From: an uncultured Alphaproteobacteria bacterium
GTDB taxonomy: Bacteria > Pseudomonadota > Alphaproteobacteria > HIMB59 > GCA-002718135
NCBI GenBank assembly: GCA_902521315.1
Contig: CABYRH010000007.1
Span: 1-64,000 of the forward strand
Length of the DNA stretch: 64,000 nt
Direction of reading: 5' to 3'
Shown here: piece after piece, positions 1-64,000 of the stretch
Numbering within the stretch: position 1 is the first letter of the stretch
Layout: each line of letters starts with the position of its first letter
Program-made: the position numbers and the translations under genes
The notes under the pieces: model-generated
Databases searched by the model: none
What the model saw: the letters and a program-made list of their open reading frames with translations, nothing else
Told to the model about the DNA's origin: nothing

Positions 1-525
1 TATAAAAATCTCTTCATATTGATTGTCTTTTTTATCAAAATCTAGAATCGTATTTTTATCAAGATTAAGAAAATTAGAAAAAGCCATCTTATTGAAGTCC
101 AATGTATTTCTCAGTTCTAATTCTTTAATTTTATATATTTCATATATTTTTGGTGCTATGTAAAAATTTAATAGTGTAAAAATTATAATAATTATCGAAC
201 AAAAAAAAATTAAGATAACTTTAAAAGGCCTTAAACCAAATCCAAGTGATAAAATAGAAATTAATTCATTATCTTTTTTTAATTTCATAAAACATAATAA
301 AAGACCAAAAATTAATATGAATGGAAGAATTACTGTAATTAAATTTGGAATTAAATATACAGAAAGTAATAAAATATCTAAAACTTCGATATGCAAAAAG
401 TTTGTTACTGTAAAAAGTCTAGTAATTTGTAATAGCCATGCAATCGATAAAAAAATAAATAAAATTAAAATAAAATATTTTGTAATCTGAGAAAATAAGT
501 AAATTTTTATTTTGTCAATATACAT
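1..525 (-). CDS. lptF: LPS export permease LptF (partial, C-terminus off the left edge)
   Basis: The visible 175 codons give the N-terminal part of a YjgP/YjgQ-family permease, the inner-membrane core that works with LptB and hands lipopolysaccharide to LptC/LptA. Starting at the ATG at 525..523, I see membrane helices at about residues 16-34, 51-80 and 102-123. Between helices 2 and 3 is a KKDNELISILSLGFG segment, the conserved cytoplasmic stretch that contacts the ATPase in LptF/LptG. The text around helix 1 (LLQITRLF) fits LptF better than LptG, but the two paralogues are hard to separate from half a protein. It is transcribed leftward, divergent from ndk, with 139 bases between them that hold no other gene. 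Confidence 0.8.
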   Translation of the reverse strand, partial: MYIDKIKIYLFSQITKYFILILFIFLSIAWLLQITRLFTVTNFLHIEVLDILLLSVYLIPNLITVILPFILIFGLLLCFMKLKKDNELISILSLGFGLRPFKVILIFFCSIIIIIFTLLNFYIAPKIYEIYKIKELELRNTLDFNKMAFSNFLNLDKNTILDFDKKDNQYEEIFI

Positions 526-664
526 ACTACTAATTAAATAGATAATAATTACCTCTAAATTTTAGACTTTTACCATTGTTTTAATAAAATTAATTCAAAT
601 TTTATCAAATTATAGACAAAATCAAATTACTTAATTAATAGCATCAATAATTATAGGAGAATTT

Positions 665-1084
665 ATGAATAGAACCTTTTCAATTATAAAGCCTGATGCC
701 ACAAAAAGAAATATTACGGGATCAATTAATAAAATTATCGAAGAAAACAATCTTGTAATTATTGCTCAGAAAAGGATAAAATTATCAAAAGAAAAAGCAG
801 AAGGCTTTTATTCAATTCATAAAGATAAACCCTTTTTTAATGATCTTATTGAATATATGACTTCAGGCCCTGTGATTGTACAGGTTTTACAGGGAGATAA
901 TGCAGTAGAAAATTATAGAAGGATTATGGGAGCAACAAATCCTGAGAATGCTGAAGAGGGTACAATTAGAAAAAAGCATGCGCTTAATATTCAAGAAAAC
1001 TCAGTTCATGGATCAGATACAGAAGAAAATGCTAAAATTGAAATAAATTATTTTTTTGAAGATAGTGAAATTTTTAATAACTAA
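665..1084 (+). CDS. ndk: nucleoside diphosphate kinase
   Basis: Cytoplasmic enzyme that transfers the gamma phosphate of ATP to any NDP through a phosphohistidine. The 139-residue length is standard. The N-terminus has the family IIKPDA segment (residues 7-12) and the catalytic NSVHGSD motif lies at 112-118, with His115 as the phosphorylated residue. A clear AGGAG Shine-Dalgarno at about 656-660 sits 4-5 bases before the ATG, one of the better ribosome sites in this window and the reason for the chosen start. It is alone on its strand. Its last 11 bases overlap, tail to tail, the small oxidase subunit gene on the other strand. Identification is secure. Confidence 0.97.
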
Positions 1085-1205
1085 ATAATGAGAAAATAAT
1101 TACCAGAATTACTGCCACAAAAATTATTGTATATATAGTTAATTTATTAAAAGTTTTCCAAGTTTGTGCCTTATCTTTGGCTAAATTATCTTTATTGTAA
1201 TCCAT
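1074..1205 (-). CDS. aa3-type cytochrome c oxidase subunit IV (small, 43 aa)
   Basis: A 43-codon gene read from the ATG at 1205..1203 to a TAA at 1076..1074. It encodes a short charged N-terminus with the core [10 protein letters not shown] at about residues 14-23, followed by one membrane helix at about 23-41. This matches the layout of the bacterial aa3-type oxidase subunit IV family (PF07835), in which a W..F..L element precedes the only helix. That subunit is an accessory to the haem-copper oxidase complex in the inner membrane; no other oxidase gene is nearby. It overlaps the end of ndk by 11 bases and diverges from the DUF2066 gene. Assignment rests on pattern and size only. Confidence 0.65.
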
Positions 1206-1247
1206 AGTATATATAATAATTAATAACAAACTTATTGCAATAATATA

Positions 1248-2273
1248 ATGAAAATTTTTATATTAATTTTACTTTTAATATTATTTAATAAAAATGTTTA
1301 TTCAAAGAATATATTTAGTACATTGTTTTACAATGTTGAATTTACATCTGAAAATATTGAGGATGATAAAATACAGGCAATTAACAAAATAAAAATTAAA
1401 AGTATTTCATCTATTTTAAAAAATGCACTAACCGAGCAAGATTATTTGGATATAAATCAACAATTAACTGATGATTTAATCAATACATTCATAAAAAATA
1501 TTATCATTAATGATGAAAAAATTATTAATAGTAAATATATATCAAAAATAAGAGTTAATTTTGATAAAAAAAAAATTATAAATTTTTTTAGATTAAATAA
1601 AATACCCTATGTTGAATATCACCCTTCTAATTTTTTATTAATAATTTATGAAATCAATGAATTAAATAATAATTTATTTACAAAAAATAATAATTATTAT
1701 AAATTTTTTAATGAAAATAAAGAAAATATTAATTTATTTAAAATTCCAAACTTAGACATTAACGACCGATTTATTCTCAAGGAAGAAGACATTATTAAAA
1801 GAGATTTAAATAAAATTAACAAATTTTCTGATAAATATAATTCTATTGAAAATATAATTGTTATTGCCGAAAATCAAAAAGATAATACAAATTATAGTAT
1901 AATTATGAATTCAAATGGCAATATTTTAGAAAAAAATTTGATTTTGAAAAAAAATGAAATGCATTTATTTTATACTAATTTAGAAAATGAAACTTTGAAT
2001 TTATGGAAACAGATAAATAAAATACAAAATGAAACTCTTAATTTTCTTTATTGTGAAATAAGTTATTTTAATATGATTGAATTAAAGGAAATAAGAAAAA
2101 ATTTAAGCAATGTATCAATTATTAACAACTTAAATATAAAAAAATTATCATACAAAAGTATTAGTTATGAAATTTATTTTTATGGAAATATAGAAGTATT
2201 GTTAAAAATTTCTGAATTAAATAAATTAAAAATTAACTATAATGAAGATAAATGTACAATTAAATTAATATGA
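1248..2273 (+). CDS. DUF2066 domain protein, exported
   Basis: A 341-residue protein with an N-terminal signal peptide (hydrophobic residues 2-15, cleavage near residue 19). The region around residues 70-130, with a KYISKIRVNFDKKKI stretch, resembles the start of the DUF2066 family. The function of DUF2066 is unknown; in many alphaproteobacteria the gene sits directly before the DnaA-like replication regulator Hda, and that is the case here. The stop overlaps the next start by four bases (ATGA), so the two are probably translationally coupled. Composition is extremely rich in Asn, Lys and Ile, as in its neighbours. The family call is moderately sure; the cellular role cannot be read from the sequence. 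Confidence 0.7.
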   Translation: MKIFILILLLILFNKNVYSKNIFSTLFYNVEFTSENIEDDKIQAINKIKIKSISSILKNALTEQDYLDINQQLTDDLINTFIKNIIINDEKIINSKYISKIRVNFDKKKIINFFRLNKIPYVEYHPSNFLLIIYEINELNNNLFTKNNNYYKFFNENKENINLFKIPNLDINDRFILKEEDIIKRDLNKINKFSDKYNSIENIIVIAENQKDNTNYSIIMNSNGNILEKNLILKKNEMHLFYTNLENETLNLWKQINKIQNETLNFLYCEISYFNMIELKEIRKNLSNVSIINNLNIKKLSYKSISYEIYFYGNIEVLLKISELNKLKINYNEDKCTIKLI

Positions 2274-2899
2274 TTAAGCAAAAAAGCTTTAATTATAAAT
2301 TTAACGATAAAAAAGATAATGAACTTAATTTTTTTGTAAATAAAACAAATTTCTATGCATTTAATGCTCTTATCAATAATGACACAAAGCTCTCTTTTTT
2401 ATACGGACCAAAAAAATCAGGTAAATCATATCTTTCTAAAATTTGGTTAAAGAAAAATAATGCAATTGAATATAAAAATAATTATGAAGAACTTCTTGAT
2501 CTACATAATAATATATTAATAGATAATTTTATATTTTATGATCAAGAAAAAATTTTTCATATAGTAAATAATTGTATATTAAATGATTCAAAAGTTTTAA
2601 TAACTTCAGATAACAAAATTAATGAAATTAATTTTGAATTTAAGGATTTATCTTCACGTTTAAAAACATTTTCTAATTTAGAAATAAATCAACCTAATGA
2701 TGAAATGCTATTAACTATATTAACAAAATTACTTGTTGAAAGACAATTTATAATTAAATCAAATGAAATATTTGAATATATTATCAGAAGAGTAGATAGA
2801 ACTTATGAAGGAATTAATGATATTGTAAAAAAATTAGATATATTATCACTTGAAAAAAAAAGACAATTAACAATACCATTAATAAAAGAAATACTGTAG
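2270..2899 (+). CDS. hda: Hda/HdaA-type DnaA paralogue, replication regulator
   Basis: A 209-residue DnaA-related AAA+ protein lacking the DnaA DNA-binding domain. Walker A is GPKKSGKS at about residues 46-53, a degenerate Walker B is LIDNF near 88-92, and a DLSSRL element (box VII with its arginine finger) lies near 125-130, followed by the helical lid. In proteobacteria such proteins promote hydrolysis of DnaA-bound ATP with the sliding clamp and so limit re-initiation. An N-terminal clamp-binding motif is not obvious; the QKSFNYKF stretch at residues 4-11 could be a divergent one. It overlaps the DUF2066 gene by four bases and is followed 13 bases later by aspS. The length is slightly short for the family. 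Confidence 0.75.
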
Positions 2900-2912
2900 A
2901 TGGATCAAAATT

Positions 2913-4679
2913 ATGAATAAATATAGATCTTATTTATGTTCTGATTTATCTATTATAAACTTAGGTGAAAAAGTCATTTTGTCTGGCTGGGCTGACACAA
3001 TTAGGGATCATGGTAATTTATTATTTATTGATTTGAGAGATAATTATGGAATTACACAGTGTGTTATTGACGGAACTCACTCTTTATTTGAAGAAATAAG
3101 TAAATTAAGTAATGAAAGTGTTCTAACAATTAGTGGAGAAGTTGTTAAAAGATCTGATGAGACAATTAACAAAAATCTTGAAACAGGTGAAATTGAAATA
3201 AAGATTCAAGATTACAAAATTTTATCTAAATCTGAAATTCTTCCCTTACCTGTTAATTCTGATATCGAATATGGAGAAGAAATAAGACTAAAATATAGAT
3301 TTTTAGATTTAAGAAGAAATAAATTACATAAGAACATTATTTTAAGAAGTAAAATAATATCAGATATTAGAAAGAAAATGATTGATAGAAACTTTGTAGA
3401 ATTTCAGACTCCCATTCTTACTTCATCATCGCCAGAAGGTGCTAGAGATTATTTAGTCCCATCTAGAATACATCAGGGTAAATTTTATGCTCTTCCTCAA
3501 GCTCCTCAGCAATTTAAACAATTATTAATGATTGCTGGTTTTGATAAATATTTTCAAATTGCACCTTGTTTTAGAGATGAAGACAGTAGAGCGGACCGTT
3601 CTCCTGGTGAATTCTATCAACTAGATTTTGAGATGAGTTTTGTAACTCAAGAAGATGTTTTTGACGCTATTGAACCTGTTTTATTTGAAATATTTGATGA
3701 AAATAAGAAAAATAATGAAATTTCGGTAAGCCCATACCCATTTAGGAGAATACCTTACAAGGAGTCGATGGAAGTTTACGGTTCTGATAAGCCTGATTTA
3801 CGAAATCCACTTGTTATAAACGATTATACAAATGTATTTAAAGATTCAAATTTTAAAATATTTAGTAATCAAATAGAAAAAGGATCAATTGTTAAGGGAA
3901 TAATTGTAAAAAATACTGGCGATCAACCTAGAAGTTTCTTCGATAAATTAAACAACTGGGCAAGAGAAGAAGGTGCAGCTGGATTAGGCTATATTTCATT
4001 TACAGAAAATAGTTTTAAAGGCCCCATTGCAAAGAATTTAAATGAAGATCAATTATTATTACTAAAACTTGAAGAAAATGACTCAATATTTTTCATTTGT
4101 GATAAATTAAAAGATGCTCAATTATTTTCTGGTAAAGTAAGAGAAAAAATTTGTAATGATTTAAATTTACTTAATAAAAATTCTTTTGAATTTTGTTGGA
4201 TAGTTGATTTTCCAATGTATGAAATTGATGAAAAAACTAATAAAATACAATTTAGTCATAATCCTTTTTCAATGCCTCAAGGTGAAATGGAAGCCTTAGA
4301 AAAAAAAGATCCTCTTGATATAAAAGCATTTCAATACGATATTGTGTGTAACGGTATAGAGTTATCTTCTGGCGCAATTAGAAACCATAAACCAGAAATT
4401 ATGTATAAAGCCTTTGATATAGCTGGATATTCAAAAAAAGATTTAGAGGATAAATTTTCAGGAATGCTAAATGCACTCAAGTTTGGAGCACCTCCTCACG
4501 GAGGTAGTGCACCAGGTATTGATAGAATTGTCATGTTACTTGCTGATGAGCCAAACATTAGAGAAGTAATAGCATTTCCAATGAATCAACAAGCTATGGA
4601 TTTAATGATGGATGCCCCTGCAAGTATCGACAAAGAAAGATTAGAAGAGCTAGGTATTAAATTAATAGATAAAAATTAA
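2913..4679 (+). CDS. aspS: aspartyl-tRNA synthetase, probably non-discriminating
   Basis: Class II synthetase charging tRNA-Asp. It has an N-terminal OB-fold anticodon-binding domain (about 1-105), motif 1 near 161-175, motif 2 with FRDED at 220-224, a bacterial GAD insertion (about 290-410), and motif 3 at 530-540 with [10 protein letters not shown] and Arg538. The 588-residue length is normal for the bacterial type. The anticodon-domain loop reads RDHGN with His33; in Pseudomonas the equivalent His marks relaxed specificity, so the enzyme probably also makes Asp-tRNA-Asn for GatCAB amidation (inference). It follows the hda-like gene by 13 bases and overlaps the DMT exporter gene tail to tail by 18 bases, leaving no room for a separate terminator. 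Confidence 0.97.
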
Positions 4680-5555
4680 TCCTGTTCCAAAAATTGCAAT
4701 AATTGTCCCCATCCATGCCCCGTATGAGGGTATTTTTTTTGTTAATATCCAAAGAAGGAATAATATCATTATTGGACTAGTTGAAGATAAAGTTGCAACA
4801 ATACCTGCATCTGCTTTTTGCAATGCTATTAAAAGTAAACTCATACCTAAGGCCATTCCTAAAAAACCACTAAGAATTGATTGGTAAATAATTTTTCCTG
4901 TAAGATTAACTTTTGTATTAAAAACTTCATAATTTAAAAAAAATGTAAATGATAAAAAAATACATGAAATTGTTGTTCTAATTGCAGCTGAAGCTATTGG
5001 ATCTGCTCCATTTAACAATATAGGTTTCATCATAACTAAACCAATTGCTTGGCACAATGCAGCTCCAATGGATAATATTATTCCTATATAAATTGATCCT
5101 TCTACTGTTTCCCATCTATGTTCAGATCCTTTTTTGTCTCCATATGAAATTGCAAAAAGAACACCAAAAAAAACAATAAAACATCCAATAATACTTATAG
5201 TTGAAGCAAGCTCATTTAGAAAAAAAATATTAATTATTACAGTAAATGGAGCAGCTAATGAAAATAAGATATTATTTCTTCTTGGCCCTATTTTTTGTAA
5301 AGCAATAAATAGTAAAGTATCTCCTAAAAAAATTCCTATAATTCCAGAAATTATAATAACAGTTAAGTAATCAACACTAATTGTGTTCCAAGTATTTATA
5401 TAAAATGTGTAAGTAATTAACATTATTGATACAAAAAATAATCTAAGACGATTAAAAGCTAAACCACCAATAGTTCTTGTAACATCTGCTGATACTAAAG
5501 ATGCCACTGCCCAACAGAGTGCAGCAGCCATTGCAATAAAGTAATAATAGATCAT
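4662..5555 (-). CDS. EamA/DMT-superfamily transporter
   Basis: A 297-residue integral membrane protein with about ten helices in two EamA repeats (about 1-137 and 153-297). Family hallmarks are the first-helix [11 protein letters not shown], the loop before helix 4-5 with [14 protein letters not shown], and the Gly/Pro-rich second-repeat end [18 protein letters not shown] transporters typically export metabolites such as amino acids or nucleobases, but the substrate cannot be inferred here. It is one of four EamA proteins in the window (others at 22838, 52957 and 55556). It lies 8 bases downstream of a small membrane-protein gene on the same strand, so the two probably share a transcript. Confidence 0.85.
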
Positions 5556-5563
5556 ATTATTTA

Positions 5564-5752
5564 TTAAAATAAACTTAAAATAAATTTAATAGGTATTGAT
5601 AAATACTCACCTAAAAGATGTTCCTGTAATGCAAATCTTTTAATTAACCCTGTAGCCCTTAATATTGCATATATTACTAAAGCCCATAAATAAATTCCAA
5701 AAATAAAATTTATGTATGATATTATTTTTTTAAATTTGTTATAATAATTCAT
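5564..5752 (-). CDS. small one- or two-helix membrane protein, unknown
   Basis: A 62-residue protein with a basic N-terminus, a main hydrophobic helix at about residues 13-32 and a weaker hydrophobic C-terminus. I do not recognise it. The helix with its YLWALVIYAIL text and the trailing PIKF segment are faintly reminiscent of YggT proteins, but the match is too weak to name it. It is probably real because it sits 8 bases before the DMT gene on the same strand. Its start codon abuts the start codon of the divergent glycosylase gene (CATATG at 5750-5755), so its ribosome site (an AGG about 6-8 bases upstream) lies inside that gene. Confidence 0.5.
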   Translation of the reverse strand: MNYYNKFKKIISYINFIFGIYLWALVIYAILRATGLIKRFALQEHLLGEYLSIPIKFILSLF

Positions 5753-6370
5753 ATGAAACCTAAATATTGGAATAAAGGTAAAATTTATCTATCAAATAAA
5801 GATAAAGTTTTGAAGAAATTAATTCAAACTTATAGTAATGAATATTTAAATCTAAATTCTAATTATTTTCATTCATTAATTAATTCAATAATTGGTCAAC
5901 AAATATCAGTATCTGCAGCTGATTCGATGAAAACTAAATTTTTTAAACTTAAAAGAAATATAACACCACAAACAGTATCTAAATTAGGTACTACAGATTT
6001 ACGAAAATGCGGTCTATCAAGACAAAAAATCTTGTATATAAGAAATATTTCTAAATTTTTTTTACAAAACAAGAAATTCATAAAATATATTAACAAATCT
6101 TCTGAAGAAGAAATTTATAATAATTTTATTGAAATAAAAGGAGTAGGGAATTGGACTATTCATATGTTTTTAATGTTTAGTTATGGAAGTTCAAATATTT
6201 TTCCAACAGGTGATTTAGGGTTTTTAAAAGCTATTTCAAAACTTTATAAGGTTCAACTTCCTATAAGTGAAAGAAAACTTAAATTGCTTTATAAAAAATG
6301 GAGTCCATATAGTTCACAAGCAACATGGTATTTATGGAGATCATTAGACCCCATTCCAGTTAATTATTGA
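5753..6370 (+). CDS. DNA-3-methyladenine glycosylase II (AlkA-like, HhH-GPD)
   Basis: A 205-residue helix-hairpin-helix base-excision glycosylase that removes alkylated purines from DNA. The family features are the FHSLINSIIGQQIS helix (about residues 42-55), the hairpin IKGVGNWTIHMFLMF (about 128-142) and the catalytic aspartate in FPTGDLGF (Asp at about 154). There is no iron-sulphur cluster loop, which separates it from Nth and MutY, and the length fits short bacterial AlkA/Mag1-type enzymes rather than the longer E. coli AlkA. It starts directly against the divergent small membrane-protein gene and overlaps the urate oxidase gene by 11 bases tail to tail. No obvious Shine-Dalgarno precedes the ATG. 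Confidence 0.87.
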   Translation: MKPKYWNKGKIYLSNKDKVLKKLIQTYSNEYLNLNSNYFHSLINSIIGQQISVSAADSMKTKFFKLKRNITPQTVSKLGTTDLRKCGLSRQKILYIRNISKFFLQNKKFIKYINKSSEEEIYNNFIEIKGVGNWTIHMFLMFSYGSSNIFPTGDLGFLKAISKLYKVQLPISERKLKLLYKKWSPYSSQATWYLWRSLDPIPVNY

Positions 6371-7802
6371 TATTTGCTCCTTGCTCAATCCACACTTTTA
6401 ATATCTCTCTTTCATTTTTTGTAATACCAGTAAGATTATTTGGAGGCATAATTTCAGCATCAATAGCCTGAGCTTTGATTAATTTTATATTGTTTACAAT
6501 ATCTTGAGCCGTGTCATATACAACTCCTTTGGGCGCCGCTTCAATACCTTCAAAAGTTGGGTATTTAGCATGACATGTTCCACATCTGTATTTAATTATA
6601 TTTTGTACTTCATTGAAACTGACTAATTCTAAAGAAAGAGATGCATTTGCATCTTTTTTTTCAAATATTGAAAGACTACTTAAAGTCATTAAAAAAAACA
6701 TGATTAAACCAGCTGATGGTAAAATCCAAAATTTATATTGTTTTTTATTTCTTAAATTAAAGTAATGGCGAGTTAAAATACCAGCTATTGATATGACAGC
6801 TAATATTAACCAATTATTTACTGCCCCATACGTAAAAGAAAAATGTGAGCTAATCATGATAAATAAAACAGGGAGGGTAAAATAATTATTATGTATTGAT
6901 CTGTTTTTTGCTTCTATTGAAAGATTTAAATTTGGCTTTTGATTATTTTCAGCTGATGTAACAAGATTTCTTTGTGCAGGAATAATGACTCTAAAAACAT
7001 TAGCCGCCATAATGGTGCCAATAATTGCTCCAACATGTATATATGCAGCTCTTGATCCATATATTTGGGTTAATAAATAACTTAATAATACAAATAATAA
7101 AACACCAGTTGCAATCAAAGTTTGCTCATTATCTTTTAAAACATTTTTACAAAGATAATCATATAGAAGCCAAGATCCTATAAGTAAGAATATAGATATT
7201 AGAATTGCTTGAAAGGGTGTTAATATAATACCGCTTGCTCCCAACATCATAGAGCTTGCATTTAAGTAATAAACTAAAATAAGTAGTACAAAACCACTTA
7301 TCCAAGTTGCATACGCCTCCCATTTAAACCAATGAAGAACTTTTGGAAGTTTTTTAGGAGGTCCTTTTAATTTTTCAATTCTATAAAACCCACCTGAATG
7401 AACAGACCATAAATAACCATCAAGATGTTTAAAATCTGGATCATCTCTTTCCAGTCTACTATCTAGCCAATTAAAATAAAATGATGTTCCAATCCATGCT
7501 ACACCAACAATTATATGAACCCATCTAACAATTAAATGTAACCACTCAGAATATACTGCAAATAATGTTTCTGTTGGAACGCCTAAATTATAAAAAGCTG
7601 CAGTAAAAGAAATGACTATAGTTGTTGCAATTACAATATAGAGCCTTTGTTCTTTAGATTTTAAACTTGAAAATGCCCCGAGGATAAAAAATAATAATAA
7701 ACCTAATAAAGCTGATGCTGGTAGTGACAAAAGTAAATTATGAAAAAAGGTTTGAAAGTCATAAGATTGAACTGGTGCAACAATTTTAAGAAATAATTCC
7801 AT
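6360..7802 (-). CDS. puuD: membrane-bound urate oxidase PuuD with C-terminal cytochrome c domain
   Basis: Oxidises urate to 5-hydroxyisourate and passes the electrons to the respiratory chain. Residues 1-380 contain about eight membrane helices with the Urate_ox_N (DUF989) signature, including LHLIVRWVHIIVGVAWIGTS near 87-106. A periplasmic cytochrome c domain follows, with haem motif CGTCH at 407-411 and likely axial Met452 in IMPP. The 480-residue length is normal for PuuD. It is the last gene of the leftward purine run, one base after guaD, and overlaps the glycosylase gene end by 11 bases. Unlike soluble uricase this type should not make hydrogen peroxide. Its product goes to UraH at 12788. 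Confidence 0.93.
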   Translation of the reverse strand: MELFLKIVAPVQSYDFQTFFHNLLLSLPASALLGLLLFFILGAFSSLKSKEQRLYIVIATTIVISFTAAFYNLGVPTETLFAVYSEWLHLIVRWVHIIVGVAWIGTSFYFNWLDSRLERDDPDFKHLDGYLWSVHSGGFYRIEKLKGPPKKLPKVLHWFKWEAYATWISGFVLLILVYYLNASSMMLGASGIILTPFQAILISIFLLIGSWLLYDYLCKNVLKDNEQTLIATGVLLFVLLSYLLTQIYGSRAAYIHVGAIIGTIMAANVFRVIIPAQRNLVTSAENNQKPNLNLSIEAKNRSIHNNYFTLPVLFIMISSHFSFTYGAVNNWLILAVISIAGILTRHYFNLRNKKQYKFWILPSAGLIMFFLMTLSSLSIFEKKDANASLSLELVSFNEVQNIIKYRCGTCHAKYPTFEGIEAAPKGVVYDTAQDIVNNIKLIKAQAIDAEIMPPNNLTGITKNEREILKVWIEQGANINN

Positions 7803-7803
7803 T

Positions 7804-8271
7804 TTAATATCTTATTTTATTTTCTTCTTTTTCCCAAATATTAAATGCTTTTATTGCCTCATCACGTGATATTTGACTGATAGGAATTTTTCTCTCTTTC
7901 ATTTCTACTGATAGTTCATCATAAATAAACTTGTCATCAAACTTAATTTTTGCAGCATCTTCTCTAGAATTACCATAATATACTTTGTCTATATGTGACC
8001 AATATATCGCACTCAAGCACATAGGACATGGTTCGCAACTGGAATACAATTCACAACCTTCTAAGTTAAAGGTATTTAATTTTTGACATGCGTTTCTAAT
8101 AGCAACAATTTCAGCATGAGCAGTAGGATCATTATTAAATGTTACTCTATTTACTCCCTCTGCAATAATTTCATTTTCTTTTACAATTACACATCCAAAA
8201 GGACCTCCATTATTTTTGATATTATCAATTGAAAGTAAAATAGCTCTTTTCATAAAATCTATGTTTTTCAT
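7804..8271 (-). CDS. guaD: guanine deaminase (cytidine-deaminase fold, GuaD)
   Basis: Hydrolyses guanine to xanthine and ammonia, feeding xanthine dehydrogenase. The 155-residue zinc enzyme carries HAE at residues 52-54 (zinc ligand His52, proton shuttle Glu54) and the CEPCPMC motif at 79-85 (zinc ligands Cys82 and Cys85). Many further identities to Bacillus GuaD, for example the GGPFG and NDPTAHAE stretches and the FDD.FIY element near 111-117, favour guanine over the tRNA-adenosine deaminase TadA. Its start overlaps the xdhC end by four bases and it ends one base before puuD, so all are cotranscribed. A broader nucleobase deaminase role cannot be excluded. Confidence 0.9.
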   Translation of the reverse strand: MKNIDFMKRAILLSIDNIKNNGGPFGCVIVKENEIIAEGVNRVTFNNDPTAHAEIVAIRNACQKLNTFNLEGCELYSSCEPCPMCLSAIYWSHIDKVYYGNSREDAAKIKFDDKFIYDELSVEMKERKIPISQISRDEAIKAFNIWEKEENKIRY

Positions 8272-9098
8272 ATAACTTCTTTAATTTTATTATTTGATAA
8301 ATGTTTTAATTTATTTTTTATAGATATTATTCTTGTAATTATTGAGAAAGCTATTTCATTCGGATCTTTTGAGTTGCCAATATCAATTCCAATCGGACAC
8401 TCAATTTTCTCAACTATTGATTTATTGTGACCATTATCAATCAATCTTTTATAAAACCTTTTTTTCTTAGTAACAGATCCAATTAGACCAACAAAAGTAT
8501 TATTTTTTTTCAAAATTTCATTTAATATTTTTAAGTCATAATCGTGACTATGAGTTAAGACTATATAATAAGAATTATCTTCTAGTTTTGATACAATCTC
8601 CCAAGGTTTTTTCGAAAGTAAATAATTTACATCTTTGATATTTGTCATTTTTAAATAATCTTCTCTTGAATCAATTATAAAAGTATTAAAATTAATATTT
8701 ACTAATTTAGAAATTAACGCTTGACCAATATGTCCTGATCCAAAGATATATAAGTTGGATTTAATATTATTAACAACATATTCATTTTTTAGTGCATCTT
8801 TGGAATTATTATGTAAGCTTAATTTAACTTGTACGTATCCACCACAACATTGTCCAATTCCTGGCCCAAGCGGAATATTCATTACTTTATTTGCTATATT
8901 ATTATCAATTAATTTTCTCGCTTCATCGATAACTAAATATTCTAAGTTTCCACCACCGATAGTTCCAAAGATAGTATCAGTTGAGATTAATATAATGTCA
9001 TCTAAACTATTGGGCGATGATCCTTTAACTTCAATAATTTTAGCCTTAACTATTTTACTATTAAAATTTATATTTTTACTTAATTTTTTAAGATACAT
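8268..9098 (-). CDS. xdhC: xanthine dehydrogenase accessory protein XdhC
   Basis: Molybdenum-cofactor chaperone that binds and sulphurates the cofactor before insertion into XdhB. The 276-residue protein has the XdhC/CoxI layout: an N-terminal domain with EVKGSSPNS near 24-32, GTIGGGNLEYLVIDEAR near 46-62 and GPGIGQCCGGY near 78-88 (the CC pair is typical), then a Rossmann-like domain with IFGSGHIGQALI near 118-129 and a THSHDYDL element near 182-189. It begins one base downstream of xdhB and overlaps guaD by four bases. Its position in the operon supports XDH maturation rather than a general MoCo role. Confidence 0.92.
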   Translation of the reverse strand: MYLKKLSKNINFNSKIVKAKIIEVKGSSPNSLDDIILISTDTIFGTIGGGNLEYLVIDEARKLIDNNIANKVMNIPLGPGIGQCCGGYVQVKLSLHNNSKDALKNEYVVNNIKSNLYIFGSGHIGQALISKLVNINFNTFIIDSREDYLKMTNIKDVNYLLSKKPWEIVSKLEDNSYYIVLTHSHDYDLKILNEILKKNNTFVGLIGSVTKKKRFYKRLIDNGHNKSIVEKIECPIGIDIGNSKDPNEIAFSIITRIISIKNKLKHLSNNKIKEVI

Positions 9099-9099
9099 T

Positions 9100-11373
9100 T
9101 TAATGCAAACTTTTTAATATATTTTCAGCAGTAGCAGGTGCAATTAAATTTTCAGAATTTTTTCCTTTATTGGCATTATATACTGCGTCCTTTAATGCAA
9201 TAAAACTTGAAATTGCTAGCATAAATGGTGGCTCTCCAACAGCTTTAGAACGATTAATAACCTTTTCTTTATTAAAACCACGATCATAAATTTCGACATT
9301 AAATTTAAATGGTGTCTCACCTGCAGTTGGTATTTTGTAAGTAGAAGGACTATGAGTTGTTAGAACTCCATTTGATTTCCAAGACACTTCTTCAGTTGTA
9401 AGCCAACCTAATCCTTGAATATAACCACCTTCAATTTGCCCCTTATCAATTCTCTTATTAATAGAATTACCAACATCATGAATTATATCAACTTGAAGAA
9501 TTTTATTTTCACCTGTTAATTTATCAATGATTACTTCTGTTACCGCTGCTCCATAAGTAAAATATAAGAATGGTCTACCTTGAAGTGTTTTTGTATTTAC
9601 ATTAATTTTGTTAGTTTTATAGAAACCAGAAGATGACAGTGGGATTCTATTTAGGTAAGCAGTATTTATCAATTCTTTAAAAGATATTTTTCTTTTATCA
9701 AAATAAACAAAATTATTTTCATATTTTATTTTGCTATTCGTTTTAAAATAATCATAAATAAATTCATTTAGTCCTGATTTAATATTATTTATAGCATTAA
9801 CAATTGCTGCTCCATTTATATCAGTTGTAGCTGATGCTGCACTTGCTGATGTGTTAGGCACTTTTTCTGTGTCCGTTGAAGAGATTTTTATATGTTCGTA
9901 ATTAAGGCCAAATTCATTTGAAGCCACTAAAGCAAGTTTTGTCATTAATCCTTGACCCATTTCAATTCCTCCATGATTTAAATGAATGGATCCATCAGTG
10001 TAGATATGAACTAAAGCACCACCTTGGTTTAAATGAGTAGTTGTAAATGATATTCCAAACTTTACAGGTGTTATTGCTATTCCTTTTTTTAAAACTTTAT
10101 TTTTTTTATTAAAATTATCAATTTCTATTTTTCTTTTTTTGTAATTAGATTTTTTAATTAATTTATTAAAAATATCTTCAATCACATTATCAGTAATTTT
10201 CATCCCATAATGAGTAGTATTTTTAATTTTATCTTTATAAAAATTAATTTTTCTTATTTCACTTGCTTCTCGATTTAATTTTTGAGCAATGTTTTCAATT
10301 ATATTTTCAATACAAAACATTCCTTGAGGACCACCAAATCCACGAAAAGCTGTATTAGAAACAGTATTTGTTTTACATCTATACGAATTAATTTCTATAT
10401 TTGGTAAGAAGTAGGCATTATCTATATGATAGATGGCTCTATCATTTATAGCTCCTGATAAATCTGGAGAGATACCGCATCTCGATGCCATCATTATTTT
10501 TAGAGCAAGTATTTCACCACTATTATTAAAACCTACTTCATAATCAAATAAAAAATCATGCCTTTTTCCAGTCATGATCATATCATCATCTCTATCGACT
10601 CTTAACTTTACTGGTTTAGATAACTTTTTTGCTGCAATGCTTGTAATGGCTGCAAACAAAAAAGATTGTGTTTCTTTTCCTCCAAAACCACCACCAATTC
10701 TTCTTACTATTACATGGATACTATTGTAATTTTGTTTAAGAACTTTACCAATAATTTGCTGTGTTTCTGATGGATGTTGTGTTGAAGAATAAACTAAAAA
10801 ATTATTATCTTCTTGTGGAATAGTCATTGCAATTTGACCTTCTAAATAAAAATGATCTTGACCGCCTGAATACAATTTACCTTTTAGAATGTTGTCAGAT
10901 TTTTTAAACCCATCTTTTATATTTCCTCTAGTTAGATGCTTCGGTTTTAAAACAAATGATTTTTTCTTTAATGCTTCTTCAATTGAAACGATCGGTTTAG
11001 ATATTTTTAAGTCTATTTTTACTTTTAATGCAGCTTTTTTTGCTAAATTATTGGTCTTTGCTATAACTGCAAAAATTGGTTGTCCATAATATTCTATATT
11101 TTTTGAAGTAAATATTTTATCTCCCTTAAATATTGGCCCAACATCATTTATACCTTCAATGTCTTTTTCAGTAATAATGTCTACTACACCTTCTGAAGAT
11201 AAAACATCTTTATAATCAATTTTTTTTATTACTCCTTTACTGCAATTACTGTATCCAATTACTGCGTGAAGTAAATTTTTAGGCTCTGATATATCATCAG
11301 TATAAATTGCTTTTCCAGTAACATGTTTTACTGCACTTTCATGTTCTATATTTTTTGTAAATATTTTATCCAT
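9100..11373 (-). CDS. xdhB: xanthine dehydrogenase, molybdopterin-binding subunit XdhB
   Basis: Large catalytic subunit that hydroxylates hypoxanthine and xanthine to urate at the molybdenum centre. The 757-residue length is typical. Diagnostic residues are Glu234 in GGGFGGKET and Arg344 in TAFRGFGGPQG, the two substrate-orienting residues that separate xanthine dehydrogenases from aldehyde oxidases, and the base Glu714 in AVGEPPF. The first about 115 residues form the small a/b-hammerhead domain. The start overlaps the xdhA stop by one base and the gene ends one base before xdhC. The order xdhA-xdhB-xdhC is the usual bacterial one. Confident. Confidence 0.97.
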   Translation of the reverse strand: MDKIFTKNIEHESAVKHVTGKAIYTDDISEPKNLLHAVIGYSNCSKGVIKKIDYKDVLSSEGVVDIITEKDIEGINDVGPIFKGDKIFTSKNIEYYGQPIFAVIAKTNNLAKKAALKVKIDLKISKPIVSIEEALKKKSFVLKPKHLTRGNIKDGFKKSDNILKGKLYSGGQDHFYLEGQIAMTIPQEDNNFLVYSSTQHPSETQQIIGKVLKQNYNSIHVIVRRIGGGFGGKETQSFLFAAITSIAAKKLSKPVKLRVDRDDDMIMTGKRHDFLFDYEVGFNNSGEILALKIMMASRCGISPDLSGAINDRAIYHIDNAYFLPNIEINSYRCKTNTVSNTAFRGFGGPQGMFCIENIIENIAQKLNREASEIRKINFYKDKIKNTTHYGMKITDNVIEDIFNKLIKKSNYKKRKIEIDNFNKKNKVLKKGIAITPVKFGISFTTTHLNQGGALVHIYTDGSIHLNHGGIEMGQGLMTKLALVASNEFGLNYEHIKISSTDTEKVPNTSASAASATTDINGAAIVNAINNIKSGLNEFIYDYFKTNSKIKYENNFVYFDKRKISFKELINTAYLNRIPLSSSGFYKTNKINVNTKTLQGRPFLYFTYGAAVTEVIIDKLTGENKILQVDIIHDVGNSINKRIDKGQIEGGYIQGLGWLTTEEVSWKSNGVLTTHSPSTYKIPTAGETPFKFNVEIYDRGFNKEKVINRSKAVGEPPFMLAISSFIALKDAVYNANKGKNSENLIAPATAENILKSLH

Positions 11374-12788
11374 TAATATAAAGTTGATTTAATTTTATTT
11401 TTTTCATTTAAAAACCTCTCTAAAAGGTTTTGACTAATTTTAGTTCTATAATTTTTTGACGCTCTCATATCATCTATTGGATCAAATTCTTTTTTAATAA
11501 TTTTCTTTGCTTCATTAATATTTTCTTCATTAAATATTTTATTCAATAAAAATTTTTGTGCTTTTTCAGCTATTTTTGGAGTTTCTGCCAAACCTCCACA
11601 AACAATTTTTATTTCTTTAATAATATTTTTTTCAATCCTAGCATTTATAGCCATGAAAACAGAACTTATGTCATCATCTATTCTTTTTGAAATTTTATAA
11701 CATTTAAGAATATTTTTTTTATAAATGGGTATTATAATTTCTTTAATTATTTCATTAGGTTTTAATTTAGTTTTTCGATAGCTGAGAAAATAATTATCCA
11801 ATAATAAAGTTTTTTTAACTTTTCCTTGAATTACAATTTTACTATTGAGTGCAATTAACACAGGTAAACTATCACCTATTGGAGATGCACTTCCAATGTT
11901 ACCTCCAAGAGATGCAGTATTTCTTATTTGCTCAGATCCGTATCTTTCAAACATTTTAGCAAATGTTGGATAAATATTTTCTAAAATTGGTAAAATATCA
12001 TTTATGGGGGTAGCGGATCCAATGTGTAAATTATTGTTTTTATTTTTAACATAATTTAAATCATTATTTGATCCTAAATAAAAAATATTTTTTAAATCTT
12101 TTCTTTTTTTTGTTACTTCAAGAGCGAGATCTGTACCCCCGACTAGTAAATGTCCATTATTAATCTTTTGATAGTCTTTTATTAGAGAATTTAAATTATA
12201 ATGGATGAAAAACTTAGAATCATTTTTTTTAATAACAATTTCAGTTTTCTTAATTGATTTTAATAATCTAATAACTTTACTTTTTGAAAATTTATTACTT
12301 TTATAGCTATACATATTCTTAATTGCTTTTTTAATTGGAAGATAACCTGTACATCTACATAAATTTCCAGAAAGAAATTTATCTATATTTTCTTCTGTTG
12401 GTTTTATTTTGTTTTCGTACATATTATACATTGACATAATAATACCAGGTGTACAAAAACCACATTGAGATCCATCACTATCAATCATTGATTGTTGAAC
12501 AGGATGAAGTTTATTTTTTTTTATATGTTCAACCGTTATTAATTGCTTGCCATGGAGAGAGTACAAAAAAGTAATACAAGTATTTATACTTTTATAAGAA
12601 ATTTTATTCTCTTTTAATTCTCCTACAACTGCAGTACATGCTCCGCAATCACCAGATGCACAACCCTCTTTTGTTCCAGTTAGCTCATGATTGTTTCGAA
12701 GATAATTTAAGACCGTTGTATTTGTGTCTAAATCTTTAATAGAGATTTTTTCTTCATTTAGAAGAAATTCGACATGCGCTTTAGACAC
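11373..12788 (-). CDS. xdhA: xanthine dehydrogenase, FeS/FAD subunit XdhA
   Basis: Electron-transfer subunit of XDH that takes electrons from XdhB through two 2Fe-2S clusters to FAD and NAD. Cluster ligands are visible as Cys43, Cys48, Cys51 and Cys71 (plant-ferredoxin-type) and Cys109, Cys112, Cys144 and Cys146 (the CGFC and CRC motifs). The FAD domain begins near residue 190 with the GGTDLALEV segment, and the NTASLGGNIG.ASPIGD flavin-binding stretch lies near 290-306. The length of 471 is normal for the bacterial two-subunit form. It overlaps uraH and xdhB by one base at each end, indicating tight translational coupling. Confidence 0.97.
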   Translation of the reverse strand: MSKAHVEFLLNEEKISIKDLDTNTTVLNYLRNNHELTGTKEGCASGDCGACTAVVGELKENKISYKSINTCITFLYSLHGKQLITVEHIKKNKLHPVQQSMIDSDGSQCGFCTPGIIMSMYNMYENKIKPTEENIDKFLSGNLCRCTGYLPIKKAIKNMYSYKSNKFSKSKVIRLLKSIKKTEIVIKKNDSKFFIHYNLNSLIKDYQKINNGHLLVGGTDLALEVTKKRKDLKNIFYLGSNNDLNYVKNKNNNLHIGSATPINDILPILENIYPTFAKMFERYGSEQIRNTASLGGNIGSASPIGDSLPVLIALNSKIVIQGKVKKTLLLDNYFLSYRKTKLKPNEIIKEIIIPIYKKNILKCYKISKRIDDDISSVFMAINARIEKNIIKEIKIVCGGLAETPKIAEKAQKFLLNKIFNEENINEAKKIIKKEFDPIDDMRASKNYRTKISQNLLERFLNEKNKIKSTLY

Positions 12789-13141
12789 TAGCTTCCTCTA
12801 TATGTTGAATAACTCCACGGGGTAATTAGAAGAGGGACATGGTAGTGCTCTTCTTTGTTAATTCCAAATCTAATTATTACGTCATCAAGAAAAAATGGTT
12901 CATCAAGATTTGTAAATTCCTTAAAATAACTCCCGCAAAGAAATAATAACTCATATTTTCCAAGTATAAAATTCTCTTTACTTAATATAGGTTCTTCACA
13001 TCTGCCATCTTCATTGAGAATGAAATTTGAAATTTTAACTTTATTTTCACCATCAATTTTGAAAAGTGACCCTTTTATACCAGAACCAGGCTTACCATTA
13101 TAGGTATCCAAAACATGAGTAGTTAAATATCCTTTAGACAT
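12788..13141 (-). CDS. uraH: 5-hydroxyisourate hydrolase (transthyretin-like)
   Basis: Hydrolyses 5-hydroxyisourate made by PuuD to OHCU. The 117-residue protein is the transthyretin-related type, with catalytic His9 in LTTHVLD, Arg47 in GRCEEP, His101 in HYHVPLL and the C-terminal YRGS tetrapeptide (114-117) that separates hydrolases from hormone-binding transthyretin. No periplasmic signal peptide is present, so it acts in the cytoplasm. It is the first gene of the leftward purine run; the 52 bases to the divergent puuE contain the presumed control region, with a 14-base perfect palindrome. Secure call. Confidence 0.96.
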   Translation of the reverse strand: MSKGYLTTHVLDTYNGKPGSGIKGSLFKIDGENKVKISNFILNEDGRCEEPILSKENFILGKYELLFLCGSYFKEFTNLDEPFFLDDVIIRFGINKEEHYHVPLLITPWSYSTYRGS

Positions 13142-13193
13142 AATACTTATTCGTTTATACAGTATTTAGCTAAATATTAAATCAAGCATTTTT
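13142..13193. promoter_or_regulatory. divergent purine-operon control region with a palindromic operator candidate
   Basis: These 52 bases separate the leftward uraH-xdhABC-guaD-puuD run from the rightward puuE run and must hold both promoters. At 13163-13176 is a perfect 14-base palindrome, TATTTAGCTAAATA, with a further A/T pair one base out on each side. Leftward, a TTGATT (complement of 13180-13185) and a TATAAA (complement of 13154-13159) bracket the palindrome with a long 20-base spacing, so a repressor there would block the polymerase. No convincing rightward promoter hexamers are visible. AT-rich DNA makes chance palindromes common, so the operator call is tentative. Confidence 0.4.
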
Positions 13194-14105
13194 ATGAAAG
13201 ACGATAGAAATTATAAAGGCTACGGAAATAATGACTCTAACTTTTATTGGCCTAATAAATCAAAACTAGCTCTTCAATTTGTTCTAAATTATGAGGAAGG
13301 TGCTGAAAATTCAATAATGAATGGTGACGAAGGATCAGAAACTTTTTTATCGGAAATAATTAATGCAAAGCAAATAATAGGTGCCAGAAATATGAATATG
13401 GAATCAATATATGAGTATGGCTCAAGAAGAGGTTTTTGGAGAATACATAATGAGTTTGAAAAAAGAAAATTACCTTTAACAATATTTGGCGTTGGCATGG
13501 CTTTAGAAAAAAATCCTGATGTTTGTGAACAAATAATTAAATCAAAGTATGAAGTAGCTAGCCATGGTTATCGATGGATAGACTATCAAAATATAACTGA
13601 GGAAGTTGAAAAAGAACATACTATAAAATGTAACAACATTATTAAAGATATTTTTGGTTATTTTCCGTCTGGTTGGTATACCGGTAGAACAAGCCCAAAT
13701 ACAAGAAATATAATTTTAGAAAATACAAATATTATTTACGATAGTGACTCCTATGCTGATGATTTACCCTACTGGATAAAAGTAAAAAATAAAAAACATC
13801 TAATTATTCCATACACTCTAGATAATAATGATATGAGATTCTCTACCTTACAAGGTTTTAACACAGGTGAGGATTTTTATAATTACTTAAAAAACTCATT
13901 TGATACATTATACAGAGAAGCAAACGATTTCAATAAACCAAAAATGATGAGTGTGGGTTTACATTGTCGTTTAATAGCCAGACCTGGAAGATTTATGTCT
14001 TTGGTAAAATTTTTGAATTATATTTCTGGTTATAATGATATTTGGATATGCAAAAGAGAGGAAATTGCCAATTATTGGTATGAAAATTTTAGTGATGAAA
14101 ATTGA
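13194..14105 (+). CDS. puuE: allantoinase PuuE (polysaccharide-deacetylase family)
   Basis: Hydrolyses allantoin to allantoate. It is not the amidohydrolase-type AllB but the NodB/polysaccharide-deacetylase type. The N-terminal YGNNDSNFYWPN segment, QFVLNYEEGAENS near residues 29-41, MNMESIYEYGSRRGFWR near 67-83, ASHGYRW near 122-128 and the late GLHCRLIARPGR near 254-265 are all characteristic of PuuE. The 303-residue length is normal. It opens the rightward purine run and overlaps uraD by 11 bases if uraD begins at 14095. Together with UraD before it and Alc after it in the pathway it forms an unbroken route. High confidence. Confidence 0.95.
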   Translation: MKDDRNYKGYGNNDSNFYWPNKSKLALQFVLNYEEGAENSIMNGDEGSETFLSEIINAKQIIGARNMNMESIYEYGSRRGFWRIHNEFEKRKLPLTIFGVGMALEKNPDVCEQIIKSKYEVASHGYRWIDYQNITEEVEKEHTIKCNNIIKDIFGYFPSGWYTGRTSPNTRNIILENTNIIYDSDSYADDLPYWIKVKNKKHLIIPYTLDNNDMRFSTLQGFNTGEDFYNYLKNSFDTLYREANDFNKPKMMSVGLHCRLIARPGRFMSLVKFLNYISGYNDIWICKREEIANYWYENFSDEN

Positions 14106-14604
14106 AGATATTAATAATTATAACTCTGAAAAATTTATTGATTCTTTTAAAAATATTTATGAAGAATCTAAATTTATAACAGAACATGCAGATAAAAAGC
14201 GACCATTTAAAAATAAAAAAGAAATGATATTAATATTTTTAGAGTTGTTTGATAATTTAGATGAAGAAACTAAAATAAATATAATTAAAAAACATCCTGA
14301 TCTAGCCGATAAAATAAAAATAAATAATGGTTTGTCTGAATTATCTGATGAAGAACAAAGTAGATCTGGTTTAAAAGATTGTTCAGAACAAGAATTTAAC
14401 TTATTTAAAGATTTAAATTCAAGATTTAAAAATAAATTTAATATTCCATTTATTTTTGCAGTTAGAAATAAAAATAAAAATGAAATTATAACAGAGTTCA
14501 AAAGTAGATTAGACAATAATGATTTAAACTTAGAAATAAAAACTTCAATTTCACAAGTAAAAGAAATTGCAAAATTAAGATTAACAGAATTAATTAATGA
14601 ATAA
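14095..14604 (+). CDS. uraD: OHCU decarboxylase
   Basis: Converts 2-oxo-4-hydroxy-4-carboxy-5-ureidoimidazoline to S-allantoin, the step between UraH and PuuE. I start it at the ATG at 14095, not at an in-frame ATG 60 bases upstream, because this gives a normal 169-residue protein in which the catalytic His falls at residue 67 (HPDLADK). The SDEEQSRSGL segment with Glu87 and Gln88 and the TSISQVKEIAKLRL end also match the family. A HADKKRPF stretch near 31-38 is typical too. It overlaps puuE by 11 and alc by 8 bases, so all are translated from one message. Confidence 0.95.
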   Translation: MKIEDINNYNSEKFIDSFKNIYEESKFITEHADKKRPFKNKKEMILIFLELFDNLDEETKINIIKKHPDLADKIKINNGLSELSDEEQSRSGLKDCSEQEFNLFKDLNSRFKNKFNIPFIFAVRNKNKNEIITEFKSRLDNNDLNLEIKTSISQVKEIAKLRLTELINE

Positions 14605-15574
14605 GAAATACATTCAAAAAAATTATATAAACTTATGTAGTAAGGTTTTAGGTACAAAAATTCATAGATTTTCTGATCAGTTTTTTGGATCAGCATCCAG
14701 ATTGCTTAAAGAGGAGCAGCCAATTTTTAAAGAAGGAGTTTACGATAAAAATGGGAAATGGATGGATGGATGGGAAACAAGAAGAAAAAGAATTGAAGGA
14801 AATGATTATGTTACTATTAAATTAGGCCTTCCTAGTAAAATTAATTTTGCTGAAATAGACACAAGCTATTTTAATGGCAATCAACCTGAATACGCAAGCA
14901 TTGATGCTTGTTATTTTGAAAAAAATAAATTTAATTGGGTTAATATTTTATCAAAAAGGAAACTCCATCCAAATTATCTTCATGGTTTTAAAACTCAACA
15001 GAATAATAAAGTTTTTAACTTCATAAGATTGAACATCTATCCAGATGGAGGAGTTGCAAGATTAAAATTATTAGGAAATCTAGATGTATCAAAATTAAAA
15101 TTTCCAAATAAAAAATTTGATTTACTTAGCATCCTTAATGGTTCAAAAATTGTGGCATGTAGTGATGAACATTTTGGAAGGGCAGAAAATTTATTACTTC
15201 CATTTAAATCTAAAAATATGGGCAATGGTTGGGAAACTAAAAGAAGAAGAGGATCAGGATATGACTGGGTTATAATTAAACTTGGCAAACCTGGTTTAAT
15301 TGAACAGTTTAATATTGAAACTCATTATTTTAAAGGTAATTATCCGTCTCATTGCTCAGTACAAGGTCTTTATTCAATAAAAAATATAAATATAAGCAAA
15401 TTAATAAATGAAAGCAAAAATTGGAAATTTTTAATAAAAAATAAAAATCTTAAACCTAATTCATTATTAAAAATTAAATCATCTAAACACATTAAAAAAA
15501 TAAATTATTTGAAGTTAAATATTTATCCTGACGGTGGTATTTCACGGATCAGGGCAATTGGAAAGTTTTTGTGA
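14597..15574 (+). CDS. alc: allantoicase
   Basis: Hydrolyses allantoate to ureidoglycolate and urea. The 325-residue protein shows the internal duplication of the family: DGWETRRKR near residues 54-62 with a YFNGNQPEYASI segment near 91-102 in the first half, and NGWETKRRR near 212-220 with YFKGNYPSHCSV near 246-257 in the second half, each half ending in NIYPDGG..R. Start overlaps uraD by 8 bases and the stop overlaps the GTG of allA by 4. Choosing allantoicase rather than allantoate amidohydrolase means the nitrogen leaves as urea; no urease gene is in this window. Confidence 0.96.
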   Translation: MNKKYIQKNYINLCSKVLGTKIHRFSDQFFGSASRLLKEEQPIFKEGVYDKNGKWMDGWETRRKRIEGNDYVTIKLGLPSKINFAEIDTSYFNGNQPEYASIDACYFEKNKFNWVNILSKRKLHPNYLHGFKTQQNNKVFNFIRLNIYPDGGVARLKLLGNLDVSKLKFPNKKFDLLSILNGSKIVACSDEHFGRAENLLLPFKSKNMGNGWETKRRRGSGYDWVIIKLGKPGLIEQFNIETHYFKGNYPSHCSVQGLYSIKNINISKLINESKNWKFLIKNKNLKPNSLLKIKSSKHIKKINYLKLNIYPDGGISRIRAIGKFL

Positions 15575-16065
15575 ACTATAAAATAAAGAATATTAGTAAA
15601 GAGAATTTCAAAAATTATGGTGATTTAATTACAATATCTAATAAAAATTATGAAAGTATTAATAAAGATACAACCGATAGTTTTTTTGATTTAGCAAATA
15701 TTCAAATAATTGGTGATGACAAAAGATCTAGATTAAATATTTTTCAGGCAAAGAAAAGAAACTTTCCATTAAAAATTAACATGTTAGAAAATCACCCCTT
15801 TAGCTCTCAAGTATTTCTTCCGTTTAATGCTACAGGTTTTTTAGTTTTAGTTGCTCCAATAGGTAACAAACCTAAAATTGATTTAATTGAAATATTCAAA
15901 GTAAGCGGTGGTGATGGTATAAATTTTAATCCCAAAGTATGGCATTTTCCTCTAATATCTCTTGAGAATGAAAAATATATTACCATTGATAAAAAAGATG
16001 CGGATAATAATATTGAGATTTATAATTTTGAACAATCAGAGATATTTGAATTAAATTATGAGTGA
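15571..16065 (+). CDS. allA: ureidoglycolate lyase
   Basis: Splits ureidoglycolate into glyoxylate and urea, the last step of the route. The 164-residue cupin-like protein begins with GTG inside the alc stop (GTGA, four-base overlap), which fixes the start. Family marks are NHPFSSQVFLPF near residues 73-84, the internal LVLVAP near 92-97 and the KVWHFPLI segment near 131-138, where a conserved His lies. Position directly after allantoicase supports the call over other AllA-like proteins. It overlaps the ABC transporter ATPase gene by 8 bases, so import and breakdown are transcribed together. Confidence 0.92.
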   Translation: MNYKIKNISKENFKNYGDLITISNKNYESINKDTTDSFFDLANIQIIGDDKRSRLNIFQAKKRNFPLKINMLENHPFSSQVFLPFNATGFLVLVAPIGNKPKIDLIEIFKVSGGDGINFNPKVWHFPLISLENEKYITIDKKDADNNIEIYNFEQSEIFELNYE

Positions 16066-17563
16066 TACAATATTAAATATAGAAAATATTACAAAATCTT
16101 TTCCAAGAGTAATTGCAAATAAAAAGGTTACTTTTGATATTAAAAAAAATGCAGTTCATGCAATTTTAGGAGAAAATGGAGCAGGGAAATCTACGTTGGT
16201 AAAAATTCTATATGGTCTCTTAGAACCAGATGAAGGAAATATTAAATTAAATAATAAAGATTTTAAAGTTAATTCCCCAGCAGAAGCAAGGAAACAAGGA
16301 ATAGGAATGGTATTTCAGCATTTTTCTTTATTTGATTCTTTATCAGTAAAAGAAAATTTAATTTTAGGAATTGATGAAAAGATGACTTATTCAGATTTAG
16401 AAAATAAGCTAGAAAATATAAGCTCAAGATATAATCTTCCCTTAGATTTAGATGCTCCAATTACTGCTTTATCAGCTGGAGAAAAGCAGCGTGTAGAAAT
16501 TGTAAGAATTTTATTACAAGACCCTCAGATACTTATTATGGATGAGCCAACTTCAGTCTTAACACCACAAGAAGTTGAAAGTTTATTTGTAACATTAAAT
16601 GCACTCGTCAAAGAAGGTCGTACAATATTATATATCACTCATAAACTCGAAGAAGTAATATCAATATGTGATACAGTTACTATAATGAGAAGTGGTGAAA
16701 TTATAGACACTTCAAGTACTGCAAATCAAACTGCAAAAACACTTGCAACAAAAATGCTAGGACAAAAATTAGATGACTTAAAAACTAATTATGAGCATAT
16801 AAAAGACGAAGTTAACTTTGAAGTAAAAAATATTTCATGTGATTTTAATGATCCATTTTTAACAGATCTTAAAAATATTTCTTTTCAAGTTAGAGTGGGT
16901 GAAATTTATGGCATTGCTGGAGTTGCTGGTAATGGACAATCAGAATTAATGGATATTTTAACAGGAGAAAATATAAATATTAAATCTGGATCAATTACTT
17001 TTGATAATAAAAAAATTGAAAAGTATGGGCCACAAAAAAGAAGAGATTTATCTATTTCTTTTGTTCCGGAGAATAGATTGGGTCATAGTGCAGTACCTGA
17101 GTTAAGTTTGTCTGAAAATATTCTTTTAAGTCAATTTCCAAAAAATAATTTTATTAAAAATGGTATAATATTGAAAAATAACGTTGACGATTTTGCCAAT
17201 AATGTAATTAATGAATTTAAAGTTATTACTCCTGGGAATGACGCCAAAGCATCAAGTTTATCTGGAGGAAATTTACAAAAATACGTAATTGGTAGAGAAA
17301 TATCATCTAAGCCAAAAATATTAATTATTTCACATCCAACTTGGGGAATAGATGCCGGTGCTGAGCATTCTATCAGAGAGTCTTTGATAGAATTATCTCA
17401 AAATGGCACATCAATAATTGTTATTTCTCAAGATTTAGATGAATTGATTGAAATTACTCATAAAATATCTGTTATTTATGATGGAAAATTATCCAAACCT
17501 TTTAGAACTAGTGAAGTAGAAATAGAAAAATTAGGATTATTGATGGGTGGAAAAAATGAATAG
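16058..17563 (+). CDS. nucleoside/purine ABC transporter, duplicated ATPase subunit
   Basis: Cytoplasmic ATPase of a BMP-type importer with two fused nucleotide-binding domains (about 1-235 and 250-501). The first has Walker A GENGAGKST at 38-46, a signature LSAGEKQ near 142-148 and Walker B ILIMDEPTS near 161-169. The second has a degenerate Walker A (GVAGNGQSE) and the signature LSGGNLQKY near 405-413, the usual asymmetry of sugar/nucleoside importers. Length 501 is standard for YufO/NupA relatives. It follows allA with an 8-base overlap and overlaps the first permease by 17 bases. Purine base or nucleoside import is inferred from family and context. Confidence 0.93.
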   Translation: MSDTILNIENITKSFPRVIANKKVTFDIKKNAVHAILGENGAGKSTLVKILYGLLEPDEGNIKLNNKDFKVNSPAEARKQGIGMVFQHFSLFDSLSVKENLILGIDEKMTYSDLENKLENISSRYNLPLDLDAPITALSAGEKQRVEIVRILLQDPQILIMDEPTSVLTPQEVESLFVTLNALVKEGRTILYITHKLEEVISICDTVTIMRSGEIIDTSSTANQTAKTLATKMLGQKLDDLKTNYEHIKDEVNFEVKNISCDFNDPFLTDLKNISFQVRVGEIYGIAGVAGNGQSELMDILTGENINIKSGSITFDNKKIEKYGPQKRRDLSISFVPENRLGHSAVPELSLSENILLSQFPKNNFIKNGIILKNNVDDFANNVINEFKVITPGNDAKASSLSGGNLQKYVIGREISSKPKILIISHPTWGIDAGAEHSIRESLIELSQNGTSIIVISQDLDELIEITHKISVIYDGKLSKPFRTSEVEIEKLGLLMGGKNE

Positions 17564-18629
17564 TTTATTTCCCTCTATAGCTTCTCGCTCGCAGAGTTCG
17601 GGTCTAATGAATTTTTTTGTTCCCATAATATCTATTGTTTTAACCTTAATTACAGGTTCAATTATTTTTATTCTTCTTGGTTTTGACCCAGTTTATGCAT
17701 TGTATACATTTTTTATTTCACCTATTTCTTCAACCTACGGTATTTCTGAATTGTTTGTAAAAGCAACTCCTTTAGCTTTAATTGCAATTGGTCTCTCATA
17801 TTGTTTTAAGAACAATATTTATAATATTGGAGCTGAAGGACAACTTACCATGGGTGCAATTTTTGGCGGAGGTATTGGAATATTATTTCATGATACAAAT
17901 GCGTTCTGGTTGTTGCCATTAATGATTTTTGCAGGAGCAATTGGAGGAGCATTGTGGGGTTTAATACCTGCTATTTTAAAAACAAAATTTAATACAAATG
18001 AAATTTTAACAAGTTTAATGTTAGTTTATGTTGCTTTATTTATTTTAGATTATTTAGTAGTGGGACCTTGGAAAGATCCATTTGGTTATAGTTTTCCTAA
18101 ATCAAGACCATTTAGTGAATCTGGAAGAATGCCTCTGTTATTTGATGGTTTGAGAGTGCACTTTGGACTAATTATAACGCTATTTTTAATTTTTGTATCT
18201 TGGTTTATATTTTCAAAAACTATTTTTGGCTTTCAATTAAAAGTATCCGGTTACAGCCCCAAAGCTGCTAGATATGCTGGTTTTAATCAAACAACTTTAG
18301 TTTTTTTTGCTTTTGCAATTTGTGGCGCTTTTGCAGGTATTGCAGGTTTAGCTGAAGTATCTGGCCCAATTGGATTATTATATAGAGATATTTCTCCAAA
18401 TTATGGATTTACTGCAATTATTGTTGCTTTTTTAGGTAGACTTCACCCAATTGGTATTATTTTTGCTTCTTTAGTTATCGCTCTTACTTATCTTGGTGCT
18501 GAAGATGCACAATTGTTTTTACAAATACCTTCAGCGGTAGGTTTTATATTTCAGGGTTTGGTTTTATTTTATTTATTAGGTGCGGAATTACTAATTAACT
18601 ATAAATTAACTTACAAAAAATTATTATGA
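17547..18629 (+). CDS. nucleoside/purine ABC transporter permease 1
   Basis: A 360-residue inner-membrane permease of the BPD_transp_2 family with about nine helices, the larger of the two permeases in BMP-type nucleoside importers (YufP-like). Visible hallmarks are the KNNIYNIGAEGQLTMGA segment near residues 86-102, the FNTNEILTSLMLVYVA stretch near 148-163 and the VSGYSPKAARYAGFN coupling region near 233-247. It overlaps the ATPase gene by 17 bases and the second permease by 4 (ATGA). Substrate is inferred, not seen: the whole transporter lies in the purine degradation transcript. Confidence 0.93.
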   Translation: MEKMNSLFPSIASRSQSSGLMNFFVPIISIVLTLITGSIIFILLGFDPVYALYTFFISPISSTYGISELFVKATPLALIAIGLSYCFKNNIYNIGAEGQLTMGAIFGGGIGILFHDTNAFWLLPLMIFAGAIGGALWGLIPAILKTKFNTNEILTSLMLVYVALFILDYLVVGPWKDPFGYSFPKSRPFSESGRMPLLFDGLRVHFGLIITLFLIFVSWFIFSKTIFGFQLKVSGYSPKAARYAGFNQTTLVFFAFAICGAFAGIAGLAEVSGPIGLLYRDISPNYGFTAIIVAFLGRLHPIGIIFASLVIALTYLGAEDAQLFLQIPSAVGFIFQGLVLFYLLGAELLINYKLTYKKLL

Positions 18630-19495
18630 ATTTAGATTTAATACTTGGAATATTACAAATTGTTTTAATTGCAACAACACCTCTAGTTTTTGCTGGTATA
18701 GGTGAGTTAGTTACAGAAAAATCTGGAGTATTAAACTTAGGTGTAGAAGGAATGATGTTGGTAGGAGCAGTGTCCGCTTTTATTATCTTAGTAATTACCG
18801 GAAGTTATTTTTTAGCTTTTTTTGTATCTATATTATCTGGAATTATCATGTCTGGTTTATTTGCTTTTCTTGTTCTATTTTTAATGTCAAATCAAATTGC
18901 TACAGGATTAGCATTAACTATTTTTGGAATAGGTCTTAGTTCAATGCTTGGCAAACAATATATTGGAACACCAATCGATGGTCTGTCACCATGGTTTTTT
19001 GTTATATTTTCTTTCTTAATTGTTTTTTTGGTTAGTTATTTTTTTTATAAAACTAAAGCTGGTTTGATTTTAAGAGCAGTAGGGGAATCCCATAATTCTG
19101 CACATGCTTTAGGATATAGCGTTATTAAAATTAGATTTTTATCAATTTTATTTGGAGGTTCTATGTGTGCTCTTGCAGGATCATATATCTCAATTTGTTA
19201 TGCTCCAATGTGGCAAGAAGGTATGACAGCTGGACGTGGATGGATAGCGTTAGCATTAGTTGTATTTGCAACTTGGAAACCAGAAAGAGTACTTATTGGA
19301 GCTTATATATTTGGAGGTGTTACTATTCTTCAAATGAATCTTCAGGCTTTAGGTTTAAGATTTCCTGGTCAATTTTTCAGTATGGCTCCATATGTTGCAA
19401 CTATTATAGTTTTAGTGTTAATTTCTAGTAATAAATTAAGAATAAAACTTAGTGCACCAGCTTCATTAACTATTCCTTTTTATAAAGGCAGATAA
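18626..19495 (+). CDS. nucleoside/purine ABC transporter permease 2
   Basis: A 289-residue BPD_transp_2 permease (YufQ-like) with about eight helices, partner of the preceding permease. The GELVTEKSGVLNLGVEGMML stretch near residues 26-45 and the coupling segment VGESHNSAHALGYSVIKIR near 152-170 are typical. It starts in the ATGA overlap with permease 1. After it come 106 bases without a gene before the binding protein, where a promoter for the highly expressed periplasmic component would be expected; I find no convincing hexamer pair there, only a short CTATA/TATAG inverted repeat at 19514-19527. Confidence 0.93.
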   Translation: MNLDLILGILQIVLIATTPLVFAGIGELVTEKSGVLNLGVEGMMLVGAVSAFIILVITGSYFLAFFVSILSGIIMSGLFAFLVLFLMSNQIATGLALTIFGIGLSSMLGKQYIGTPIDGLSPWFFVIFSFLIVFLVSYFFYKTKAGLILRAVGESHNSAHALGYSVIKIRFLSILFGGSMCALAGSYISICYAPMWQEGMTAGRGWIALALVVFATWKPERVLIGAYIFGGVTILQMNLQALGLRFPGQFFSMAPYVATIIVLVLISSNKLRIKLSAPASLTIPFYKGR

Positions 19496-19601
19496 ATATC
19501 CACTTCTTTTTTTCTATAATCATATAGATTTATTGATCAAACCTATTTGTATATATTAAGTATATAGTTGAGTAATCGTTATATTAGCAGGTGAGGTTAA
19601 A

Positions 19602-20669
19602 ATGATTAGAATAATAACTTTTTTATCTACTTTTTTGGTATTTGCATTTGGTTCAGCATATGCAGACCCTAAAAAAGTTGGATTTATATACATTGGTCCT
19701 CCAGGTGATCATGGTTGGACATATATGCATGATGTAGGTAGAAAGTATATGGAGAGCCAACTTGGTGACTCTATTACTACTACTTATCTTGAAAATATTC
19801 CTGAAAACGCAGATGCTGTTAGAGCAATCCGAAAACTAGCAGACTCAGGACATGATTTAATATTTACAACGTCCTTCAACTATATGGATCAGACACATGA
19901 AGTAGCTAAGGATTTTCCTGATATAAAATTTGAACATGCTACTGGGTATATCCAAGCAGATAACGTTGCTACGTATTCAGCTAGATTTTACGAAGGTAGA
20001 ATGATTGAAGGGCATATTGCTGGTCATATGACTGAAACTAATACTATTGGTTATATAGCTTCATTCCCTATTCCTGAAGTTGTAAGAGGAATTAATGCAT
20101 TTTATTTAGCGGCTTCAAAAGTAAATCCAGATATCAAAATGAAAATTATTTGGGTATTTACTTGGTACGACCCAGGTAAAGAAGCTGATGCAGCTAATAC
20201 ATTAATTAATCAAGGAGCTGACATAATTGTTCAGCATACTGATACATATGCTCCTTGCCAAGCTGCTCAAAAAGCGGGTGTTTATGCATTTGGTCAAGCT
20301 TCAAACCAAGAAGAATTTTGTCCTGATGCACATTTAACTTCAATTGAAGATATTTGGGGCCCTTACTATGCTGAAAGAGCAAAAGCTGTTGTGGATGGTA
20401 CTTGGTCTTCTGGTGATACTTGGGATGGTATGGATAAAGGTATGGTTGTAATGTCACCATATAATACTAAACTTATGCCAGCAAGTTTAATTCAAGAAGC
20501 AGTAAATATGGAAGTTGGAATTAAAGATGGAACTATCCATCCTTTCACGGGTCCAATTTACAATCAAGCAGGTGAGCTTGTGGTTCCTGAAGGTGAAGTA
20601 GCACCTGATGGAATGTTACTTGGAATGAACTTTTATGTTCAAGGTATTGACGGCGAAGTACCACAATAA
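19602..20669 (+). CDS. BMP-family periplasmic nucleoside/purine-binding protein
   Basis: Periplasmic solute-binding protein of the importer. A signal peptide ends at about residue 21 (AYA before Asp22). The mature part starts with KKVGFIYIGPPGDHGWT, the N-terminal ligand-site segment of the BMP (PnrA/Med-like) family, and has LIFTTSFNYMDQTHEVA near residues 86-102. A lipobox is absent, as is usual in Gram-negative members. GAGGTT about 7 bases ahead of the ATG serves as ribosome site. Codon composition is less extreme than in its neighbours, with more G and C, consistent with high expression. It is followed by a hairpin at 20686-20707. Specific ligand (nucleoside, xanthine or hypoxanthine) is not decidable. 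Confidence 0.93.
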   Translation: MIRIITFLSTFLVFAFGSAYADPKKVGFIYIGPPGDHGWTYMHDVGRKYMESQLGDSITTTYLENIPENADAVRAIRKLADSGHDLIFTTSFNYMDQTHEVAKDFPDIKFEHATGYIQADNVATYSARFYEGRMIEGHIAGHMTETNTIGYIASFPIPEVVRGINAFYLAASKVNPDIKMKIIWVFTWYDPGKEADAANTLINQGADIIVQHTDTYAPCQAAQKAGVYAFGQASNQEEFCPDAHLTSIEDIWGPYYAERAKAVVDGTWSSGDTWDGMDKGMVVMSPYNTKLMPASLIQEAVNMEVGIKDGTIHPFTGPIYNQAGELVVPEGEVAPDGMLLGMNFYVQGIDGEVPQ

Positions 20670-20685
20670 TTAAAATTCTTATAAC

Positions 20686-20707
20686 CCTCTCTCTTTTTAG
20701 GGAGAGG
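20686..20707 (+). terminator. hairpin after the binding-protein gene (terminator or 3' mRNA stabiliser)
   Basis: An 8-pair stem (20686-20693 with 20700-20707, one G-T wobble) closes a six-base TTTTTA loop in the 66-base gap between the binding-protein gene and the phosphoribosyltransferase. It is GC-richer than anything nearby. Only a weak T-rich tail (TTTAATTC) follows, so it may be a partial terminator or a 3' stabilising hairpin that raises the binding-protein message over the genes downstream. The call is based on complementarity alone. Confidence 0.5.
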
Positions 20708-20735
20708 TTTAATTCTTAATTTCAAAGGAAGATTT

Positions 20736-21239
20736 ATGTCTGATTTACACATTAGTTGGGACGAATATAGAAGTAAAACAGAAGATTTAGCAAAACAAAT
20801 TCATAAGGATGGATGGCAATTTAATCAGGTTGTATGTATCGCAAAAGGAGGTATGAGAGTAGGGGATGTAATGGCAAGAATATTTGACGTTCCCTTAGCA
20901 ATTCTTTCTGTTGAATCATATAAAGGTGAGGGAGTAAAAAATAAAAGAGGTGCAATTACATTTTCAAGAGATTTAGCAAAAACAAGCCCTAACATTGGAT
21001 CAAAAGTTTTAATAGTAGATGATTTGGCAGACTCAGGAATTACCCTTAAAAAAAGTATAGATTGGTTAAATCATACTTATGGTTTTTATATAGATGAACC
21101 AATAAGAACTGGAGTTTTGTTTTATAAATCAGTATCTTCGTTTAAACCAAATTATTATGTTGATTATTTAGAAGATTCTCCTTGGATACATATGCCTTAT
21201 GAGGTTTATGAAACTATGAAACCAGAAGAACTTGGCTAA
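20736..21239 (+). CDS. purine (xanthine-guanine type) phosphoribosyltransferase
   Basis: Cytoplasmic type I phosphoribosyltransferase, 167 residues, expected to turn a 6-oxopurine base plus PRPP into the nucleotide. The PRPP loop is VLIVDDLADSGITL at 91-104; an upstream CIAKGGMRVGD segment (34-44) and the C-terminal aromatic/Trp region (DSPWIHMPYE) fit the Gpt-like group. An AAAGGA ribosome site lies about 8 bases before the ATG. It follows the importer by 66 bases and a hairpin, so imported base can be salvaged as well as degraded. Base preference (xanthine, guanine or hypoxanthine) is inferred from context only. Confidence 0.85.
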   Translation: MSDLHISWDEYRSKTEDLAKQIHKDGWQFNQVVCIAKGGMRVGDVMARIFDVPLAILSVESYKGEGVKNKRGAITFSRDLAKTSPNIGSKVLIVDDLADSGITLKKSIDWLNHTYGFYIDEPIRTGVLFYKSVSSFKPNYYVDYLEDSPWIHMPYEVYETMKPEELG

Positions 21240-21913
21240 AAAATTGAAGTAATTTCCTCAAACTTTTTCTTTTGTTTTGCAAACCTTGGAACTTTTACAT
21301 CTTTATCTGGTCGTCCAACAATAAGTAAAACAAATGGTTTTTCATTACTAGGTCTTTTTAAAATTTTATTAAGAAATGTCATTGGGCTTGGCGTGTGTGT
21401 TAACATTGCTAAGCCAGAAAAATGTAAACAAGCAATTAATATACCAGTAGCTATACCGACAGACTCTTTAACATAATAATTTTTTATTTTTTTATTTTTT
21501 GAAACTGAAAATTTTTTTTCAAAGATAGCTATTAAATAAGGTGCATTTTCAATAAATTTTTTATTTTCATCAGTTCCTAAAGGAGTTAACGCATCTAACC
21601 ACTCTTGAGGAGCTTTATACTTATAAAATTTTTCTTCTTCTTTTTCTGCTTCTATTCTAATCTTCTTTTTTACAGTTTTATTTTTTATTACTACAAAATG
21701 CCAGGGTTGAAGATTTGCTCCACTTGGAGCTGATCCAGCAGATAAAATTGCATTTTTTATAATATTTATATCAATTTTATCTTTTGAAAATTCGCGTATG
21801 CTTCTTCTCTCTTTAATATTATTATAAAAATTTTTTGAATTAATTTTCATTTCTTTGATAGTTTGATTTGAAAATTTTAAATCTTCAGCTATGTATTTTT
21901 TAACTTTATGCAT
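21236..21913 (-). CDS. nitroreductase-family flavoprotein, iodotyrosine deiodinase-like
   Basis: A 225-residue FMN enzyme. RRSIREF at 36-42 and APSGANLQPW at 62-71 are FMN-binding marks of the iodotyrosine deiodinase (IYD) branch rather than of ordinary nitroreductases. In IYD a Glu, a Tyr and a Lys on the active-site lid clasp the halotyrosine; here I align them by eye with Glu93/Glu94, Tyr97 (EEEKFY) and Lys118/119 (NKKFIENAP). A GIATGILIACLHFSGL helix near 152-167 also matches. Reductive dehalogenation of halogenated tyrosine is therefore possible; an unspecific nitro/quinone reductase is the alternative. Its tail overlaps the phosphoribosyltransferase by four bases and its start codon interlocks with the next gene (ATGCAT). 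Confidence 0.8.
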   Translation of the reverse strand: MHKVKKYIAEDLKFSNQTIKEMKINSKNFYNNIKERRSIREFSKDKIDINIIKNAILSAGSAPSGANLQPWHFVVIKNKTVKKKIRIEAEKEEEKFYKYKAPQEWLDALTPLGTDENKKFIENAPYLIAIFEKKFSVSKNKKIKNYYVKESVGIATGILIACLHFSGLAMLTHTPSPMTFLNKILKRPSNEKPFVLLIVGRPDKDVKVPRFAKQKKKFEEITSIF

Positions 21914-22096
21914 TGGTTTGTTATTATTATTGGGATACTCTTAATTTCTCTATCAATTAGTAATCCTCTATATAAACTAATTATAAAAAAACGAATAAGA
22001 TTTAAACTTTTCATTGAAATACTGTTCAGGATTATACTGTTTTTAATTAGTATAATTATTATTTTTCTAGGTTTGTACTTAGAGAGTATTTCTTAA
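21908..22096 (+). CDS. small two-helix membrane protein, unknown
   Basis: A 62-residue, almost wholly hydrophobic protein with helices at about residues 3-19 and 36-58 joined by a basic loop (KKRIRFK), so both ends probably face the same side. I do not recognise the family. Support for a real gene is position: it fills the gap exactly between a flavoprotein and a rhodanese, its ATG shares the six-base palindrome ATGCAT with the divergent start of the flavoprotein, and its stop overlaps the convergent rhodanese gene by four bases. No clear ribosome site is seen, so initiation would have to be leaderless or weak. Confidence 0.45.
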   Translation: MHWFVIIIGILLISLSISNPLYKLIIKKRIRFKLFIEILFRIILFLISIIIIFLGLYLESIS

Positions 22097-22425
22097 TATC
22101 TTCTTATATTTCTATCGATTAATGCAGCCCATGCATCTATTCCACCAAGTACATTAACGCAATGATTATAACCTTGTGCTTTAAGCCATTTACATACAGC
22201 TTGGCTTCTTGTTCCTGTATGACACATTACAAAAATATTTTTTTTCTTATCTAATTCTGTGTATCTTTTAGCAATCTCTGAAAGTTTCATGTGTATCGTA
22301 CCTTTAATATGGGCGTGATCTCTCTCAGTATCTTCTCTTACGTCTATAATTTGAATTTTTTTGTCATCTTGTTTAAGTTCATTTAACTTATGTACTGTTA
22401 TTTCACTACTACTGTAAAGATCCAT
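22093..22425 (-). CDS. single-domain rhodanese
   Basis: A 110-residue cytoplasmic rhodanese-fold protein. IIDVREDTERDHAHIKGTIHM near residues 26-46 is the typical first half and the active loop CHTGTRS at 68-74 has the catalytic Cys68. Such GlpE/PspE-like proteins move sulphane sulphur; the acceptor is unknown. No signal peptide is seen. It is monocistronic as far as can be judged, with a four-base tail overlap to the small membrane-protein gene and 109 empty bases upstream that it shares with the divergent gene at 22535. Confidence 0.9.
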   Translation of the reverse strand: MDLYSSSEITVHKLNELKQDDKKIQIIDVREDTERDHAHIKGTIHMKLSEIAKRYTELDKKKNIFVMCHTGTRSQAVCKWLKAQGYNHCVNVLGGIDAWAALIDRNIRRY

Positions 22426-22534
22426 AAGATTATTTTATTATAAATACTACTAGATTTCTACTATTTTAAATAAAATTAATTTTAAAAATTAAATTTGTTA
22501 TTTCTAAGTTTTTCATGTAAGAGCCAACGTCATT

Positions 22535-22834
22535 ATGACAAAAAAAATAACTTTCTCAGCTTTTGGTAGAGATTCATATTATCACAGAGATTGGTTCAAA
22601 AAAAATGGTTTCAAATTTGATAGAAGTGCGAGAAAATGGACTGTAGAGAATTTACCAATAGATAATGCTGAGGAATTTGCTAGTTATTGTAGGAAATACG
22701 GTTTAACATTTGAAAGATCTGATAGAATGATTACAGAATTTGATTATGCAGATTATCTTTGGGATGGAAGAAGAGATGAATTTATGAAATCTTCTGAAAA
22801 TATAGAAATCCCACAACCAAAAAACAAAATCTAA
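22535..22834 (+). CDS. conserved-looking 99-residue protein, unknown
   Basis: A soluble 99-residue protein. Its core, DSYYHRDWFKKNGFKFD followed by RKWTVENL (about residues 14-39), looks like a compact strand-helix-strand module of the kind in DUF5710-like domains, where a position is shifted and a tryptophan closes the motif, but I cannot assign it. Acidic and aromatic residues dominate the middle (EFDYADYLWDGRRDEF). It is followed three bases later by a DMT transporter gene on the same strand and preceded by a 109-base gap shared with the rhodanese. Probably a real gene because of clean codon use and packing. Confidence 0.55.
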   Translation: MTKKITFSAFGRDSYYHRDWFKKNGFKFDRSARKWTVENLPIDNAEEFASYCRKYGLTFERSDRMITEFDYADYLWDGRRDEFMKSSENIEIPQPKNKI

Positions 22835-22837
22835 TTT

Positions 22838-23755
22838 TTGTTAAATAAATTAGTATCAAATAATTTAATACTTCTTGTAATTTTAGCTGCTATTTGGGGA
22901 TCTTCTTTTTTTGTTATTAAAATTTGTTTGTCTAGTTTTACGCCTACAAGTATTGCTTCCTTAAGATTAATTATAGCATCAATATTCTTAATTATATTAT
23001 ATTATTCATATAACAATCATCCTAAATTAAATCTTGATTTAGTTTTAATTCTTTCTTTTATAGGCATTACTGGAAATTTTTTACCATTTTATCTGATTAG
23101 TTGGGCTGAACAATACATTTCTTCTTCTACTGCAGGTTTATTAATGTCAGTTGGTCCCTTACTAACATTGCTCATGTCTCATGTATTAACTTCAGACGAT
23201 AAGTTTACTTGGATTAAATTTTTATCAATTATTATAGGTTTTGTAGGTATTATTTTTATTTTAGATATAAGTAAATTTAATTTTAATGATGAAAACTACA
23301 TTAGTACTTTAGCAAAAATATTTGTGATTATTGCAGCATTTGGTTACATGATTTCAAATATTGCTGCTTATAATAAATTAAAGAACTTAAGCCCTATTTC
23401 AATTACAACTTTTGCTACATTGTTTGGAGCGATAATATCATTACCTTTTTTATTCTATGATTTTATCAATTATGAAAATAATATTAATGATATTTCTTTA
23501 ATTTCTATTATTTATTTAGGTGTTTTTCCAACAGCTATTGCATTTCATATGCGCTATCATATAGTTAAACAATCTGGTCCGGTTTTCTTATCTTATGTTG
23601 CGTATTTAATCCCTGTTTTTGCTTTAATTTGGGGATTCATATTTCTTTCTGAACAAATAGTATTTAGTTCTATAGTTGGAATTATTTTAGTTTTTATTGG
23701 CCTGTTTGTCGGGCAAAAAAAATCAATGAGTAAAATATCCGTAAAAAACATATAA
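22838..23755 (+). CDS. EamA/DMT-superfamily transporter
   Basis: A 305-residue exporter with ten predicted helices in two EamA repeats. The opening LAAIWGSSFFVIKI (about residues 16-29), the SAEQYISSSTAGLLMSVGPL-like stretch after helix 3 and the GPVFLSYVAYLIPVFALIWG segment in the second repeat are classical RhaT/EamA features. The start is a TTG three bases after the preceding stop, chosen because translation from it gives a normal N-terminal helix and no ATG is nearby. Substrate unknown. Coupled transcription with the 99-residue protein is likely. Second of four EamA genes in the window. Confidence 0.87.
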   Translation: MLNKLVSNNLILLVILAAIWGSSFFVIKICLSSFTPTSIASLRLIIASIFLIILYYSYNNHPKLNLDLVLILSFIGITGNFLPFYLISWAEQYISSSTAGLLMSVGPLLTLLMSHVLTSDDKFTWIKFLSIIIGFVGIIFILDISKFNFNDENYISTLAKIFVIIAAFGYMISNIAAYNKLKNLSPISITTFATLFGAIISLPFLFYDFINYENNINDISLISIIYLGVFPTAIAFHMRYHIVKQSGPVFLSYVAYLIPVFALIWGFIFLSEQIVFSSIVGIILVFIGLFVGQKKSMSKISVKNI

Positions 23756-23853
23756 TACTAATAAAACAGCAATTAAAATAGACACATTTTTGAAGTTAAA
23801 GTATTTCATTTATGGTTGAAATTTAATTTTTTATAGTCCAATATACTCTTATT

Positions 23854-25218
23854 ATGAGTGACTCAATTAAATTTTTACTTGAAGAAAATAAAGCACCAAA
23901 GTTTTGGTATAATATTAATGCAGACTTACCAAGTCCACCACCACCGCCACTACACCCTGGAACTAAACAACCAGCAGGACCTGATGACTTCGCTCCTTTA
24001 TTTCCAATGAGTTTAATTATGCAAGAAGTTTCTACTGAAAGAGAAATAGAAATTCCTGAACCAGTAAGAGAAGTATACAAACAATGGAGACCTTCTCCTT
24101 TATTTAGAGCAAGAAGATTAGAAAAGTTTTTAGATACACCAGCTAAAATTTATTATAAATATGAAGGTGTTAGTCCTACTGGTAGTCACAAACCTAATAC
24201 CGCAGTCCCACAAGCATTTTTTAATAAAGAAGAAGGAATTAGTAAAATTTTTACTGAAACTGGCGCTGGTCAGTGGGGAAGTTCACTAGCTTTTGCAGGT
24301 CAGATCTTTGGTATAGATATAGAAGTTTTCATGGTTAAGGTTAGTTTTGATCATAAACCTTACAGAAAATTAATGATGCAATCATTTGGCGCTAACTGCC
24401 ACGCTAGTCCATCTAATTTAACTGATTTCGGTAATAAGTTATTATCAGAAAATCCTGATAACCCTGGTAGTTTGGGAATAGCTATATCAGAAGCAATAGA
24501 AGCAACTGTTAAAAGTGGAGGTAAAGCTAAATACTCACTTGGAAGTGTTTTAGGTCATGTTTTAATGCATCAAACTATAAATGGTAATGAAGCTATTATG
24601 CAAATGGAGATGGCTGGAGATTATCCTGATATAATTGTTGGCTGTACAGGTGGCGGTAGTAATCTTTCTGGATTAATGTTTCCATTTTTAGGACAACAGT
24701 TAAGAGGTGGTCACAAAATTGATATAATTGGTTGTGAGCCTGCATCATGCCCATCATTTACGAAGGGTAAGTATGCATACGATCATGGTGATATGGCAAA
24801 AATGACTCCATTAATTAAAATGCATACTCTTGGATCTGATTTCTTACCGCCAGCTAATCACTCTGGTGGATTAAGATACCATGGTATGTCTTATCATTTA
24901 AGTCATTTATATGAACTAGGTCTTATGAGAGCAAAGGCTTATGGTCAAAAAGATTGTTTTGAAGCTGGTTTAACTTTTGCAAAACAAGAAGGAATTATTC
25001 CTGCTCCAGAAGGAAATCATGCAATTAAAGGGGCTATTGATGCAGCTTTAGAATGTAAAGAAAAAGGTGAATCAAAAACTATTCTCTTTAATTTATGTGG
25101 TCATGGATATTTTGATATGTCAGCTTATGATGATTATTTAAATGGATCAATGGCTGATGATGTTATTGATGATGATGGAATAGGCAAATCTATTTCTCAA
25201 ATACCAGAATTAGCGTAA
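23854..25218 (+). CDS. trpB: TrpB2-type tryptophan synthase beta chain
   Basis: PLP enzyme of the TrpB2 subgroup, 454 residues against about 400 for ordinary TrpB. The proline-rich N-terminal extension (PSPPPPPLHPG, about 26-36) is typical of TrpB2, the PLP lysine is Lys113 in GSHKPN, and the phosphate-binding loop is GCTGGGSN near 264-271. TrpB2 condenses indole with serine, often without a TrpA partner, and may scavenge indole or act as a serine deaminase; no other trp gene is in the window. A serine operon follows 46 bases downstream, so the two may be functionally linked through serine. No obvious attenuator in the 98 bases upstream. Confidence 0.93.
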   Translation: MSDSIKFLLEENKAPKFWYNINADLPSPPPPPLHPGTKQPAGPDDFAPLFPMSLIMQEVSTEREIEIPEPVREVYKQWRPSPLFRARRLEKFLDTPAKIYYKYEGVSPTGSHKPNTAVPQAFFNKEEGISKIFTETGAGQWGSSLAFAGQIFGIDIEVFMVKVSFDHKPYRKLMMQSFGANCHASPSNLTDFGNKLLSENPDNPGSLGIAISEAIEATVKSGGKAKYSLGSVLGHVLMHQTINGNEAIMQMEMAGDYPDIIVGCTGGGSNLSGLMFPFLGQQLRGGHKIDIIGCEPASCPSFTKGKYAYDHGDMAKMTPLIKMHTLGSDFLPPANHSGGLRYHGMSYHLSHLYELGLMRAKAYGQKDCFEAGLTFAKQEGIIPAPEGNHAIKGAIDAALECKEKGESKTILFNLCGHGYFDMSAYDDYLNGSMADDVIDDDGIGKSISQIPELA

Positions 25219-25264
25219 TTTAAGTTTAAATTTTTTTTTATTTAATTAAAGGTGTTTCTTTATT

Positions 25265-26482
25265 ATGGTTGAAATTAAACCTTTTAAAGGAACACGTCCT
25301 TATAACGAAGATGCAAAAAATTTAATTGCTCCTTCTACTGATCATTTAAGTATTGAAAATATAGAAATATTTAAAAAAAATAATTATTGGAATTATTTAA
25401 AAATTTTGAATCCCGTAGGACAATTAAAAGAAGTAGATACTCTTTTAGAAGCAAAATCTCATTTTAAAGAAATGAAAGAAAATGATGTAATTAAAAAAGA
25501 TAAAGAATTATTTTATTATATTTATCAAATTGAATTTAAAGGGCATACTCAATTAGGTTTTTTGTCTCTTTCTAAAATCTCAGATTTTGTAGGTGAAAAA
25601 ATTAAAGCACATGAAAAAATATATGAGACAAGAATGAGAGAAAGAGCAGAGCAAATGTTAAATATAAAAACACAAATTGGTCCTATTTATGTAGTATATA
25701 AAAAAAATAATAAGATAAAAGATTTGTTATCATCTGTAATATCAAATACTCCAGATTATGATTTTGAAAGCTTTGATAAATCTATTCATAAACTTTGGTG
25801 TATTTCTGATAAATTATTTATCGAAAAGTTATCTTCTGTTTTTATAAATGAAGTAGACAATTTTTATATTGCAGATGGACATCATAGAATGGGTGCAATG
25901 AAAATTATTGGAGAATTAAATTATAATAAAAATATTTTGCAGGAAGACTTTATGATAGCAGCGTTTCCAAGCGATGAAGCTAAAATATTTGACTATAATA
26001 GAGTTGTTAAAGATCTAAATGGTTTGAGTGAAGAAAAGTTTTTAGAAATTCTTTCTGAAAACTTCGAAATAAAAAAAGAAAAAAATCCATTCAAGCCTCA
26101 ATCAAATAAACAATTTGGAATGTATCATGAAAAAAAATGGTATTCATTGTATTTTAAAACTGAATTAAAAACTGATAATTTTATTGATACACTAGATATT
26201 AATATTTTAAACAATTTCGTTTTCAAAAAACATTTGAATATTTCTGATGTTAACAATGATGAAAGAATAAGATTTATTGCTGGATGCCACGGTTTAGAAG
26301 CTTTAGAAAAAAAAGTTGATGAAAATAATGATAGTGTGGCATTTTCTATCTTCCCATCATCAATAAGTGATGTTATTACAGTCGCAAATAAAAATTTAAC
26401 TATGCCTCCTAAATCAACATGGTTTGATCCAAAACCTTTAGATGGTTTAGTAGTTTATGAGTTTGAAAAATTATATGAATAA
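25265..26482 (+). CDS. DUF1015 protein of the serine operon
   Basis: A 405-residue cytoplasmic protein of the DUF1015 family. The opening KPFKGTRPY, the KAHEKIYETRMRERAEQ helix near residues 116-132 and the motif IADGHHRMGA near 203-212 (a probable metal or phosphate site) are family marks. The biochemical role is not established to my knowledge, but in many bacteria and archaea the gene neighbours serine biosynthesis genes, and here it overlaps serC. That context suggests a step or control in serine or phosphoserine metabolism (inference). An AAAGGTG ribosome site precedes the ATG. Coupled with serC and serA in one transcript. Confidence 0.85.
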   Translation: MVEIKPFKGTRPYNEDAKNLIAPSTDHLSIENIEIFKKNNYWNYLKILNPVGQLKEVDTLLEAKSHFKEMKENDVIKKDKELFYYIYQIEFKGHTQLGFLSLSKISDFVGEKIKAHEKIYETRMRERAEQMLNIKTQIGPIYVVYKKNNKIKDLLSSVISNTPDYDFESFDKSIHKLWCISDKLFIEKLSSVFINEVDNFYIADGHHRMGAMKIIGELNYNKNILQEDFMIAAFPSDEAKIFDYNRVVKDLNGLSEEKFLEILSENFEIKKEKNPFKPQSNKQFGMYHEKKWYSLYFKTELKTDNFIDTLDINILNNFVFKKHLNISDVNNDERIRFIAGCHGLEALEKKVDENNDSVAFSIFPSSISDVITVANKNLTMPPKSTWFDPKPLDGLVVYEFEKLYE

Positions 26483-27638
26483 ACCTAATAGCAAGCCTAA
26501 CAATCCAAACTTTTCAAGTGGGCCTACATCAAAAAGACCTGGATGGGATATATCAGTGTTGAGTAATGCTTTAACTGGTAGATCTCATCGATCTGTTGAA
26601 TGTAAAGCAAGACTAAAAGAAGCAATAGATAAATCTAAAGATATTCTAAAATTACCTGATGATTATTTATTGGGTATAATGCCTGGATCAAATACTGGTG
26701 CTTTAGAAGCAGCTATGTGGTGCCTATTGGGTAAAACAGGAGTCGATATTCTTGCATGGGAAAATTTTGGTAAAGATTGGGTAATAGATGCAATTAGTGA
26801 ATTAAAATTAGATAATTTAAATATTCATGAGGAAGATTATGGCAAACTACCTGACCTTAGCAAAGTCAATTTTGATAATGATGTTATTTTTACTTGGAAT
26901 GGAACAACATCTGGTGTCAAAGTTCCTAATGGAGATTGGATACCCGACGACAGAAAAGGTTTAACCATTTGTGATGCAACTTCAGCAATTTTTGGCATGC
27001 CTATAGATTATAATAAATGTGATGTTATAACTTGGTCTTGGCAAAAAATACTTGGAGGAGAGGCCGCTCATGGAATGATTGCAATTTCTCCACGCGTTGT
27101 TGAAAGATTAGAAAGTTTTACACCTACTTGGCCAGTACCAAAATTATTTAGATTGGCTGAAAAACAAAAATTAATAAAAGGTATTTTTGAAGGAAATACA
27201 ATTAACACACCATCAATGATATGTGTTGAGGATATTATTGATTCTTTAAACTGGGTTTCTTCTCAAGGAGGATTAAATTCATTAATCTCCAAATCTCAGA
27301 ATTCTTTACAAAAAATCCGAGAATGGATTAATCAGCGAGATTGGGTTACTTTTTTATCTGAAATTGAAGATGAGAATTATATTTCAAACACTGGGATAAC
27401 ATTTAAAATTATTGAAGATTGGTTTACTAATAAAGATGAAAGCGGTCAAAGAGCTGTAATGGCTGATATTTGCAAATTACTTTCTGAAAATAATGTTGGA
27501 TTTGATTGTAATGGATATCCAAAAGCACCACCTTCTTTTAGAATATGGGCTGGAGGAACGGTTCAAACTTCAGATGTAGAATTAGTTTTACCTTGGATAG
27601 ATTGGGCTTATTCAGAGATTAAATCAAAACATGCCTAA
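26475..27638 (+). CDS. serC: phosphoserine aminotransferase
   Basis: Transfers an amino group from glutamate to 3-phosphohydroxypyruvate to give phosphoserine. The sequence is the alphaproteobacterial/Methanosarcina branch of SerC. I place the start at 26475, not at the ATG 18 bases upstream, since the family begins KPxNPNFSSGPxxKRPGW, seen here from residue 7. That gives 387 residues and an 8-base overlap with the DUF1015 gene. The PLP lysine lies in TWSWQKILGGE near residue 195-205. The stop overlaps the serA start by 8 bases. SerB is not in the window. Confidence 0.95.
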   Translation: MNKPNSKPNNPNFSSGPTSKRPGWDISVLSNALTGRSHRSVECKARLKEAIDKSKDILKLPDDYLLGIMPGSNTGALEAAMWCLLGKTGVDILAWENFGKDWVIDAISELKLDNLNIHEEDYGKLPDLSKVNFDNDVIFTWNGTTSGVKVPNGDWIPDDRKGLTICDATSAIFGMPIDYNKCDVITWSWQKILGGEAAHGMIAISPRVVERLESFTPTWPVPKLFRLAEKQKLIKGIFEGNTINTPSMICVEDIIDSLNWVSSQGGLNSLISKSQNSLQKIREWINQRDWVTFLSEIEDENYISNTGITFKIIEDWFTNKDESGQRAVMADICKLLSENNVGFDCNGYPKAPPSFRIWAGGTVQTSDVELVLPWIDWAYSEIKSKHA

Positions 27639-28569
27639 AGTACTAATATCAGATTCACTTGATAATATTGCATCAGAAATTTTAATAAAGAATAACATTT
27701 CAGTTGATACAAAAACAAACTTATCTCCTGAAGAATTAAAAAAAATAATTGATAACTATGATGGTTTAATCATTCGTTCTGCAACTAAAGTGCGAAAAGA
27801 TTTAATCGATTCTCTTTCAAATTTAAAAATTATAGGTAGGGCAGGGGCAGGAGTAGATAATGTTGATGTGGAAGCTGCTAAAAATAAAAATATTATCGTA
27901 ATGAATACTCCGGGAGGAAATACAAATGCTACAGCAGAACACACCATTGGTTTAATTTTTGCATTACAAAGAAAAATTACTATTGCCAATGAAACAACTC
28001 ATAAGGGTCTTTGGGAAAAAAAGAAATTAAAAGGAAATGAAATTAAAGGCAAGAAAATTGGTATCGTAGGTTTTGGTAATGTAGGTAAAAGAGTTGCAGA
28101 AATATCCAATGTATTGGGAATGCACGTTTCAATATTTTCTTCATACTTTGAAACAATTAAGGATAACTATCCTGAATATAATTCTTGTTCTATCGATGAG
28201 ATTATTAAAGATTCAGATATAATTTCTTTTCACTGTAAGCCCAATAAGGATGGAGGCTCAATTATTAATAAAAATCATCTATCACTAATGAAAAAAAATT
28301 GCATCATTATCAATACCGCTAGAGGTAACTTAGTTGATGAAGATGATCTCAAAAAAGCTCTAGAAAAAAAAGAAATTAAAGGTGCTGCACTAGATGTTTT
28401 TAGAGATGAGCCTTTAGAAGAAAGTGGGTTTTATAATTTAGATAATATAATTTTAACTCCACATATTGCTGCTTCTACTGATGAAGCACAAATAATTGTA
28501 GCAGAAATGGTTGCTAACCAGTTTGTTGAATTTTTTAATAATAATAAAATTATAAATTCAGTTACTTAA
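27631..28569 (+). CDS. serA: D-3-phosphoglycerate dehydrogenase (short form)
   Basis: NAD enzyme for the first step of serine synthesis. Visible are the substrate segment GRAGAGVDNVD near residues 69-79, the NAD fold VGFGNVGKR near 145-153, the catalytic Arg in NTARGNLVDE near 229-238, Glu in FRDEP and His in TPHIAAST near 279-286. At 312 residues it ends after the catalytic domains and lacks the C-terminal ACT domain, so serine feedback inhibition through ACT should be absent (inference). It overlaps serC by 8 bases and the htpG tail by 8 bases. A related 2-hydroxyacid dehydrogenase is possible, but the operon settles the role. Confidence 0.92.
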   Translation: MPKVLISDSLDNIASEILIKNNISVDTKTNLSPEELKKIIDNYDGLIIRSATKVRKDLIDSLSNLKIIGRAGAGVDNVDVEAAKNKNIIVMNTPGGNTNATAEHTIGLIFALQRKITIANETTHKGLWEKKKLKGNEIKGKKIGIVGFGNVGKRVAEISNVLGMHVSIFSSYFETIKDNYPEYNSCSIDEIIKDSDIISFHCKPNKDGGSIINKNHLSLMKKNCIIINTARGNLVDEDDLKKALEKKEIKGAALDVFRDEPLEESGFYNLDNIILTPHIAASTDEAQIIVAEMVANQFVEFFNNNKIINSVT

Positions 28570-30421
28570 TAAAAATTTCAGTTAAATTTTCTAAGTAAGC
28601 AGATGGATTTGAGAGAATGTTACCATCTAATATATTAGCTTGATCTAAAATTAAATTTGAAGCTTTTTTATGGTCAATTTTTGTTAAATTTTGAGATAAA
28701 TTTACAATCATCGGATGGTTTGGATTAATTTCAAGTATCTTTTTTGAAACAGGAGTTTTTTGATTATGCATTTTCATCAGTTTTTCCATATTTATATCCA
28801 TCCCAGCTTCTTCCGCAACAAGCAGAATTGGGCTTTTGGTTAATCTTTTAGATACAATAACATCAGATATAATCTCTTTAAGCTCTGTTTTAAGTATGTT
28901 AATTAAATCATTGATTTTACTATCTATTTCCTTTTTATCTTCGTCTTTCTTACTTGATTTTTCGCCAACTTTTGAAACATCAACTTTACCTTTGGTTATT
29001 GATTTAAATTCTAAATCTTTATATTTATTTACATTTTGTATCCAAAACTCATCTACTGCATCAACCATAAACAAAACCGGTATCTTTTTATCAGTGAACA
29101 CTTCCAATTGAGGGGAGTTTTTAATATGATCTTTATCAGTATTAGCAAAGTAATAAATTTCTTTTTGATCTTTAGCCATTAATTTAGTGTACTCTTCAAG
29201 AGATATTTTTTTATCATTTAAAGAATTTTCAAACCTTAATTGAGGTAAGATTTTTTCATGATGATCATTATGTTCGTATAACCCTTCTTTTAGAACAGGA
29301 CCAAAATTATTCCAAAATGTCTCAAATTTATCTTTTTCTTTCTTAGCTAAGCTATCAATTTCACTTAAAATTTTATTTGTAATGCCTTTTTTTATTTTTA
29401 TAATAATAGGATTATTTTGAAGCATTTCTCTACTTATATTAAGAGAAATATCTTGTGAGTCTACTACTCCTGGAATAAAACGTAACCAATTAGGAATTAT
29501 ATCTTCACAATCATCAGTGATAAAAACTTTTTGAACATATAATTTTATTTTATTTTTCCTATCAGCATTGAATAAATCCATAGGTTGATTTGTAGGAAAA
29601 TACAGTAAAGCCTTATAACTAATAACACCCTCAGCGTTATAGTGAATAGTTTTTAAGGGATCATCAAAGTTAAATGAAATATTATTATAAAATTGTTTAT
29701 AGTCTTCCTCTTTAATATCTTTTTTATCTTTTAGCCATAATGGACTACCTTCATTTATTTTTTCTTCTTTTTCTTTATCATCAAGATCTTTAAGATAAAT
29801 TGGAAAAGGAATATAATTTGAGTATTTTGTTATAATTGATCTTAAGCGAAATGAATCTAAAAATTCATCAGCATCTTTCTTTATATTTAATGTTATACAA
29901 GTACCTCTTTTATCTTTTTTAGCTTCTTCTATGGTATAATTTTCTTTTCCATTGGATGACCAAAGATTTGTTTCTTCATTTTCAGCATCTTTAGAAAGCA
30001 CTTCAACATTATCTGCAACCATATATGAGGAATAAAAACCAACACCAAACTGTCCAATTGCTGAAATATCGTTGTTTTTTTTATTTTTCATTGCTTCAAT
30101 AAATTTACTAGTTCCCGATCTTGCTATAGTTCCTAAATTATCAATAAGTTCATTTTTTGACATTCCAATTCCATTATCTTCAATTTCAATAATTTTTTTC
30201 TTTTTTGAAACTCTGATATTAATTTTTAAATCCTTTTCATCTTTCAAAAGATTTTTTTTGGAGAGTGATTGATATCTTAATTTTTCACAGGCATCGGCTG
30301 AATTAGATATTAGTTCTCTTAGAAATATTTCCCTTTCACTATAAAGAGAATTAGCAACAAGATCTAGAAGCTTACTTACTTCAGCTTGAAATGTTTTATT
30401 TTCTTTAGTTTTTTCTGCCAT
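28562..30421 (-). CDS. htpG: chaperone HtpG (Hsp90)
   Basis: Cytoplasmic ATP-dependent chaperone, 619 residues, normal length. The N-terminal GHKL ATPase shows ELISNSADACEKLRY near residues 40-54, EDNGIGMSKNEL near 86-97 and GQFGVGFYSSYMVAD near 121-135. The middle domain with NISREMLQ near 332-339 and the dimerisation domain follow; the usual acidic/lysine-rich linkers are present. It is transcribed alone, convergent with serA (8-base overlap) and divergent from the lytic transglycosylase gene. No heat-shock promoter hexamer stands out in the 101 bases upstream. Confidence 0.97.
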   Translation of the reverse strand: MAEKTKENKTFQAEVSKLLDLVANSLYSEREIFLRELISNSADACEKLRYQSLSKKNLLKDEKDLKINIRVSKKKKIIEIEDNGIGMSKNELIDNLGTIARSGTSKFIEAMKNKKNNDISAIGQFGVGFYSSYMVADNVEVLSKDAENEETNLWSSNGKENYTIEEAKKDKRGTCITLNIKKDADEFLDSFRLRSIITKYSNYIPFPIYLKDLDDKEKEEKINEGSPLWLKDKKDIKEEDYKQFYNNISFNFDDPLKTIHYNAEGVISYKALLYFPTNQPMDLFNADRKNKIKLYVQKVFITDDCEDIIPNWLRFIPGVVDSQDISLNISREMLQNNPIIIKIKKGITNKILSEIDSLAKKEKDKFETFWNNFGPVLKEGLYEHNDHHEKILPQLRFENSLNDKKISLEEYTKLMAKDQKEIYYFANTDKDHIKNSPQLEVFTDKKIPVLFMVDAVDEFWIQNVNKYKDLEFKSITKGKVDVSKVGEKSSKKDEDKKEIDSKINDLINILKTELKEIISDVIVSKRLTKSPILLVAEEAGMDINMEKLMKMHNQKTPVSKKILEINPNHPMIVNLSQNLTKIDHKKASNLILDQANILDGNILSNPSAYLENLTEIFIK

Positions 30422-30522
30422 TTTTGAAATTTAAGCATTCATATCTATAATTCAATAGTAAGCAATAATTTTTTGCCACATTTAAGGCTATATAAGTAAA
30501 AGTTATGGTATTTAGGTCTATA

Positions 30523-31137
30523 ATGAAGTTTGATAATATTTTAAAATTATTGTGCATTACATTGTTATTTTTATATGCATGTACTTCAAATCAGTTAACA
30601 AATACTGCTGATAGTTGCATAATTTTTGATGAAAAGAAAAGCTGGTATAAAGCAACAAAAAAATCTTACGAAAAATGGAATACCCCAATAGCATTTCAAT
30701 TAGCAGTTATAAAACAAGAATCATCTTTTACCCAATTTGCAAAACCGAAAAGAAAAAAATTTCTTGGTTTAATTCCAACCTCTAGACCATCAACTGCTTT
30801 TGGTTATGCGCAAATAACAAATCCTACTTGGGATTGGTATAAGAATAAAACTGGAAATCAAAATGCATCAAGGGCAAATTTTAAAGATGTAACAGATTTT
30901 ATTGGTTGGTACACTTCACAATCAGAAAATATGGTTGGAATTTCAAAAAATGATTACTATAATCAATATTTAGCATATCATGAAGGTCAAAATGGATGGT
31001 CTAAAAAGACATATAAAAGCAAAGATTGGTTGATTGATGTTGCTAAAAATGTAGAAAGAAATACTAAGATGTTTAATTCACAACTAAAACAATGCGAAGA
31101 AAAATTTAATAAAAAAGGTTTCTTTGGAATATTATAA
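30523..31137 (+). CDS. lytic transglycosylase (SLT-like) lipoprotein
   Basis: A peptidoglycan-cleaving lipoprotein, anchored by a type II signal peptide with lipobox LYAC (Cys20 from the ATG at 30523). I prefer this start over an ATG 18 bases upstream because TTAGG lies 7 bases before it and the signal peptide is then a normal length. The catalytic glutamate is in VIKQESSF near residues 62-69, followed by the SLT-type STAFGYAQITNPTW near 90-103. The last part is a lysine-rich tail. The stop overlaps the M20 hydrolase start by one base. Substrate specificity beyond murein is not visible. Confidence 0.82.
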   Translation: MKFDNILKLLCITLLFLYACTSNQLTNTADSCIIFDEKKSWYKATKKSYEKWNTPIAFQLAVIKQESSFTQFAKPKRKKFLGLIPTSRPSTAFGYAQITNPTWDWYKNKTGNQNASRANFKDVTDFIGWYTSQSENMVGISKNDYYNQYLAYHEGQNGWSKKTYKSKDWLIDVAKNVERNTKMFNSQLKQCEEKFNKKGFFGIL

Positions 31138-32315
31138 TGCCAATTCTAAATAGTATAAATCAAATGCAAGATCAAATGACTGAATGGCGTCAAGATCTTC
31201 ATAAAATCCCAGAAATAGGTCTTCAAGAATATGAAACATCAAAATATATTAAAAACAAACTTAAAGAATTTAACATAGATTTTAAAGATGGGTATGCAGG
31301 TACAGGTATTGTGGCTTGGGTTGAAGGCCAAAATAATAATAGTGAAAAAACAATAGGATTACGTGCAGATTTTGATGCTTTACCAATGACTGAAAAAAAC
31401 GATTTTGAGCATAAATCAACTAAAGAAGGAATGATGCATGGTTGTGGTCATGATGGACATACTACTATGTTGCTTGGTGCTGCTAAATATTTAAGTGAAA
31501 ATAATAATTTTGATGGAAAGGTTTATTTTATCTTTCAACCTGGTGAAGAAGGCTTCGCAGGTGGGAAAAAAATGATTGAAGATGGAATGTTCAAAGATTT
31601 TAAGATAGATGAAGTTTACGCGCTTCATAACTGGCCAGATACACCATTAGGAACTTTTGGAGTCAATAATGGTCCTATGATGGCAGCTGTTGATGAATTT
31701 GACATAACAGTTAAAGGAAAAGGAGGCCACGCTGCAATGCCTCATCAAACAATAGATCCAATCGTAATTGCCAGTCAAATAATTAATTCAATTCAAACTA
31801 TTGTAAGTAGATCAATTGATCCAGTCGATAAAGCTTTAGTTAGTATAACTAAAATAAATGCAGGTAGCGCTCACAACATAATAAGTAATGAAGCTACATT
31901 TGGAGGAACTATTAGAACGTTTAAAAAAGAAACAAGATCTTATGTTGAAAAAAGAATTAATGAAATAACAGAAGGTATAGCAAAGGCTCATGGAGCAGAG
32001 GTAAAAATAAAGTTTGATTTAACTAATAAATATCCACCAACATACAATTCAAAAAAAGAATCAATCTTTGCTTCGCAAGTTGCAAAAGACCTTGTAGGTG
32101 AAGATAACGTACAAACTGATATAGATCCTTGTATGGGAGGTGAAGACTTTTCATATTTATTAGAAGAAAAACCTGGTTCATATTTATTTATAGGTCAGGG
32201 GGACGAAGATCATACAGCAAGTCTTCATACGACTAAGTATGATTTTAATGATAAATTACTACCTATTGGTGTGAACTTTTGGGTAGATTTAGTTAAGAAA
32301 TATTTTTCAAAATAA
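31137..32315 (+). CDS. M20-family amidohydrolase (hippurate hydrolase-like)
   Basis: A 392-residue zinc amidohydrolase of the HipO/AbgA/ILR1 group. GLRADFDALPMTE near residues 69-81, GCGHDGHTTM near 99-108 and FQPGEEGFAGGKKM near 130-143 supply metal ligands and the catalytic Glu pair. The dimerisation domain inserts at about 185-300 (GKGGHAAMPH) and the GGEDFSYLLE segment lies near 335-344. It likely hydrolyses N-acyl or N-aminoacyl amides in the cytoplasm; the substrate is unknown. It starts in a one-base overlap with the transglycosylase gene, so a role in recycling wall fragments is possible but unproven. Confidence 0.9.
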   Translation: MPILNSINQMQDQMTEWRQDLHKIPEIGLQEYETSKYIKNKLKEFNIDFKDGYAGTGIVAWVEGQNNNSEKTIGLRADFDALPMTEKNDFEHKSTKEGMMHGCGHDGHTTMLLGAAKYLSENNNFDGKVYFIFQPGEEGFAGGKKMIEDGMFKDFKIDEVYALHNWPDTPLGTFGVNNGPMMAAVDEFDITVKGKGGHAAMPHQTIDPIVIASQIINSIQTIVSRSIDPVDKALVSITKINAGSAHNIISNEATFGGTIRTFKKETRSYVEKRINEITEGIAKAHGAEVKIKFDLTNKYPPTYNSKKESIFASQVAKDLVGEDNVQTDIDPCMGGEDFSYLLEEKPGSYLFIGQGDEDHTASLHTTKYDFNDKLLPIGVNFWVDLVKKYFSK

Positions 32316-32332
32316 AAAACAAAAATCTTTTA

Positions 32333-33094
32333 ATGTTTAATTTAAGTGCAATTAATACAATTGTTTCTTCAAGACTTAGAGAATTTTTTCATGAATATCA
32401 TTATTCACTATTAGCCCCCCTCACTACAAATCTATTATTTATTTTAGTATTTCTTACAGTAGAGAATTATTATTCATTATCTATAGATTCTGGATCTTTT
32501 GTTGAATTTATTGCTCCTGGATTAATTATTATGATCGTTGCTCAGGAAAGTTACGATAATTCATCTGCTACTTTAATTCATATGAAGCAAATTGGCTCTT
32601 TAGATGATTGGTTAATGGCACCTATTTACAGAATTGAAATATTAATTTCATTAGTATTAACATCTATTATTATTGGTATTATTTTAGCATTATTTAATTT
32701 TATAATTTTTACCTTTTTTATAGATATTCAAATTTATAATTTTTTTTATTTTTTTTATTATCTTTTTTTAGTTATAATATTTTTCTCATGTCTAGGATGT
32801 TTCGTAGGAATAATTTTTAATTCTTGGGATTCACAAAGTACATTTTCAAGCTTTTTTGTTGCACCTATAAATTTTTTATCAGGAACTTTTTTTTCAATTA
32901 ATTATCTTCCTGATAATTTTAAAGCTATACTTCTATATAATCCTTATTATTATGTTGTAAGTTTCTTTAGAAACTCATTTAATGATGAATTTTCATTTAA
33001 TTTAGTTGAAAATATCTTTATAATATTTTTTATTTTAATAACATTGATTATTACATCAATTATTTTTTTCAGAGGTTATAAAATTATTAAATGA
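32333..33094 (+). CDS. ABC-2 type permease without an adjacent ATPase
   Basis: A 253-residue membrane protein with six helices, of the ABC-2 (YadH/NodJ-like) permease family. Recognisable parts are LLAPLTTNLLFILVF near the first helix, VEFIAPGLIIMIVAQESYDNSS near residues 56-77 and the late FLSGTFFSINYLPDNFK segment near 181-197 before the last helix. Such permeases export lipids, polysaccharides or drugs with a separate ATPase. None is found beside it, so the ATPase must be encoded elsewhere. The gene begins 17 bases after the M20 hydrolase and overlaps the VTT gene by four bases. Confidence 0.8.
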   Translation: MFNLSAINTIVSSRLREFFHEYHYSLLAPLTTNLLFILVFLTVENYYSLSIDSGSFVEFIAPGLIIMIVAQESYDNSSATLIHMKQIGSLDDWLMAPIYRIEILISLVLTSIIIGIILALFNFIIFTFFIDIQIYNFFYFFYYLFLVIIFFSCLGCFVGIIFNSWDSQSTFSSFFVAPINFLSGTFFSINYLPDNFKAILLYNPYYYVVSFFRNSFNDEFSFNLVENIFIIFFILITLIITSIIFFRGYKIIK

Positions 33095-33684
33095 TTGATA
33101 TTGTTTTTAATTTTTTACTTCAATTTGATTTATTAATTAAAAATAATCTAGAATTATCTTTAATTTTATATTTTTTATTTTCATTTTTGTTTTTTACCTT
33201 TTCCCTACCTGGAGGTTTAATAATTATACTTGCATCAAGTTTCTTTTTTGGATTTATTACAGGTTTTATAATTAATATATCAACAATTGTTTTAGGTAGT
33301 TTATGTTTTTTTCTTTTTTTTAAAAATATATTCAAAAAATATTTTAATAAACAAATTGAAAAATTTAGTTATAAACTAAATAATATTGTTAAAAAATCAT
33401 CATTTGAATACTTAGTATTATTACGACTAATCTTTGGAGTACCATTGTTCATCCAAAATTTATTTTTATCAACATTAAATATTTCTAAAACTAAATTTAT
33501 AATTTCATCTTTTATTGGTTTTTCTCCTTATTTTCTTTTTTTTTCGTTCATTGGTAATCAATTTTCTGATCTCATTCAAGTTAAAGAATTTCAACTTAGT
33601 AATATTTTATCATTTGAATTAATTTTAATTTTTTTAATATTAATTATTTTTTTATTACTTAGAATTTTTTTTAAATTTAAATAA
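33091..33684 (+). CDS. VTT-domain (DedA/TVP38-like) membrane protein
   Basis: A 197-residue protein with about five hydrophobic segments, two of them re-entrant-like. The FSLPGGLIIILASSFFFG segment near residues 34-51 and LVLLRLIFGVPLFIQNLF near 108-125, plus the ISSFIGFSPYFLFFSFIG stretch, are the VTT-domain pattern shared by TVP38/TMEM64 and DedA proteins, which act as lipid scramblases or in lipid-carrier recycling. It overlaps the ABC-2 permease start-to-stop by four bases, suggesting a joint role in envelope lipid traffic (inference). Its end overlaps the convergent small membrane-protein gene by 8 bases. Confidence 0.75.
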   Translation: MIDIVFNFLLQFDLLIKNNLELSLILYFLFSFLFFTFSLPGGLIIILASSFFFGFITGFIINISTIVLGSLCFFLFFKNIFKKYFNKQIEKFSYKLNNIVKKSSFEYLVLLRLIFGVPLFIQNLFLSTLNISKTKFIISSFIGFSPYFLFFSFIGNQFSDLIQVKEFQLSNILSFELILIFLILIIFLLLRIFFKFK

Positions 33685-34060
33685 ATAGTTTTTTAAATCT
33701 AATTGAAATGAATAATAAATAAATAGTAACAATTATTGCGGCATAAATAGTTATATCAATAATTATTAAATTATTTGCGGAAAATTCATTAGCTATTCTT
33801 GAATATATCAAAGCTGAAGTCTGTATTATGGATGTAATAATAATAACATTAAGTAATCTAATTGAGCCCTTTGTATTTAAGTAGATCATTAAAAGACCAA
33901 TAAATAAAAGACCTGTTACAGCTCCGCCAAGATTTCTTAGCCATGCTATATTGGTATTTTCAGCAACAGTTAAATTCACAAAGCTATATGGAAAAATTAA
34001 AAAACAAATTCCATAAATTAAAGAAAAAATTGATAAAAATAATATGCTTAATCTGATCAT
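33677..34060 (-). CDS. four-helix membrane protein, unknown
   Basis: A 127-residue protein with four predicted helices (about residues 3-25, 45-65, 70-88, 100-121) and a short charged C-terminus. The NIAWLRNLGGAVTGLLFIGLL text resembles the DUF4345-like and related small integral proteins, but I cannot name the family with confidence. It is monocistronic on the minus strand, overlapping the VTT gene end by 8 bases and diverging from the 77-residue protein gene across 68 bases. Base composition is the same as the surroundings. Function unknown. Confidence 0.55.
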   Translation of the reverse strand: MIRLSILFLSIFSLIYGICFLIFPYSFVNLTVAENTNIAWLRNLGGAVTGLLFIGLLMIYLNTKGSIRLLNVIIITSIIQTSALIYSRIANEFSANNLIIIDITIYAAIIVTIYLLFISIRFKKLFI

Positions 34061-34128
34061 CTACTAAAAACTATTTATTAAGATATAATTAGTATTGCAA
34101 ATTAATTATTACTAAATATACAAAATAT

Positions 34129-34362
34129 ATGATCCGATTGTTAATAGTTTTAATTGTTATAGTAATTATTCTTTTTATTTTGAGATCAAGAGCCAAATCA
34201 CAATATAATAATTATGGTAATTTTTATAGAAATTTAATTTTGATAGTCATAATTGGAGGTATAATCTTTTTCCTTGCAACAACTGGAAAATTCTTGATAC
34301 CACAGTTATTAAATCTTATAAAAGTTGGTTTACCATTCTTGACAAAATTAATAGGAATATAA
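34129..34362 (+). CDS. small two-helix membrane protein, unknown
   Basis: A 77-residue protein with helices at about residues 2-19 and 36-55 and a basic, tyrosine-rich loop between them. The composition and arrangement recall the membrane N-terminus of alphaproteobacterial DnaJ-like proteins, which precedes a J-domain, but no J-domain follows here. It overlaps the PhyH gene by one base, so the two are translated together. I do not assign a function. Confidence 0.5.
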   Translation: MIRLLIVLIVIVIILFILRSRAKSQYNNYGNFYRNLILIVIIGGIIFFLATTGKFLIPQLLNLIKVGLPFLTKLIGI

Positions 34363-35225
34363 TGAAATATTTCTCAACAAATGATCTACCCTTAAACGAA
34401 GAAATGATTAATTTTTGGAGAAATAATGGATATTTAGTTATAGAGAATTTCAACACAGATAAAGAATGTGATGAATTAATGGAACGATCATCATATCTTA
34501 TCGAGCATAATAATTTTAATAATCAAAAATCTATTTTTGATACAGTCAATCAAGCTCATAATGATGATAGTTATTTTTTAGAATCTGGAGATAAAATTCG
34601 TTTCTTCTTTGAAGAAAAAGCTAATTTAAATGATGATAACATAGAAGAAAATAAACATTTTATTGTAAATAAAATTGGTCATGCGTTGCATGACTTAGAT
34701 AAAGTTTTTTATAAATTTTCTCATAAACAAAAACTTCAAGATATTGCTTTATCACTTGGTTTCTCAAAACCAAAATTACTTCAGTCTATGTATATTTTTA
34801 AGCAACCTAAAATAGGTGGTGAAGTAGTTTGTCATCAAGATTCTACTTTTTTATATACTGAGCCAGAAAGTACTATCGGTTTCTGGTTTGCATTAGAAGA
34901 CGCAAATAAAACAAACGGATGTTTACAGGTTGCAAGCGGAGGTCATAAAGGACCATTAAGAAAACTTTTTAAAAAAGTAGATGGTAAAATGCAAATGATA
35001 GATCTAAATGATGCACCATTTCCTGAAACTGATACTTTTATAGAAGTTAAAAAAGGATCACTTGTTTTATTACATGGTAGACTTCCTCATTATTCATGTG
35101 AGAACACAAGTTTAAAATCAAGACATGCTTACACAATTCATGTAATTGATAATAACAACGAATATCCTGAATGGAATTGGTTACAAAGATCTTCAATTCC
35201 TCTTAAAAGTTTTATTAATGACTAA
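34362..35225 (+). CDS. phytanoyl-CoA dioxygenase (PhyH) family Fe/2-oxoglutarate oxygenase
   Basis: A 287-residue non-haem iron oxygenase. The iron triad is visible as His-x-Asp in CHQDSTF near residues 158-164 and the distal His in LPHYS near 244-248, with an arginine for 2-oxoglutarate in the LKSRHAYTIH segment. A GFWFALEDANKTNGCL stretch (near 172-187) is characteristic of the family. The closest human relative in layout is the PHYHD1 group. The substrate is unknown. It starts at the stop of the 77-residue gene and overlaps the nucleoside hydrolase by 8 bases, so a role in nucleoside or modified-base metabolism is conceivable but not shown. Confidence 0.85.
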   Translation: MKYFSTNDLPLNEEMINFWRNNGYLVIENFNTDKECDELMERSSYLIEHNNFNNQKSIFDTVNQAHNDDSYFLESGDKIRFFFEEKANLNDDNIEENKHFIVNKIGHALHDLDKVFYKFSHKQKLQDIALSLGFSKPKLLQSMYIFKQPKIGGEVVCHQDSTFLYTEPESTIGFWFALEDANKTNGCLQVASGGHKGPLRKLFKKVDGKMQMIDLNDAPFPETDTFIEVKKGSLVLLHGRLPHYSCENTSLKSRHAYTIHVIDNNNEYPEWNWLQRSSIPLKSFIND

Positions 35226-36162
35226 AAAAATAATTTTAGATTGTGATCCAGGTCATGATGATGCTGTAGCAATAATGTTGGCTGCTTCTTCTAAAGAGAT
35301 TGACATACTGGGTATCACCTGTGTTGGTGGAAATAGTGGTTTAAATAATACAGTAAATAACGCTCTTAAAGTTTGTACGTTAATTGAAAGAACGGACATT
35401 AAAGTTTACTCAGGTGCAAATAAACCTATTCATTATGAATTATTTACAGCTGAATATGTTCACGGAAAAACCGGATTAGATAAAAAAGGTGATCCTATAA
35501 TAATAGATACAAATTATAAACCTCAAGAAAAACATGCAGTTGATTTCATAGTAGAAACTTGTAAATCTTCAACAGAGCAAATTTATTTATGTCCAACAGG
35601 ACCTCTTACAAATATTGCCTTAAGTTTAAAAAAAGATCCGTCTATTAAAGAAAATATAAAAGAAATAGTTTTTATGGGTGGGGCTGCTATGTGCTTAGGA
35701 AATACTACACCTTCAGCTGAATTTAATATTTATGTGGATCCACATGCAGCTAATATTGTCTTAGAATCAGGTATTCCTTTAACAATGATGGGTTTAGATG
35801 TTACTCATCAGGTCAATGTAAATTCAAAAATTATCAAATCAATGAATGAAAATAAAAATAAAAGTTCTAAGTTTTTTGGAGAACTAATGGAATTTTATAC
35901 AATATTTCATAAAGAATTGTACGAAACTGAGGAAACGCCTTTGCATGACCCATGTGTCATTGCATATTTATTAGATCCATCAATTTTTAGTGGAAAAGAA
36001 GTTAATGTCACAGTTGAAGAAAATTCTGAATTAACAAGAGGGGAGACCGTTGTTGATTGGCTTGGTGTTACCAAAAGACCAGTAAATTGTTTTGTGATGA
36101 ATGGAGCTAATGATGAAAAATTTTTTCAATTACTTAAAGCTAAATTATCGTTATTACCTTAA
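35218..36162 (+). CDS. inosine-uridine-type nucleoside hydrolase
   Basis: Hydrolyses ribonucleosides to base and ribose. I use the ATG at 35218 since the family N-terminus is K-K-I-I-L-D-C-D-P-G-H-D-D-A, which begins at residue 3 here; an in-frame upstream ATG would add 24 unlikely residues. The calcium-binding aspartates are in DCDPGHDDA (about 8-16), and the LDVTHQVN segment near 201-208 matches IunH. The 314-residue length is standard. Bases released would feed the purine route at 6360-21239. It overlaps PhyH by 8 bases and psuG tail to tail by four. Purine versus pyrimidine preference is not visible. Confidence 0.92.
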   Translation: MTKKIILDCDPGHDDAVAIMLAASSKEIDILGITCVGGNSGLNNTVNNALKVCTLIERTDIKVYSGANKPIHYELFTAEYVHGKTGLDKKGDPIIIDTNYKPQEKHAVDFIVETCKSSTEQIYLCPTGPLTNIALSLKKDPSIKENIKEIVFMGGAAMCLGNTTPSAEFNIYVDPHAANIVLESGIPLTMMGLDVTHQVNVNSKIIKSMNENKNKSSKFFGELMEFYTIFHKELYETEETPLHDPCVIAYLLDPSIFSGKEVNVTVEENSELTRGETVVDWLGVTKRPVNCFVMNGANDEKFFQLLKAKLSLLP

Positions 36163-37079
36163 GTATAAAAACTCTTTGCAATCTTTCCAGCTAAATTTGC
36201 ATTATTAATTATTAAAGATACATTAGCATTTAGAGTTTGATTTTTTGATTGTTCGTTAATTTCTTTTATAAGAAACGGGGTTAATTCTTTTCCACTAATA
36301 TTATTTCTATCAGCTTTTTTTGTTGCATTATTAATCCATTTTTCTATATCATTTTTATTAAGCGCTTTTTCAAATGGAACTTTATTAAATATGAGAATTG
36401 ATTTTTTATTTTCTATATTTTCATTAAGTTTTAAAAAAGAAGAAATTTCATGAATTTCATCAAATTTATTATCGACTTTATTTTCTGTTTCTTCATACCA
36501 AAAACCAGGCATATAATTTGTTTGATAACCAATTCTTGTAATTCCTAAAGTTTCAAGAAGTTCATTTGTTTTACTTAAATCTAATATAGATTTAGCACCA
36601 CTACAGATTACAAAATTTGAATTCTCAGAAAGTGCATATACATCTGCAGATACATCATTGGTATTTTCAGCATTTAGATGCACACCACCAATTCCTCCTG
36701 TTGCAAAAAATCTTATTTGAAATTTAGAAGCTATAGAAATTGTACTTGCTACTGTTGTAGCAGCATTTTCTTTATTAAATATTGATAAATTTATATTGTG
36801 GTTTGAAACTTTTTGTACATTTTTCTCTTTTGCTAATATTTGAATATCTTCTTCCGATAATCCTATTTTAACCTTACCTCTAATTATTCCTATTGTTGCA
36901 GCAATTGCACCGTTATCTTCAACAGCCTTTATAGACTCATTTGCGACTTTAATATTTTCTGGATAGGGCAATCCATGACTAATCAATGTACTTTCTAAAG
37001 CTACTATTGGTTTTTTTCTATTTATTGCTTCTTGAACTTTTTTACTTATATCAAATATTTCATGCATACTATTGTACAA
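36159..37079 (-). CDS. psuG: pseudouridine-5'-phosphate glycosidase
   Basis: Splits pseudouridine 5'-phosphate into uracil and ribose 5-phosphate. The 306-residue protein shows ALESTLISHGLPYPENI near residues 27-43 and ATGGIGGVHLNAENTNDVSAD near 126-146, both invariant regions of PsuG with the catalytic lysine and manganese sites. An alternative start four codons in (MHEIF) is equally possible. It overlaps the kinase gene upstream by 11 bases; the pair forms the complete two-step pseudouridine pathway. The tail overlaps the nucleoside hydrolase by four bases. Confidence 0.95.
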   Translation of the reverse strand: MYNSMHEIFDISKKVQEAINRKKPIVALESTLISHGLPYPENIKVANESIKAVEDNGAIAATIGIIRGKVKIGLSEEDIQILAKEKNVQKVSNHNINLSIFNKENAATTVASTISIASKFQIRFFATGGIGGVHLNAENTNDVSADVYALSENSNFVICSGAKSILDLSKTNELLETLGITRIGYQTNYMPGFWYEETENKVDNKFDEIHEISSFLKLNENIENKKSILIFNKVPFEKALNKNDIEKWINNATKKADRNNISGKELTPFLIKEINEQSKNQTLNANVSLIINNANLAGKIAKSFYT

Positions 37080-37956
37080 TCACTCTCTTAGAAAGATTTT
37101 TAATTTTTAAAAAATCACTCTTAGTTTTTAAACTTTTACCACTAGCATAATAAGACCCGCATGCTACAGAAGTTTTCAAAATATAATTCATTTTTTCATT
37201 TATACTTAACAAATACAGCATCATAGCTGCTAGTGCGTCCCCAGCTCCATTTTCGTTTACTACCTTGATTGATGGGGGTTTTATTTTTTTTATAAATTCA
37301 TTACTTCCAAAGATTACATTATTTTTAGAATTAGTAGTAATTATTTTTATTTTTTTATTTTGTTTTAATATTTTTTTTACACCTAATATTATATTTGAAG
37401 AATTTGTAAGTTTAAGTAACTCTGCTTTATTTAAGAATATAAAATCAACTTTATTTATAATCCTTTTAATTTTAAAAACTTTATGCACTGATGTTGCGCA
37501 CACTATAATTTTATTTTTTTTTGATAGTTTATTAATTGATTTTTCCAAATAGGTTTTAGAAAAATTTAGATCAAATATTATATTTTTATTCTTAATGTTT
37601 GGTATTTTTAAAGATTTATTATTTTCATATTCATCTGTTTTAGCTAATCCTAATAAAAATTTATTATTTTTATCTGATAAAGCTAAATAGTATCTATCTG
37701 CATAATCTTTATTCACTTGATGAACATAGATTTTTTTTGAGATTTTTTTTCTAATCTCTTCATTGATAGCTAAACTATAAAAGTTTACATCAACAAAATT
37801 CGAAAGCAATTCTGCAATATTGTACGCGACTCCACCAATTCTGCTTTTTTGTGTAATTTGATTAGATCTAAAATTAATAATATTTTTTTTAAGATTTAAT
37901 AAATAATCGTGATGAATTGCCCCAATACAAACAAAAATGTTTTTAGATTTCAGCAT
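37069..37956 (-). CDS. psuK: PfkB-family kinase, probable pseudouridine kinase
   Basis: A 295-residue ribokinase-fold enzyme. The N-terminal GGVAYNIAELLSNF near residues 40-53 and the C-terminal NENGAGDALAAMML near 236-249, with the catalytic Asp in GAGD, are the two PfkB signatures. Its position, overlapping psuG by 11 bases on the same strand, identifies it as pseudouridine kinase rather than a sugar kinase. It has no N-terminal DNA-binding domain. The start codon lies one base from the ATG chosen for the divergent fusion gene, so the two share a very short promoter region or overlap in transcripts. Confidence 0.88.
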   Translation of the reverse strand: MLKSKNIFVCIGAIHHDYLLNLKKNIINFRSNQITQKSRIGGVAYNIAELLSNFVDVNFYSLAINEEIRKKISKKIYVHQVNKDYADRYYLALSDKNNKFLLGLAKTDEYENNKSLKIPNIKNKNIIFDLNFSKTYLEKSINKLSKKNKIIVCATSVHKVFKIKRIINKVDFIFLNKAELLKLTNSSNIILGVKKILKQNKKIKIITTNSKNNVIFGSNEFIKKIKPPSIKVVNENGAGDALAAMMLYLLSINEKMNYILKTSVACGSYYASGKSLKTKSDFLKIKNLSKRVIVQ

Positions 37957-37957
37957 T

Positions 37958-40696
37958 ATGAATTATACACCTTTTATGTCAGTTTTTGATGTTGATCCAC
38001 CTATTATTGATAATAAACATTTAATTAAATGGTTAAAGATTAATTTTTCTTTCTTAAGAAATAATTTACTCAAAATTAAACAACTTGATAGTGAAAGGGA
38101 TATAAATTTTATTATATTCATAAATAATAAAAAAAAATATGTATTAAAAATTTCAAACCCATCAGAAAAAATAAATATATTAAAATACCAAGATAGATTA
38201 ATTAATTATTTACGAAGTGATCTTAGTCTTAAATCTTTTATACCAAAAATACACCATACAAAGATTGTAAAATATTTAGATAAAAAAAATAGAGAATGTT
38301 TTGTTAGGATCTTATCTTATATTGAAGGGCGAATGTATGGAGATACAAAAAGTAACGATAAAATTGAAAATTCTTTAGGTAATTTACTTGGAAAAGTATC
38401 AACTAAATTGCAAGCATTTAACGATATAGATGCCCATAGAAATTTTATTTGGGATCCATCAAATATAAAATGGATTAAAAAAGACATTAATATTTTTACT
38501 GGTTCAAAAAAATTAATTTTGTTAAAATGTTTTTCAGAATATGAAAAATTTGTAAAAAATAATTTAAATAAATTAAGATATTCAATAACTCATTCAGATC
38601 CAAATAATTATAATATTGTCATTAAAGAAAATAATGTTTGTGGTTTACTAGATTATGGAGATTCTATTTATTCTCCAACAATAAATGATTTAGCTATATG
38701 TCTTTCATATGCATTAATGAACAATGATAATATTTATCTTACACTTAAAAATATAATCACAGAGTACAATAAACAGTTTTCTATTAATGAGGATGAAATT
38801 AATTCATTAATATCATTATGTAAGTCAAGACTTATGATTACTGTTGTAATGGCAAAAAAACAAAGAATTAAATATCCATCAAATCAATATTTAAGTATTA
38901 GTGAAAAAGATGCATGGTCTTTATTAGAAAAATTAGACAAAATTCCTATCAATTTTTTAATATATATTGTTCGCGAAATATGTGGCTTTGATATTATTCA
39001 CCATCATAATGAAATTATAAATTATATAAATAAATTCAACTTTGGTAATATTTTTAAATTTAATTTACTTGATAAAAATAAATCTATCTTAAAATTAAGT
39101 TCTGATTCACCTTTATTGAAAGGCAACCCAGATAATAGTTCGCTTAAAAAAAGAGTTAATAAAATATTTAATGAAGATGATTCTCGTATAGGTATAGGTT
39201 TATACAATGAAAAAAGAAAAGTTTATAAGGGACCTAACTTTATTTCTGAATTAAATACGAAAGAAAGACGTAATATTCACTTAGGAATTGATATTTTTAT
39301 TGATCAGGGAACAGATTTATTTGCTCCAATTGATGGTAAAATTATAATTTTAAAAAATAATAATTTTAAATATGACTATGGCCCCACTCTAGTTTTAGAG
39401 CATAGTTTTAAAAAATATAAATTTTATACTCTATACGGTCATTTATCCAAAATAATATTTCAAAAACTAAAAATTGGAAAAAAAATTAAGAAAGGTGAAT
39501 GGATTGGTAAAATTGGTAATTCTAATGAAAATGGAAAATGGTTACCTCATTTACATTTTCAAATTATTTTAGATTTATTAGGAAATGATAAGAATTTTCC
39601 AGGAGTAGGTGAAGAATTTTTATTCAATATTTGGAATAAAATTTCACCTGATCCAAATTTAATTCTACGAATTCCAAAATCTTTTTATTCTAATAATAAT
39701 AATTTTAAAGATACTTTAAAGAAAAGAAGAAAAAATATTTCTGATAATTTATCAATTTCTTACAAGAAACCTCTTCATATGCTTGAAGCTAAAGATCAGT
39801 ATTTTTTTGATAGATATGGCAGGAGATACTTAGATTGTGTAAATAATATTTCCCATGTTGGACATTCAAATTCCTATGTCCATGAAGCTATGACTCAGCA
39901 AAATTTAAAACTTAATACTAATACGAGATATCTATACGATACAATTAACGATTATAGTGAATTACTTTTAAGTAAGTTTCCAAAGAAATTAAATAAGATA
40001 TTTTTCGTATGTACAGGATCTGAAGCTAATGATTTAGCTTATAGAATAGCTCAAACTTATACTAGTGCAAAAGATGTCTTTGTGATGGACAATGCTTATC
40101 ATGGGCATACCAATGCTTTAATTGATCTAAGTCCATACAAATTTAATAGTAAGGGTGGTTTTGGTAAAAAAGATTATGTTCACGTATTAGATATGCCTGA
40201 TCCTTTAAGAGGTAAGTGGAGATATCAAAATTCAAATTGGATTCAAAAATATATAGATGATGCTAAAACAGTAATTAGAAATAAAATTAAAGAAACAAAA
40301 ATTGCATGTTTTTTTACTGAAAGTATACTTGGTTGCGGTGGTCAAGTAATTCTTCCAAAAAATTATTTAAAAGAAATATTTTCAGAAATTAGAAACAACA
40401 ATGCATTATGTATTGTTGATGAAGTACAAACTGGTTTTGGACGCGTTGGAAGAAATTTTTGGTCATTTGAAGAGCATGATGTCGTTCCTGATATAGTAAC
40501 CTTGGGAAAACCTATGGGTAATGGTCACCCTTTAGCTGCTGTTATAACTACAGAAAAAATAGCTTCAACTTTTAATAATGGGATGGAATATTTTAATTCA
40601 TTCGGTGGTAATCCCGTTTCCTGTGCTATCGGTAAAGCAGTATTAGAGACTATTGATAATAATAAATTACAAAAAAAATGCTTTGTTAGTTGGTAA
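37958..40696 (+). CDS. 5' part of a frameshifted APH-kinase / M23 peptidase / class III aminotransferase fusion
   Basis: From the ATG at 37958, 912 residues. Residues about 20-300 form an aminoglycoside-phosphotransferase fold (His212, Asp214, Asn219 in HSDPNNYN; Asp232 in LLDYGD). About 415-575 form an M23 metallopeptidase-like domain (His441 and Asp445 in HLGID; His531 and His533 in PHLH). From about 600 comes a class III aminotransferase (SEAND near 688, DEVQTGFGR near 821, PLP Lys851). Related three-domain proteins are about 1000 residues; kinase plus phospho-lyase pairs act on amino alcohols such as hydroxylysine or phosphoethanolamine. The frame runs into LQKKCFVSW and a stop at 40694-40696, leaving the aminotransferase without its last about 100 residues. 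See the next entry for the missing end. Confidence 0.82.
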   Translation: MNYTPFMSVFDVDPPIIDNKHLIKWLKINFSFLRNNLLKIKQLDSERDINFIIFINNKKKYVLKISNPSEKINILKYQDRLINYLRSDLSLKSFIPKIHHTKIVKYLDKKNRECFVRILSYIEGRMYGDTKSNDKIENSLGNLLGKVSTKLQAFNDIDAHRNFIWDPSNIKWIKKDINIFTGSKKLILLKCFSEYEKFVKNNLNKLRYSITHSDPNNYNIVIKENNVCGLLDYGDSIYSPTINDLAICLSYALMNNDNIYLTLKNIITEYNKQFSINEDEINSLISLCKSRLMITVVMAKKQRIKYPSNQYLSISEKDAWSLLEKLDKIPINFLIYIVREICGFDIIHHHNEIINYINKFNFGNIFKFNLLDKNKSILKLSSDSPLLKGNPDNSSLKKRVNKIFNEDDSRIGIGLYNEKRKVYKGPNFISELNTKERRNIHLGIDIFIDQGTDLFAPIDGKIIILKNNNFKYDYGPTLVLEHSFKKYKFYTLYGHLSKIIFQKLKIGKKIKKGEWIGKIGNSNENGKWLPHLHFQIILDLLGNDKNFPGVGEEFLFNIWNKISPDPNLILRIPKSFYSNNNNFKDTLKKRRKNISDNLSISYKKPLHMLEAKDQYFFDRYGRRYLDCVNNISHVGHSNSYVHEAMTQQNLKLNTNTRYLYDTINDYSELLLSKFPKKLNKIFFVCTGSEANDLAYRIAQTYTSAKDVFVMDNAYHGHTNALIDLSPYKFNSKGGFGKKDYVHVLDMPDPLRGKWRYQNSNWIQKYIDDAKTVIRNKIKETKIACFFTESILGCGGQVILPKNYLKEIFSEIRNNNALCIVDEVQTGFGRVGRNFWSFEEHDVVPDIVTLGKPMGNGHPLAAVITTEKIASTFNNGMEYFNSFGGNPVSCAIGKAVLETIDNNKLQKKCFVSW

Positions 40697-40988
40697 TTAT
40701 TTTTTAAAAGAATTAAAAAAAATCCAACTTAAATATAAAAAATATATTAGTGAAGTTAGAGGTAGGGGGCTTTTTTTAGGAATAGATATTATTCAAAATA
40801 GTAATGTGTCTAAACCAAACAAAAAATTAGCTAAATTGCTTATTAATTATATGAGAAATCAAGGTATTTTGTTGAGCACTGATGGCCCTTATGACAATGT
40901 TATTAAAATAAAACCACCTCTTGTATTTACAAAATTAAATGTTGATCAAGTATGTAAAAACTTAGAAACTTTCTTTAAAAAATTATAA
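40653..40988 (+). CDS. 3' remnant of the fusion, aminotransferase C-terminal part
   Basis: An open frame shifted by +1 relative to the gene upstream. Its text from about residue 8 onward (NALLVGNYFLKELKKI, then SEVRGRGLFLGIDI near 34-47 and the GILLSTDGPYDNVIKIKPPL end) is exactly the small-domain C-terminus of a class III aminotransferase. Joining after LQ and dropping one A from the run at 40671-40678 gives the expected LQ-KNALLVGNYF continuation and a protein of about 1009 residues. The listed ATG at 40653 is therefore probably not a true start; this is the tail of one gene. It overlaps the LysE-type exporter gene tail to tail by 14 bases. Confidence 0.75.
   Translation: MIIINYKKNALLVGNYFLKELKKIQLKYKKYISEVRGRGLFLGIDIIQNSNVSKPNKKLAKLLINYMRNQGILLSTDGPYDNVIKIKPPLVFTKLNVDQVCKNLETFFKKL
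40671..40678 (+). other. run of eight A at the frameshift point of the fusion gene
   Basis: The reading frame of the kinase/M23/aminotransferase fusion breaks at eight consecutive A residues. Seven A would restore the frame seen in related aminotransferases. Three explanations fit: a sequencing or assembly error in a homopolymer, a recent indel producing a pseudogene, or polymerase slippage on A8 that produces some full-length messages. A -1 ribosomal shift would not help, as it leads to an early stop; loss of one A (or a +1 shift) is needed. Confidence 0.6.
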
Positions 40989-41574
40989 AATATATTCCAT
41001 AACTAATCATTAGCATGCCAATGGTTAGATCAATCCAAAACCAAGTTTTATTTGAATAAATATATTTTGATAAGAACTTTGACATATATCCCAAAGAAAA
41101 GAAAAACAAAAAACTAGCTGAAATTGCTCCAATGCCAAATGAAAATTGATCATTAAAATTTGTTGATAATGATCCCAGCAAAATAATTGTATCTAGATAA
41201 ACATGAGGATTTGCGTATGTAATAAGGAGTAAGGTAATTAATATTTTACCGAATTCGTTAATTATATTTAATTCTTTATTTATATCTTTAAATTTATTTA
41301 ATTTTATAACTTTATTTAATCCATAAAATATAAGCCAAATTCCACCTAAAACTTTTATTATTCCTATAATACTTGGATTAATTTGAATGATATAATTAGA
41401 TAGATATATTCCGATTATAATTAGTAAACTATCTGATAGACTGCAAAATAAAGTAACTGTAAAAACATAAGATTTTTTAAGCCCTTGCTGTATTACAAAT
41501 AAATTTTGAGGTCCTATGGCTATAATTAATGTTCCTCCAATTATTAATCCTTGGATAAAATCATAAATATACAT
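40975..41574 (-). CDS. LysE/ArgO-family amino-acid exporter
   Basis: A 199-residue exporter with six helices. The diagnostic IAIGPQNLFVIQQGLKKS segment near residues 18-35 is the LysE/ArgO form (GPQN.FV..QGL) rather than the RhtB form. A basic amino acid or derivative is the likely cargo; if the adjacent fusion gene degrades hydroxylysine-like compounds, exporting related amines is plausible, but this is inference. It is transcribed alone, convergent with the fusion remnant with a 14-base overlap and divergent from the DUF4864 gene across 35 bases. Confidence 0.87.
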   Translation of the reverse strand: MYIYDFIQGLIIGGTLIIAIGPQNLFVIQQGLKKSYVFTVTLFCSLSDSLLIIIGIYLSNYIIQINPSIIGIIKVLGGIWLIFYGLNKVIKLNKFKDINKELNIINEFGKILITLLLITYANPHVYLDTIILLGSLSTNFNDQFSFGIGAISASFLFFFSLGYMSKFLSKYIYSNKTWFWIDLTIGMLMISYGIYFIIF

Positions 41575-41609
41575 ATTGCCTTAAATTGTAATTACACTAT
41601 TTTAAAAAT

Positions 41610-42068
41610 ATGCACAAAATTATATTGTTTAGTTTGTTTATTTTATTATCAAAAAATGTTTATGGAGAAATGATAAAACCAGACCCTTCAATTGGCCCTA
41701 AAGAAGTTATTTCAATTCAATTAAAAGCACTACAAAAAAATAATTTACCTTTTGACGATGCCGGTATTGAACAAACTTGGGAATTTGCACATCCAAATAA
41801 TAGAATGTACACAGGTCCTCTAGACAATTTTATTAGGATGATTAAAAATCCATCTTATGCAATGATGATTGATCACTTAGAACACAATATAATTCCTGTT
41901 CAAGAACAAGAAAACAGTTCATATTACTTTGTAGAGCTTACAGATAGTAATGGAAAAAAATTTGGTTTCGAATGGACAGTAGAAAAAGTAGAGCAAAACG
42001 GTGAATTTAAAGATTGCTGGATGACTGTCGGTGTTTCTAGACCAATGCCTTTATCACAAGCATCATAG
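41610..42068 (+). CDS. DUF4864-like exported protein
   Basis: A 152-residue protein with a signal peptide (hydrophobic to about residue 14, cleavage after VYG-E near 19). The domain, with IQLKALQKNNLPFDDAGI near residues 36-53, WEFAHPNNRMYTGPLDNF near 57-74 and later a WTVEK and WMTVGV pair, fits the DUF4864 layout, a NTF2-like small alpha+beta fold of unknown function. It likely acts in the periplasm. The last base overlaps the GTG of the SRAP gene (TAGTG). Function not inferable. Confidence 0.65.
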   Translation: MHKIILFSLFILLSKNVYGEMIKPDPSIGPKEVISIQLKALQKNNLPFDDAGIEQTWEFAHPNNRMYTGPLDNFIRMIKNPSYAMMIDHLEHNIIPVQEQENSSYYFVELTDSNGKKFGFEWTVEKVEQNGEFKDCWMTVGVSRPMPLSQAS

Positions 42069-42724
42069 TGTGCGGAAGATTTACAAGCACTGAAGATAAA
42101 GAAAAAATTACAAAACTATTTCCTAACTCAGAAGTTTTAAATTATGCACATAAGTCTTACAATATATCACCTTCTAATATCGTTAATATTATTTATAAAA
42201 ATAATCATAAACTTTTAATAGATACTTTTATTTGGAGTTATAGTTTTTTTAGTAAACAAAATACTGTTACTCAATTTGTTATTAATGCAAGAATTGAAAC
42301 GATTAATGATAAATATTTATTTAAAGAATCATTTACTAAAAGAAAATGTCTTATTATTGCAAATGGATATTATGAATGGAAAAATATAAATAATCAAAAA
42401 CAACCTTATTTAATATCAATTCCTAGAAATGAATTATTATTTTTTGGTGGAATTTGGAGGGAAGAAATAAGAGATAATAAAAAAATGAATGTTGTCTGTA
42501 TCATTACTAAGGAGGCAAATGAAAATCTTTCCCATATACATAATAGAATGCCTCTTATTATGTCTCATAATGAGGGTTTTGATTTTCTTAACGATAATGA
42601 AAATGAATTTCTACATAAAAACAAAAGTGTTATCGAGGAAGATTTAGACTTTTATCCAGTATCAAAAATTGTAAATAATCCAAAAAATAATGATGAAAAT
42701 TGCCTTAAAGAAATATCTTTATAA
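42068..42724 (+). CDS. SRAP/HMCES-type abasic-site crosslinking protein (YedK)
   Basis: Shields abasic sites in single-stranded DNA by forming a thiazolidine crosslink through Cys2. The start is the GTG at 42068 directly followed by TGC; initiation there is forced because the mature protein must begin with Cys after Met removal, and the MCGRFTS opening is universal. Other active residues are Asn73 and Arg75 in NARIE, Glu103 in YYEW and His158 in HNRMP. The 218-residue length is normal. One-base overlap with the DUF4864 gene. Secure. Confidence 0.95.
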   Translation: MCGRFTSTEDKEKITKLFPNSEVLNYAHKSYNISPSNIVNIIYKNNHKLLIDTFIWSYSFFSKQNTVTQFVINARIETINDKYLFKESFTKRKCLIIANGYYEWKNINNQKQPYLISIPRNELLFFGGIWREEIRDNKKMNVVCIITKEANENLSHIHNRMPLIMSHNEGFDFLNDNENEFLHKNKSVIEEDLDFYPVSKIVNNPKNNDENCLKEISL

Positions 42725-42780
42725 TATCTAAATTTTTTTATCGCTTTTATAATATTAATCAAATATATAATTTTTTTTTA

Positions 42781-43719
42781 ATGAGCCATTTATTTTATAA
42801 ACCTGCAAAATCTAGATTACACAGAAGTGAATTGGCAGTTCCAGGCTCCAATCCAAGGATGTTTGAAAAAGCATTAAAATCAAATGCCGATTATATTTTT
42901 TTAGATTTAGAAGATGCAGTATCTCCAAATGATAAAATTGATGCAAGAAAAAATGTTATAAATGCAATAAAAGAATACAATTGGAGGGAAGAAGGTAAAA
43001 CAATCTCTATAAGAATTAACGGCTTGGATACACACTATATGTATCGTGATGTGATTGAAATTATAGAAGAGGTTGGTGATAAGATTGATACATTATTAAT
43101 TCCAAAAGTAGGCTCATCATCTGATGTATATATGGTTGATTGTATGCTCAATCAAATTGAACAAAATAAAAAATTTAAAAATAGAATAGGTTTAGAATGT
43201 TTAATTGAAACAGCACTAGGAATGTCTAACATCCAATCAATTGCAACATCAAGTTCTAGACTAGAAGCATTACACTTTGGAGTTGCAGATTATGCTGCAA
43301 GTATGCGAGCAAGAACTGTTGTCATAGGAGGTTTAAATCCTGATTACCCTGGTGATCAATGGCATCATGGCCTATCAACTTTAGTAATGACCTGTAGATC
43401 ATATGGCTTAAGAGCAATAGACGGACCTTTTGGAGACTTTAATGACAAACAAGGATATCTTGATGCAGCAAAAAGAGCGGCAGCAATTGGTTTTGAGGGT
43501 AAATGGGCAATACATCCATCGCAAATAGATTTAGCTAATGAAGTTTTTTCTCCGCCCAAAGAAGAAATAGATAAGGCAAAAAGAATATTATTAGAATTAG
43601 AAAAAGCAGCTGCTGAAGGAAAGGGCGCTGCTCAGCTTGATGGAAGAATGATCGATGCTGCATCTGCAAGAATGGCTGAAAATATTGTAAATATTAATAA
43701 GTTAATTGAAAGTAAGTAA
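42781..43719 (+). CDS. mcl: malyl-CoA lyase (HpcH/citrate lyase family)
   Basis: Reversible cleavage of malyl-CoA to glyoxylate and acetyl-CoA; a beta-methylmalyl-CoA activity is also common. The 312-residue TIM-barrel protein begins HRSELAVPGSNPRMFEKA near residues 15-32, has the magnesium Glu/Asp in FLDLEDAVSP near 40-49 and the GVADYAASMRAR segment near 161-172 that separates malyl-CoA lyases from citrate lyase beta chains. It overlaps mtkA by one base, and with mtkA and mtkB forms the malate to glyoxylate plus acetyl-CoA module of the serine cycle. Two TATAAT sequences lie in the 56 bases upstream, without good -35 elements. Confidence 0.92.
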   Translation: MSHLFYKPAKSRLHRSELAVPGSNPRMFEKALKSNADYIFLDLEDAVSPNDKIDARKNVINAIKEYNWREEGKTISIRINGLDTHYMYRDVIEIIEEVGDKIDTLLIPKVGSSSDVYMVDCMLNQIEQNKKFKNRIGLECLIETALGMSNIQSIATSSSRLEALHFGVADYAASMRARTVVIGGLNPDYPGDQWHHGLSTLVMTCRSYGLRAIDGPFGDFNDKQGYLDAAKRAAAIGFEGKWAIHPSQIDLANEVFSPPKEEIDKAKRILLELEKAAAEGKGAAQLDGRMIDAASARMAENIVNINKLIESK

Positions 43720-44879
43720 TGGATATACACGAATATCAAGCAAAAAAAATATTGTCCGATTTTGGTGTTAAAATTCCCACTGGTGGTATTGTTTATAGTC
43801 CAGAAAATGCAGAAAATAAAGCGAGAGAAATTGGTGGTTCTAAATGGGTTGTAAAAGCGCAAGTTCACTCTGGTGCTAGAGGAAAAGCGGGAGGAATTAT
43901 AATATGTAATTCTCCGTTAGAAGTTGCTGATGCAACTGATAAATTGTTGGGTAAAAAATTAATTACAAACCAAACTGGTCCAGAGGGGAAGATCATAAAC
44001 AGAATTTATATTGAAGAAGCAACTGATATCAAGCATGAATTATATTTAGGTTTAGTGTTTGATAGATCTTCAGAAAGTATAATGGTTGTAGCTTCAACAG
44101 AAGGTGGAATGAGTGTCGAAGAAATTTCAAAAGAAAAACCTGAAACAATTATACGATCTAAAATAGAAGTAGCGGTTGGTATTCAACAATTTCAAGCAAG
44201 AGAAATAGCTTTTGGTTTAGGAATTGAATCCAAATTGATCTCAAGAGCTGCAAATACAATTATCGGTTGTTATAAAGCTTTTAGTGAGCTTGATGCAACA
44301 ATGGTTGAAGTTAACCCATTAGTTGTATCACACCAAGATGAAATATTAGCATTAGATTGTAAAATGAGTTTTGATAATAATGCAATGTTTAGAAGAGACG
44401 AAATTGCAGAACTTAGAGATAAAACACAAGAAAATTCAAATGAAGTTTATGCTTCTGACAGAGGAATGAATTATGTAAGCTTAGATGGGAATATTGGTAA
44501 TATTATTAATGGTGCAGGCTTAGCAATGGCTTCTATGGATATGATAAAACTTGCTGGTGGTCAACCTGCAAATTTTTTAGATGTTGGTGGAGGTGCAACG
44601 CCTGAAAAAATAGTTAAAGCTTTTAAATTAATCTCTATGGACACAAAAGTTAAGGTAATATTAGTTAATATCTTTGCAGGAATTAACAGATGTGATTGGG
44701 TTGCAGAAGGAATTGTTCAAGCTTTATCAAAAATTGAAATTAAACATCCTTTAGTTATACGTTTAGCTGGAACTAACGTCGAAAAGGGAAATGAAATACT
44801 TAAAAAAAGCAATATTAATTACATTGAGGCATCAACTTTAGAAGATGCAGCAAATAAAGCAGTGAAGGCTCTTGGATAA
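43719..44879 (+). CDS. mtkA: malate-CoA ligase beta subunit
   Basis: ATP-grasp subunit homologous to SucC, activating malate (and perhaps succinate) to malyl-CoA. I choose malate-CoA ligase because the C-terminal stretch reads NIFAGINRCDWVAEGIVQA (near residues 314-332) as in MtkA, where SucC has GGI.RCD.IA.G, because of the RARGKAGG ATP-grasp opening near 50-57, and because the gene directly follows mcl. The N-terminus MDIHEYQAK is shared with SucC. It starts in the mcl stop and ends two bases before mtkB. A plain succinyl-CoA synthetase role is the alternative. Confidence 0.9.
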   Translation: MDIHEYQAKKILSDFGVKIPTGGIVYSPENAENKAREIGGSKWVVKAQVHSGARGKAGGIIICNSPLEVADATDKLLGKKLITNQTGPEGKIINRIYIEEATDIKHELYLGLVFDRSSESIMVVASTEGGMSVEEISKEKPETIIRSKIEVAVGIQQFQAREIAFGLGIESKLISRAANTIIGCYKAFSELDATMVEVNPLVVSHQDEILALDCKMSFDNNAMFRRDEIAELRDKTQENSNEVYASDRGMNYVSLDGNIGNIINGAGLAMASMDMIKLAGGQPANFLDVGGGATPEKIVKAFKLISMDTKVKVILVNIFAGINRCDWVAEGIVQALSKIEIKHPLVIRLAGTNVEKGNEILKKSNINYIEASTLEDAANKAVKALG

Positions 44880-44881
44880 TC

Positions 44882-45778
44882 ATGTCTATAATTATTCACA
44901 AAAATACAAAAATTTTAGTCCAAGGATTCACTGGAAAAATTGGAAGTTTTCATGCTGAAGAAATGATTAAGTATGGTTCTAACGTTGTTGGCGGTGTAAC
45001 ACCTGGCAAGGGTGGTATGACTCATTTAAATCTTCCTGTTTTTAATACTGTTAAAGAAGCTGTAGATCAAACTGGAGCATCAACATCAATTTTATTTGTC
45101 CCACCAGCCTTTGCAGCAGACTCAGCAATGGAAGCTGCTGATGCAGGTATTAAAACGTGTGTGGCTATTACTGACGGTATTCCTTCTCATGATATGGTTA
45201 AAATAAAACGATACATGAGAAGATATCCAAAAGATAAAAAAATGGGATTAGTAGGTCCGAATTGTGCAGGAATAATTAGTCCTGGTAAATCTATGTTAGG
45301 TATTATGCCTGGTCATATTTACAAAGAAGGTAAAATAGGAATAGTTAGTAGATCTGGCACTTTGGGATATGAAGCTGCACAACAACTAAAAGATCTGGAA
45401 ATTGGTGTTTCAACAAGTGTGGGTATAGGAGGCGATCCAATAAATGGAAGTTCTTTTAGAGATATAATTGAAAAGTTTGAAAATGATGATGAAACTATTG
45501 CAGTTTTAATGATAGGTGAAATAGGTGGTCCACAAGAAGTTGAAGCTGGACAATTTGCTAAAGAAAATATGAGTAAACCGGTAATTGCGTATATAGCAGG
45601 ACTAACTGCACCTAAAGGTCGTGTGATGGGTCATGCTGGCGCAATTGTTTCTGCTTATGGTGAAAGCGCAATAGAAAAAGTAGAACTTCTTAAAGAGTGT
45701 GGAGTTACAATTTCCAAAAACCCTTCTGTAATGGGTGAAACTGTTAAAAAAGTATTAGTAGAAAATAATTTGAATTAA
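44882..45778 (+). CDS. mtkB: malate-CoA ligase alpha subunit
   Basis: CoA-binding subunit homologous to SucD. The phosphohistidine is His251 in MGHAGAI; the CoA fold VQGFTGKIGSFHAEEMI lies near residues 13-29 and the GPNCAGIISPG segment near 125-135. The VGGVTPGKGGMTHLNLPVF region (37-55) is close to MtkB. It follows mtkA by two bases, completing mcl-mtkA-mtkB, which in methylotrophs regenerates glyoxylate; here it may instead run towards malate to assimilate glyoxylate from purines (inference). After the stop come 15 bases and then a 45-residue protein gene. Confidence 0.9.
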   Translation: MSIIIHKNTKILVQGFTGKIGSFHAEEMIKYGSNVVGGVTPGKGGMTHLNLPVFNTVKEAVDQTGASTSILFVPPAFAADSAMEAADAGIKTCVAITDGIPSHDMVKIKRYMRRYPKDKKMGLVGPNCAGIISPGKSMLGIMPGHIYKEGKIGIVSRSGTLGYEAAQQLKDLEIGVSTSVGIGGDPINGSSFRDIIEKFENDDETIAVLMIGEIGGPQEVEAGQFAKENMSKPVIAYIAGLTAPKGRVMGHAGAIVSAYGESAIEKVELLKECGVTISKNPSVMGETVKKVLVENNLN

Positions 45779-45793
45779 TATAATTAAAAAATA

Positions 45794-45931
45794 ATGAAAT
45801 TTTTGTATAAAAATGAATTTTGGATGTTAATATTTTCTCTAGGTGTTCTTTATTGGTTATTTAATCCATCAGTCTTAACAACCTTAGTTATGATTGTGCC
45901 ATTGTTACTGGCCGTTTCTTCCCGTAAATAA
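45794..45931 (+). CDS. very small membrane protein (45 aa), unknown
   Basis: A 45-codon frame from ATG at 45794 to TAA at 45929-45931 encodes a basic N-terminus (MKFLYKNEFW), one strongly hydrophobic helix or hairpin (about residues 11-43, broken by Asn24-Pro25) and a basic end (SSRK). It lies 15 bases after mtkB on the same strand and is the only coherent reading in this 208-base gap. No ribosome site is obvious. I do not recognise it; it is kept because of its clean membrane-protein pattern, with modest confidence. Confidence 0.4.
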   Translation: MKFLYKNEFWMLIFSLGVLYWLFNPSVLTTLVMIVPLLLAVSSRK

Positions 45932-45986
45932 AACTAAGTTTTATACTTACTGATGCATGAATGTTTATTGTATTTATAATTAAAAA

Positions 45987-46550
45987 ATGAAATTATATCT
46001 TATTAGACATGCAGAGTCAGAAGCTAATGCAGCATCAGATTTAGATAATCCAACTTATTATTATGATGCAAGAATTACTCAAAGAGGAGTTGAGCAAGCA
46101 AAAAAATTAAATAATAGAATTAAAAATCTCAAATTTGATAATTATTTTTGTTCCCCCTTAACAAGAACATTGGAAACATTCTCTATTGTTTTTCCATCTA
46201 ATAAACCTGTAATTGAACCTTTAATAAGAGAACATTTGTACCACTCATGTGATGTAGGAAGACAACCAAAAAAATTAAAAGAAGAATTTAATGATTTTGA
46301 TTTTAATAATTTAAATGATTTTTGGTGGAATAATAACAAACCTATTAATGAAAAAAAAATTATACAAGAGTCTCACAATGATATTAAAATGAGATTAAGG
46401 TCTTTTCTACTATCTATCAAAAACCTTAATTTACAAAAAATCGTATTAGTCAGTCATGGTACATTCTTAAGTCAAATAACTGAATATATGTTGGATAACT
46501 GTGAGATATACGATTGTGAGTACAATGAGGTATACGAAAAATTATTTTAA
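45987..46550 (+). CDS. histidine-phosphatase superfamily protein
   Basis: A 187-residue phosphatase of the phosphoglycerate-mutase-like fold. The catalytic RHAE motif is at residues 7-10 (His8 is the phosphorylated residue), a second arginine is in SPLTRTLET near 56-64, and the distal VSHGTFLSQ near 154-162 holds the second His. Substrate is not visible. A TATAAT at 45975-45980 lies only six bases before the ATG, so, if it is a real -10, the message would be nearly leaderless. The gene is convergent with the creatininase-family gene at 46574 across 23 bases. Confidence 0.85.
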   Translation: MKLYLIRHAESEANAASDLDNPTYYYDARITQRGVEQAKKLNNRIKNLKFDNYFCSPLTRTLETFSIVFPSNKPVIEPLIREHLYHSCDVGRQPKKLKEEFNDFDFNNLNDFWWNNNKPINEKKIIQESHNDIKMRLRSFLLSIKNLNLQKIVLVSHGTFLSQITEYMLDNCEIYDCEYNEVYEKLF

Positions 46551-46573
46551 TTTAATTCTTAATAAATAAAAAT

Positions 46574-47341
46574 CTAAAACATCTCATTTATTATCTTATC
46601 TAATTTTTGTGTTACTCTATCAATTATTTTTTTTCCTATCTGTGCATTGGATTTTCTAGGATCTCCAATAATTCCACTTTTACTTAATTCTTTAGTTACC
46701 CAAGCTTTCTTAATATTTTTTTCATAAGAAATGGTTTTAGATGAAAAATAATCGGGAGATAATCTATGTTTAGAAATTTTAGATTGCCTAACTAGGTTTG
46801 GAAATAAATATAACATAATAGATGTTTCAAATTCTCCACCGTGATAACCAAAGTCTTTTTCTTTACTTGATATAATTCCTTTAAATTGATCAAATAAAAA
46901 ATATGTGCCTTTTACTATGTTTACCTTAAATTCTGACTTCAATTCTTTAGCAATAATATCTATATGGCTAATTTGTCCACCATGACTATTTAAAAGTAAT
47001 ATATTTTTAAATTTCAATTTACATACATTTTCTAAAATTGATAAAGAGTGCGATATAAATTCCAATGAATCAATACTTATTGTTCCTTCAAAATCTGTAT
47101 GTTCAACAGCTGAACCAAAATATATTTCAGGCATAATTAAATATTTGCTTGAATTATATTTTTTATTGAATTCTAATAATATTCCTTCAAGAATTTTTTT
47201 ATCAGTATTTAATGGAAGATGTGGACCGTGTTGTTCTATTGATGAAAATGGGAAAATTAAAACTGTTTTTCTATTTATTTTTTTAATTTCATTTGTTGTT
47301 AATTCTTCCCAAAAGTTTGTTAGCATTTTTTTATTATACAT
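46574..47341 (-). CDS. creatininase-family metal amidohydrolase (cluster member)
   Basis: A 255-residue metal-dependent amidohydrolase. Metal and active residues: Glu36 and His38 in EQHGPHLPLNTD (36-47), Asp47, the NSHGGQ motif near 117-122 and a Glu in GGEFETS near 167-173. The family includes creatininase, the mycofactocin protease MftE and the archaeal deformylase ArfB, which removes formate from a GTP-derived formamidopyrimidine. Next to RibA and RibD-C homologues, an ArfB-like deformylase role is attractive but unproven. It diverges from the dehydrogenase gene with only 13 bases between starts (an ATG five codons in is an alternative), so it probably belongs to this cluster. Confidence 0.82.
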   Translation of the reverse strand: MYNKKMLTNFWEELTTNEIKKINRKTVLIFPFSSIEQHGPHLPLNTDKKILEGILLEFNKKYNSSKYLIMPEIYFGSAVEHTDFEGTISIDSLEFISHSLSILENVCKLKFKNILLLNSHGGQISHIDIIAKELKSEFKVNIVKGTYFLFDQFKGIISSKEKDFGYHGGEFETSIMLYLFPNLVRQSKISKHRLSPDYFSSKTISYEKNIKKAWVTKELSKSGIIGDPRKSNAQIGKKIIDRVTQKLDKIINEMF

Positions 47342-47354
47342 TTATAAGTAAATT

Positions 47355-48314
47355 ATGAAATCTTATTCTTTATGGATTGATAAAAAAAAACAAGCTAAAA
47401 TTTATCAAAAAAAACTTGTTTACAATAAAAATAACAAAACAGTTTTAGTTAAAACTATTTACTCAGGTATTAGCAAGGGAACTGAAAAATTAGTTTCATC
47501 TAAAAGCGTAAGTAAGGATCAATTTGAATTAATGAAAGCCCCTTTTCAAGAAGGTTCTTTTAATTTACCTATAAAGTACGGTTATATAAATGTTGGGAAT
47601 ATTATCGATGGTCCAAGGAAATATATAAATAAAAAAATATTTAGTCTTTATCCTCATCAAGATTTATATGAAATTTCTATTCAAAATTTAATTTTTTTAC
47701 CAAAAGGAAATTTGAGAAAATATGTTCTAACTGCAAATATGGAAACAGCAATTAATATCTTTTGGGACGCACAATCTAAAAGTAATAACAAAATTCTAAT
47801 TGTAGGACTTGGCTCTGTAGGATTATTAACTGCATTTGTTTTTAAAATTAATGGATATAAAAATGTTTATGTTTTTGATAATAATAAAAATAAAAGAAAA
47901 ATTGCCAACTATTTAGGATTAAATTTTATTGATATAAGAAAGATTGAGAAAATAGATGTAGCAATAAACACTACAGCTAATTATAAAGTTTTAAATTCTT
48001 TAATGGAAAAATTATCTATCGAAGGAAAAATAGTAGAAGCTAGTTGGTATGGTAAAAATAAAGGAGAAGTTGCCTTAGGTGGGTATTTTCATTCTAAAAG
48101 ATTAAAAATTATTAGCTCACAGGTATCTAAAATACCAAAATACATGAAAAATAAATATGATTTTGAGGGGAGATTAAAATTAGCAATTAAATCTTTAAAA
48201 AATTCAAAATTAGAAAAATTAATTACTAGTGAAAGTAATTTTTTTGATTTAGAAAAAGATTACTATAAAATCCTTCAAAATAAGGATACAGTAATGCATC
48301 TAGTTAAATATTAA
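47355..48314 (+). CDS. MDR-type dehydrogenase of the pterin-like cluster
   Basis: A 319-residue medium-chain dehydrogenase with a GroES-like N-terminal half and Rossmann domain LIVGLGSVGLL near residues 149-159. The YSGISKGTEKLV segment near 36-47 and the IKYGYINVGNI segment near 73-83 resemble the group containing BchC and cluster-associated zinc-binding dehydrogenases; canonical Cys/His zinc ligands are not visible, so zinc dependence is doubtful. It is the first of four rightward genes with gaps of 2 bases or overlaps, followed by the PTPS homologue. Substrate unknown; a keto or hydroxy side chain of a pterin is a guess. Confidence 0.75.
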   Translation: MKSYSLWIDKKKQAKIYQKKLVYNKNNKTVLVKTIYSGISKGTEKLVSSKSVSKDQFELMKAPFQEGSFNLPIKYGYINVGNIIDGPRKYINKKIFSLYPHQDLYEISIQNLIFLPKGNLRKYVLTANMETAINIFWDAQSKSNNKILIVGLGSVGLLTAFVFKINGYKNVYVFDNNKNKRKIANYLGLNFIDIRKIEKIDVAINTTANYKVLNSLMEKLSIEGKIVEASWYGKNKGEVALGGYFHSKRLKIISSQVSKIPKYMKNKYDFEGRLKLAIKSLKNSKLEKLITSESNFFDLEKDYYKILQNKDTVMHLVKY

Positions 48315-48316
48315 TT

Positions 48317-48715
48317 ATGTATTCGATAAAAGTAAGAGAAAATATTCTAATAGCTCATTCTTTACCTGGAGAAGTATTTGGACCAGCCCAAAATATGCAT
48401 GGAGCTACATATTTAGTAGATGCAGAATTTTTCACTGATAAACTTAACAAATACAATATAATTATGGATTTAGGAATAGTGTCCACGACACTAAAAGATA
48501 TTCTCAAAATATATAATTATCAAAATTTAGATGAGATTGATGAATTTAAGGGAAAAATTACATCTACAGAGTTTTTAGCAGAGGATATATGCAATAAGAT
48601 CTTGAATAGACTAAGAAATGAATTCTCTGAAGATTACAAATCTTTAAAAAAAATTAAAATAACCTTGCAAGAATCAAATGTTGCATGGGCATCATATGAA
48701 AAAGAGGTTATCTAA
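48317..48715 (+). CDS. atypical 6-pyruvoyltetrahydropterin synthase / QueD homologue
   Basis: A 132-residue T-fold protein of the PTPS/QueD family. Zinc ligands His14 and His28 are present, but the second His of the HxH pair is Ala30 (MHGATY), the catalytic Cys of QueD in this loop is absent, and the later Asp-His pair aligns by eye with Asn-Tyr (near residues 66-72). The Glu in TLQESN near 114-119, which binds the pterin ring, is kept. So substrate binding may remain while the chemistry differs. From memory, alphaproteobacterial relatives with the same AHSL/FGPAQ/HGATY text exist, which argues against decay. It overlaps the glycosyltransferase by 20 bases. Confidence 0.78.
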   Translation: MYSIKVRENILIAHSLPGEVFGPAQNMHGATYLVDAEFFTDKLNKYNIIMDLGIVSTTLKDILKIYNYQNLDEIDEFKGKITSTEFLAEDICNKILNRLRNEFSEDYKSLKKIKITLQESNVAWASYEKEVI

Positions 48716-49742
48716 AAATAAATCTTATATTTATTTTGTTTATCCAGGAAATATTAATGCAAAAACTGGAGGATATATTTATGAAAAAAATATCCTAGAA
48801 TATGCAAAGATAAGGGATATAAATATTAGACCAATTGCGCTAAGTGAAAACTATCCTTTTCCTACAAATAACGATATAAAATATTTTTTAAAAATTTTAG
48901 ATAAAATTGATCCTGACTCTAAAATTATTATAGATGGATTAGCTTTAGAAGGAATGTATTCCATTTTTAAAAAAATACTTACTTATAATGTTATCGCGCT
49001 AATACATCATCCTTTATATCTTGAATTTAAAGGTCAAAGGTCAAAAAAATTCTTAAGATTAGAAAAAGAAAATTTCAAAAAAATAAATAAATTTATTGTT
49101 ACATCTAAAAATACAAAAAATTTATTAATAAATGAATTTAAGGTAATAAAAAATAAAATTTCTGTGGTTGAACCTGGTATAGAAAGACTAGCAAATTATA
49201 ATTTAAAAAATAATAGTAAAATTCATTTTTTAACATGTGGAAGTATAATAAATAGAAAAAATTATCTATTTTTATTAAAAGTTTTAAAGCCTTTAGATAA
49301 TTTTATTTTAGAAATTGTTGGTGATACTACAAGAGATATAGGTTATTACAAAAAACTCAAAAAATTTATTTCTAAAAATTCAATGAACAAAAAAATAATA
49401 TTTCACGGCACTATTTCAGATACAAAATTAGCAAAATTATATTCTAAAACAGATTGTTACATTTCGGTAAGTAAATATGAAGGTTTTGGAATGTCTTTAG
49501 CAAATGCATTAATAATTAAAAAGCCAATTATAACCTTTTTTACAAATACTATCTTAAATACACTAGGAAAAAAGGGTGTTATTTATTTCAAAAAATTTGA
49601 AGTAAATGATCTTAGAAATATAATTATTAAAAATATATTAAATAAAAAAAATTTTAATAAACTAAATATTGATATTCAAAAAAATAAAAGGTATCTTCTT
49701 ACTCCCCTAGAGTCAGCTAAGAAATTTGTTAAATTAATTTAA
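48696..49742 (+). CDS. GT4-type glycosyltransferase of the pterin-like cluster
   Basis: A 348-residue GT-B glycosyltransferase. The acceptor domain opens with YFVYPGNINAKTGGYIYEKN near residues 13-32, and the nucleotide-sugar domain has the VEPGIERL joint near 151-158 and the donor motif SKYEGFGMSLANAL near 254-267 (E-x-F-G type). I prefer the ATG at 48696 over one 18 bases upstream; both overlap the PTPS gene. It is not next to other polysaccharide genes, so a small-molecule acceptor made by this cluster fits better than a lipid or wall target (inference). One base separates it from the methyltransferase. Confidence 0.8.
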   Translation: MKKRLSKNKSYIYFVYPGNINAKTGGYIYEKNILEYAKIRDINIRPIALSENYPFPTNNDIKYFLKILDKIDPDSKIIIDGLALEGMYSIFKKILTYNVIALIHHPLYLEFKGQRSKKFLRLEKENFKKINKFIVTSKNTKNLLINEFKVIKNKISVVEPGIERLANYNLKNNSKIHFLTCGSIINRKNYLFLLKVLKPLDNFILEIVGDTTRDIGYYKKLKKFISKNSMNKKIIFHGTISDTKLAKLYSKTDCYISVSKYEGFGMSLANALIIKKPIITFFTNTILNTLGKKGVIYFKKFEVNDLRNIIIKNILNKKNFNKLNIDIQKNKRYLLTPLESAKKFVKLI

Positions 49743-49743
49743 T

Positions 49744-50532
49744 ATGCATGAATTTCAAAATAAATGGTTAAATCTTAGAGAAAATGTCGATAGAAATTCA
49801 AGAAACAAAAGAATACTATATTTAATTAATAAATTTTTTAAAAATAAAAAAAATATTAGAATTGTTGACTTAGGCTCAGGTGCTGGATCTAATTATAGAT
49901 TTCTTAAGTCACGACTATTAAATAATCAATATTGGTCTTTTGTAGACATATCACATCAATCAACAAATTATTTTAAAAAAAATATAAAATTATCGTCTAA
50001 AATAAAAAAAACTAATTTTAAAATTGTTGATGTAATTAATAATTTAGAAAAAATAAATTTTAATAATTATAATTTAGTTACTGGATCTGCTTTTTTAGAT
50101 ATTCTTCCAAAAACATGGTTTAAAAATTTTTATAAATTAAATGTTGATACAGAAATAGTCTACTTTGCCTTAAATTATAACGGTAATTTTAAATTTTTTC
50201 CAAAGCACAAGGATAATAAAAGAATTCTTAATATTTTTAATAAAGATCAAAAATCTGACAAAGGAATAGGGGAATTGGCCGTTGGACCAGATTGCACTGA
50301 ATTAATAAATAAAGTATTTAAAAGAACTCACAAAACATATGTTTTTGATTCTACATGGGATGTTAGTCAAAATTATGAATTTCAAATTTATTTTTTAAAT
50401 TTTTGTAGAGAAATTATTAAAAAAAATAAACTTAACTTTGATGATTGGTTAAAATTTCGTTTAAAAAGTATTAAAGAAAAAAATTCTAGATTTATTTTAA
50501 ATAATACAGATTTTTTAGCTATTAAGAAATAA
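49744..50532 (+). CDS. class I SAM-dependent methyltransferase of the pterin-like cluster
   Basis: A 262-residue methyltransferase. Motif I is IVDLGSGAGSN at 40-50, followed by VDIS near 70-73, and motif IV-like text is LVTGSAFLDILP near 110-121. The N-terminal FQNKWLNLRENVDRNSRN (residues 4-21) is a typical lead for the small-molecule group that often follows the glycosyltransferase in such clusters. The acceptor (N, O or C) is not visible. It ends 18 bases inside the convergent RibD-C gene. Confidence 0.78.
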   Translation: MHEFQNKWLNLRENVDRNSRNKRILYLINKFFKNKKNIRIVDLGSGAGSNYRFLKSRLLNNQYWSFVDISHQSTNYFKKNIKLSSKIKKTNFKIVDVINNLEKINFNNYNLVTGSAFLDILPKTWFKNFYKLNVDTEIVYFALNYNGNFKFFPKHKDNKRILNIFNKDQKSDKGIGELAVGPDCTELINKVFKRTHKTYVFDSTWDVSQNYEFQIYFLNFCREIIKKNKLNFDDWLKFRLKSIKEKNSRFILNNTDFLAIKK

Positions 50533-51348
50533 ATTAACAATAATTTCATTTTCTAATTCATTAAAATTATGTTTGGGTCTAATAGCTTTATTGAGATTTG
50601 AAATTTCTTTTAAATTTAATGAATTAATTCCAGAGCCTATTAATATTGGGGCAATCATAAATTGAAGAATATCAATATATTTATTATTTATTAATTCTGA
50701 AATAGTTTTTGATCCTCCCTCTACTAAAATTTTTTTGTATTTAAGTTTTTTTATTTGCATAATAAAGTTTTTCGTAAAATTTTTTTCTTTTAATCTTATT
50801 ATTGTTGAATTATTCAATCTAATATTTTTATTACTTTTTGTAAAAATTATATTTTCATTACCGTCATTAAATATTTTATATTTGTTATTTAGCGAAAGAC
50901 TGCCATCGATAATAATTCTTTTTGGATTTGTGCCCTTTATTTTTCTTGTTGTTAATAGAGGATCGTCTTTTTTAATGGTATTTGAGCCTACAATAATTGC
51001 ATCACTGATACTTCGTAAACAATGTAGATAAATAATACTCTTGGGATTATTTATGTAATGTGAATTACCATTATTTAATGCAATTCTACCATCAATACTT
51101 TGTCCTATTTGAGCTATAACTAATTTTTTGTTTTTTCTTAATATTGGGAGAAGGATATTTAAGATTGATTGATAAAATTTACTTATATTAACTTTAGATT
51201 CCAGATTATTATTTTTTATGTAAAAATTACTTTTTCTTTTTGATGACAAAGAAATACTATTTTTTTTAACCAATAAATATAAATCACTATTCTTTTTAGA
51301 ATTTTTTATAAAATCTAGTAAAATTCCTATATTTTTAGATGTAATCAT
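50515..51348 (-). CDS. RibD C-terminal-type pyrimidine reductase without deaminase domain
   Basis: A 277-residue protein whose last about 200 residues are the RibD_C/DHFR-like reductase, with AQIGQSIDGRIAL near 79-91, the LRSISDAIIVGSNTIKKDDP segment near 110-129 and the NADPH loop VEGGSKTISEL near 209-219. RibD_C reduces the ribose side chain of the GTP-derived diaminopyrimidine. The usual N-terminal cytidine-deaminase domain is missing; residues 1-75 are an unrecognised lysine- and serine-rich lead. Its start codon lies directly against the ribA gene region on the opposite strand. Either a stand-alone riboflavin reductase or a paralogue dedicated to this cluster. Confidence 0.82.
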   Translation of the reverse strand: MITSKNIGILLDFIKNSKKNSDLYLLVKKNSISLSSKRKSNFYIKNNNLESKVNISKFYQSILNILLPILRKNKKLVIAQIGQSIDGRIALNNGNSHYINNPKSIIYLHCLRSISDAIIVGSNTIKKDDPLLTTRKIKGTNPKRIIIDGSLSLNNKYKIFNDGNENIIFTKSNKNIRLNNSTIIRLKEKNFTKNFIMQIKKLKYKKILVEGGSKTISELINNKYIDILQFMIAPILIGSGINSLNLKEISNLNKAIRPKHNFNELENEIIVNLFLNS

Positions 51349-51384
51349 TTGTTTTTATTTCAATTATATCTATATAAAGTTTTC

Positions 51385-52506
51385 ATGAGTTTCAAATCTA
51401 ATACAGGAACTATAATAGATAGGGCAATTAACGAACTCAGGACCGGAAGACCCTTAATAATTCAAAATAACAAGGAATATTGGATGTTCTTTAATATAGA
51501 GCATTCCCAAAGTAAAATTTTTAATCAATTCAATAAGCATTTAATTGATGAAAAATATCTACTTATTACTAAACAAAAAGCTCAATCAATTTTTAATAAG
51601 AATATTAAAAGTAATATTTATTTTGAGATAAATCCCAAAACAGATGTAAATCAAATAATAAATTTGTTTGTCAATCCTCTTAGCAATAATAAAGTAATTA
51701 AATTTACCAATATTAAAAAATTCAAATCTAAAAATTTTCATAATGTTTGTATCGATCTATCAAAAAATGCTAAAATGATACCATCGCTAGTTTTTAAAAA
51801 AATTAATAAAAAATATTACAAAAATATAAATGAATTTGGATTTAAGAATGGAATTTTAATATTTGATTACAAAGATTTATTGAAGCAAAATGAATTAATT
51901 TGTGAAAGTATTAAATTAGTTTCTAGTGCAAAAGTTCCACTACCAAAAAACGAAAATTCTAATTTTAAAATATTTAAATCATATATTGGATCTGATAAAC
52001 ATGTAGCTATAATTGTTAATCCAAAAAAAATAAATAAAAAATCTGTTAATTTAAGAATACATTCAGCTTGTTTTACAGGTGATATTTTTCATTCTTTAAA
52101 ATGTGATTGTGGTGAACAATTAAATCAATCAATCAATTACATGGTTAGAAATAATGGTGGAATTATATTATATTTAGAACAAGAAGGTAGGGGAATAGGA
52201 TTAGCTAATAAAATGAGAGCTTATTCTCTTCAAGCAAGGGGTATGGATACAATAGATGCAGATCATAATATTGGTTTTTTAGATGATGAAAGAGATTTTA
52301 ATATTGCAGCTAGAATACTGAAATTATTAAAAATAAATAAAGTTAATCTTATTACAAACAACAAAAATAAAATTAATTCTATTAAGAAAGCTGGAATTAA
52401 AGTCGAAAATCAAATAAATACAAAGCCAACATTAAATAAATTTAATAAAAATTATTTTAAAACAAGAGTTAAAAAAGCTGGGTACGGTCTTAAACTAGTA
52501 GTATAA
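51385..52506 (+). CDS. ribA: GTP cyclohydrolase II
   Basis: Opens the imidazole ring of GTP, releasing formate and pyrophosphate, to give the diaminopyrimidine precursor. Zinc ligands are in HSACFTGDIFHSLKCDCGEQ near residues 219-238, and the catalytic and GTP-binding EQEGRGIGLANK stretch near 255-266 with the GMDTIDAD element is intact. I start at the ATG at 51385; a TTG frame opening 36 bases upstream abuts the RibD-C start. The about 190-residue N-terminal part (RAINELRTGRP) is the long alphaproteobacterial form, not a working RibB domain as far as I see. It diverges from the reductase gene and ends two bases before prxQ. May serve riboflavin, the cluster, or both. Confidence 0.92.
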   Translation: MSFKSNTGTIIDRAINELRTGRPLIIQNNKEYWMFFNIEHSQSKIFNQFNKHLIDEKYLLITKQKAQSIFNKNIKSNIYFEINPKTDVNQIINLFVNPLSNNKVIKFTNIKKFKSKNFHNVCIDLSKNAKMIPSLVFKKINKKYYKNINEFGFKNGILIFDYKDLLKQNELICESIKLVSSAKVPLPKNENSNFKIFKSYIGSDKHVAIIVNPKKINKKSVNLRIHSACFTGDIFHSLKCDCGEQLNQSINYMVRNNGGIILYLEQEGRGIGLANKMRAYSLQARGMDTIDADHNIGFLDDERDFNIAARILKLLKINKVNLITNNKNKINSIKKAGIKVENQINTKPTLNKFNKNYFKTRVKKAGYGLKLVV

Positions 52507-52508
52507 TT

Positions 52509-52952
52509 ATGAAAAAAATTCCCAAGATAAAACTTCAATTAACAAACGATAATGAGTTTGATACATCTAATTTAAAGAATAAAACAGTTTTATTCTTTTA
52601 CCCTAAGGCGTTAACTGGTGGATGCTCAGTAGAAGTTGCAGATTTTCAGAAATATTTAACAAAATTTAATAAAATTGGCTTTGATGTAATTGGAGCTTCT
52701 AAAGATCCTGTTGATCGGAATAAAAAATTTTCAGATAAGTATAAATTGAAATACCCACTTGGTTCGGATGAAGGAAAAAATTGTGATAAACTTGGTATTT
52801 GGATAGAAAAATCTATGTATGGTAGGAAATATTTTGGGATAGATAGATCTACATTTGTAATCGATAAAAATGGAAAAATTCTAAATTCTTGGAATAAAGT
52901 TAAAGTTAAAGGTCATGTTGAAGAAGTTTATAATTTTTGTAAGGATCAGTGA
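52509..52952 (+). CDS. bcp: thioredoxin-dependent peroxiredoxin (BCP/PrxQ type)
   Basis: A 147-residue peroxiredoxin reducing hydroperoxides. The peroxidatic cysteine is Cys39 in YPKALTGGCSVEV (PxxxTxxC, where the usual form is DDTPGC), and KDPVDRNKKF.DKYKLKYPLGSDE near residues 61-83 is the BCP core. A further Cys87 (KNCDKL) could be the resolving residue, though the spacing is unusual for PrxQ. It follows ribA by two bases; the association with the cluster is probably incidental. It converges on the DMT gene across four bases. Confidence 0.9.
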   Translation: MKKIPKIKLQLTNDNEFDTSNLKNKTVLFFYPKALTGGCSVEVADFQKYLTKFNKIGFDVIGASKDPVDRNKKFSDKYKLKYPLGSDEGKNCDKLGIWIEKSMYGRKYFGIDRSTFVIDKNGKILNSWNKVKVKGHVEEVYNFCKDQ

Positions 52953-52956
52953 ATTT

Positions 52957-53850
52957 TTACTTAATCTTACCTATTTCTTTTTCTCTTTTGATTACAAATA
53001 AACCACTTAACGTTATAATTATTGCACCAATAATCATATTATAAGTTGGAGTTTCACCTAGTATTAAATATCCAAAAATCATACCAAATATAATTACACT
53101 GTATCTTGCAGAGGCGGTTAATGAGAGTGGTGCATAAAAAACTGTTAATACTGAAAATAAATATCCGAATAAAACAAATATACTAGAAGCAAGAATATAA
53201 ATTACATCTTCACCGCTTACTTGATAACCAAAAATAATTGAACCCAACCCTGCAAACCCAGTAATTAACAATGCTGTTACAAATGTAATTTCAACACTAT
53301 TTGATTTAGTTGCTAAACTTTTTGTAGCAATATCTCTAATAGTTAAAAAAATAGCAGCTAAAATTGGTAACATTAAAAGATAATTAAATTGAAAATTTTG
53401 TGGATTTACAACTACTAACACACCTAAAAACCCAATAATAACCGCACACCATCTTCTAATTCCAACTTTCTCTCCCAAAAAAAGAAAAGCAAATATTGTA
53501 ACAAAGAAAGGATTAGTCATTAAAAGTGTATAAACCTCAGATATTGGAAGTAATATTAATCCAACCAAAAAAAATAATGCCGTTAAAACTTCATACAAAC
53601 CCCTTATATGAAAACTTTTGATTGATAGTATTTTAATTAAATTTTTTTTTTCGAAAAAAACTAAATATAAACCTAATAAACTTGATGTTACTAAACCTCT
53701 TAAAAAAATTACAGAATATAATGAATTGTCATCACCTATATTTTTTACAACAAGTTTGACATAACTATCATTTATAGAGAATGATAATTGGCCAGCCATC
53801 ATAAAAAGTACACCTATCGTCCCAACTGAAAATAAAATCTTGCTTTTCAT
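52957..53850 (-). CDS. EamA/DMT-superfamily transporter
   Basis: A 297-residue exporter with ten helices. The N-terminal GQLSFSINDSYVKLVVKN near residues 21-38, TALFFLVGLILLPISEVYTLLMTNPFF-like pattern in repeat one (read in pieces) and the C-terminal GYLILGETPTYNMIIGAIII segment are typical of the RhaT/EamA group of the S-adenosylmethionine carrier-like subset. It is monocistronic: convergent with prxQ by four bases, divergent from the aminotransferase gene across 24 bases. Substrate unknown. Third EamA gene of the window. Confidence 0.87.
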   Translation of the reverse strand: MKSKILFSVGTIGVLFMMAGQLSFSINDSYVKLVVKNIGDDNSLYSVIFLRGLVTSSLLGLYLVFFEKKNLIKILSIKSFHIRGLYEVLTALFFLVGLILLPISEVYTLLMTNPFFVTIFAFLFLGEKVGIRRWCAVIIGFLGVLVVVNPQNFQFNYLLMLPILAAIFLTIRDIATKSLATKSNSVEITFVTALLITGFAGLGSIIFGYQVSGEDVIYILASSIFVLFGYLFSVLTVFYAPLSLTASARYSVIIFGMIFGYLILGETPTYNMIIGAIIITLSGLFVIKREKEIGKIK

Positions 53851-53874
53851 AATAAAAAAAAATATTTAACTGAT

Positions 53875-55209
53875 ATGTTACAAAGAAATACTTCCAGCCA
53901 TTTATATGGATTTACTGACTTGAAGTCATTAAATGAAAGAGGCCCTTTAGTTATTTCTTATGGAAAAGGAATATATGTTTACGATACTAAAGGTAATAAA
54001 TATCTAGATGGGAATTCTGGTCTATGGAATCAGTGTGCTGGTTTTGACCATCCTGGATTAGTTGAAGTTGCAAAAAAACAGTATGAAAAATTTGCTGGTT
54101 ATCATTCTTTATTTGGAAGATTGTCTGAAGAAACTTTACAGCTATCTGAAAAAATTATTGAAGTATCACCTTGTGATCAAGGTCGTGTATTCTTTTGTAA
54201 TTCAGGATCTGAAGCAAATGACACTATGGTCAAAATGTTATGGATGTTAAATGCAAGAATTGGAAAACCAAATAGACGAAAAATTATAACAAGAATTAAT
54301 GGATATCATGGCGTTACTTTAGGAGCTTCTTCAATGACTGCCAAACCATACAATAAAGAGTTTGGTTTACCATCTGAAGAATTTATTCACATTGAATGTC
54401 CTCATTATTGGAAATATGGATTAGAGAATGAAACGGAAGAAGAATTTTCACTTAGGATGGCCAAAAATTTAGAAGAAAAAATCATCAAAGAGGATCCGGA
54501 AACTATTGCAGGTTTTGTTGCAGAACCTGTTCAAGGTGCAGGAGGTTGTATACCTCCTTCAAAATCGTATTTTGATTTAGTTCAGCCTATATTAAAAAAA
54601 TTTAATATTCCTTTTATCGCAGATGAAGTAATTTGTGGATTTGGTAGAACTGGAAATTTATGGGGTTGTGAAACCTACAATATCAAACCGGATATAATTA
54701 TCTCATCTAAATGTTTAACAGCTGGGTACTTTCCTATGGGTGCAGTTATAGTTAATAAAGAATTTTCAGATAAATTTGTTGAAGTATCAGAAGAAGCAGA
54801 AGAATTTCCACATGGTTTTACAGCTGGTGGTCATCCTGTTGGATGTGCAATTGCTTTGAAAGCAATAGATGTAATTATGAATGAGGGTTTATTAGATAAT
54901 GTAAAGTTGATGGAACCCTATTTTTTTGAAAGATTAAATGAATTTAATGATTATGAACACATTGGAGAAACTAGAGGTATAGGTCTTATGGCTGCATTAG
55001 AGATGGTAAAAAATAAAGATACAAAAGAACCATTTGAAGGTCATCTTAATATGGGAGATAAAGTTGCTAATTTATCAATTGATAATGGATTAATTTGCAG
55101 ACCTTTAGGTCCTGCAATTGTTTTGTGTCCTCAATTCATAATTACTAAAAATCAAATTGATGAAATATTTGACTCTCTTCATAAAACTATAAAGCAAGTT
55201 TTTAATTAA
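53875..55209 (+). CDS. class III omega-aminotransferase (PLP)
   Basis: A 444-residue fold-type I aminotransferase of the omega-amino acid:pyruvate / 4-aminobutyrate group. GSEAND at 111-116 sits at the cofactor ring, DEVICGFGRTG at 250-260 carries the PLP aspartate and Lys279 in SSKCLTAG forms the Schiff base. The text WNQCAGFDHP near 51-60 and the HGFTAGGHPVG near 308-318 are typical of polyamine- and taurine/beta-alanine-type transaminases. Substrate cannot be set; diamine or omega-amino acid use is likely. It diverges from the DMT gene and overlaps the acylphosphatase tail by four bases. Confidence 0.92.
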   Translation: MLQRNTSSHLYGFTDLKSLNERGPLVISYGKGIYVYDTKGNKYLDGNSGLWNQCAGFDHPGLVEVAKKQYEKFAGYHSLFGRLSEETLQLSEKIIEVSPCDQGRVFFCNSGSEANDTMVKMLWMLNARIGKPNRRKIITRINGYHGVTLGASSMTAKPYNKEFGLPSEEFIHIECPHYWKYGLENETEEEFSLRMAKNLEEKIIKEDPETIAGFVAEPVQGAGGCIPPSKSYFDLVQPILKKFNIPFIADEVICGFGRTGNLWGCETYNIKPDIIISSKCLTAGYFPMGAVIVNKEFSDKFVEVSEEAEEFPHGFTAGGHPVGCAIALKAIDVIMNEGLLDNVKLMEPYFFERLNEFNDYEHIGETRGIGLMAALEMVKNKDTKEPFEGHLNMGDKVANLSIDNGLICRPLGPAIVLCPQFIITKNQIDEIFDSLHKTIKQVFN

Positions 55210-55502
55210 GTTTCGTATTTAACTATAAAACCTGAATACTTAACGTTACTAATGATACTATTTGGAATAACTCCTTCAACTAGAGCTAGTGAGGGACCAT
55301 CTTTAGCTTTTTCAGTAATAGATAGTATACTTTGCATATCTCCTTGAATTATGGCTTCTACTTCATCTTTACTTTCTTTATTTTGAATATAACCATTTAA
55401 TCCCAAAGATATTGCTAAATCACTAAACCAATGTCTAAAGCCCACTCCCTGAACTTTTCCTTTTATAATAAGTCGATAAGTTTTTATTTCATTTGTATTC
55501 AT
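55206..55502 (-). CDS. acyP: acylphosphatase
   Basis: A 98-residue acylphosphatase hydrolysing carboxyl-phosphate bonds such as those of acetyl phosphate. The catalytic Arg is in GKVQGVGFRHW (near residues 15-25) and the Asn in GLNGYIQN (near 33-40), which are invariant. I use the ATG at 55502..55500, since longer openings upstream run into the divergent transporter gene and would add about 42 residues not found in the family. It overlaps the aminotransferase end by four bases. Its role is likely housekeeping. Confidence 0.9.
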   Translation of the reverse strand: MNTNEIKTYRLIIKGKVQGVGFRHWFSDLAISLGLNGYIQNKESKDEVEAIIQGDMQSILSITEKAKDGPSLALVEGVIPNSIISNVKYSGFIVKYET

Positions 55503-55555
55503 TGAAGTATCAATATAAGTACTTTTTTTTATCATACAATCCTTCAATTCATTAT

Positions 55556-56434
55556 ATGAAAAAAAGTATAGTTTATTCTTCAATTCTTTTATTTTTTGCT
55601 GGAATTTTTTTTGTAACAAATGATGCAATAATAAATTACCTCACTCAAACAGATGTAAAATTTTATCATTTCATCTTTTATGGAATACCCATTTATTTAT
55701 GTTTCCCCTTATATTTATTTTTTAATGGAACTTTAAAAAAAAATATAAAATGCACTAATTATTTTCCACCTATTCTCAGAGGTTTTTTAAATATCCCTTT
55801 GCCTTTTATTGCCTTTATAACACTTGAACAAATTAAACTTCCAGAATTCACAACTTTAAATATGACTGCTCCATTGATGGGAACAATATTTGCCATTTTT
55901 TTACTAAATGAAAAATTAAATTTTTTAACTTACATATCTTTGTTCATTGGTTTTTTAGGTGTGCTATTTGTTATACAACCGGGATTTGAAAGCTTTAATA
56001 TTTATTATCTAATTGTTCTTATTGGTGTATTATTAATTACAATTACAACATTTATTGTAAATAAATATAATCATGTAACTACAAATATTGGGTATTTTAT
56101 TTATGGCGGTTTCTTTGTTCACTTTATTTCAATACCTTTATTTTTTATGAATCCATTAAAAGTAACTCTTTTTGAATTTATTTTAATTTCAACTGCTGCA
56201 TTATTTATTAATTCAGCAATGTTTTTTGCAACTACTGCTTTTAAGATTGCACAAAAACATTATGCATCAGTATTTAGTTTAGTTTACCTTCAGGTTTTAT
56301 GGTCATCTTTAGTTGGAATATTTATATTTAATGAATATATGAATTTATATGCTTATATTGGAGCAATATTTATAGTTTTAAGTGGAATTGTTTCATTACC
56401 TTCGCAAATAAAACAATTAAAGGAAGCAAATTAA
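55556..56434 (+). CDS. EamA/DMT-superfamily transporter
   Basis: A 292-residue ten-helix exporter. FAGIFFVTNDAIINYL near residues 14-29, LPEFTTLNMTAPLMGTIFAIFLL-type text between helices 3 and 4, and YLQVLWSSLVGIFIFNEYM near 247-265 show the two EamA repeats. I start it at the ATG at 55556, because longer upstream frames would overlap the acylphosphatase start. Substrate unknown. The stop shares one base with the FKBP gene start (TAATG), so the two are translationally coupled. Fourth EamA gene here. Confidence 0.85.
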   Translation: MKKSIVYSSILLFFAGIFFVTNDAIINYLTQTDVKFYHFIFYGIPIYLCFPLYLFFNGTLKKNIKCTNYFPPILRGFLNIPLPFIAFITLEQIKLPEFTTLNMTAPLMGTIFAIFLLNEKLNFLTYISLFIGFLGVLFVIQPGFESFNIYYLIVLIGVLLITITTFIVNKYNHVTTNIGYFIYGGFFVHFISIPLFFMNPLKVTLFEFILISTAALFINSAMFFATTAFKIAQKHYASVFSLVYLQVLWSSLVGIFIFNEYMNLYAYIGAIFIVLSGIVSLPSQIKQLKEAN

Positions 56435-57156
56435 TGTATAAAATCTTATTATTTTTATTTCTTTTCTTTTTTAGCTATAAATCTTTTTCTATCGAAGTTA
56501 AGATCTTAAATGAAACCGTTGGTAATGGTTTAGAGGTAAAAAATCATTCAAAATTATCTGTTCATTACATCGGTAGACTCGAGGACAATACCGTTTTTGA
56601 TAGTTCATACGATAGAGGGCAATTTTTTGATTTTCAAATAGGAGTAAGGAAAGTAATCCTAGGTTGGGAAACTGGGTTACTTGGTATGAGAGAGGGTGGA
56701 AAAAGAACAATATTTATTCCTTATCAATTAGCTTATGGAGAAAGTGGGGCAGGAAATTTAATTCCACCAAAATCAAATCTTATTTTTGATATTGAAGTAA
56801 TAAAAGTAATTCCACCTGGATATAAGGAAATAGATGGTTACCAATTAAAATTAGCGATGACCGATGATTTTAAAATTATAGATATTAGAAATGCAGATCA
56901 AATAACTAATAAAAATAAAATCCCAGGAGCAATACAGATAACAGCATTTGATAAAAATGGTAATTTTTTTCCAGATTTTTTTGAAAAGTATAAAGAAAAT
57001 GTTCAAATAGGAGAGAAAGTTATTTTTATAAGCCAAAATGGAGACATATCTTCAATTTTAGCTAATGGATTTGTTGAGCAGCTTGATCAAGTAAATATTT
57101 ATCATTTAAAGGACGGAGTATCAGGTTTAGAAAAAATAAATTTTGATTTTGAATAA
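56434..57156 (+). CDS. FKBP-type prolyl isomerase fused to a rhodanese-like domain, exported
   Basis: A 240-residue protein with a signal peptide (about 1-19), an FKBP domain (about 20-125, with VHYIGRLEDNTVFDSSYDRG near 43-62, GWETGLLGMREGG near 77-89 and PPKSNLIFDIEV near 111-122) and a C-terminal rhodanese-fold domain (about 133-236, IIDIRNADQITNKNKIPGA). The rhodanese active loop reads FISQNGDISS, with Ser200 in place of the catalytic Cys and Ile instead of the loop Arg, so the second domain is probably a non-catalytic binding module. Periplasmic folding helper is the likely role of the first part. It starts in the stop of the DMT gene. Confidence 0.82.
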   Translation: MYKILLFLFLFFFSYKSFSIEVKILNETVGNGLEVKNHSKLSVHYIGRLEDNTVFDSSYDRGQFFDFQIGVRKVILGWETGLLGMREGGKRTIFIPYQLAYGESGAGNLIPPKSNLIFDIEVIKVIPPGYKEIDGYQLKLAMTDDFKIIDIRNADQITNKNKIPGAIQITAFDKNGNFFPDFFEKYKENVQIGEKVIFISQNGDISSILANGFVEQLDQVNIYHLKDGVSGLEKINFDFE

Positions 57157-57158
57157 AA

Positions 57159-57962
57159 TTAAAAATCTATTTTTTTATTATTTTCAGCTGCATAATTAAT
57201 AATAAATTGCCATGCTGATCTCCCAGTTCTATTACCTCTTTGTAAACTCCATTTAATTGCTTCTTTTTCAGTCTTTTCATTAAAAGGTAATTTAAACTTT
57301 TCACAATACTTAAAAATTATATCAACAAAATCATTTTGAGAAATATTATGAAAACCAATCCATAAACCGAAACGATCACTTAAACTAATTTTTTCTTCAA
57401 CACTTTCATCTGTATGAATAGCAGAAGATCTTTCATTTTCTATCATATCTCTTGGCATTAAATGCCTTCTATTAGAGGTTACATAAAGAACAATATTTTT
57501 AGGTTGATTTTGAATACTCCCATCTAATGTTGATTTAATTATTTTGTAATCACTATCAATTTTTTCGAATGATAAATCATCAATAAAAATTATAAAATTA
57601 TAATTTTTTAAATTAGCATATTTTTCGTAAATAACTTCGATATCAAAAATATTATTTTTATTTAATTGAATTAATTTTAAATTTTTATTCTTTTTATTTA
57701 TTTCATAAAAAACTGATTTAATCAGAGAACTTTTACCATTTCCCCTAGATCCCCATAACAAAGCATTATTGGTAAAATTTCCTTCAGCAAAATTAATAGT
57801 ATTATTATAAATAGTTTTTTTTTGTCTTTCTATTCCAATTAATAGATCTAAATCTAAGCATCTAAAATGTGAGATTATTTTAAGGTTTTTTATTTTACTA
57901 TCCCAAATAAATGCATTTGCTCTTGAGAGTGTAATATTAGATAAAAAATTGCTTAAAAACAT
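57159..57962 (-). CDS. DUF815 AAA-type ATPase
   Basis: A 267-residue P-loop ATPase of the DUF815 family. Walker A is LLWGSRGNGKSSLIKS near residues 68-83, Walker B FIIFIDDLSFE near 121-131, the sensor is VLYVTSNRRHLMPRDM near 155-170, and the SDRFGLWI element near 196-203 is characteristic. The function is unproven; it is widespread in alphaproteobacteria and commonly sits divergent from yajC, as here. It converges on the FKBP gene across two bases. The 75 bases to yajC contain the promoter region. Confidence 0.88.
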   Translation of the reverse strand: MFLSNFLSNITLSRANAFIWDSKIKNLKIISHFRCLDLDLLIGIERQKKTIYNNTINFAEGNFTNNALLWGSRGNGKSSLIKSVFYEINKKNKNLKLIQLNKNNIFDIEVIYEKYANLKNYNFIIFIDDLSFEKIDSDYKIIKSTLDGSIQNQPKNIVLYVTSNRRHLMPRDMIENERSSAIHTDESVEEKISLSDRFGLWIGFHNISQNDFVDIIFKYCEKFKLPFNEKTEKEAIKWSLQRGNRTGRSAWQFIINYAAENNKKIDF

Positions 57963-57976
57963 AATAAATACTTTAT

Positions 57977-58003
57977 TTGATTTTTCTTATTACACAGTAT
58001 AAT
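57977..58003 (+). promoter_or_regulatory. candidate promoter of yajC-secD-secF
   Basis: A perfect TATAAT at 57998-58003 with a TTGATT at 57977-57982 lies in the gap before yajC. The spacer of 15 bases is short, so the -35 assignment is weak, but the -10 is placed well, with about 30 bases of leader and an AGG ribosome site 9-11 bases before the yajC ATG. AT-rich DNA yields chance matches, so this is only a candidate. Confidence 0.4.
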
Positions 58004-58037
58004 AAATCACTCAAATTAAATCATCATAGGTACTATT

Positions 58038-58379
58038 ATGGAAGCATTTGGAACATTTTTACCACTTATTTTAATATTTGTAGTTTTTTATTTTTTATTA
58101 ATTAGACCACAACAAAGAAAAGTTAAACAGCATAAAGAAATGCTATCTAATCTTAAAAGAGGTGATAAAATTGTCACTTCTGGTGGAATTATAGGTACTA
58201 TAAACAAGGTTGCTGATAATAGGGAATTAACTTTAGAAGTTGCAGATAATGTTGAAATCAAAATTGCATCAGGAATGGTTGCGGATTTATATGCAATGCC
58301 AGAAGTTCAAAAAAAAGAACCACCAAAAGAAGAGAATAAGAGTAAATCTAGCTTCTCTTTATTTTCTAGAAAAAAATAA
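58038..58379 (+). CDS. yajC: preprotein translocase accessory subunit YajC
   Basis: A 113-residue single-helix inner-membrane protein of the SecDF-YajC complex. The helix at about residues 5-24 ends in LIRPQQRKVKQHKEM, which with GDKIVTSGGIIGTI near residues 42-55 is the family hallmark. The charged C-terminal tail (KKEPPKEENKSKS) extends slightly past the usual end. Gene order yajC-secD-secF is the standard one. Gap of 12 bases to secD. Confidence 0.97.
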   Translation: MEAFGTFLPLILIFVVFYFLLIRPQQRKVKQHKEMLSNLKRGDKIVTSGGIIGTINKVADNRELTLEVADNVEIKIASGMVADLYAMPEVQKKEPPKEENKSKSSFSLFSRKK

Positions 58380-58391
58380 TTTTTTTTATTA

Positions 58392-59942
58392 ATGAAAAAT
58401 TATCCTATCTGGAAATCATTTACCGTAATATCGTTGGTTCTATTAGGAATAATTTTTGCAATTCCTTCAATTATTTATGATGAAAATTCAGAAAATTGGT
58501 TTTTAAAAAATAAGATTAATCTAGGTTTAGACTTACAAGGTGGATCATATTTACTATTAGAAGTTCAACTAGATGTTTTATATAAAGAAGAATTAGATAA
58601 TTTTGTTGATAGTGTTCGTTTGATTTCTAGAGATCAAGCTGTTAAAATTGAAAAAATTGATATTCAAGAAAATGAGGTTGTTGTTTTTTTTGCTAACAAA
58701 GAGAAGATAAAAGATATTAGAGACAGCTTTTTCCAAATGTACAGAGGAGTTTCCTTACAAATTAGTAATAATAGACTTAGTATAAAGTTAAATGATGAAT
58801 ATAGAAAAATTATTCAAGACTCAGCGATTAAGCAATCACTTGAAATTGTTAGAAAAAGGATTGATGAATCTGGAACTAAAGAACCTCTAATCCAAAGATC
58901 TGGTAAAAAGAGAATACTTTTACAATTACCAGGAGTAAAAGACCCTGAAAGAATTAAAGATTTATTAGGTAAAACAGCCAAATTAACTTTTCACATTGTT
59001 GATAATGATAATACTTCTGCTCTTCAAAACAACTTAGCGCCTTTTGGAAAAATTATTGTTCCAGACATGTATGATGAAAATACAAAATACTTATTAGACA
59101 AAAGAGCGGTTGTTGGTGGAGAAAATTTAGTAGATGCAAAAGGTTCTTTTGATCAAACAGAAGGTCATGCAGTATCATTCCGTTTTGATACAGAAGGTGC
59201 ACAAAAATTTGGTAAAGTCACAACAAACAATATTGGGAAAAATCTTGCTGTTGTATTAGATGGTGTAGTGATCACAGCCCCTAGAATAAGTAGTGCTATT
59301 ACAGGAGGATCAGGGATCATAACTGGAAATTTTAATGCCCAGGAAGCATCTGATTTGGCTGTTTTATTAAGAGCTGGTGCTTTGCCAGCGCCTTTAGAAA
59401 TAGTTGAAGAAAGATCAGTGGGTGCTGGTTTAGGAGCAGACTCTATAGCTGCTGGTCAAATAGCTGCTATTATTGGAATGGTTTTAGTATGTGTATTTAT
59501 GATACTAATTTATGGAACTTTTGGCGCTCTTGCTAATGTTTCTTTAATAGTAAATTTATTTATAATAATTTCACTATTAGGTACTATAGGTGCAACATTA
59601 ACATTACCTGGTATAGCTGGAATAGTATTAACAATTGGAATGGCAGTAGACGCAAATGTTCTAATTTTTGAAAGAATTAAAGAAGAAAGTTTAAAACAAA
59701 CAAAAGTTTTTCAGATTGTAAAAAATGGTTTCGATAGAGCGATGTCAACTATACTTGATGCCAATATTACTACTTTAATTGCTGCTGTTTTACTATTTGC
59801 ATTTGGATCGGGTCCAATAAGAGGTTTTTCAATTACATTATCTTTGGGTGTGATAGCGTCAATGTTCACTGCTTTAATGCTTACAAATTTTTTAGTATAT
59901 ATGTACTTATCATTTGCAAATAAAAAGGAATTAAAACTATAA
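58392..59942 (+). CDS. secD: protein translocase subunit SecD
   Basis: Large RND-type subunit of SecDF that uses the proton gradient to pull exported proteins from SecYEG. It has a first helix at about 9-27, the GLDLQGGSYLLLEV (D1 motif) near residues 44-57, a periplasmic part of about 300 residues, and a five-helix bundle beginning at about 353 (GAGLGADSIAAGQIA) with the AVDANVLIFERIKEE motif near 418-432. The 516-residue length is normal. Its stop overlaps the secF start by one base. Confident. Confidence 0.98.
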   Translation: MKNYPIWKSFTVISLVLLGIIFAIPSIIYDENSENWFLKNKINLGLDLQGGSYLLLEVQLDVLYKEELDNFVDSVRLISRDQAVKIEKIDIQENEVVVFFANKEKIKDIRDSFFQMYRGVSLQISNNRLSIKLNDEYRKIIQDSAIKQSLEIVRKRIDESGTKEPLIQRSGKKRILLQLPGVKDPERIKDLLGKTAKLTFHIVDNDNTSALQNNLAPFGKIIVPDMYDENTKYLLDKRAVVGGENLVDAKGSFDQTEGHAVSFRFDTEGAQKFGKVTTNNIGKNLAVVLDGVVITAPRISSAITGGSGIITGNFNAQEASDLAVLLRAGALPAPLEIVEERSVGAGLGADSIAAGQIAAIIGMVLVCVFMILIYGTFGALANVSLIVNLFIIISLLGTIGATLTLPGIAGIVLTIGMAVDANVLIFERIKEESLKQTKVFQIVKNGFDRAMSTILDANITTLIAAVLLFAFGSGPIRGFSITLSLGVIASMFTALMLTNFLVYMYLSFANKKELKL

Positions 59943-60841
59943 TGTTTGGTTTAAATAAAATTATTCCTGTTGAACCTAATATAAATTTTTTAGGTTTAAG
60001 AAGAAATTTTTTAATTTTTTCTATTTTAGCAATATTAATTTCAATTAGTCTGTTAAGTATAAAAGGTTTAAACCTTGGTATTGATTTTAAAGGAGGTACT
60101 TTAATTGAGGTAAGTACAAAAAATACTTCAATTGGTGAACTAAGAGAAATTTTATCTTTTTCTTATAGTGATGTATCTTTACAGGAATTTGGCAATAAGA
60201 ATATTATTTTAATAAGGCTTCAAAATAAAAGTAATCAAGAAAGTATTCAAACAGTTAATTCTGTCAAAAATTTAATTCAAGATAAGGTTGTTGAGTTTAG
60301 AAGGTCTGAATTTGTTGGTCCTACAATTAGTTCTGAACTTCTGTTTAGAGGGTTTCAAGCTGTTTCTTTTGCACTAATAGCCATTTTAATTTACATTTGG
60401 CTGCGTTTTGAATGGCAATTTGGTTTTGGCGCAGTTGTTGCATTAACTCATGATGTATTGTTTACCCTTGGATTGCTATCTATTCTTAATGTAGAATTTT
60501 CTCTAGCAACAATAGCAGCAATACTTACAATTGCTGGATATTCTATTAATGATACAGTAGTAATATTTGATAGAGTCCGTGAAAATTTAAGAAAATATAA
60601 AAAACTCGAATTAGTAGATTTATTTAACTTATCAGTTAATAACACATTATCGAGAACTATAATGACAAGTTTAACAACGCTTCTTGCATTGTTTTCTTTA
60701 TTTATATTTGGAGGAGAGGTTATTAGACCTTTCGCTTTAACAATGATTATAGGTGTAATAATTGGTACTTATTCATCTGTTTTTATTGCGGTCCCAACTT
60801 TATTAATTTTTAAGTTCAGACCGCAAGATGAAGATGATTAA
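59942..60841 (+). CDS. secF: protein translocase subunit SecF
   Basis: Partner of SecD, 299 residues. A first helix near residues 24-42 is followed by the GLNLGIDFKGGTLIEV (D1) motif near 43-58, a short periplasmic domain, and five helices from about 130, with TIAGYSINDTVVIFDRVREN near 196-215. The start shares one base with the secD stop. The tail overlaps sodB by four bases on the other strand. No frameshift; the complex is complete in this window. Confidence 0.98.
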   Translation: MFGLNKIIPVEPNINFLGLRRNFLIFSILAILISISLLSIKGLNLGIDFKGGTLIEVSTKNTSIGELREILSFSYSDVSLQEFGNKNIILIRLQNKSNQESIQTVNSVKNLIQDKVVEFRRSEFVGPTISSELLFRGFQAVSFALIAILIYIWLRFEWQFGFGAVVALTHDVLFTLGLLSILNVEFSLATIAAILTIAGYSINDTVVIFDRVRENLRKYKKLELVDLFNLSVNNTLSRTIMTSLTTLLALFSLFIFGGEVIRPFALTMIIGVIIGTYSSVFIAVPTLLIFKFRPQDEDD

Positions 60842-61434
60842 GCGTTATTTAAGTTTTCTGTAACTTTTTCCCAGTTAACTAAATTATCGATAAAAGCTTT
60901 TAAATAATCAGGTCTTTTATTTCTATAATCAACATAATATGAGTGTTCCCAAACATCACATCCAAGTAGAGGAATTTGACCATGTACGATTGGGTTTTCT
61001 CCATTTGGTGTTTTAGTAATTTCTAATTTTCCATTATTTAGAACTAACCAACACCAACCTGATCCAAATTGACCAATGCCTGCATTTATAAAATCTTTTT
61101 TCATTTTTTCAACTGAACCAATATCTGAAACTATTTTATTTTCGAGCTCAGAGGGAATTTTTCCATCTGGATTATTTTTCATTACTTCCCAAAAATGAAC
61201 ATGATTTATATGTTGTGCCACATTATTAAATACCGGAGCATTTTTTTGATAAGAGTTGATAACTATATCATTAACGTTATCGTCTGCTATATTTTGTTCT
61301 TTAATAAACTTATTTCCATTAGTAATATAAGCCATGTGATGCTTATCATGATGCAACTCTAAAGTTTCAGCCGACATATACGGCATTAGAGCATCTTTAC
61401 TGTAGGGTAGATCTGGTAACTCTAGATTTATCAT
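60838..61434 (-). CDS. sodB: iron-type superoxide dismutase
   Basis: Cytoplasmic 198-residue superoxide dismutase. Metal ligands are His28, His78, Asp160 and His164 (GCDVWEHSYYVDY). The Gln in NVAQHINH near 72-79 is placed as in iron enzymes; a cambialistic Fe/Mn form is not excluded. A GGAAAT ribosome site lies just before the ATG. It is monocistronic or transcribed from the uvrA transcript: the uvrA stop is 15 bases upstream on the same strand. Confidence 0.93.
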   Translation of the reverse strand: MINLELPDLPYSKDALMPYMSAETLELHHDKHHMAYITNGNKFIKEQNIADDNVNDIVINSYQKNAPVFNNVAQHINHVHFWEVMKNNPDGKIPSELENKIVSDIGSVEKMKKDFINAGIGQFGSGWCWLVLNNGKLEITKTPNGENPIVHGQIPLLGCDVWEHSYYVDYRNKRPDYLKAFIDNLVNWEKVTENLNNA

Positions 61435-61449
61435 TTTATTTCCTTTGAT

Positions 61450-64000
61450 TTACAAAATTTTCTTTAAAAATTCACCTGTAAAGCTTTTTTTATTATTTGC
61501 AATATCTTCAGGGGTACCAGTTCCAACAATTTGACCACCATTTACACCTCCTAGAGGACCTAGATCAATTATATGATCAGCTGTTTTAATAACATCAAGA
61601 TTATGCTCAATAACGATTACAGTATTACCTTCATCAACAAGAGTATGAAGAATTTTAAGTAATTTTTTTACATCATCAAAATGAAGACCGGTAGTTGGTT
61701 CATCAAGAATATATAGTGTTTTTCCTGTTGATCTTTTTGATAATTCTTTTGATAATTTTATTCTTTGCGCTTCACCACCTGATAAAGTAGTAGCTGATTG
61801 ACCAATTTTTATATAATCTAATCCTACGTCCATTAAAGTTTGTAATTTTTGTTTTATTGCAGGAATTTTATCAAAAAATTTATAGCCTTCTTCAACAGTC
61901 ATTTCTAAAACATCAGAAATAGATTTATCCTTATATTTTACTTCTAAAGTCTCCCTATTGTACCTTTTACCTTTGCAGATATCGCACTCAACATAAACAT
62001 CAGCTAAAAAATGCATTTCTATTTTTTTCACTCCATCACCTTCACATGATTCACATCTACCGCCTTTAACATTAAATGAAAAACGACCTGGTTTATAGCC
62101 TCTAGCACTTGATTCATTTAAATTCGCAAACCAATCTCTTATCGGAGTAAAACATCCTGTATATGTTGCTGGGTTTGATCTTGGTGTTCTTCCAATAGGT
62201 GATTGATCAATATCAATTACTTTATCGATATGATTAATACCTTTAAAGTTAAAACGACTTTCATCTTTATTTAAAGATTTATTGAAATACTCATCTAACC
62301 TTTGATACAATGTATCAATAATTAATGAAGATTTACCACTTCCAGATACACCTGTAACAGTAATAAAATTTCCTAAAGGTAAAGTTATATTAAGATTATC
62401 TAAGTTGTTTGTTTTTATTTTATTAAGTTTAAAAACTTTATTTTTATTAAATTTTCTTCTATTTTTTGGAACTTCTATTTCTAAAGATTTATTCAAATAT
62501 TTTGCTGTCAAACTTTTATTATTTTTAAGTATTTTTTTTAGTCCTCCCTCTGCAATTATGTGCCCTCCATTAACTCCTGCTTTAACACCAATATCAATTA
62601 TATGATCAGATTGTCTAATTGCATCCTCATCATGTTCAACAACAATTACAGTATTTCCTAAATCTCTTAATCTAAATAAAGTTTCAATTAGTTGCTGATT
62701 ATCTTTTTGATGTAATCCAATAGATGGTTCATCCAAAACATATAAAACTCCTGTTAAACCTGAGCCAATTTGACTTGCCAATCTAATTCTTTGACTTTCA
62801 CCTCCAGACAAAGTTTTACTAGCTCTTGCTAATGATAAATAATCTAAACCAACTCTATTTAAAAAAACTAATCTATCTTTTATTTCTTTAATAACTCCTT
62901 CAGCAATTTTTTTATTATTTTTATCAAGTTTACTTTCAAGTGATGAAAACCAGTTTAAACATTCGCTAATTGATTTTTTAGTAATATTTCCAATATGATT
63001 TTCATCAATTCTTACAGCTAAAGCTTTATCGTTAAGACGGAAACCATTGCAAACTTCACAATCTCTCTCAGATAAATATTTTTCTAATTCATACTGAAGC
63101 CACCATCTCTCAGTTTCCTCATATTTTCGATCAATAAAGTTAATTATTCCCTCGAAATCATATAAAAAATTTAGTTCATTATTCTCATCTCCATACAGAA
63201 TTATATTTTTTACTTTTTTTGGAATTTCACTCCATGGAACATTTTTCTTAACTTTGAATTGTTTTAAAATTTTATCTATTGTTTCAACAAAATATTTTTT
63301 TTGATAACCAAATACTTTTGTTTCCCACGGTTTAATAGCTCCATCAGAAATTGATCTAGTCTCATCTGGCACAATCTTGTTTTCGTCAAAATATTTTTCA
63401 ACTCCTAGTCCATCACATTCAGAACATGCGCCTTGTGGTGCATTAAAACTAAATAATCTAGGTTCAATCTCTTCAATACTAAATCCAGATACAGGACATG
63501 CAAATTTTGATGAAAATACAGATATTTTATTTGTATCCAAATTTTCTAAATATAACAAACCATCTGATAATGTTAAAGCAACTTCTATGCTTTCACTCAG
63601 TCTTTGTTGGATATTTTTTTTTACAACAAGTCGATCAATTACAACATCAATATTATGTTTGAAATTTTTTTTTAGTGAAGGAACTTCATCTATATCATAA
63701 ACAACATTATCTACTTTCAGACGTTGATAACCTCTTTTTTTTAAATCTTCGATTTCTTTTCGGTATTCACCTTTTCTATCTCTAACTATTGGAGATAAAA
63801 TATAAATTCTTTTATCAATATTATTTTTAATTATAAGATCAGTTATTTCACTTACTGATTGTGATTTAATAGGTTTACCTGTTGCTGGAGAGTAGGGAAC
63901 GCCAACTCTAGCATATAAAACTCTAAGGTAATCATAAATTTCAGTAACAGTTCCAACAGTACTTCTTGGATTTTTTTGTGTTGTTTTTTGTTCTATAGAA
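61450..64000 (-). CDS. uvrA: excinuclease ABC subunit A (UvrA), N-terminus off the right edge
   Basis: DNA damage recognition ATPase of nucleotide excision repair. About 849 residues are visible; translation is open to the window end, beginning IEQKTTQKNPRSTVGTVTEI, the segment that lies near residue 90 of the E. coli protein, so about 90 residues including the first Walker A are missing. Zinc modules (CPVSGF..., CSECDG; later CESCEGDGVKK with CDICKG), signatures LSGGESQRI and LSGGEAQRI, and Walker A GVSGSGKSSL of the second ATPase are all seen. A shorter frame starting at 63558 with a TTG is internal. It ends 15 bases before sodB. Confidence 0.97.
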   Translation of the reverse strand, partial: SIEQKTTQKNPRSTVGTVTEIYDYLRVLYARVGVPYSPATGKPIKSQSVSEITDLIIKNNIDKRIYILSPIVRDRKGEYRKEIEDLKKRGYQRLKVDNVVYDIDEVPSLKKNFKHNIDVVIDRLVVKKNIQQRLSESIEVALTLSDGLLYLENLDTNKISVFSSKFACPVSGFSIEEIEPRLFSFNAPQGACSECDGLGVEKYFDENKIVPDETRSISDGAIKPWETKVFGYQKKYFVETIDKILKQFKVKKNVPWSEIPKKVKNIILYGDENNELNFLYDFEGIINFIDRKYEETERWWLQYELEKYLSERDCEVCNGFRLNDKALAVRIDENHIGNITKKSISECLNWFSSLESKLDKNNKKIAEGVIKEIKDRLVFLNRVGLDYLSLARASKTLSGGESQRIRLASQIGSGLTGVLYVLDEPSIGLHQKDNQQLIETLFRLRDLGNTVIVVEHDEDAIRQSDHIIDIGVKAGVNGGHIIAEGGLKKILKNNKSLTAKYLNKSLEIEVPKNRRKFNKNKVFKLNKIKTNNLDNLNITLPLGNFITVTGVSGSGKSSLIIDTLYQRLDEYFNKSLNKDESRFNFKGINHIDKVIDIDQSPIGRTPRSNPATYTGCFTPIRDWFANLNESSARGYKPGRFSFNVKGGRCESCEGDGVKKIEMHFLADVYVECDICKGKRYNRETLEVKYKDKSISDVLEMTVEEGYKFFDKIPAIKQKLQTLMDVGLDYIKIGQSATTLSGGEAQRIKLSKELSKRSTGKTLYILDEPTTGLHFDDVKKLLKILHTLVDEGNTVIVIEHNLDVIKTADHIIDLGPLGGVNGGQIVGTGTPEDIANNKKSFTGEFLKKIL

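Follow-up and report, generated by a model that had tools for sequence, protein, structure and literature searches.

In this work we describe a cluster of seven genes, at positions 46574–52506 of the window (the whole stretch of 64,000 nucleotides that was analysed), which probably, although we hold this with only modest assurance, encodes a dedicated pathway in which GTP is diverted to the synthesis of a pterin-like small molecule bearing methyl and sugar groups. Its marker protein, a PTPS-fold protein of a distinct subfamily, is carried by about 7% of the sampled Pseudomonadota genomes (27/398, that of the window included), related clusters occur in at least three further phyla (Actinomycetota, Bacteroidota and Gemmatimonadota), and we found no described product for any of them. 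The cluster suggests a concrete hypothesis, namely a pterin made via GTP cyclohydrolase II (GCH II) rather than GCH I, with a membrane partner in many lineages.

An earlier sequence-only reading of the same DNA had claimed seven packed genes; all seven open reading frames were recovered with the same coordinates, order and strands, and Pfam and NCBIfam scans gave the same domains. The reading was largely right on the cluster, and its chemistry is kept here as a proposal. Successive genes are spaced by 13, 2, –38, 1, –18 and 0 bp, which agrees, for the genes as annotated, with the gaps of 0–13 bases or overlaps that had been claimed, but the 0 bp before the GCH II gene is probably an annotation effect (see below). 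Every gene compared (seven against locus L034, six against L035) has a dN/dS of 0.00–0.20, i.e. is under purifying selection, and gene order is identical in divergent relatives. An Rfam scan of the region found no riboswitch, its sole match being a miRNA at chance level (E 0.22). Five phage records match only parts of the GCH II half of the cluster.

The grouping of these genes is beyond chance. Conserved co-occurrence, the check that the sequence-only reading had named, was found in the 26 other sampled genomes with the PTPS subfamily, where the MDR dehydrogenase gene is the most constant neighbour of the PTPS gene (26/26), followed by those for the GT4 glycosyltransferase (25/26), the methyltransferase (24/26, plus one weak match of 24 bits), the RibD_C reductase (22/26) and GCH II (only 11/26). 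As a control, 10 of the 18 other PTPS/QueD places that we counted in the same genomes were inspected, and MDR, GT4, methyltransferase and RibD_C were each present in 0/10. The gene-family HMMs were trained on cluster loci themselves, and this sample with its control is the cleaner test. A larger comparison took the 80 best-matching loci, of which 24 are from Streptomyces, and its counts lean to close, redundant loci; L043–L049 were comparators kept out of the family counts, L049 being a cluster GCH II only, at a contig end. The tree behind the labels was computed from 132 columns and leaves 32 of its 85 inner branches open. GT4 and methyltransferase are fused in a single open reading frame in 10 relatives, and creatininase and RibD_C in one (L090); such fusions are what one would expect if the partner enzymes act in succession. 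Counterpoints to the best explanation are the low frequency of GCH II among the 26 genomes, two subfamily PTPS genes without partner genes (L099, where MDR reaches only 14 bits, and L181), and a complete relative from the same order that has no cluster GCH II (G037).

The PTPS-fold protein (48317–48715, plus strand, 132 amino acids) matches Pfam PTPS with 74.5 bits and is the sole PF01242 match of its genome; against the QueD model it scores 37 bits for a cut-off of 89. A24, HGA and N67-Y68 replace the catalytic Cys, the HGH zinc ligands and the Asp-His pair, and with these residues lost a QueD function is rejected. The Asp position is variable among relatives, while Tyr68 is invariant in 13 of them. 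E119, which we take to be the pterin-anchoring Glu of the PTPS/QueD family, is kept in 32 of 32 rows, and T84 and E85 are also kept. The protein fits the subfamily signature (H14, A24, HGAT, Y68, NLD, E119), and its one close relative of solved structure is SCO6650 (3d7j), matched with 120 bits in a sequence comparison and 204 bits in a profile comparison. The earlier view of this protein as a PTPS/QueD homologue needs correcting in that the residues of the known PTPS/QueD mechanism are absent. Many plasmid records annotate members of the subfamily as 6-carboxytetrahydropterin synthase despite the lost catalytic residues, and a correction of this annotation would follow.

The RibD_C reductase (50515–51348, minus strand, 277 amino acids, Pfam 107 bits) has no deaminase domain. 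In a residue table limited to rows of at least 200 bits, with just three from the window's lineage, position 80 is Gln in 51 of 55 rows and His in 4 of 55; it is Lys in the genome's own RibD. In the alignments the RibD chains 2hxv and 9no2 also have Lys here, presumably the bacterial substrate Lys (K151 of Bacillus subtilis RibG), and both 2azn and the diaminopyrimidine reductase 6p8c have Asn. The presence of Gln80 instead of Lys suggests that the substrate would retain its 2-amino group, and would be pterin-like, not flavin-like. The proposed ribosyl side-chain reductase has the domain claimed for it, but one residue of its substrate site is not that of bacterial RibD. Among the Streptomyces clusters with full flanks in the redundant 80-locus set, RibD_C is near only 4 of 21, so ribityl formation is either not universal or supplied elsewhere, a further counterpoint to the best explanation.

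GCH II (51349–52506, plus strand, Pfam 165 bits) keeps the zinc ligands Cys 241, 252 and 254 as well as Tyr292, Asp313 and Arg315. It is preceded by a degenerate N-terminal domain of DHBP-synthase fold, in which a Pfam scan found no PF00926 match; the structural model (pLDDT 82.9) matches 2bz0 (GCH II) and RibB structures in Foldseek. The annotated TTG start at 51349 gives 385 amino acids, but ATG 51385 is probably the true start, leaving a gap of 36 bp: it encodes M13, near-invariant among 13 relatives, and 11 of 35 Tyr-type rows are 372–373 amino acids long. In the 80-locus set, with its bias to close relatives, creatininase accompanies GCH II variants with Met or His in 27/27 cases and Tyr-type GCH II in 24/35, 22 of these being from the window's lineage, while in the 26-genome sample it lies beside 4 of the 11 GCH II loci, all Tyr. 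A restriction of creatininase to Met-type (formyl-releasing) GCH II is rejected since Tyr-type clusters carry it too, and formyl logic therefore fails to explain its presence in the window's lineage.

The creatininase homologue itself (46574–47341, minus strand, 255 amino acids) matches PF02633 with 187 bits, and among NCBIfam models MftE (104 bits, cut-off 172), creatininase (79) and ArfB (31), all below cut-off. E36, H38, D47, H120 and E172, presumably the metal ligands, are kept in 15 of 15 cluster members, and by analogy the protein is a candidate formamidase with a BrbF/ArfB-like role. The MDR-superfamily dehydrogenase (47355–48314, plus strand, 319 amino acids) is BchC-like, but the match to BchC, its best in NCBIfam (51 bits), lies below cut-off, as do those to Glu_dehyd_C (28 bits) and ADH_zinc_N (25 bits); profile searches give weak matches to alcohol and polyol dehydrogenases. 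Neither the MDR nor the PTPS-fold protein is tied to one specific reaction, which counts against the best explanation. The GT4 gene (48678–49742, plus strand, 354 amino acids, Pfam 67 bits) overlaps the PTPS gene by 38 bp. At residue 276, which we take to be the position of the second EX7E Glu, the window's lineage has Asn in all of its 22 readable rows, whereas Glu stands there in 65/65 rows from elsewhere, a loss that we count against the best explanation. The class I SAM-dependent methyltransferase (49744–50532, plus strand, 262 amino acids) is recognized from a weak Pfam MTS match, conserved D42, G44, G46 and G48, and an AlphaFold2 model (pLDDT 94.7) for which Foldseek returned many methyltransferases (E 6.5e-13 to 3mgg), generic small-molecule enzymes that indicate no acceptor.

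This gene set is compatible with a methylated, glycosylated pterin. In the order of reactions that we infer, GCH II would open GTP to 2,5-diamino-6-(phosphoribosylamino)pyrimidinone, and the creatininase homologue would strip the formyl group wherever a formylated form is released, a step that would be obligatory in the Tyr-to-Met type of Streptomyces and auxiliary in the window's lineage. Next, with no deamination beforehand and the 2-amino group hence retained, the RibD_C paralogue would turn the ribosyl chain into a ribityl chain, which the BchC-like MDR would re-oxidise. The 2'-OH is the attractive target for this oxidation: the resulting ketone would react with the 5-amino group, closing the ring of a dihydropterin substituted at position 6, and two steps would thereby stand in for the Amadori step of GCH I. 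The catalytically dead PTPS fold would bind and orient the pterin or pyrimidine, and the methyltransferase and GT4 would decorate it last.

In other lineages a membrane partner is often encoded next to the cluster, either an OpgH-type glycosyltransferase (GT2) or a CDP-alcohol phosphatidyltransferase, the latter often accompanied by a flippase-like protein, and never both within 3.2 kb; these membrane-lipid and glycan enzymes are not visible from the window's DNA alone. Such a module is not universal elsewhere, as 6 of the 26 sampled loci have neither the CDP-alcohol transferase nor MdoH, and it was found (as CDP-alcohol phosphatidyltransferase/LPG_TM or MdoH) in 0 of 26 loci of the window's lineage in the biased 80-locus set. 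In the window's own genome no protein matched PF03706, and the two that belong to PF01066 reach 28 and 15 bits against the cluster profile. In many other lineages the membrane enzymes may act on or export the product, whereas in the ocean lineage the missing module suggests that it is probably a soluble glycoside. A bolder version, which we consider speculative and unlikely, is that the products form a class of bacterial pterins of their own, linked to the membrane or envelope. They would retain the 2-amino group, derive from GTP through GCH II, reduction and re-oxidation and not through GCH I, and be methylated and glycosylated; in many lineages they would either be joined to phospholipid by the CDP-alcohol phosphatidyltransferase and then flipped, or be coupled to an OpgH-like glucan synthase, possibly with a redox role in the membrane alongside cytochrome b561, and the ocean lineage would make an unanchored soluble form.

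The alternative that survives best, which we nevertheless regard as rather improbable, is that the product is no pterin but a glycoside of ribityl-diaminopyrimidine or some other guanine-derived compound, in which case the PTPS fold would only bind a 2-amino-4-oxo pyrimidine and a second ring would not form. GCH II and RibD_C alone suffice for ribityl-diaminopyrimidine, the PTPS catalytic residues are lost, and no known ring-closing enzyme (RibH, GCH I) is encoded among the seven genes; however, diaminopyrimidines oxidise readily, and the MDR, present in all 26 genomes, would be left without an obvious role. The riboflavin-type GCH II and RibD_C could also point to a second route to riboflavin, or to an analogue of flavin or lumazine, but this is very unlikely given that a deaminase domain, RibE and RibH are missing from the seven genes, that the N-terminal domain of GCH II has no PF00926 match and that RibD_C has Gln80. 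In addition, complete riboflavin genes lie elsewhere in the genome: a Pfam-confirmed operon on contig C1 encodes RibD (360 amino acids, with deaminase domain), RibE, RibBA and RibH, and a separate RibA, also Pfam-confirmed, is on contig C4. Both the second ribA/ribBA and the complete ribD that the sequence-only reading had thought worth looking for are therefore there, the cluster is not the genome's sole source of GCH II and RibD_C for riboflavin, and riboflavin duplication is rejected. That reading would have yielded to chance plus riboflavin synthesis had this been the only ribA/ribD_C, beside unconserved neighbours; the opposite was found on each count, which supports a dedicated GTP-derived pathway apart from riboflavin synthesis. 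A queuosine or 7-deazaguanine-type pathway with the PTPS-fold protein as QueD draws on homology and on the weak QueD score, and is highly improbable since the catalytic Cys, HGH and Asp-His are gone and the 10 other PTPS/QueD neighbourhoods contain no MDR, GT4, methyltransferase or RibD_C. That riboflavin paralogues came to lie beside unrelated genes by mere chance, as the tight packing of a small genome might suggest, is refuted by conservation across phyla and against controls, by purifying selection and by the gene fusions.

The GTP-to-pterin pathway that we favour can be compared with several known systems. A text search of the literature, with most subscription journals outside its coverage, found no paper on the cluster or its product; the statement that no characterised pathway has this gene set holds in that no product is described, but two Streptomyces relatives of cluster proteins, SCO6650 and SCO6655, have already been studied, so that this type of locus has been glimpsed before. 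SCO6650 reportedly has neither PTPS activity nor zinc, and SCO6655 is said to yield a formylated pyrimidine only. As far as the accessible descriptions go, their locus shares with the window the PTPS subfamily (SCO6650) and a GCH II (SCO6655), the two S. coelicolor genes being five locus numbers apart. PMC3509567 mentions, as a cited result, that GCH II activities have changed among three isogenes of Streptomyces. In the 80-locus set, where close, redundant loci weigh heavily, other Streptomyces clusters with full flanks carry MDR, PTPS, GT4, methyltransferase, creatininase and GCH II in 21/21 cases and, unlike that of the window, CDP-alcohol phosphatidyltransferase and LPG_synthase_TM in 21/21; their GCH II is short, with Met for Tyr292 in all 23 Streptomyces rows having GCH II, whereas the window keeps Tyr292.

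The mycofactocin cluster has in common with the window a creatininase homologue, MftE being the best, sub-threshold NCBIfam match, and it also has a glycosyltransferase and dehydrogenases; no radical SAM protein, as in mycofactocin, was found among the ten proteins scanned in or beside our cluster. The pterin glycosides of cyanobacteria and Chlorobium are made by a GCH I/PTPS/sepiapterin reductase route, whereas the window has GCH II and a dead PTPS; a glycosylated pterin would be common to both, a likeness drawn from descriptions. According to PMC5683033, pteridine glycosyltransferases act on BH4, biopterin and neopterin, and that of Chlorobium is described as GT-1- and AviGT-4-like. The riboflavin pathway (RibA, RibD, ArfB/BrbF) shares with the cluster a GCH II, a RibD-type reductase and a creatininase-family protein, for possibly the same early intermediates. 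According to PMC9478397, the creatininase-like BrbF is a proven formamidase on the GCH II intermediate; the window homologue keeps the metal ligands, its likeness to BrbF is by description and that to ArfB below cut-off. Compared with riboflavin synthesis, the cluster has no deaminase, lumazine synthase or riboflavin synthase and its RibB domain is degenerate, and it adds the MDR, the PTPS fold, the GT4 and the methyltransferase.

Open reading frame and domain scans of the window confirmed the seven genes of the cluster at 46574-52506 (creatininase, MDR, PTPS-fold protein, GT4, methyltransferase (MT), RibD_C and GCH II) with the domains, strands and packing that the sequence-only reading had claimed. 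The gap of 0 bases that it placed upstream of GCH II is obtained because a TTG is taken as the start; it is lost with the ATG at 51385, which is the more likely start. Where a 20-kb stretch aligns, the window is 94-97% identical in DNA to the closest named records, which are labelled uncultured Alphaproteobacteria bacterium and 'Pelagibacteraceae bacterium AG-337-I02', and we take this group to be a HIMB59-type lineage. dN/dS is 0.00-0.18 for the seven cluster genes against the relative locus L034 and 0.04-0.20 for six genes against L035 (relative G015), the MDR gene of L035 (L035:7418-8373) being excluded as it is broken across two reading frames, by assembly error or decay. A histidine-phosphatase gene lies directly upstream of the cluster (45987-46550) and directly downstream of GCH II in the divergent relatives L036, L037 and L038 (partial in L040); because it adjoins the cluster in both settings, its product may be a phosphatase of the pathway.

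That the cluster simply holds the riboflavin genes of the organism is ruled out, as RibA and a rib operon lie elsewhere. Three proteins with a GCH II domain are encoded in this genome (1.54 Mb in 35 contigs, positions 1-64000 of contig 7 forming the window): the cluster copy; a separate RibA of 196 aa, encoded on contig 4; and, on contig 1, a RibBA whose operon also encodes full-length RibD, RibE and RibH. In this RibBA (L046:8420-9553, minus strand) the RibB half is intact (270 bits) and the three zinc cysteines of the GCH II half are all replaced (D, N, F), so that the housekeeping GTP step is probably carried by the contig 4 RibA. The sequence-only reading had named a case that would reduce the grouping to chance plus riboflavin synthesis, namely that the cluster held the sole ribA and ribD_C of the genome beside unconserved neighbours; this proved not to be so, as a second RibA, RibBA and a full RibD are present elsewhere. 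The PTPS gene of the cluster is the only one found in this incomplete assembly (87% complete).

Within the order, the cluster GCH II (at least 60% identity, partial copies at contig ends counted) is present in 44 of the 61 genomes searched, many of them incomplete assemblies: 23/37 in the same genus, window counted, and 21/24 in a second family. It is dispensable there, because it is not found in a complete relative (G037, single contig, 99% complete). The order of the seven genes is retained in relatives at 45-72% protein identity, and the outer neighbours differ. At larger scale, a PTPS alignment was scanned against one genome per species (84,980 species), and the best 80 of at least 589 relatives were kept; with eight plasmid loci and nine regions from relatives they make 97 loci, several cut by contig ends. 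PTPS is found in 96 of these, MDR in 92, GT4 in 90, MT in 89, GCH II in 63, creatininase in 57 and RibD_C in 56, counts that are biased because the loci are best matches. A cleaner test used 398 Pseudomonadota genomes drawn evenly, 27 of which (own genome counted) have a PTPS of this subfamily, with E at most 1e-25. Around the 26 other PTPS genes, all fetched, we found MDR (26), GT4 (25), MT (24, plus one 24-bit match), RibD_C (22), GCH II (11) and creatininase (6), as well as CDP-alcohol phosphatidyltransferase (12), LPG_synthase_TM (11) and MdoH-type GT2 (12). As a control we took 10 of the 18 further places where these genomes carry a PTPS/QueD gene, namely the six canonical ones with the highest scores and four weaker ones; MDR, GT4, MT, RibD_C, creatininase and the membrane-module genes were never found there, and GCH II once, weakly (63 bits). 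The exceptions are L181 (S. anthocyanicus plasmid) and L099 (Rhodomicrobium), whose PTPS belongs to the subfamily (196 and 204 bits) with no partner genes found nearby, which may mean that this PTPS acts alone or that its partners are encoded farther away.

Outside the window's lineage, in a Streptomyces-heavy set of 71 loci, CDP-alcohol phosphatidyltransferase (PF01066) occurs in 51 and the flippase-like LPG_synthase_TM (PF03706) in 44. Both are found mainly at less than 5 kb from the PTPS gene, successive 2.5-kb distance bins holding 114.5, 24.6, 9.9 and 0 per Mb of the former and 28.6, 98.3, 3.3 and 3.9 of the latter. Among 34 non-Streptomyces loci with full flanks, 22 have the phosphatidyltransferase, including all 17 with LPG_synthase_TM; in other loci an OpgH/MdoH-type glycosyltransferase fills the neighbouring slot. 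A 3.2-kb rule applied to 121 loci labels 56 as phosphatidyltransferase, 18 as MdoH, none as both and 23 as neither, and the other 24 are of the window's lineage, which has neither; with wider limits the two occur together in 3/97 and 4/26 loci. On well-supported branches of the PTPS tree (88 rows) the phosphatidyltransferase label changes at least five times and the MdoH label at least seven, and the window's lineage is a single group (support 100/100). The own genome encodes two PF01066 proteins, scoring only 28 and 15 bits against the cluster profile, and has no match to PF03706. Lacking the membrane module, the window cluster is a reduced, apparently soluble variant. GT4 residue 276 (gene at 48678-49742), the position of the second Glu of the EX7E motif, is Asn in 22/22 readable rows of the window's lineage and Glu in 65/65 others, coinciding with the missing module. 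Cytochrome b561 genes lie near the cluster in 14/71 loci outside the lineage and 7/26 sampled genomes (L050, L053, L056, L084, L086, L089 and L106 among them), hinting at redox chemistry.

Gene fusions, called mechanically as predicted frames, join several partners. Ten loci have GT4 and methyltransferase in a single open reading frame; six of these loci belong to the 26-genome sample, and the others come from Bacteroidota, Gemmatimonadota, Streptomyces and a MAG labelled Rhodovulum. In a Gemmatimonadales MAG, a 603-aa frame (L090:7709-9517, minus strand) carries a creatininase domain (63-300) and a RibD_C domain (357-590), so that the two families are directly joined in one predicted protein. 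Such fusions usually unite enzymes of adjacent steps, and this one supports placing the creatininase, tentatively, next to the early pyrimidine reduction.

The PTPS has 28 invariant columns in 13 sequences, among them FGPAQ and HGAT. Aligned to the solved chains 1b66 and 2g64, it has Ala at the catalytic Cys and at the second His of HGH, and keeps the pterin-anchor Glu and the Thr-Glu pair, roles that we assign from family knowledge; in place of the Asp-His pair the window has Asn-Tyr, the Tyr being invariant and the first position variable among relatives. The window GCH II keeps the zinc Cys, Tyr292, Asp313 and Arg315. Its N-terminal half is read as a putative dead RibB domain because the fold resembles DHBP synthase (Foldseek E 3e-6 to 7e-4, many RibB chains) yet a Pfam scan gave no PF00926 match. 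In RibD_C, position 80 is Gln in 51/55 cluster rows (His in 4) and position 83 Gln in 55/55; position 80 is Lys in the own RibD and in 2hxv and 9no2, and Asn in 6p8c (recorded as diaminopyrimidine reductase) and 2azn (putative uracil-type reductase), the latter presumably an archaeal enzyme acting before deamination. The RibD Lys contacts the deaminated substrate at its C2 carbonyl, and an amide in place of this Lys therefore suggests a substrate with a C2 amino group.

We propose a chain that would give each cluster gene a job, with family precedent for the first two steps only: GCH II would turn GTP into a diaminopyrimidine, RibD_C would produce the ribityl form, MDR would re-oxidise it, the ring would close with the PTPS-fold protein, and methylation and glycosylation would follow. 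The creatininase could, by analogy with BrbF, be a formamidase. This step would be obligatory in Streptomyces, where GCH II has Met at the Tyr292 position; the S. coelicolor enzyme SCO6655 reportedly releases formylated product only. Among 63 cluster GCH II rows this position is Tyr in 35, Met in 24, His in 3 and Leu in 1, and a creatininase gene accompanies 27/27 Met/His rows and 24/35 Tyr rows, 22 of the latter belonging to the window's lineage. The formyl rationale thus covers the Met-type Streptomyces clusters, not the creatininase of Tyr-type clusters, window included. BrbF itself acts, in Sinorhizobium and Brucella, on the formylated intermediate of GCH II (PMC9478397).

The structure of the S. 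coelicolor PTPS, SCO6650, has been solved (3d7j), and its entry calls the protein uncharacterised. SCO6655 appears as a GCH II in a metabolic-switch study (PMC2853524), in a table most of whose genes reportedly show a rise in stationary phase. A review from 2026 on pterin signalling in bacteria mentions cyanobacterial pterin glycosides, and a search of it for the terms 'gene cluster', 'GTP cyclohydrolase II' and 'PTPS' found none of them (PMC13259868). Since literature text searches found no paper about this cluster and SCO6650 and SCO6655 have been studied, we rate it as a GTP-derived pterin-like biosynthesis whose set of genes is unfamiliar and of which Streptomyces has given a partial glimpse.
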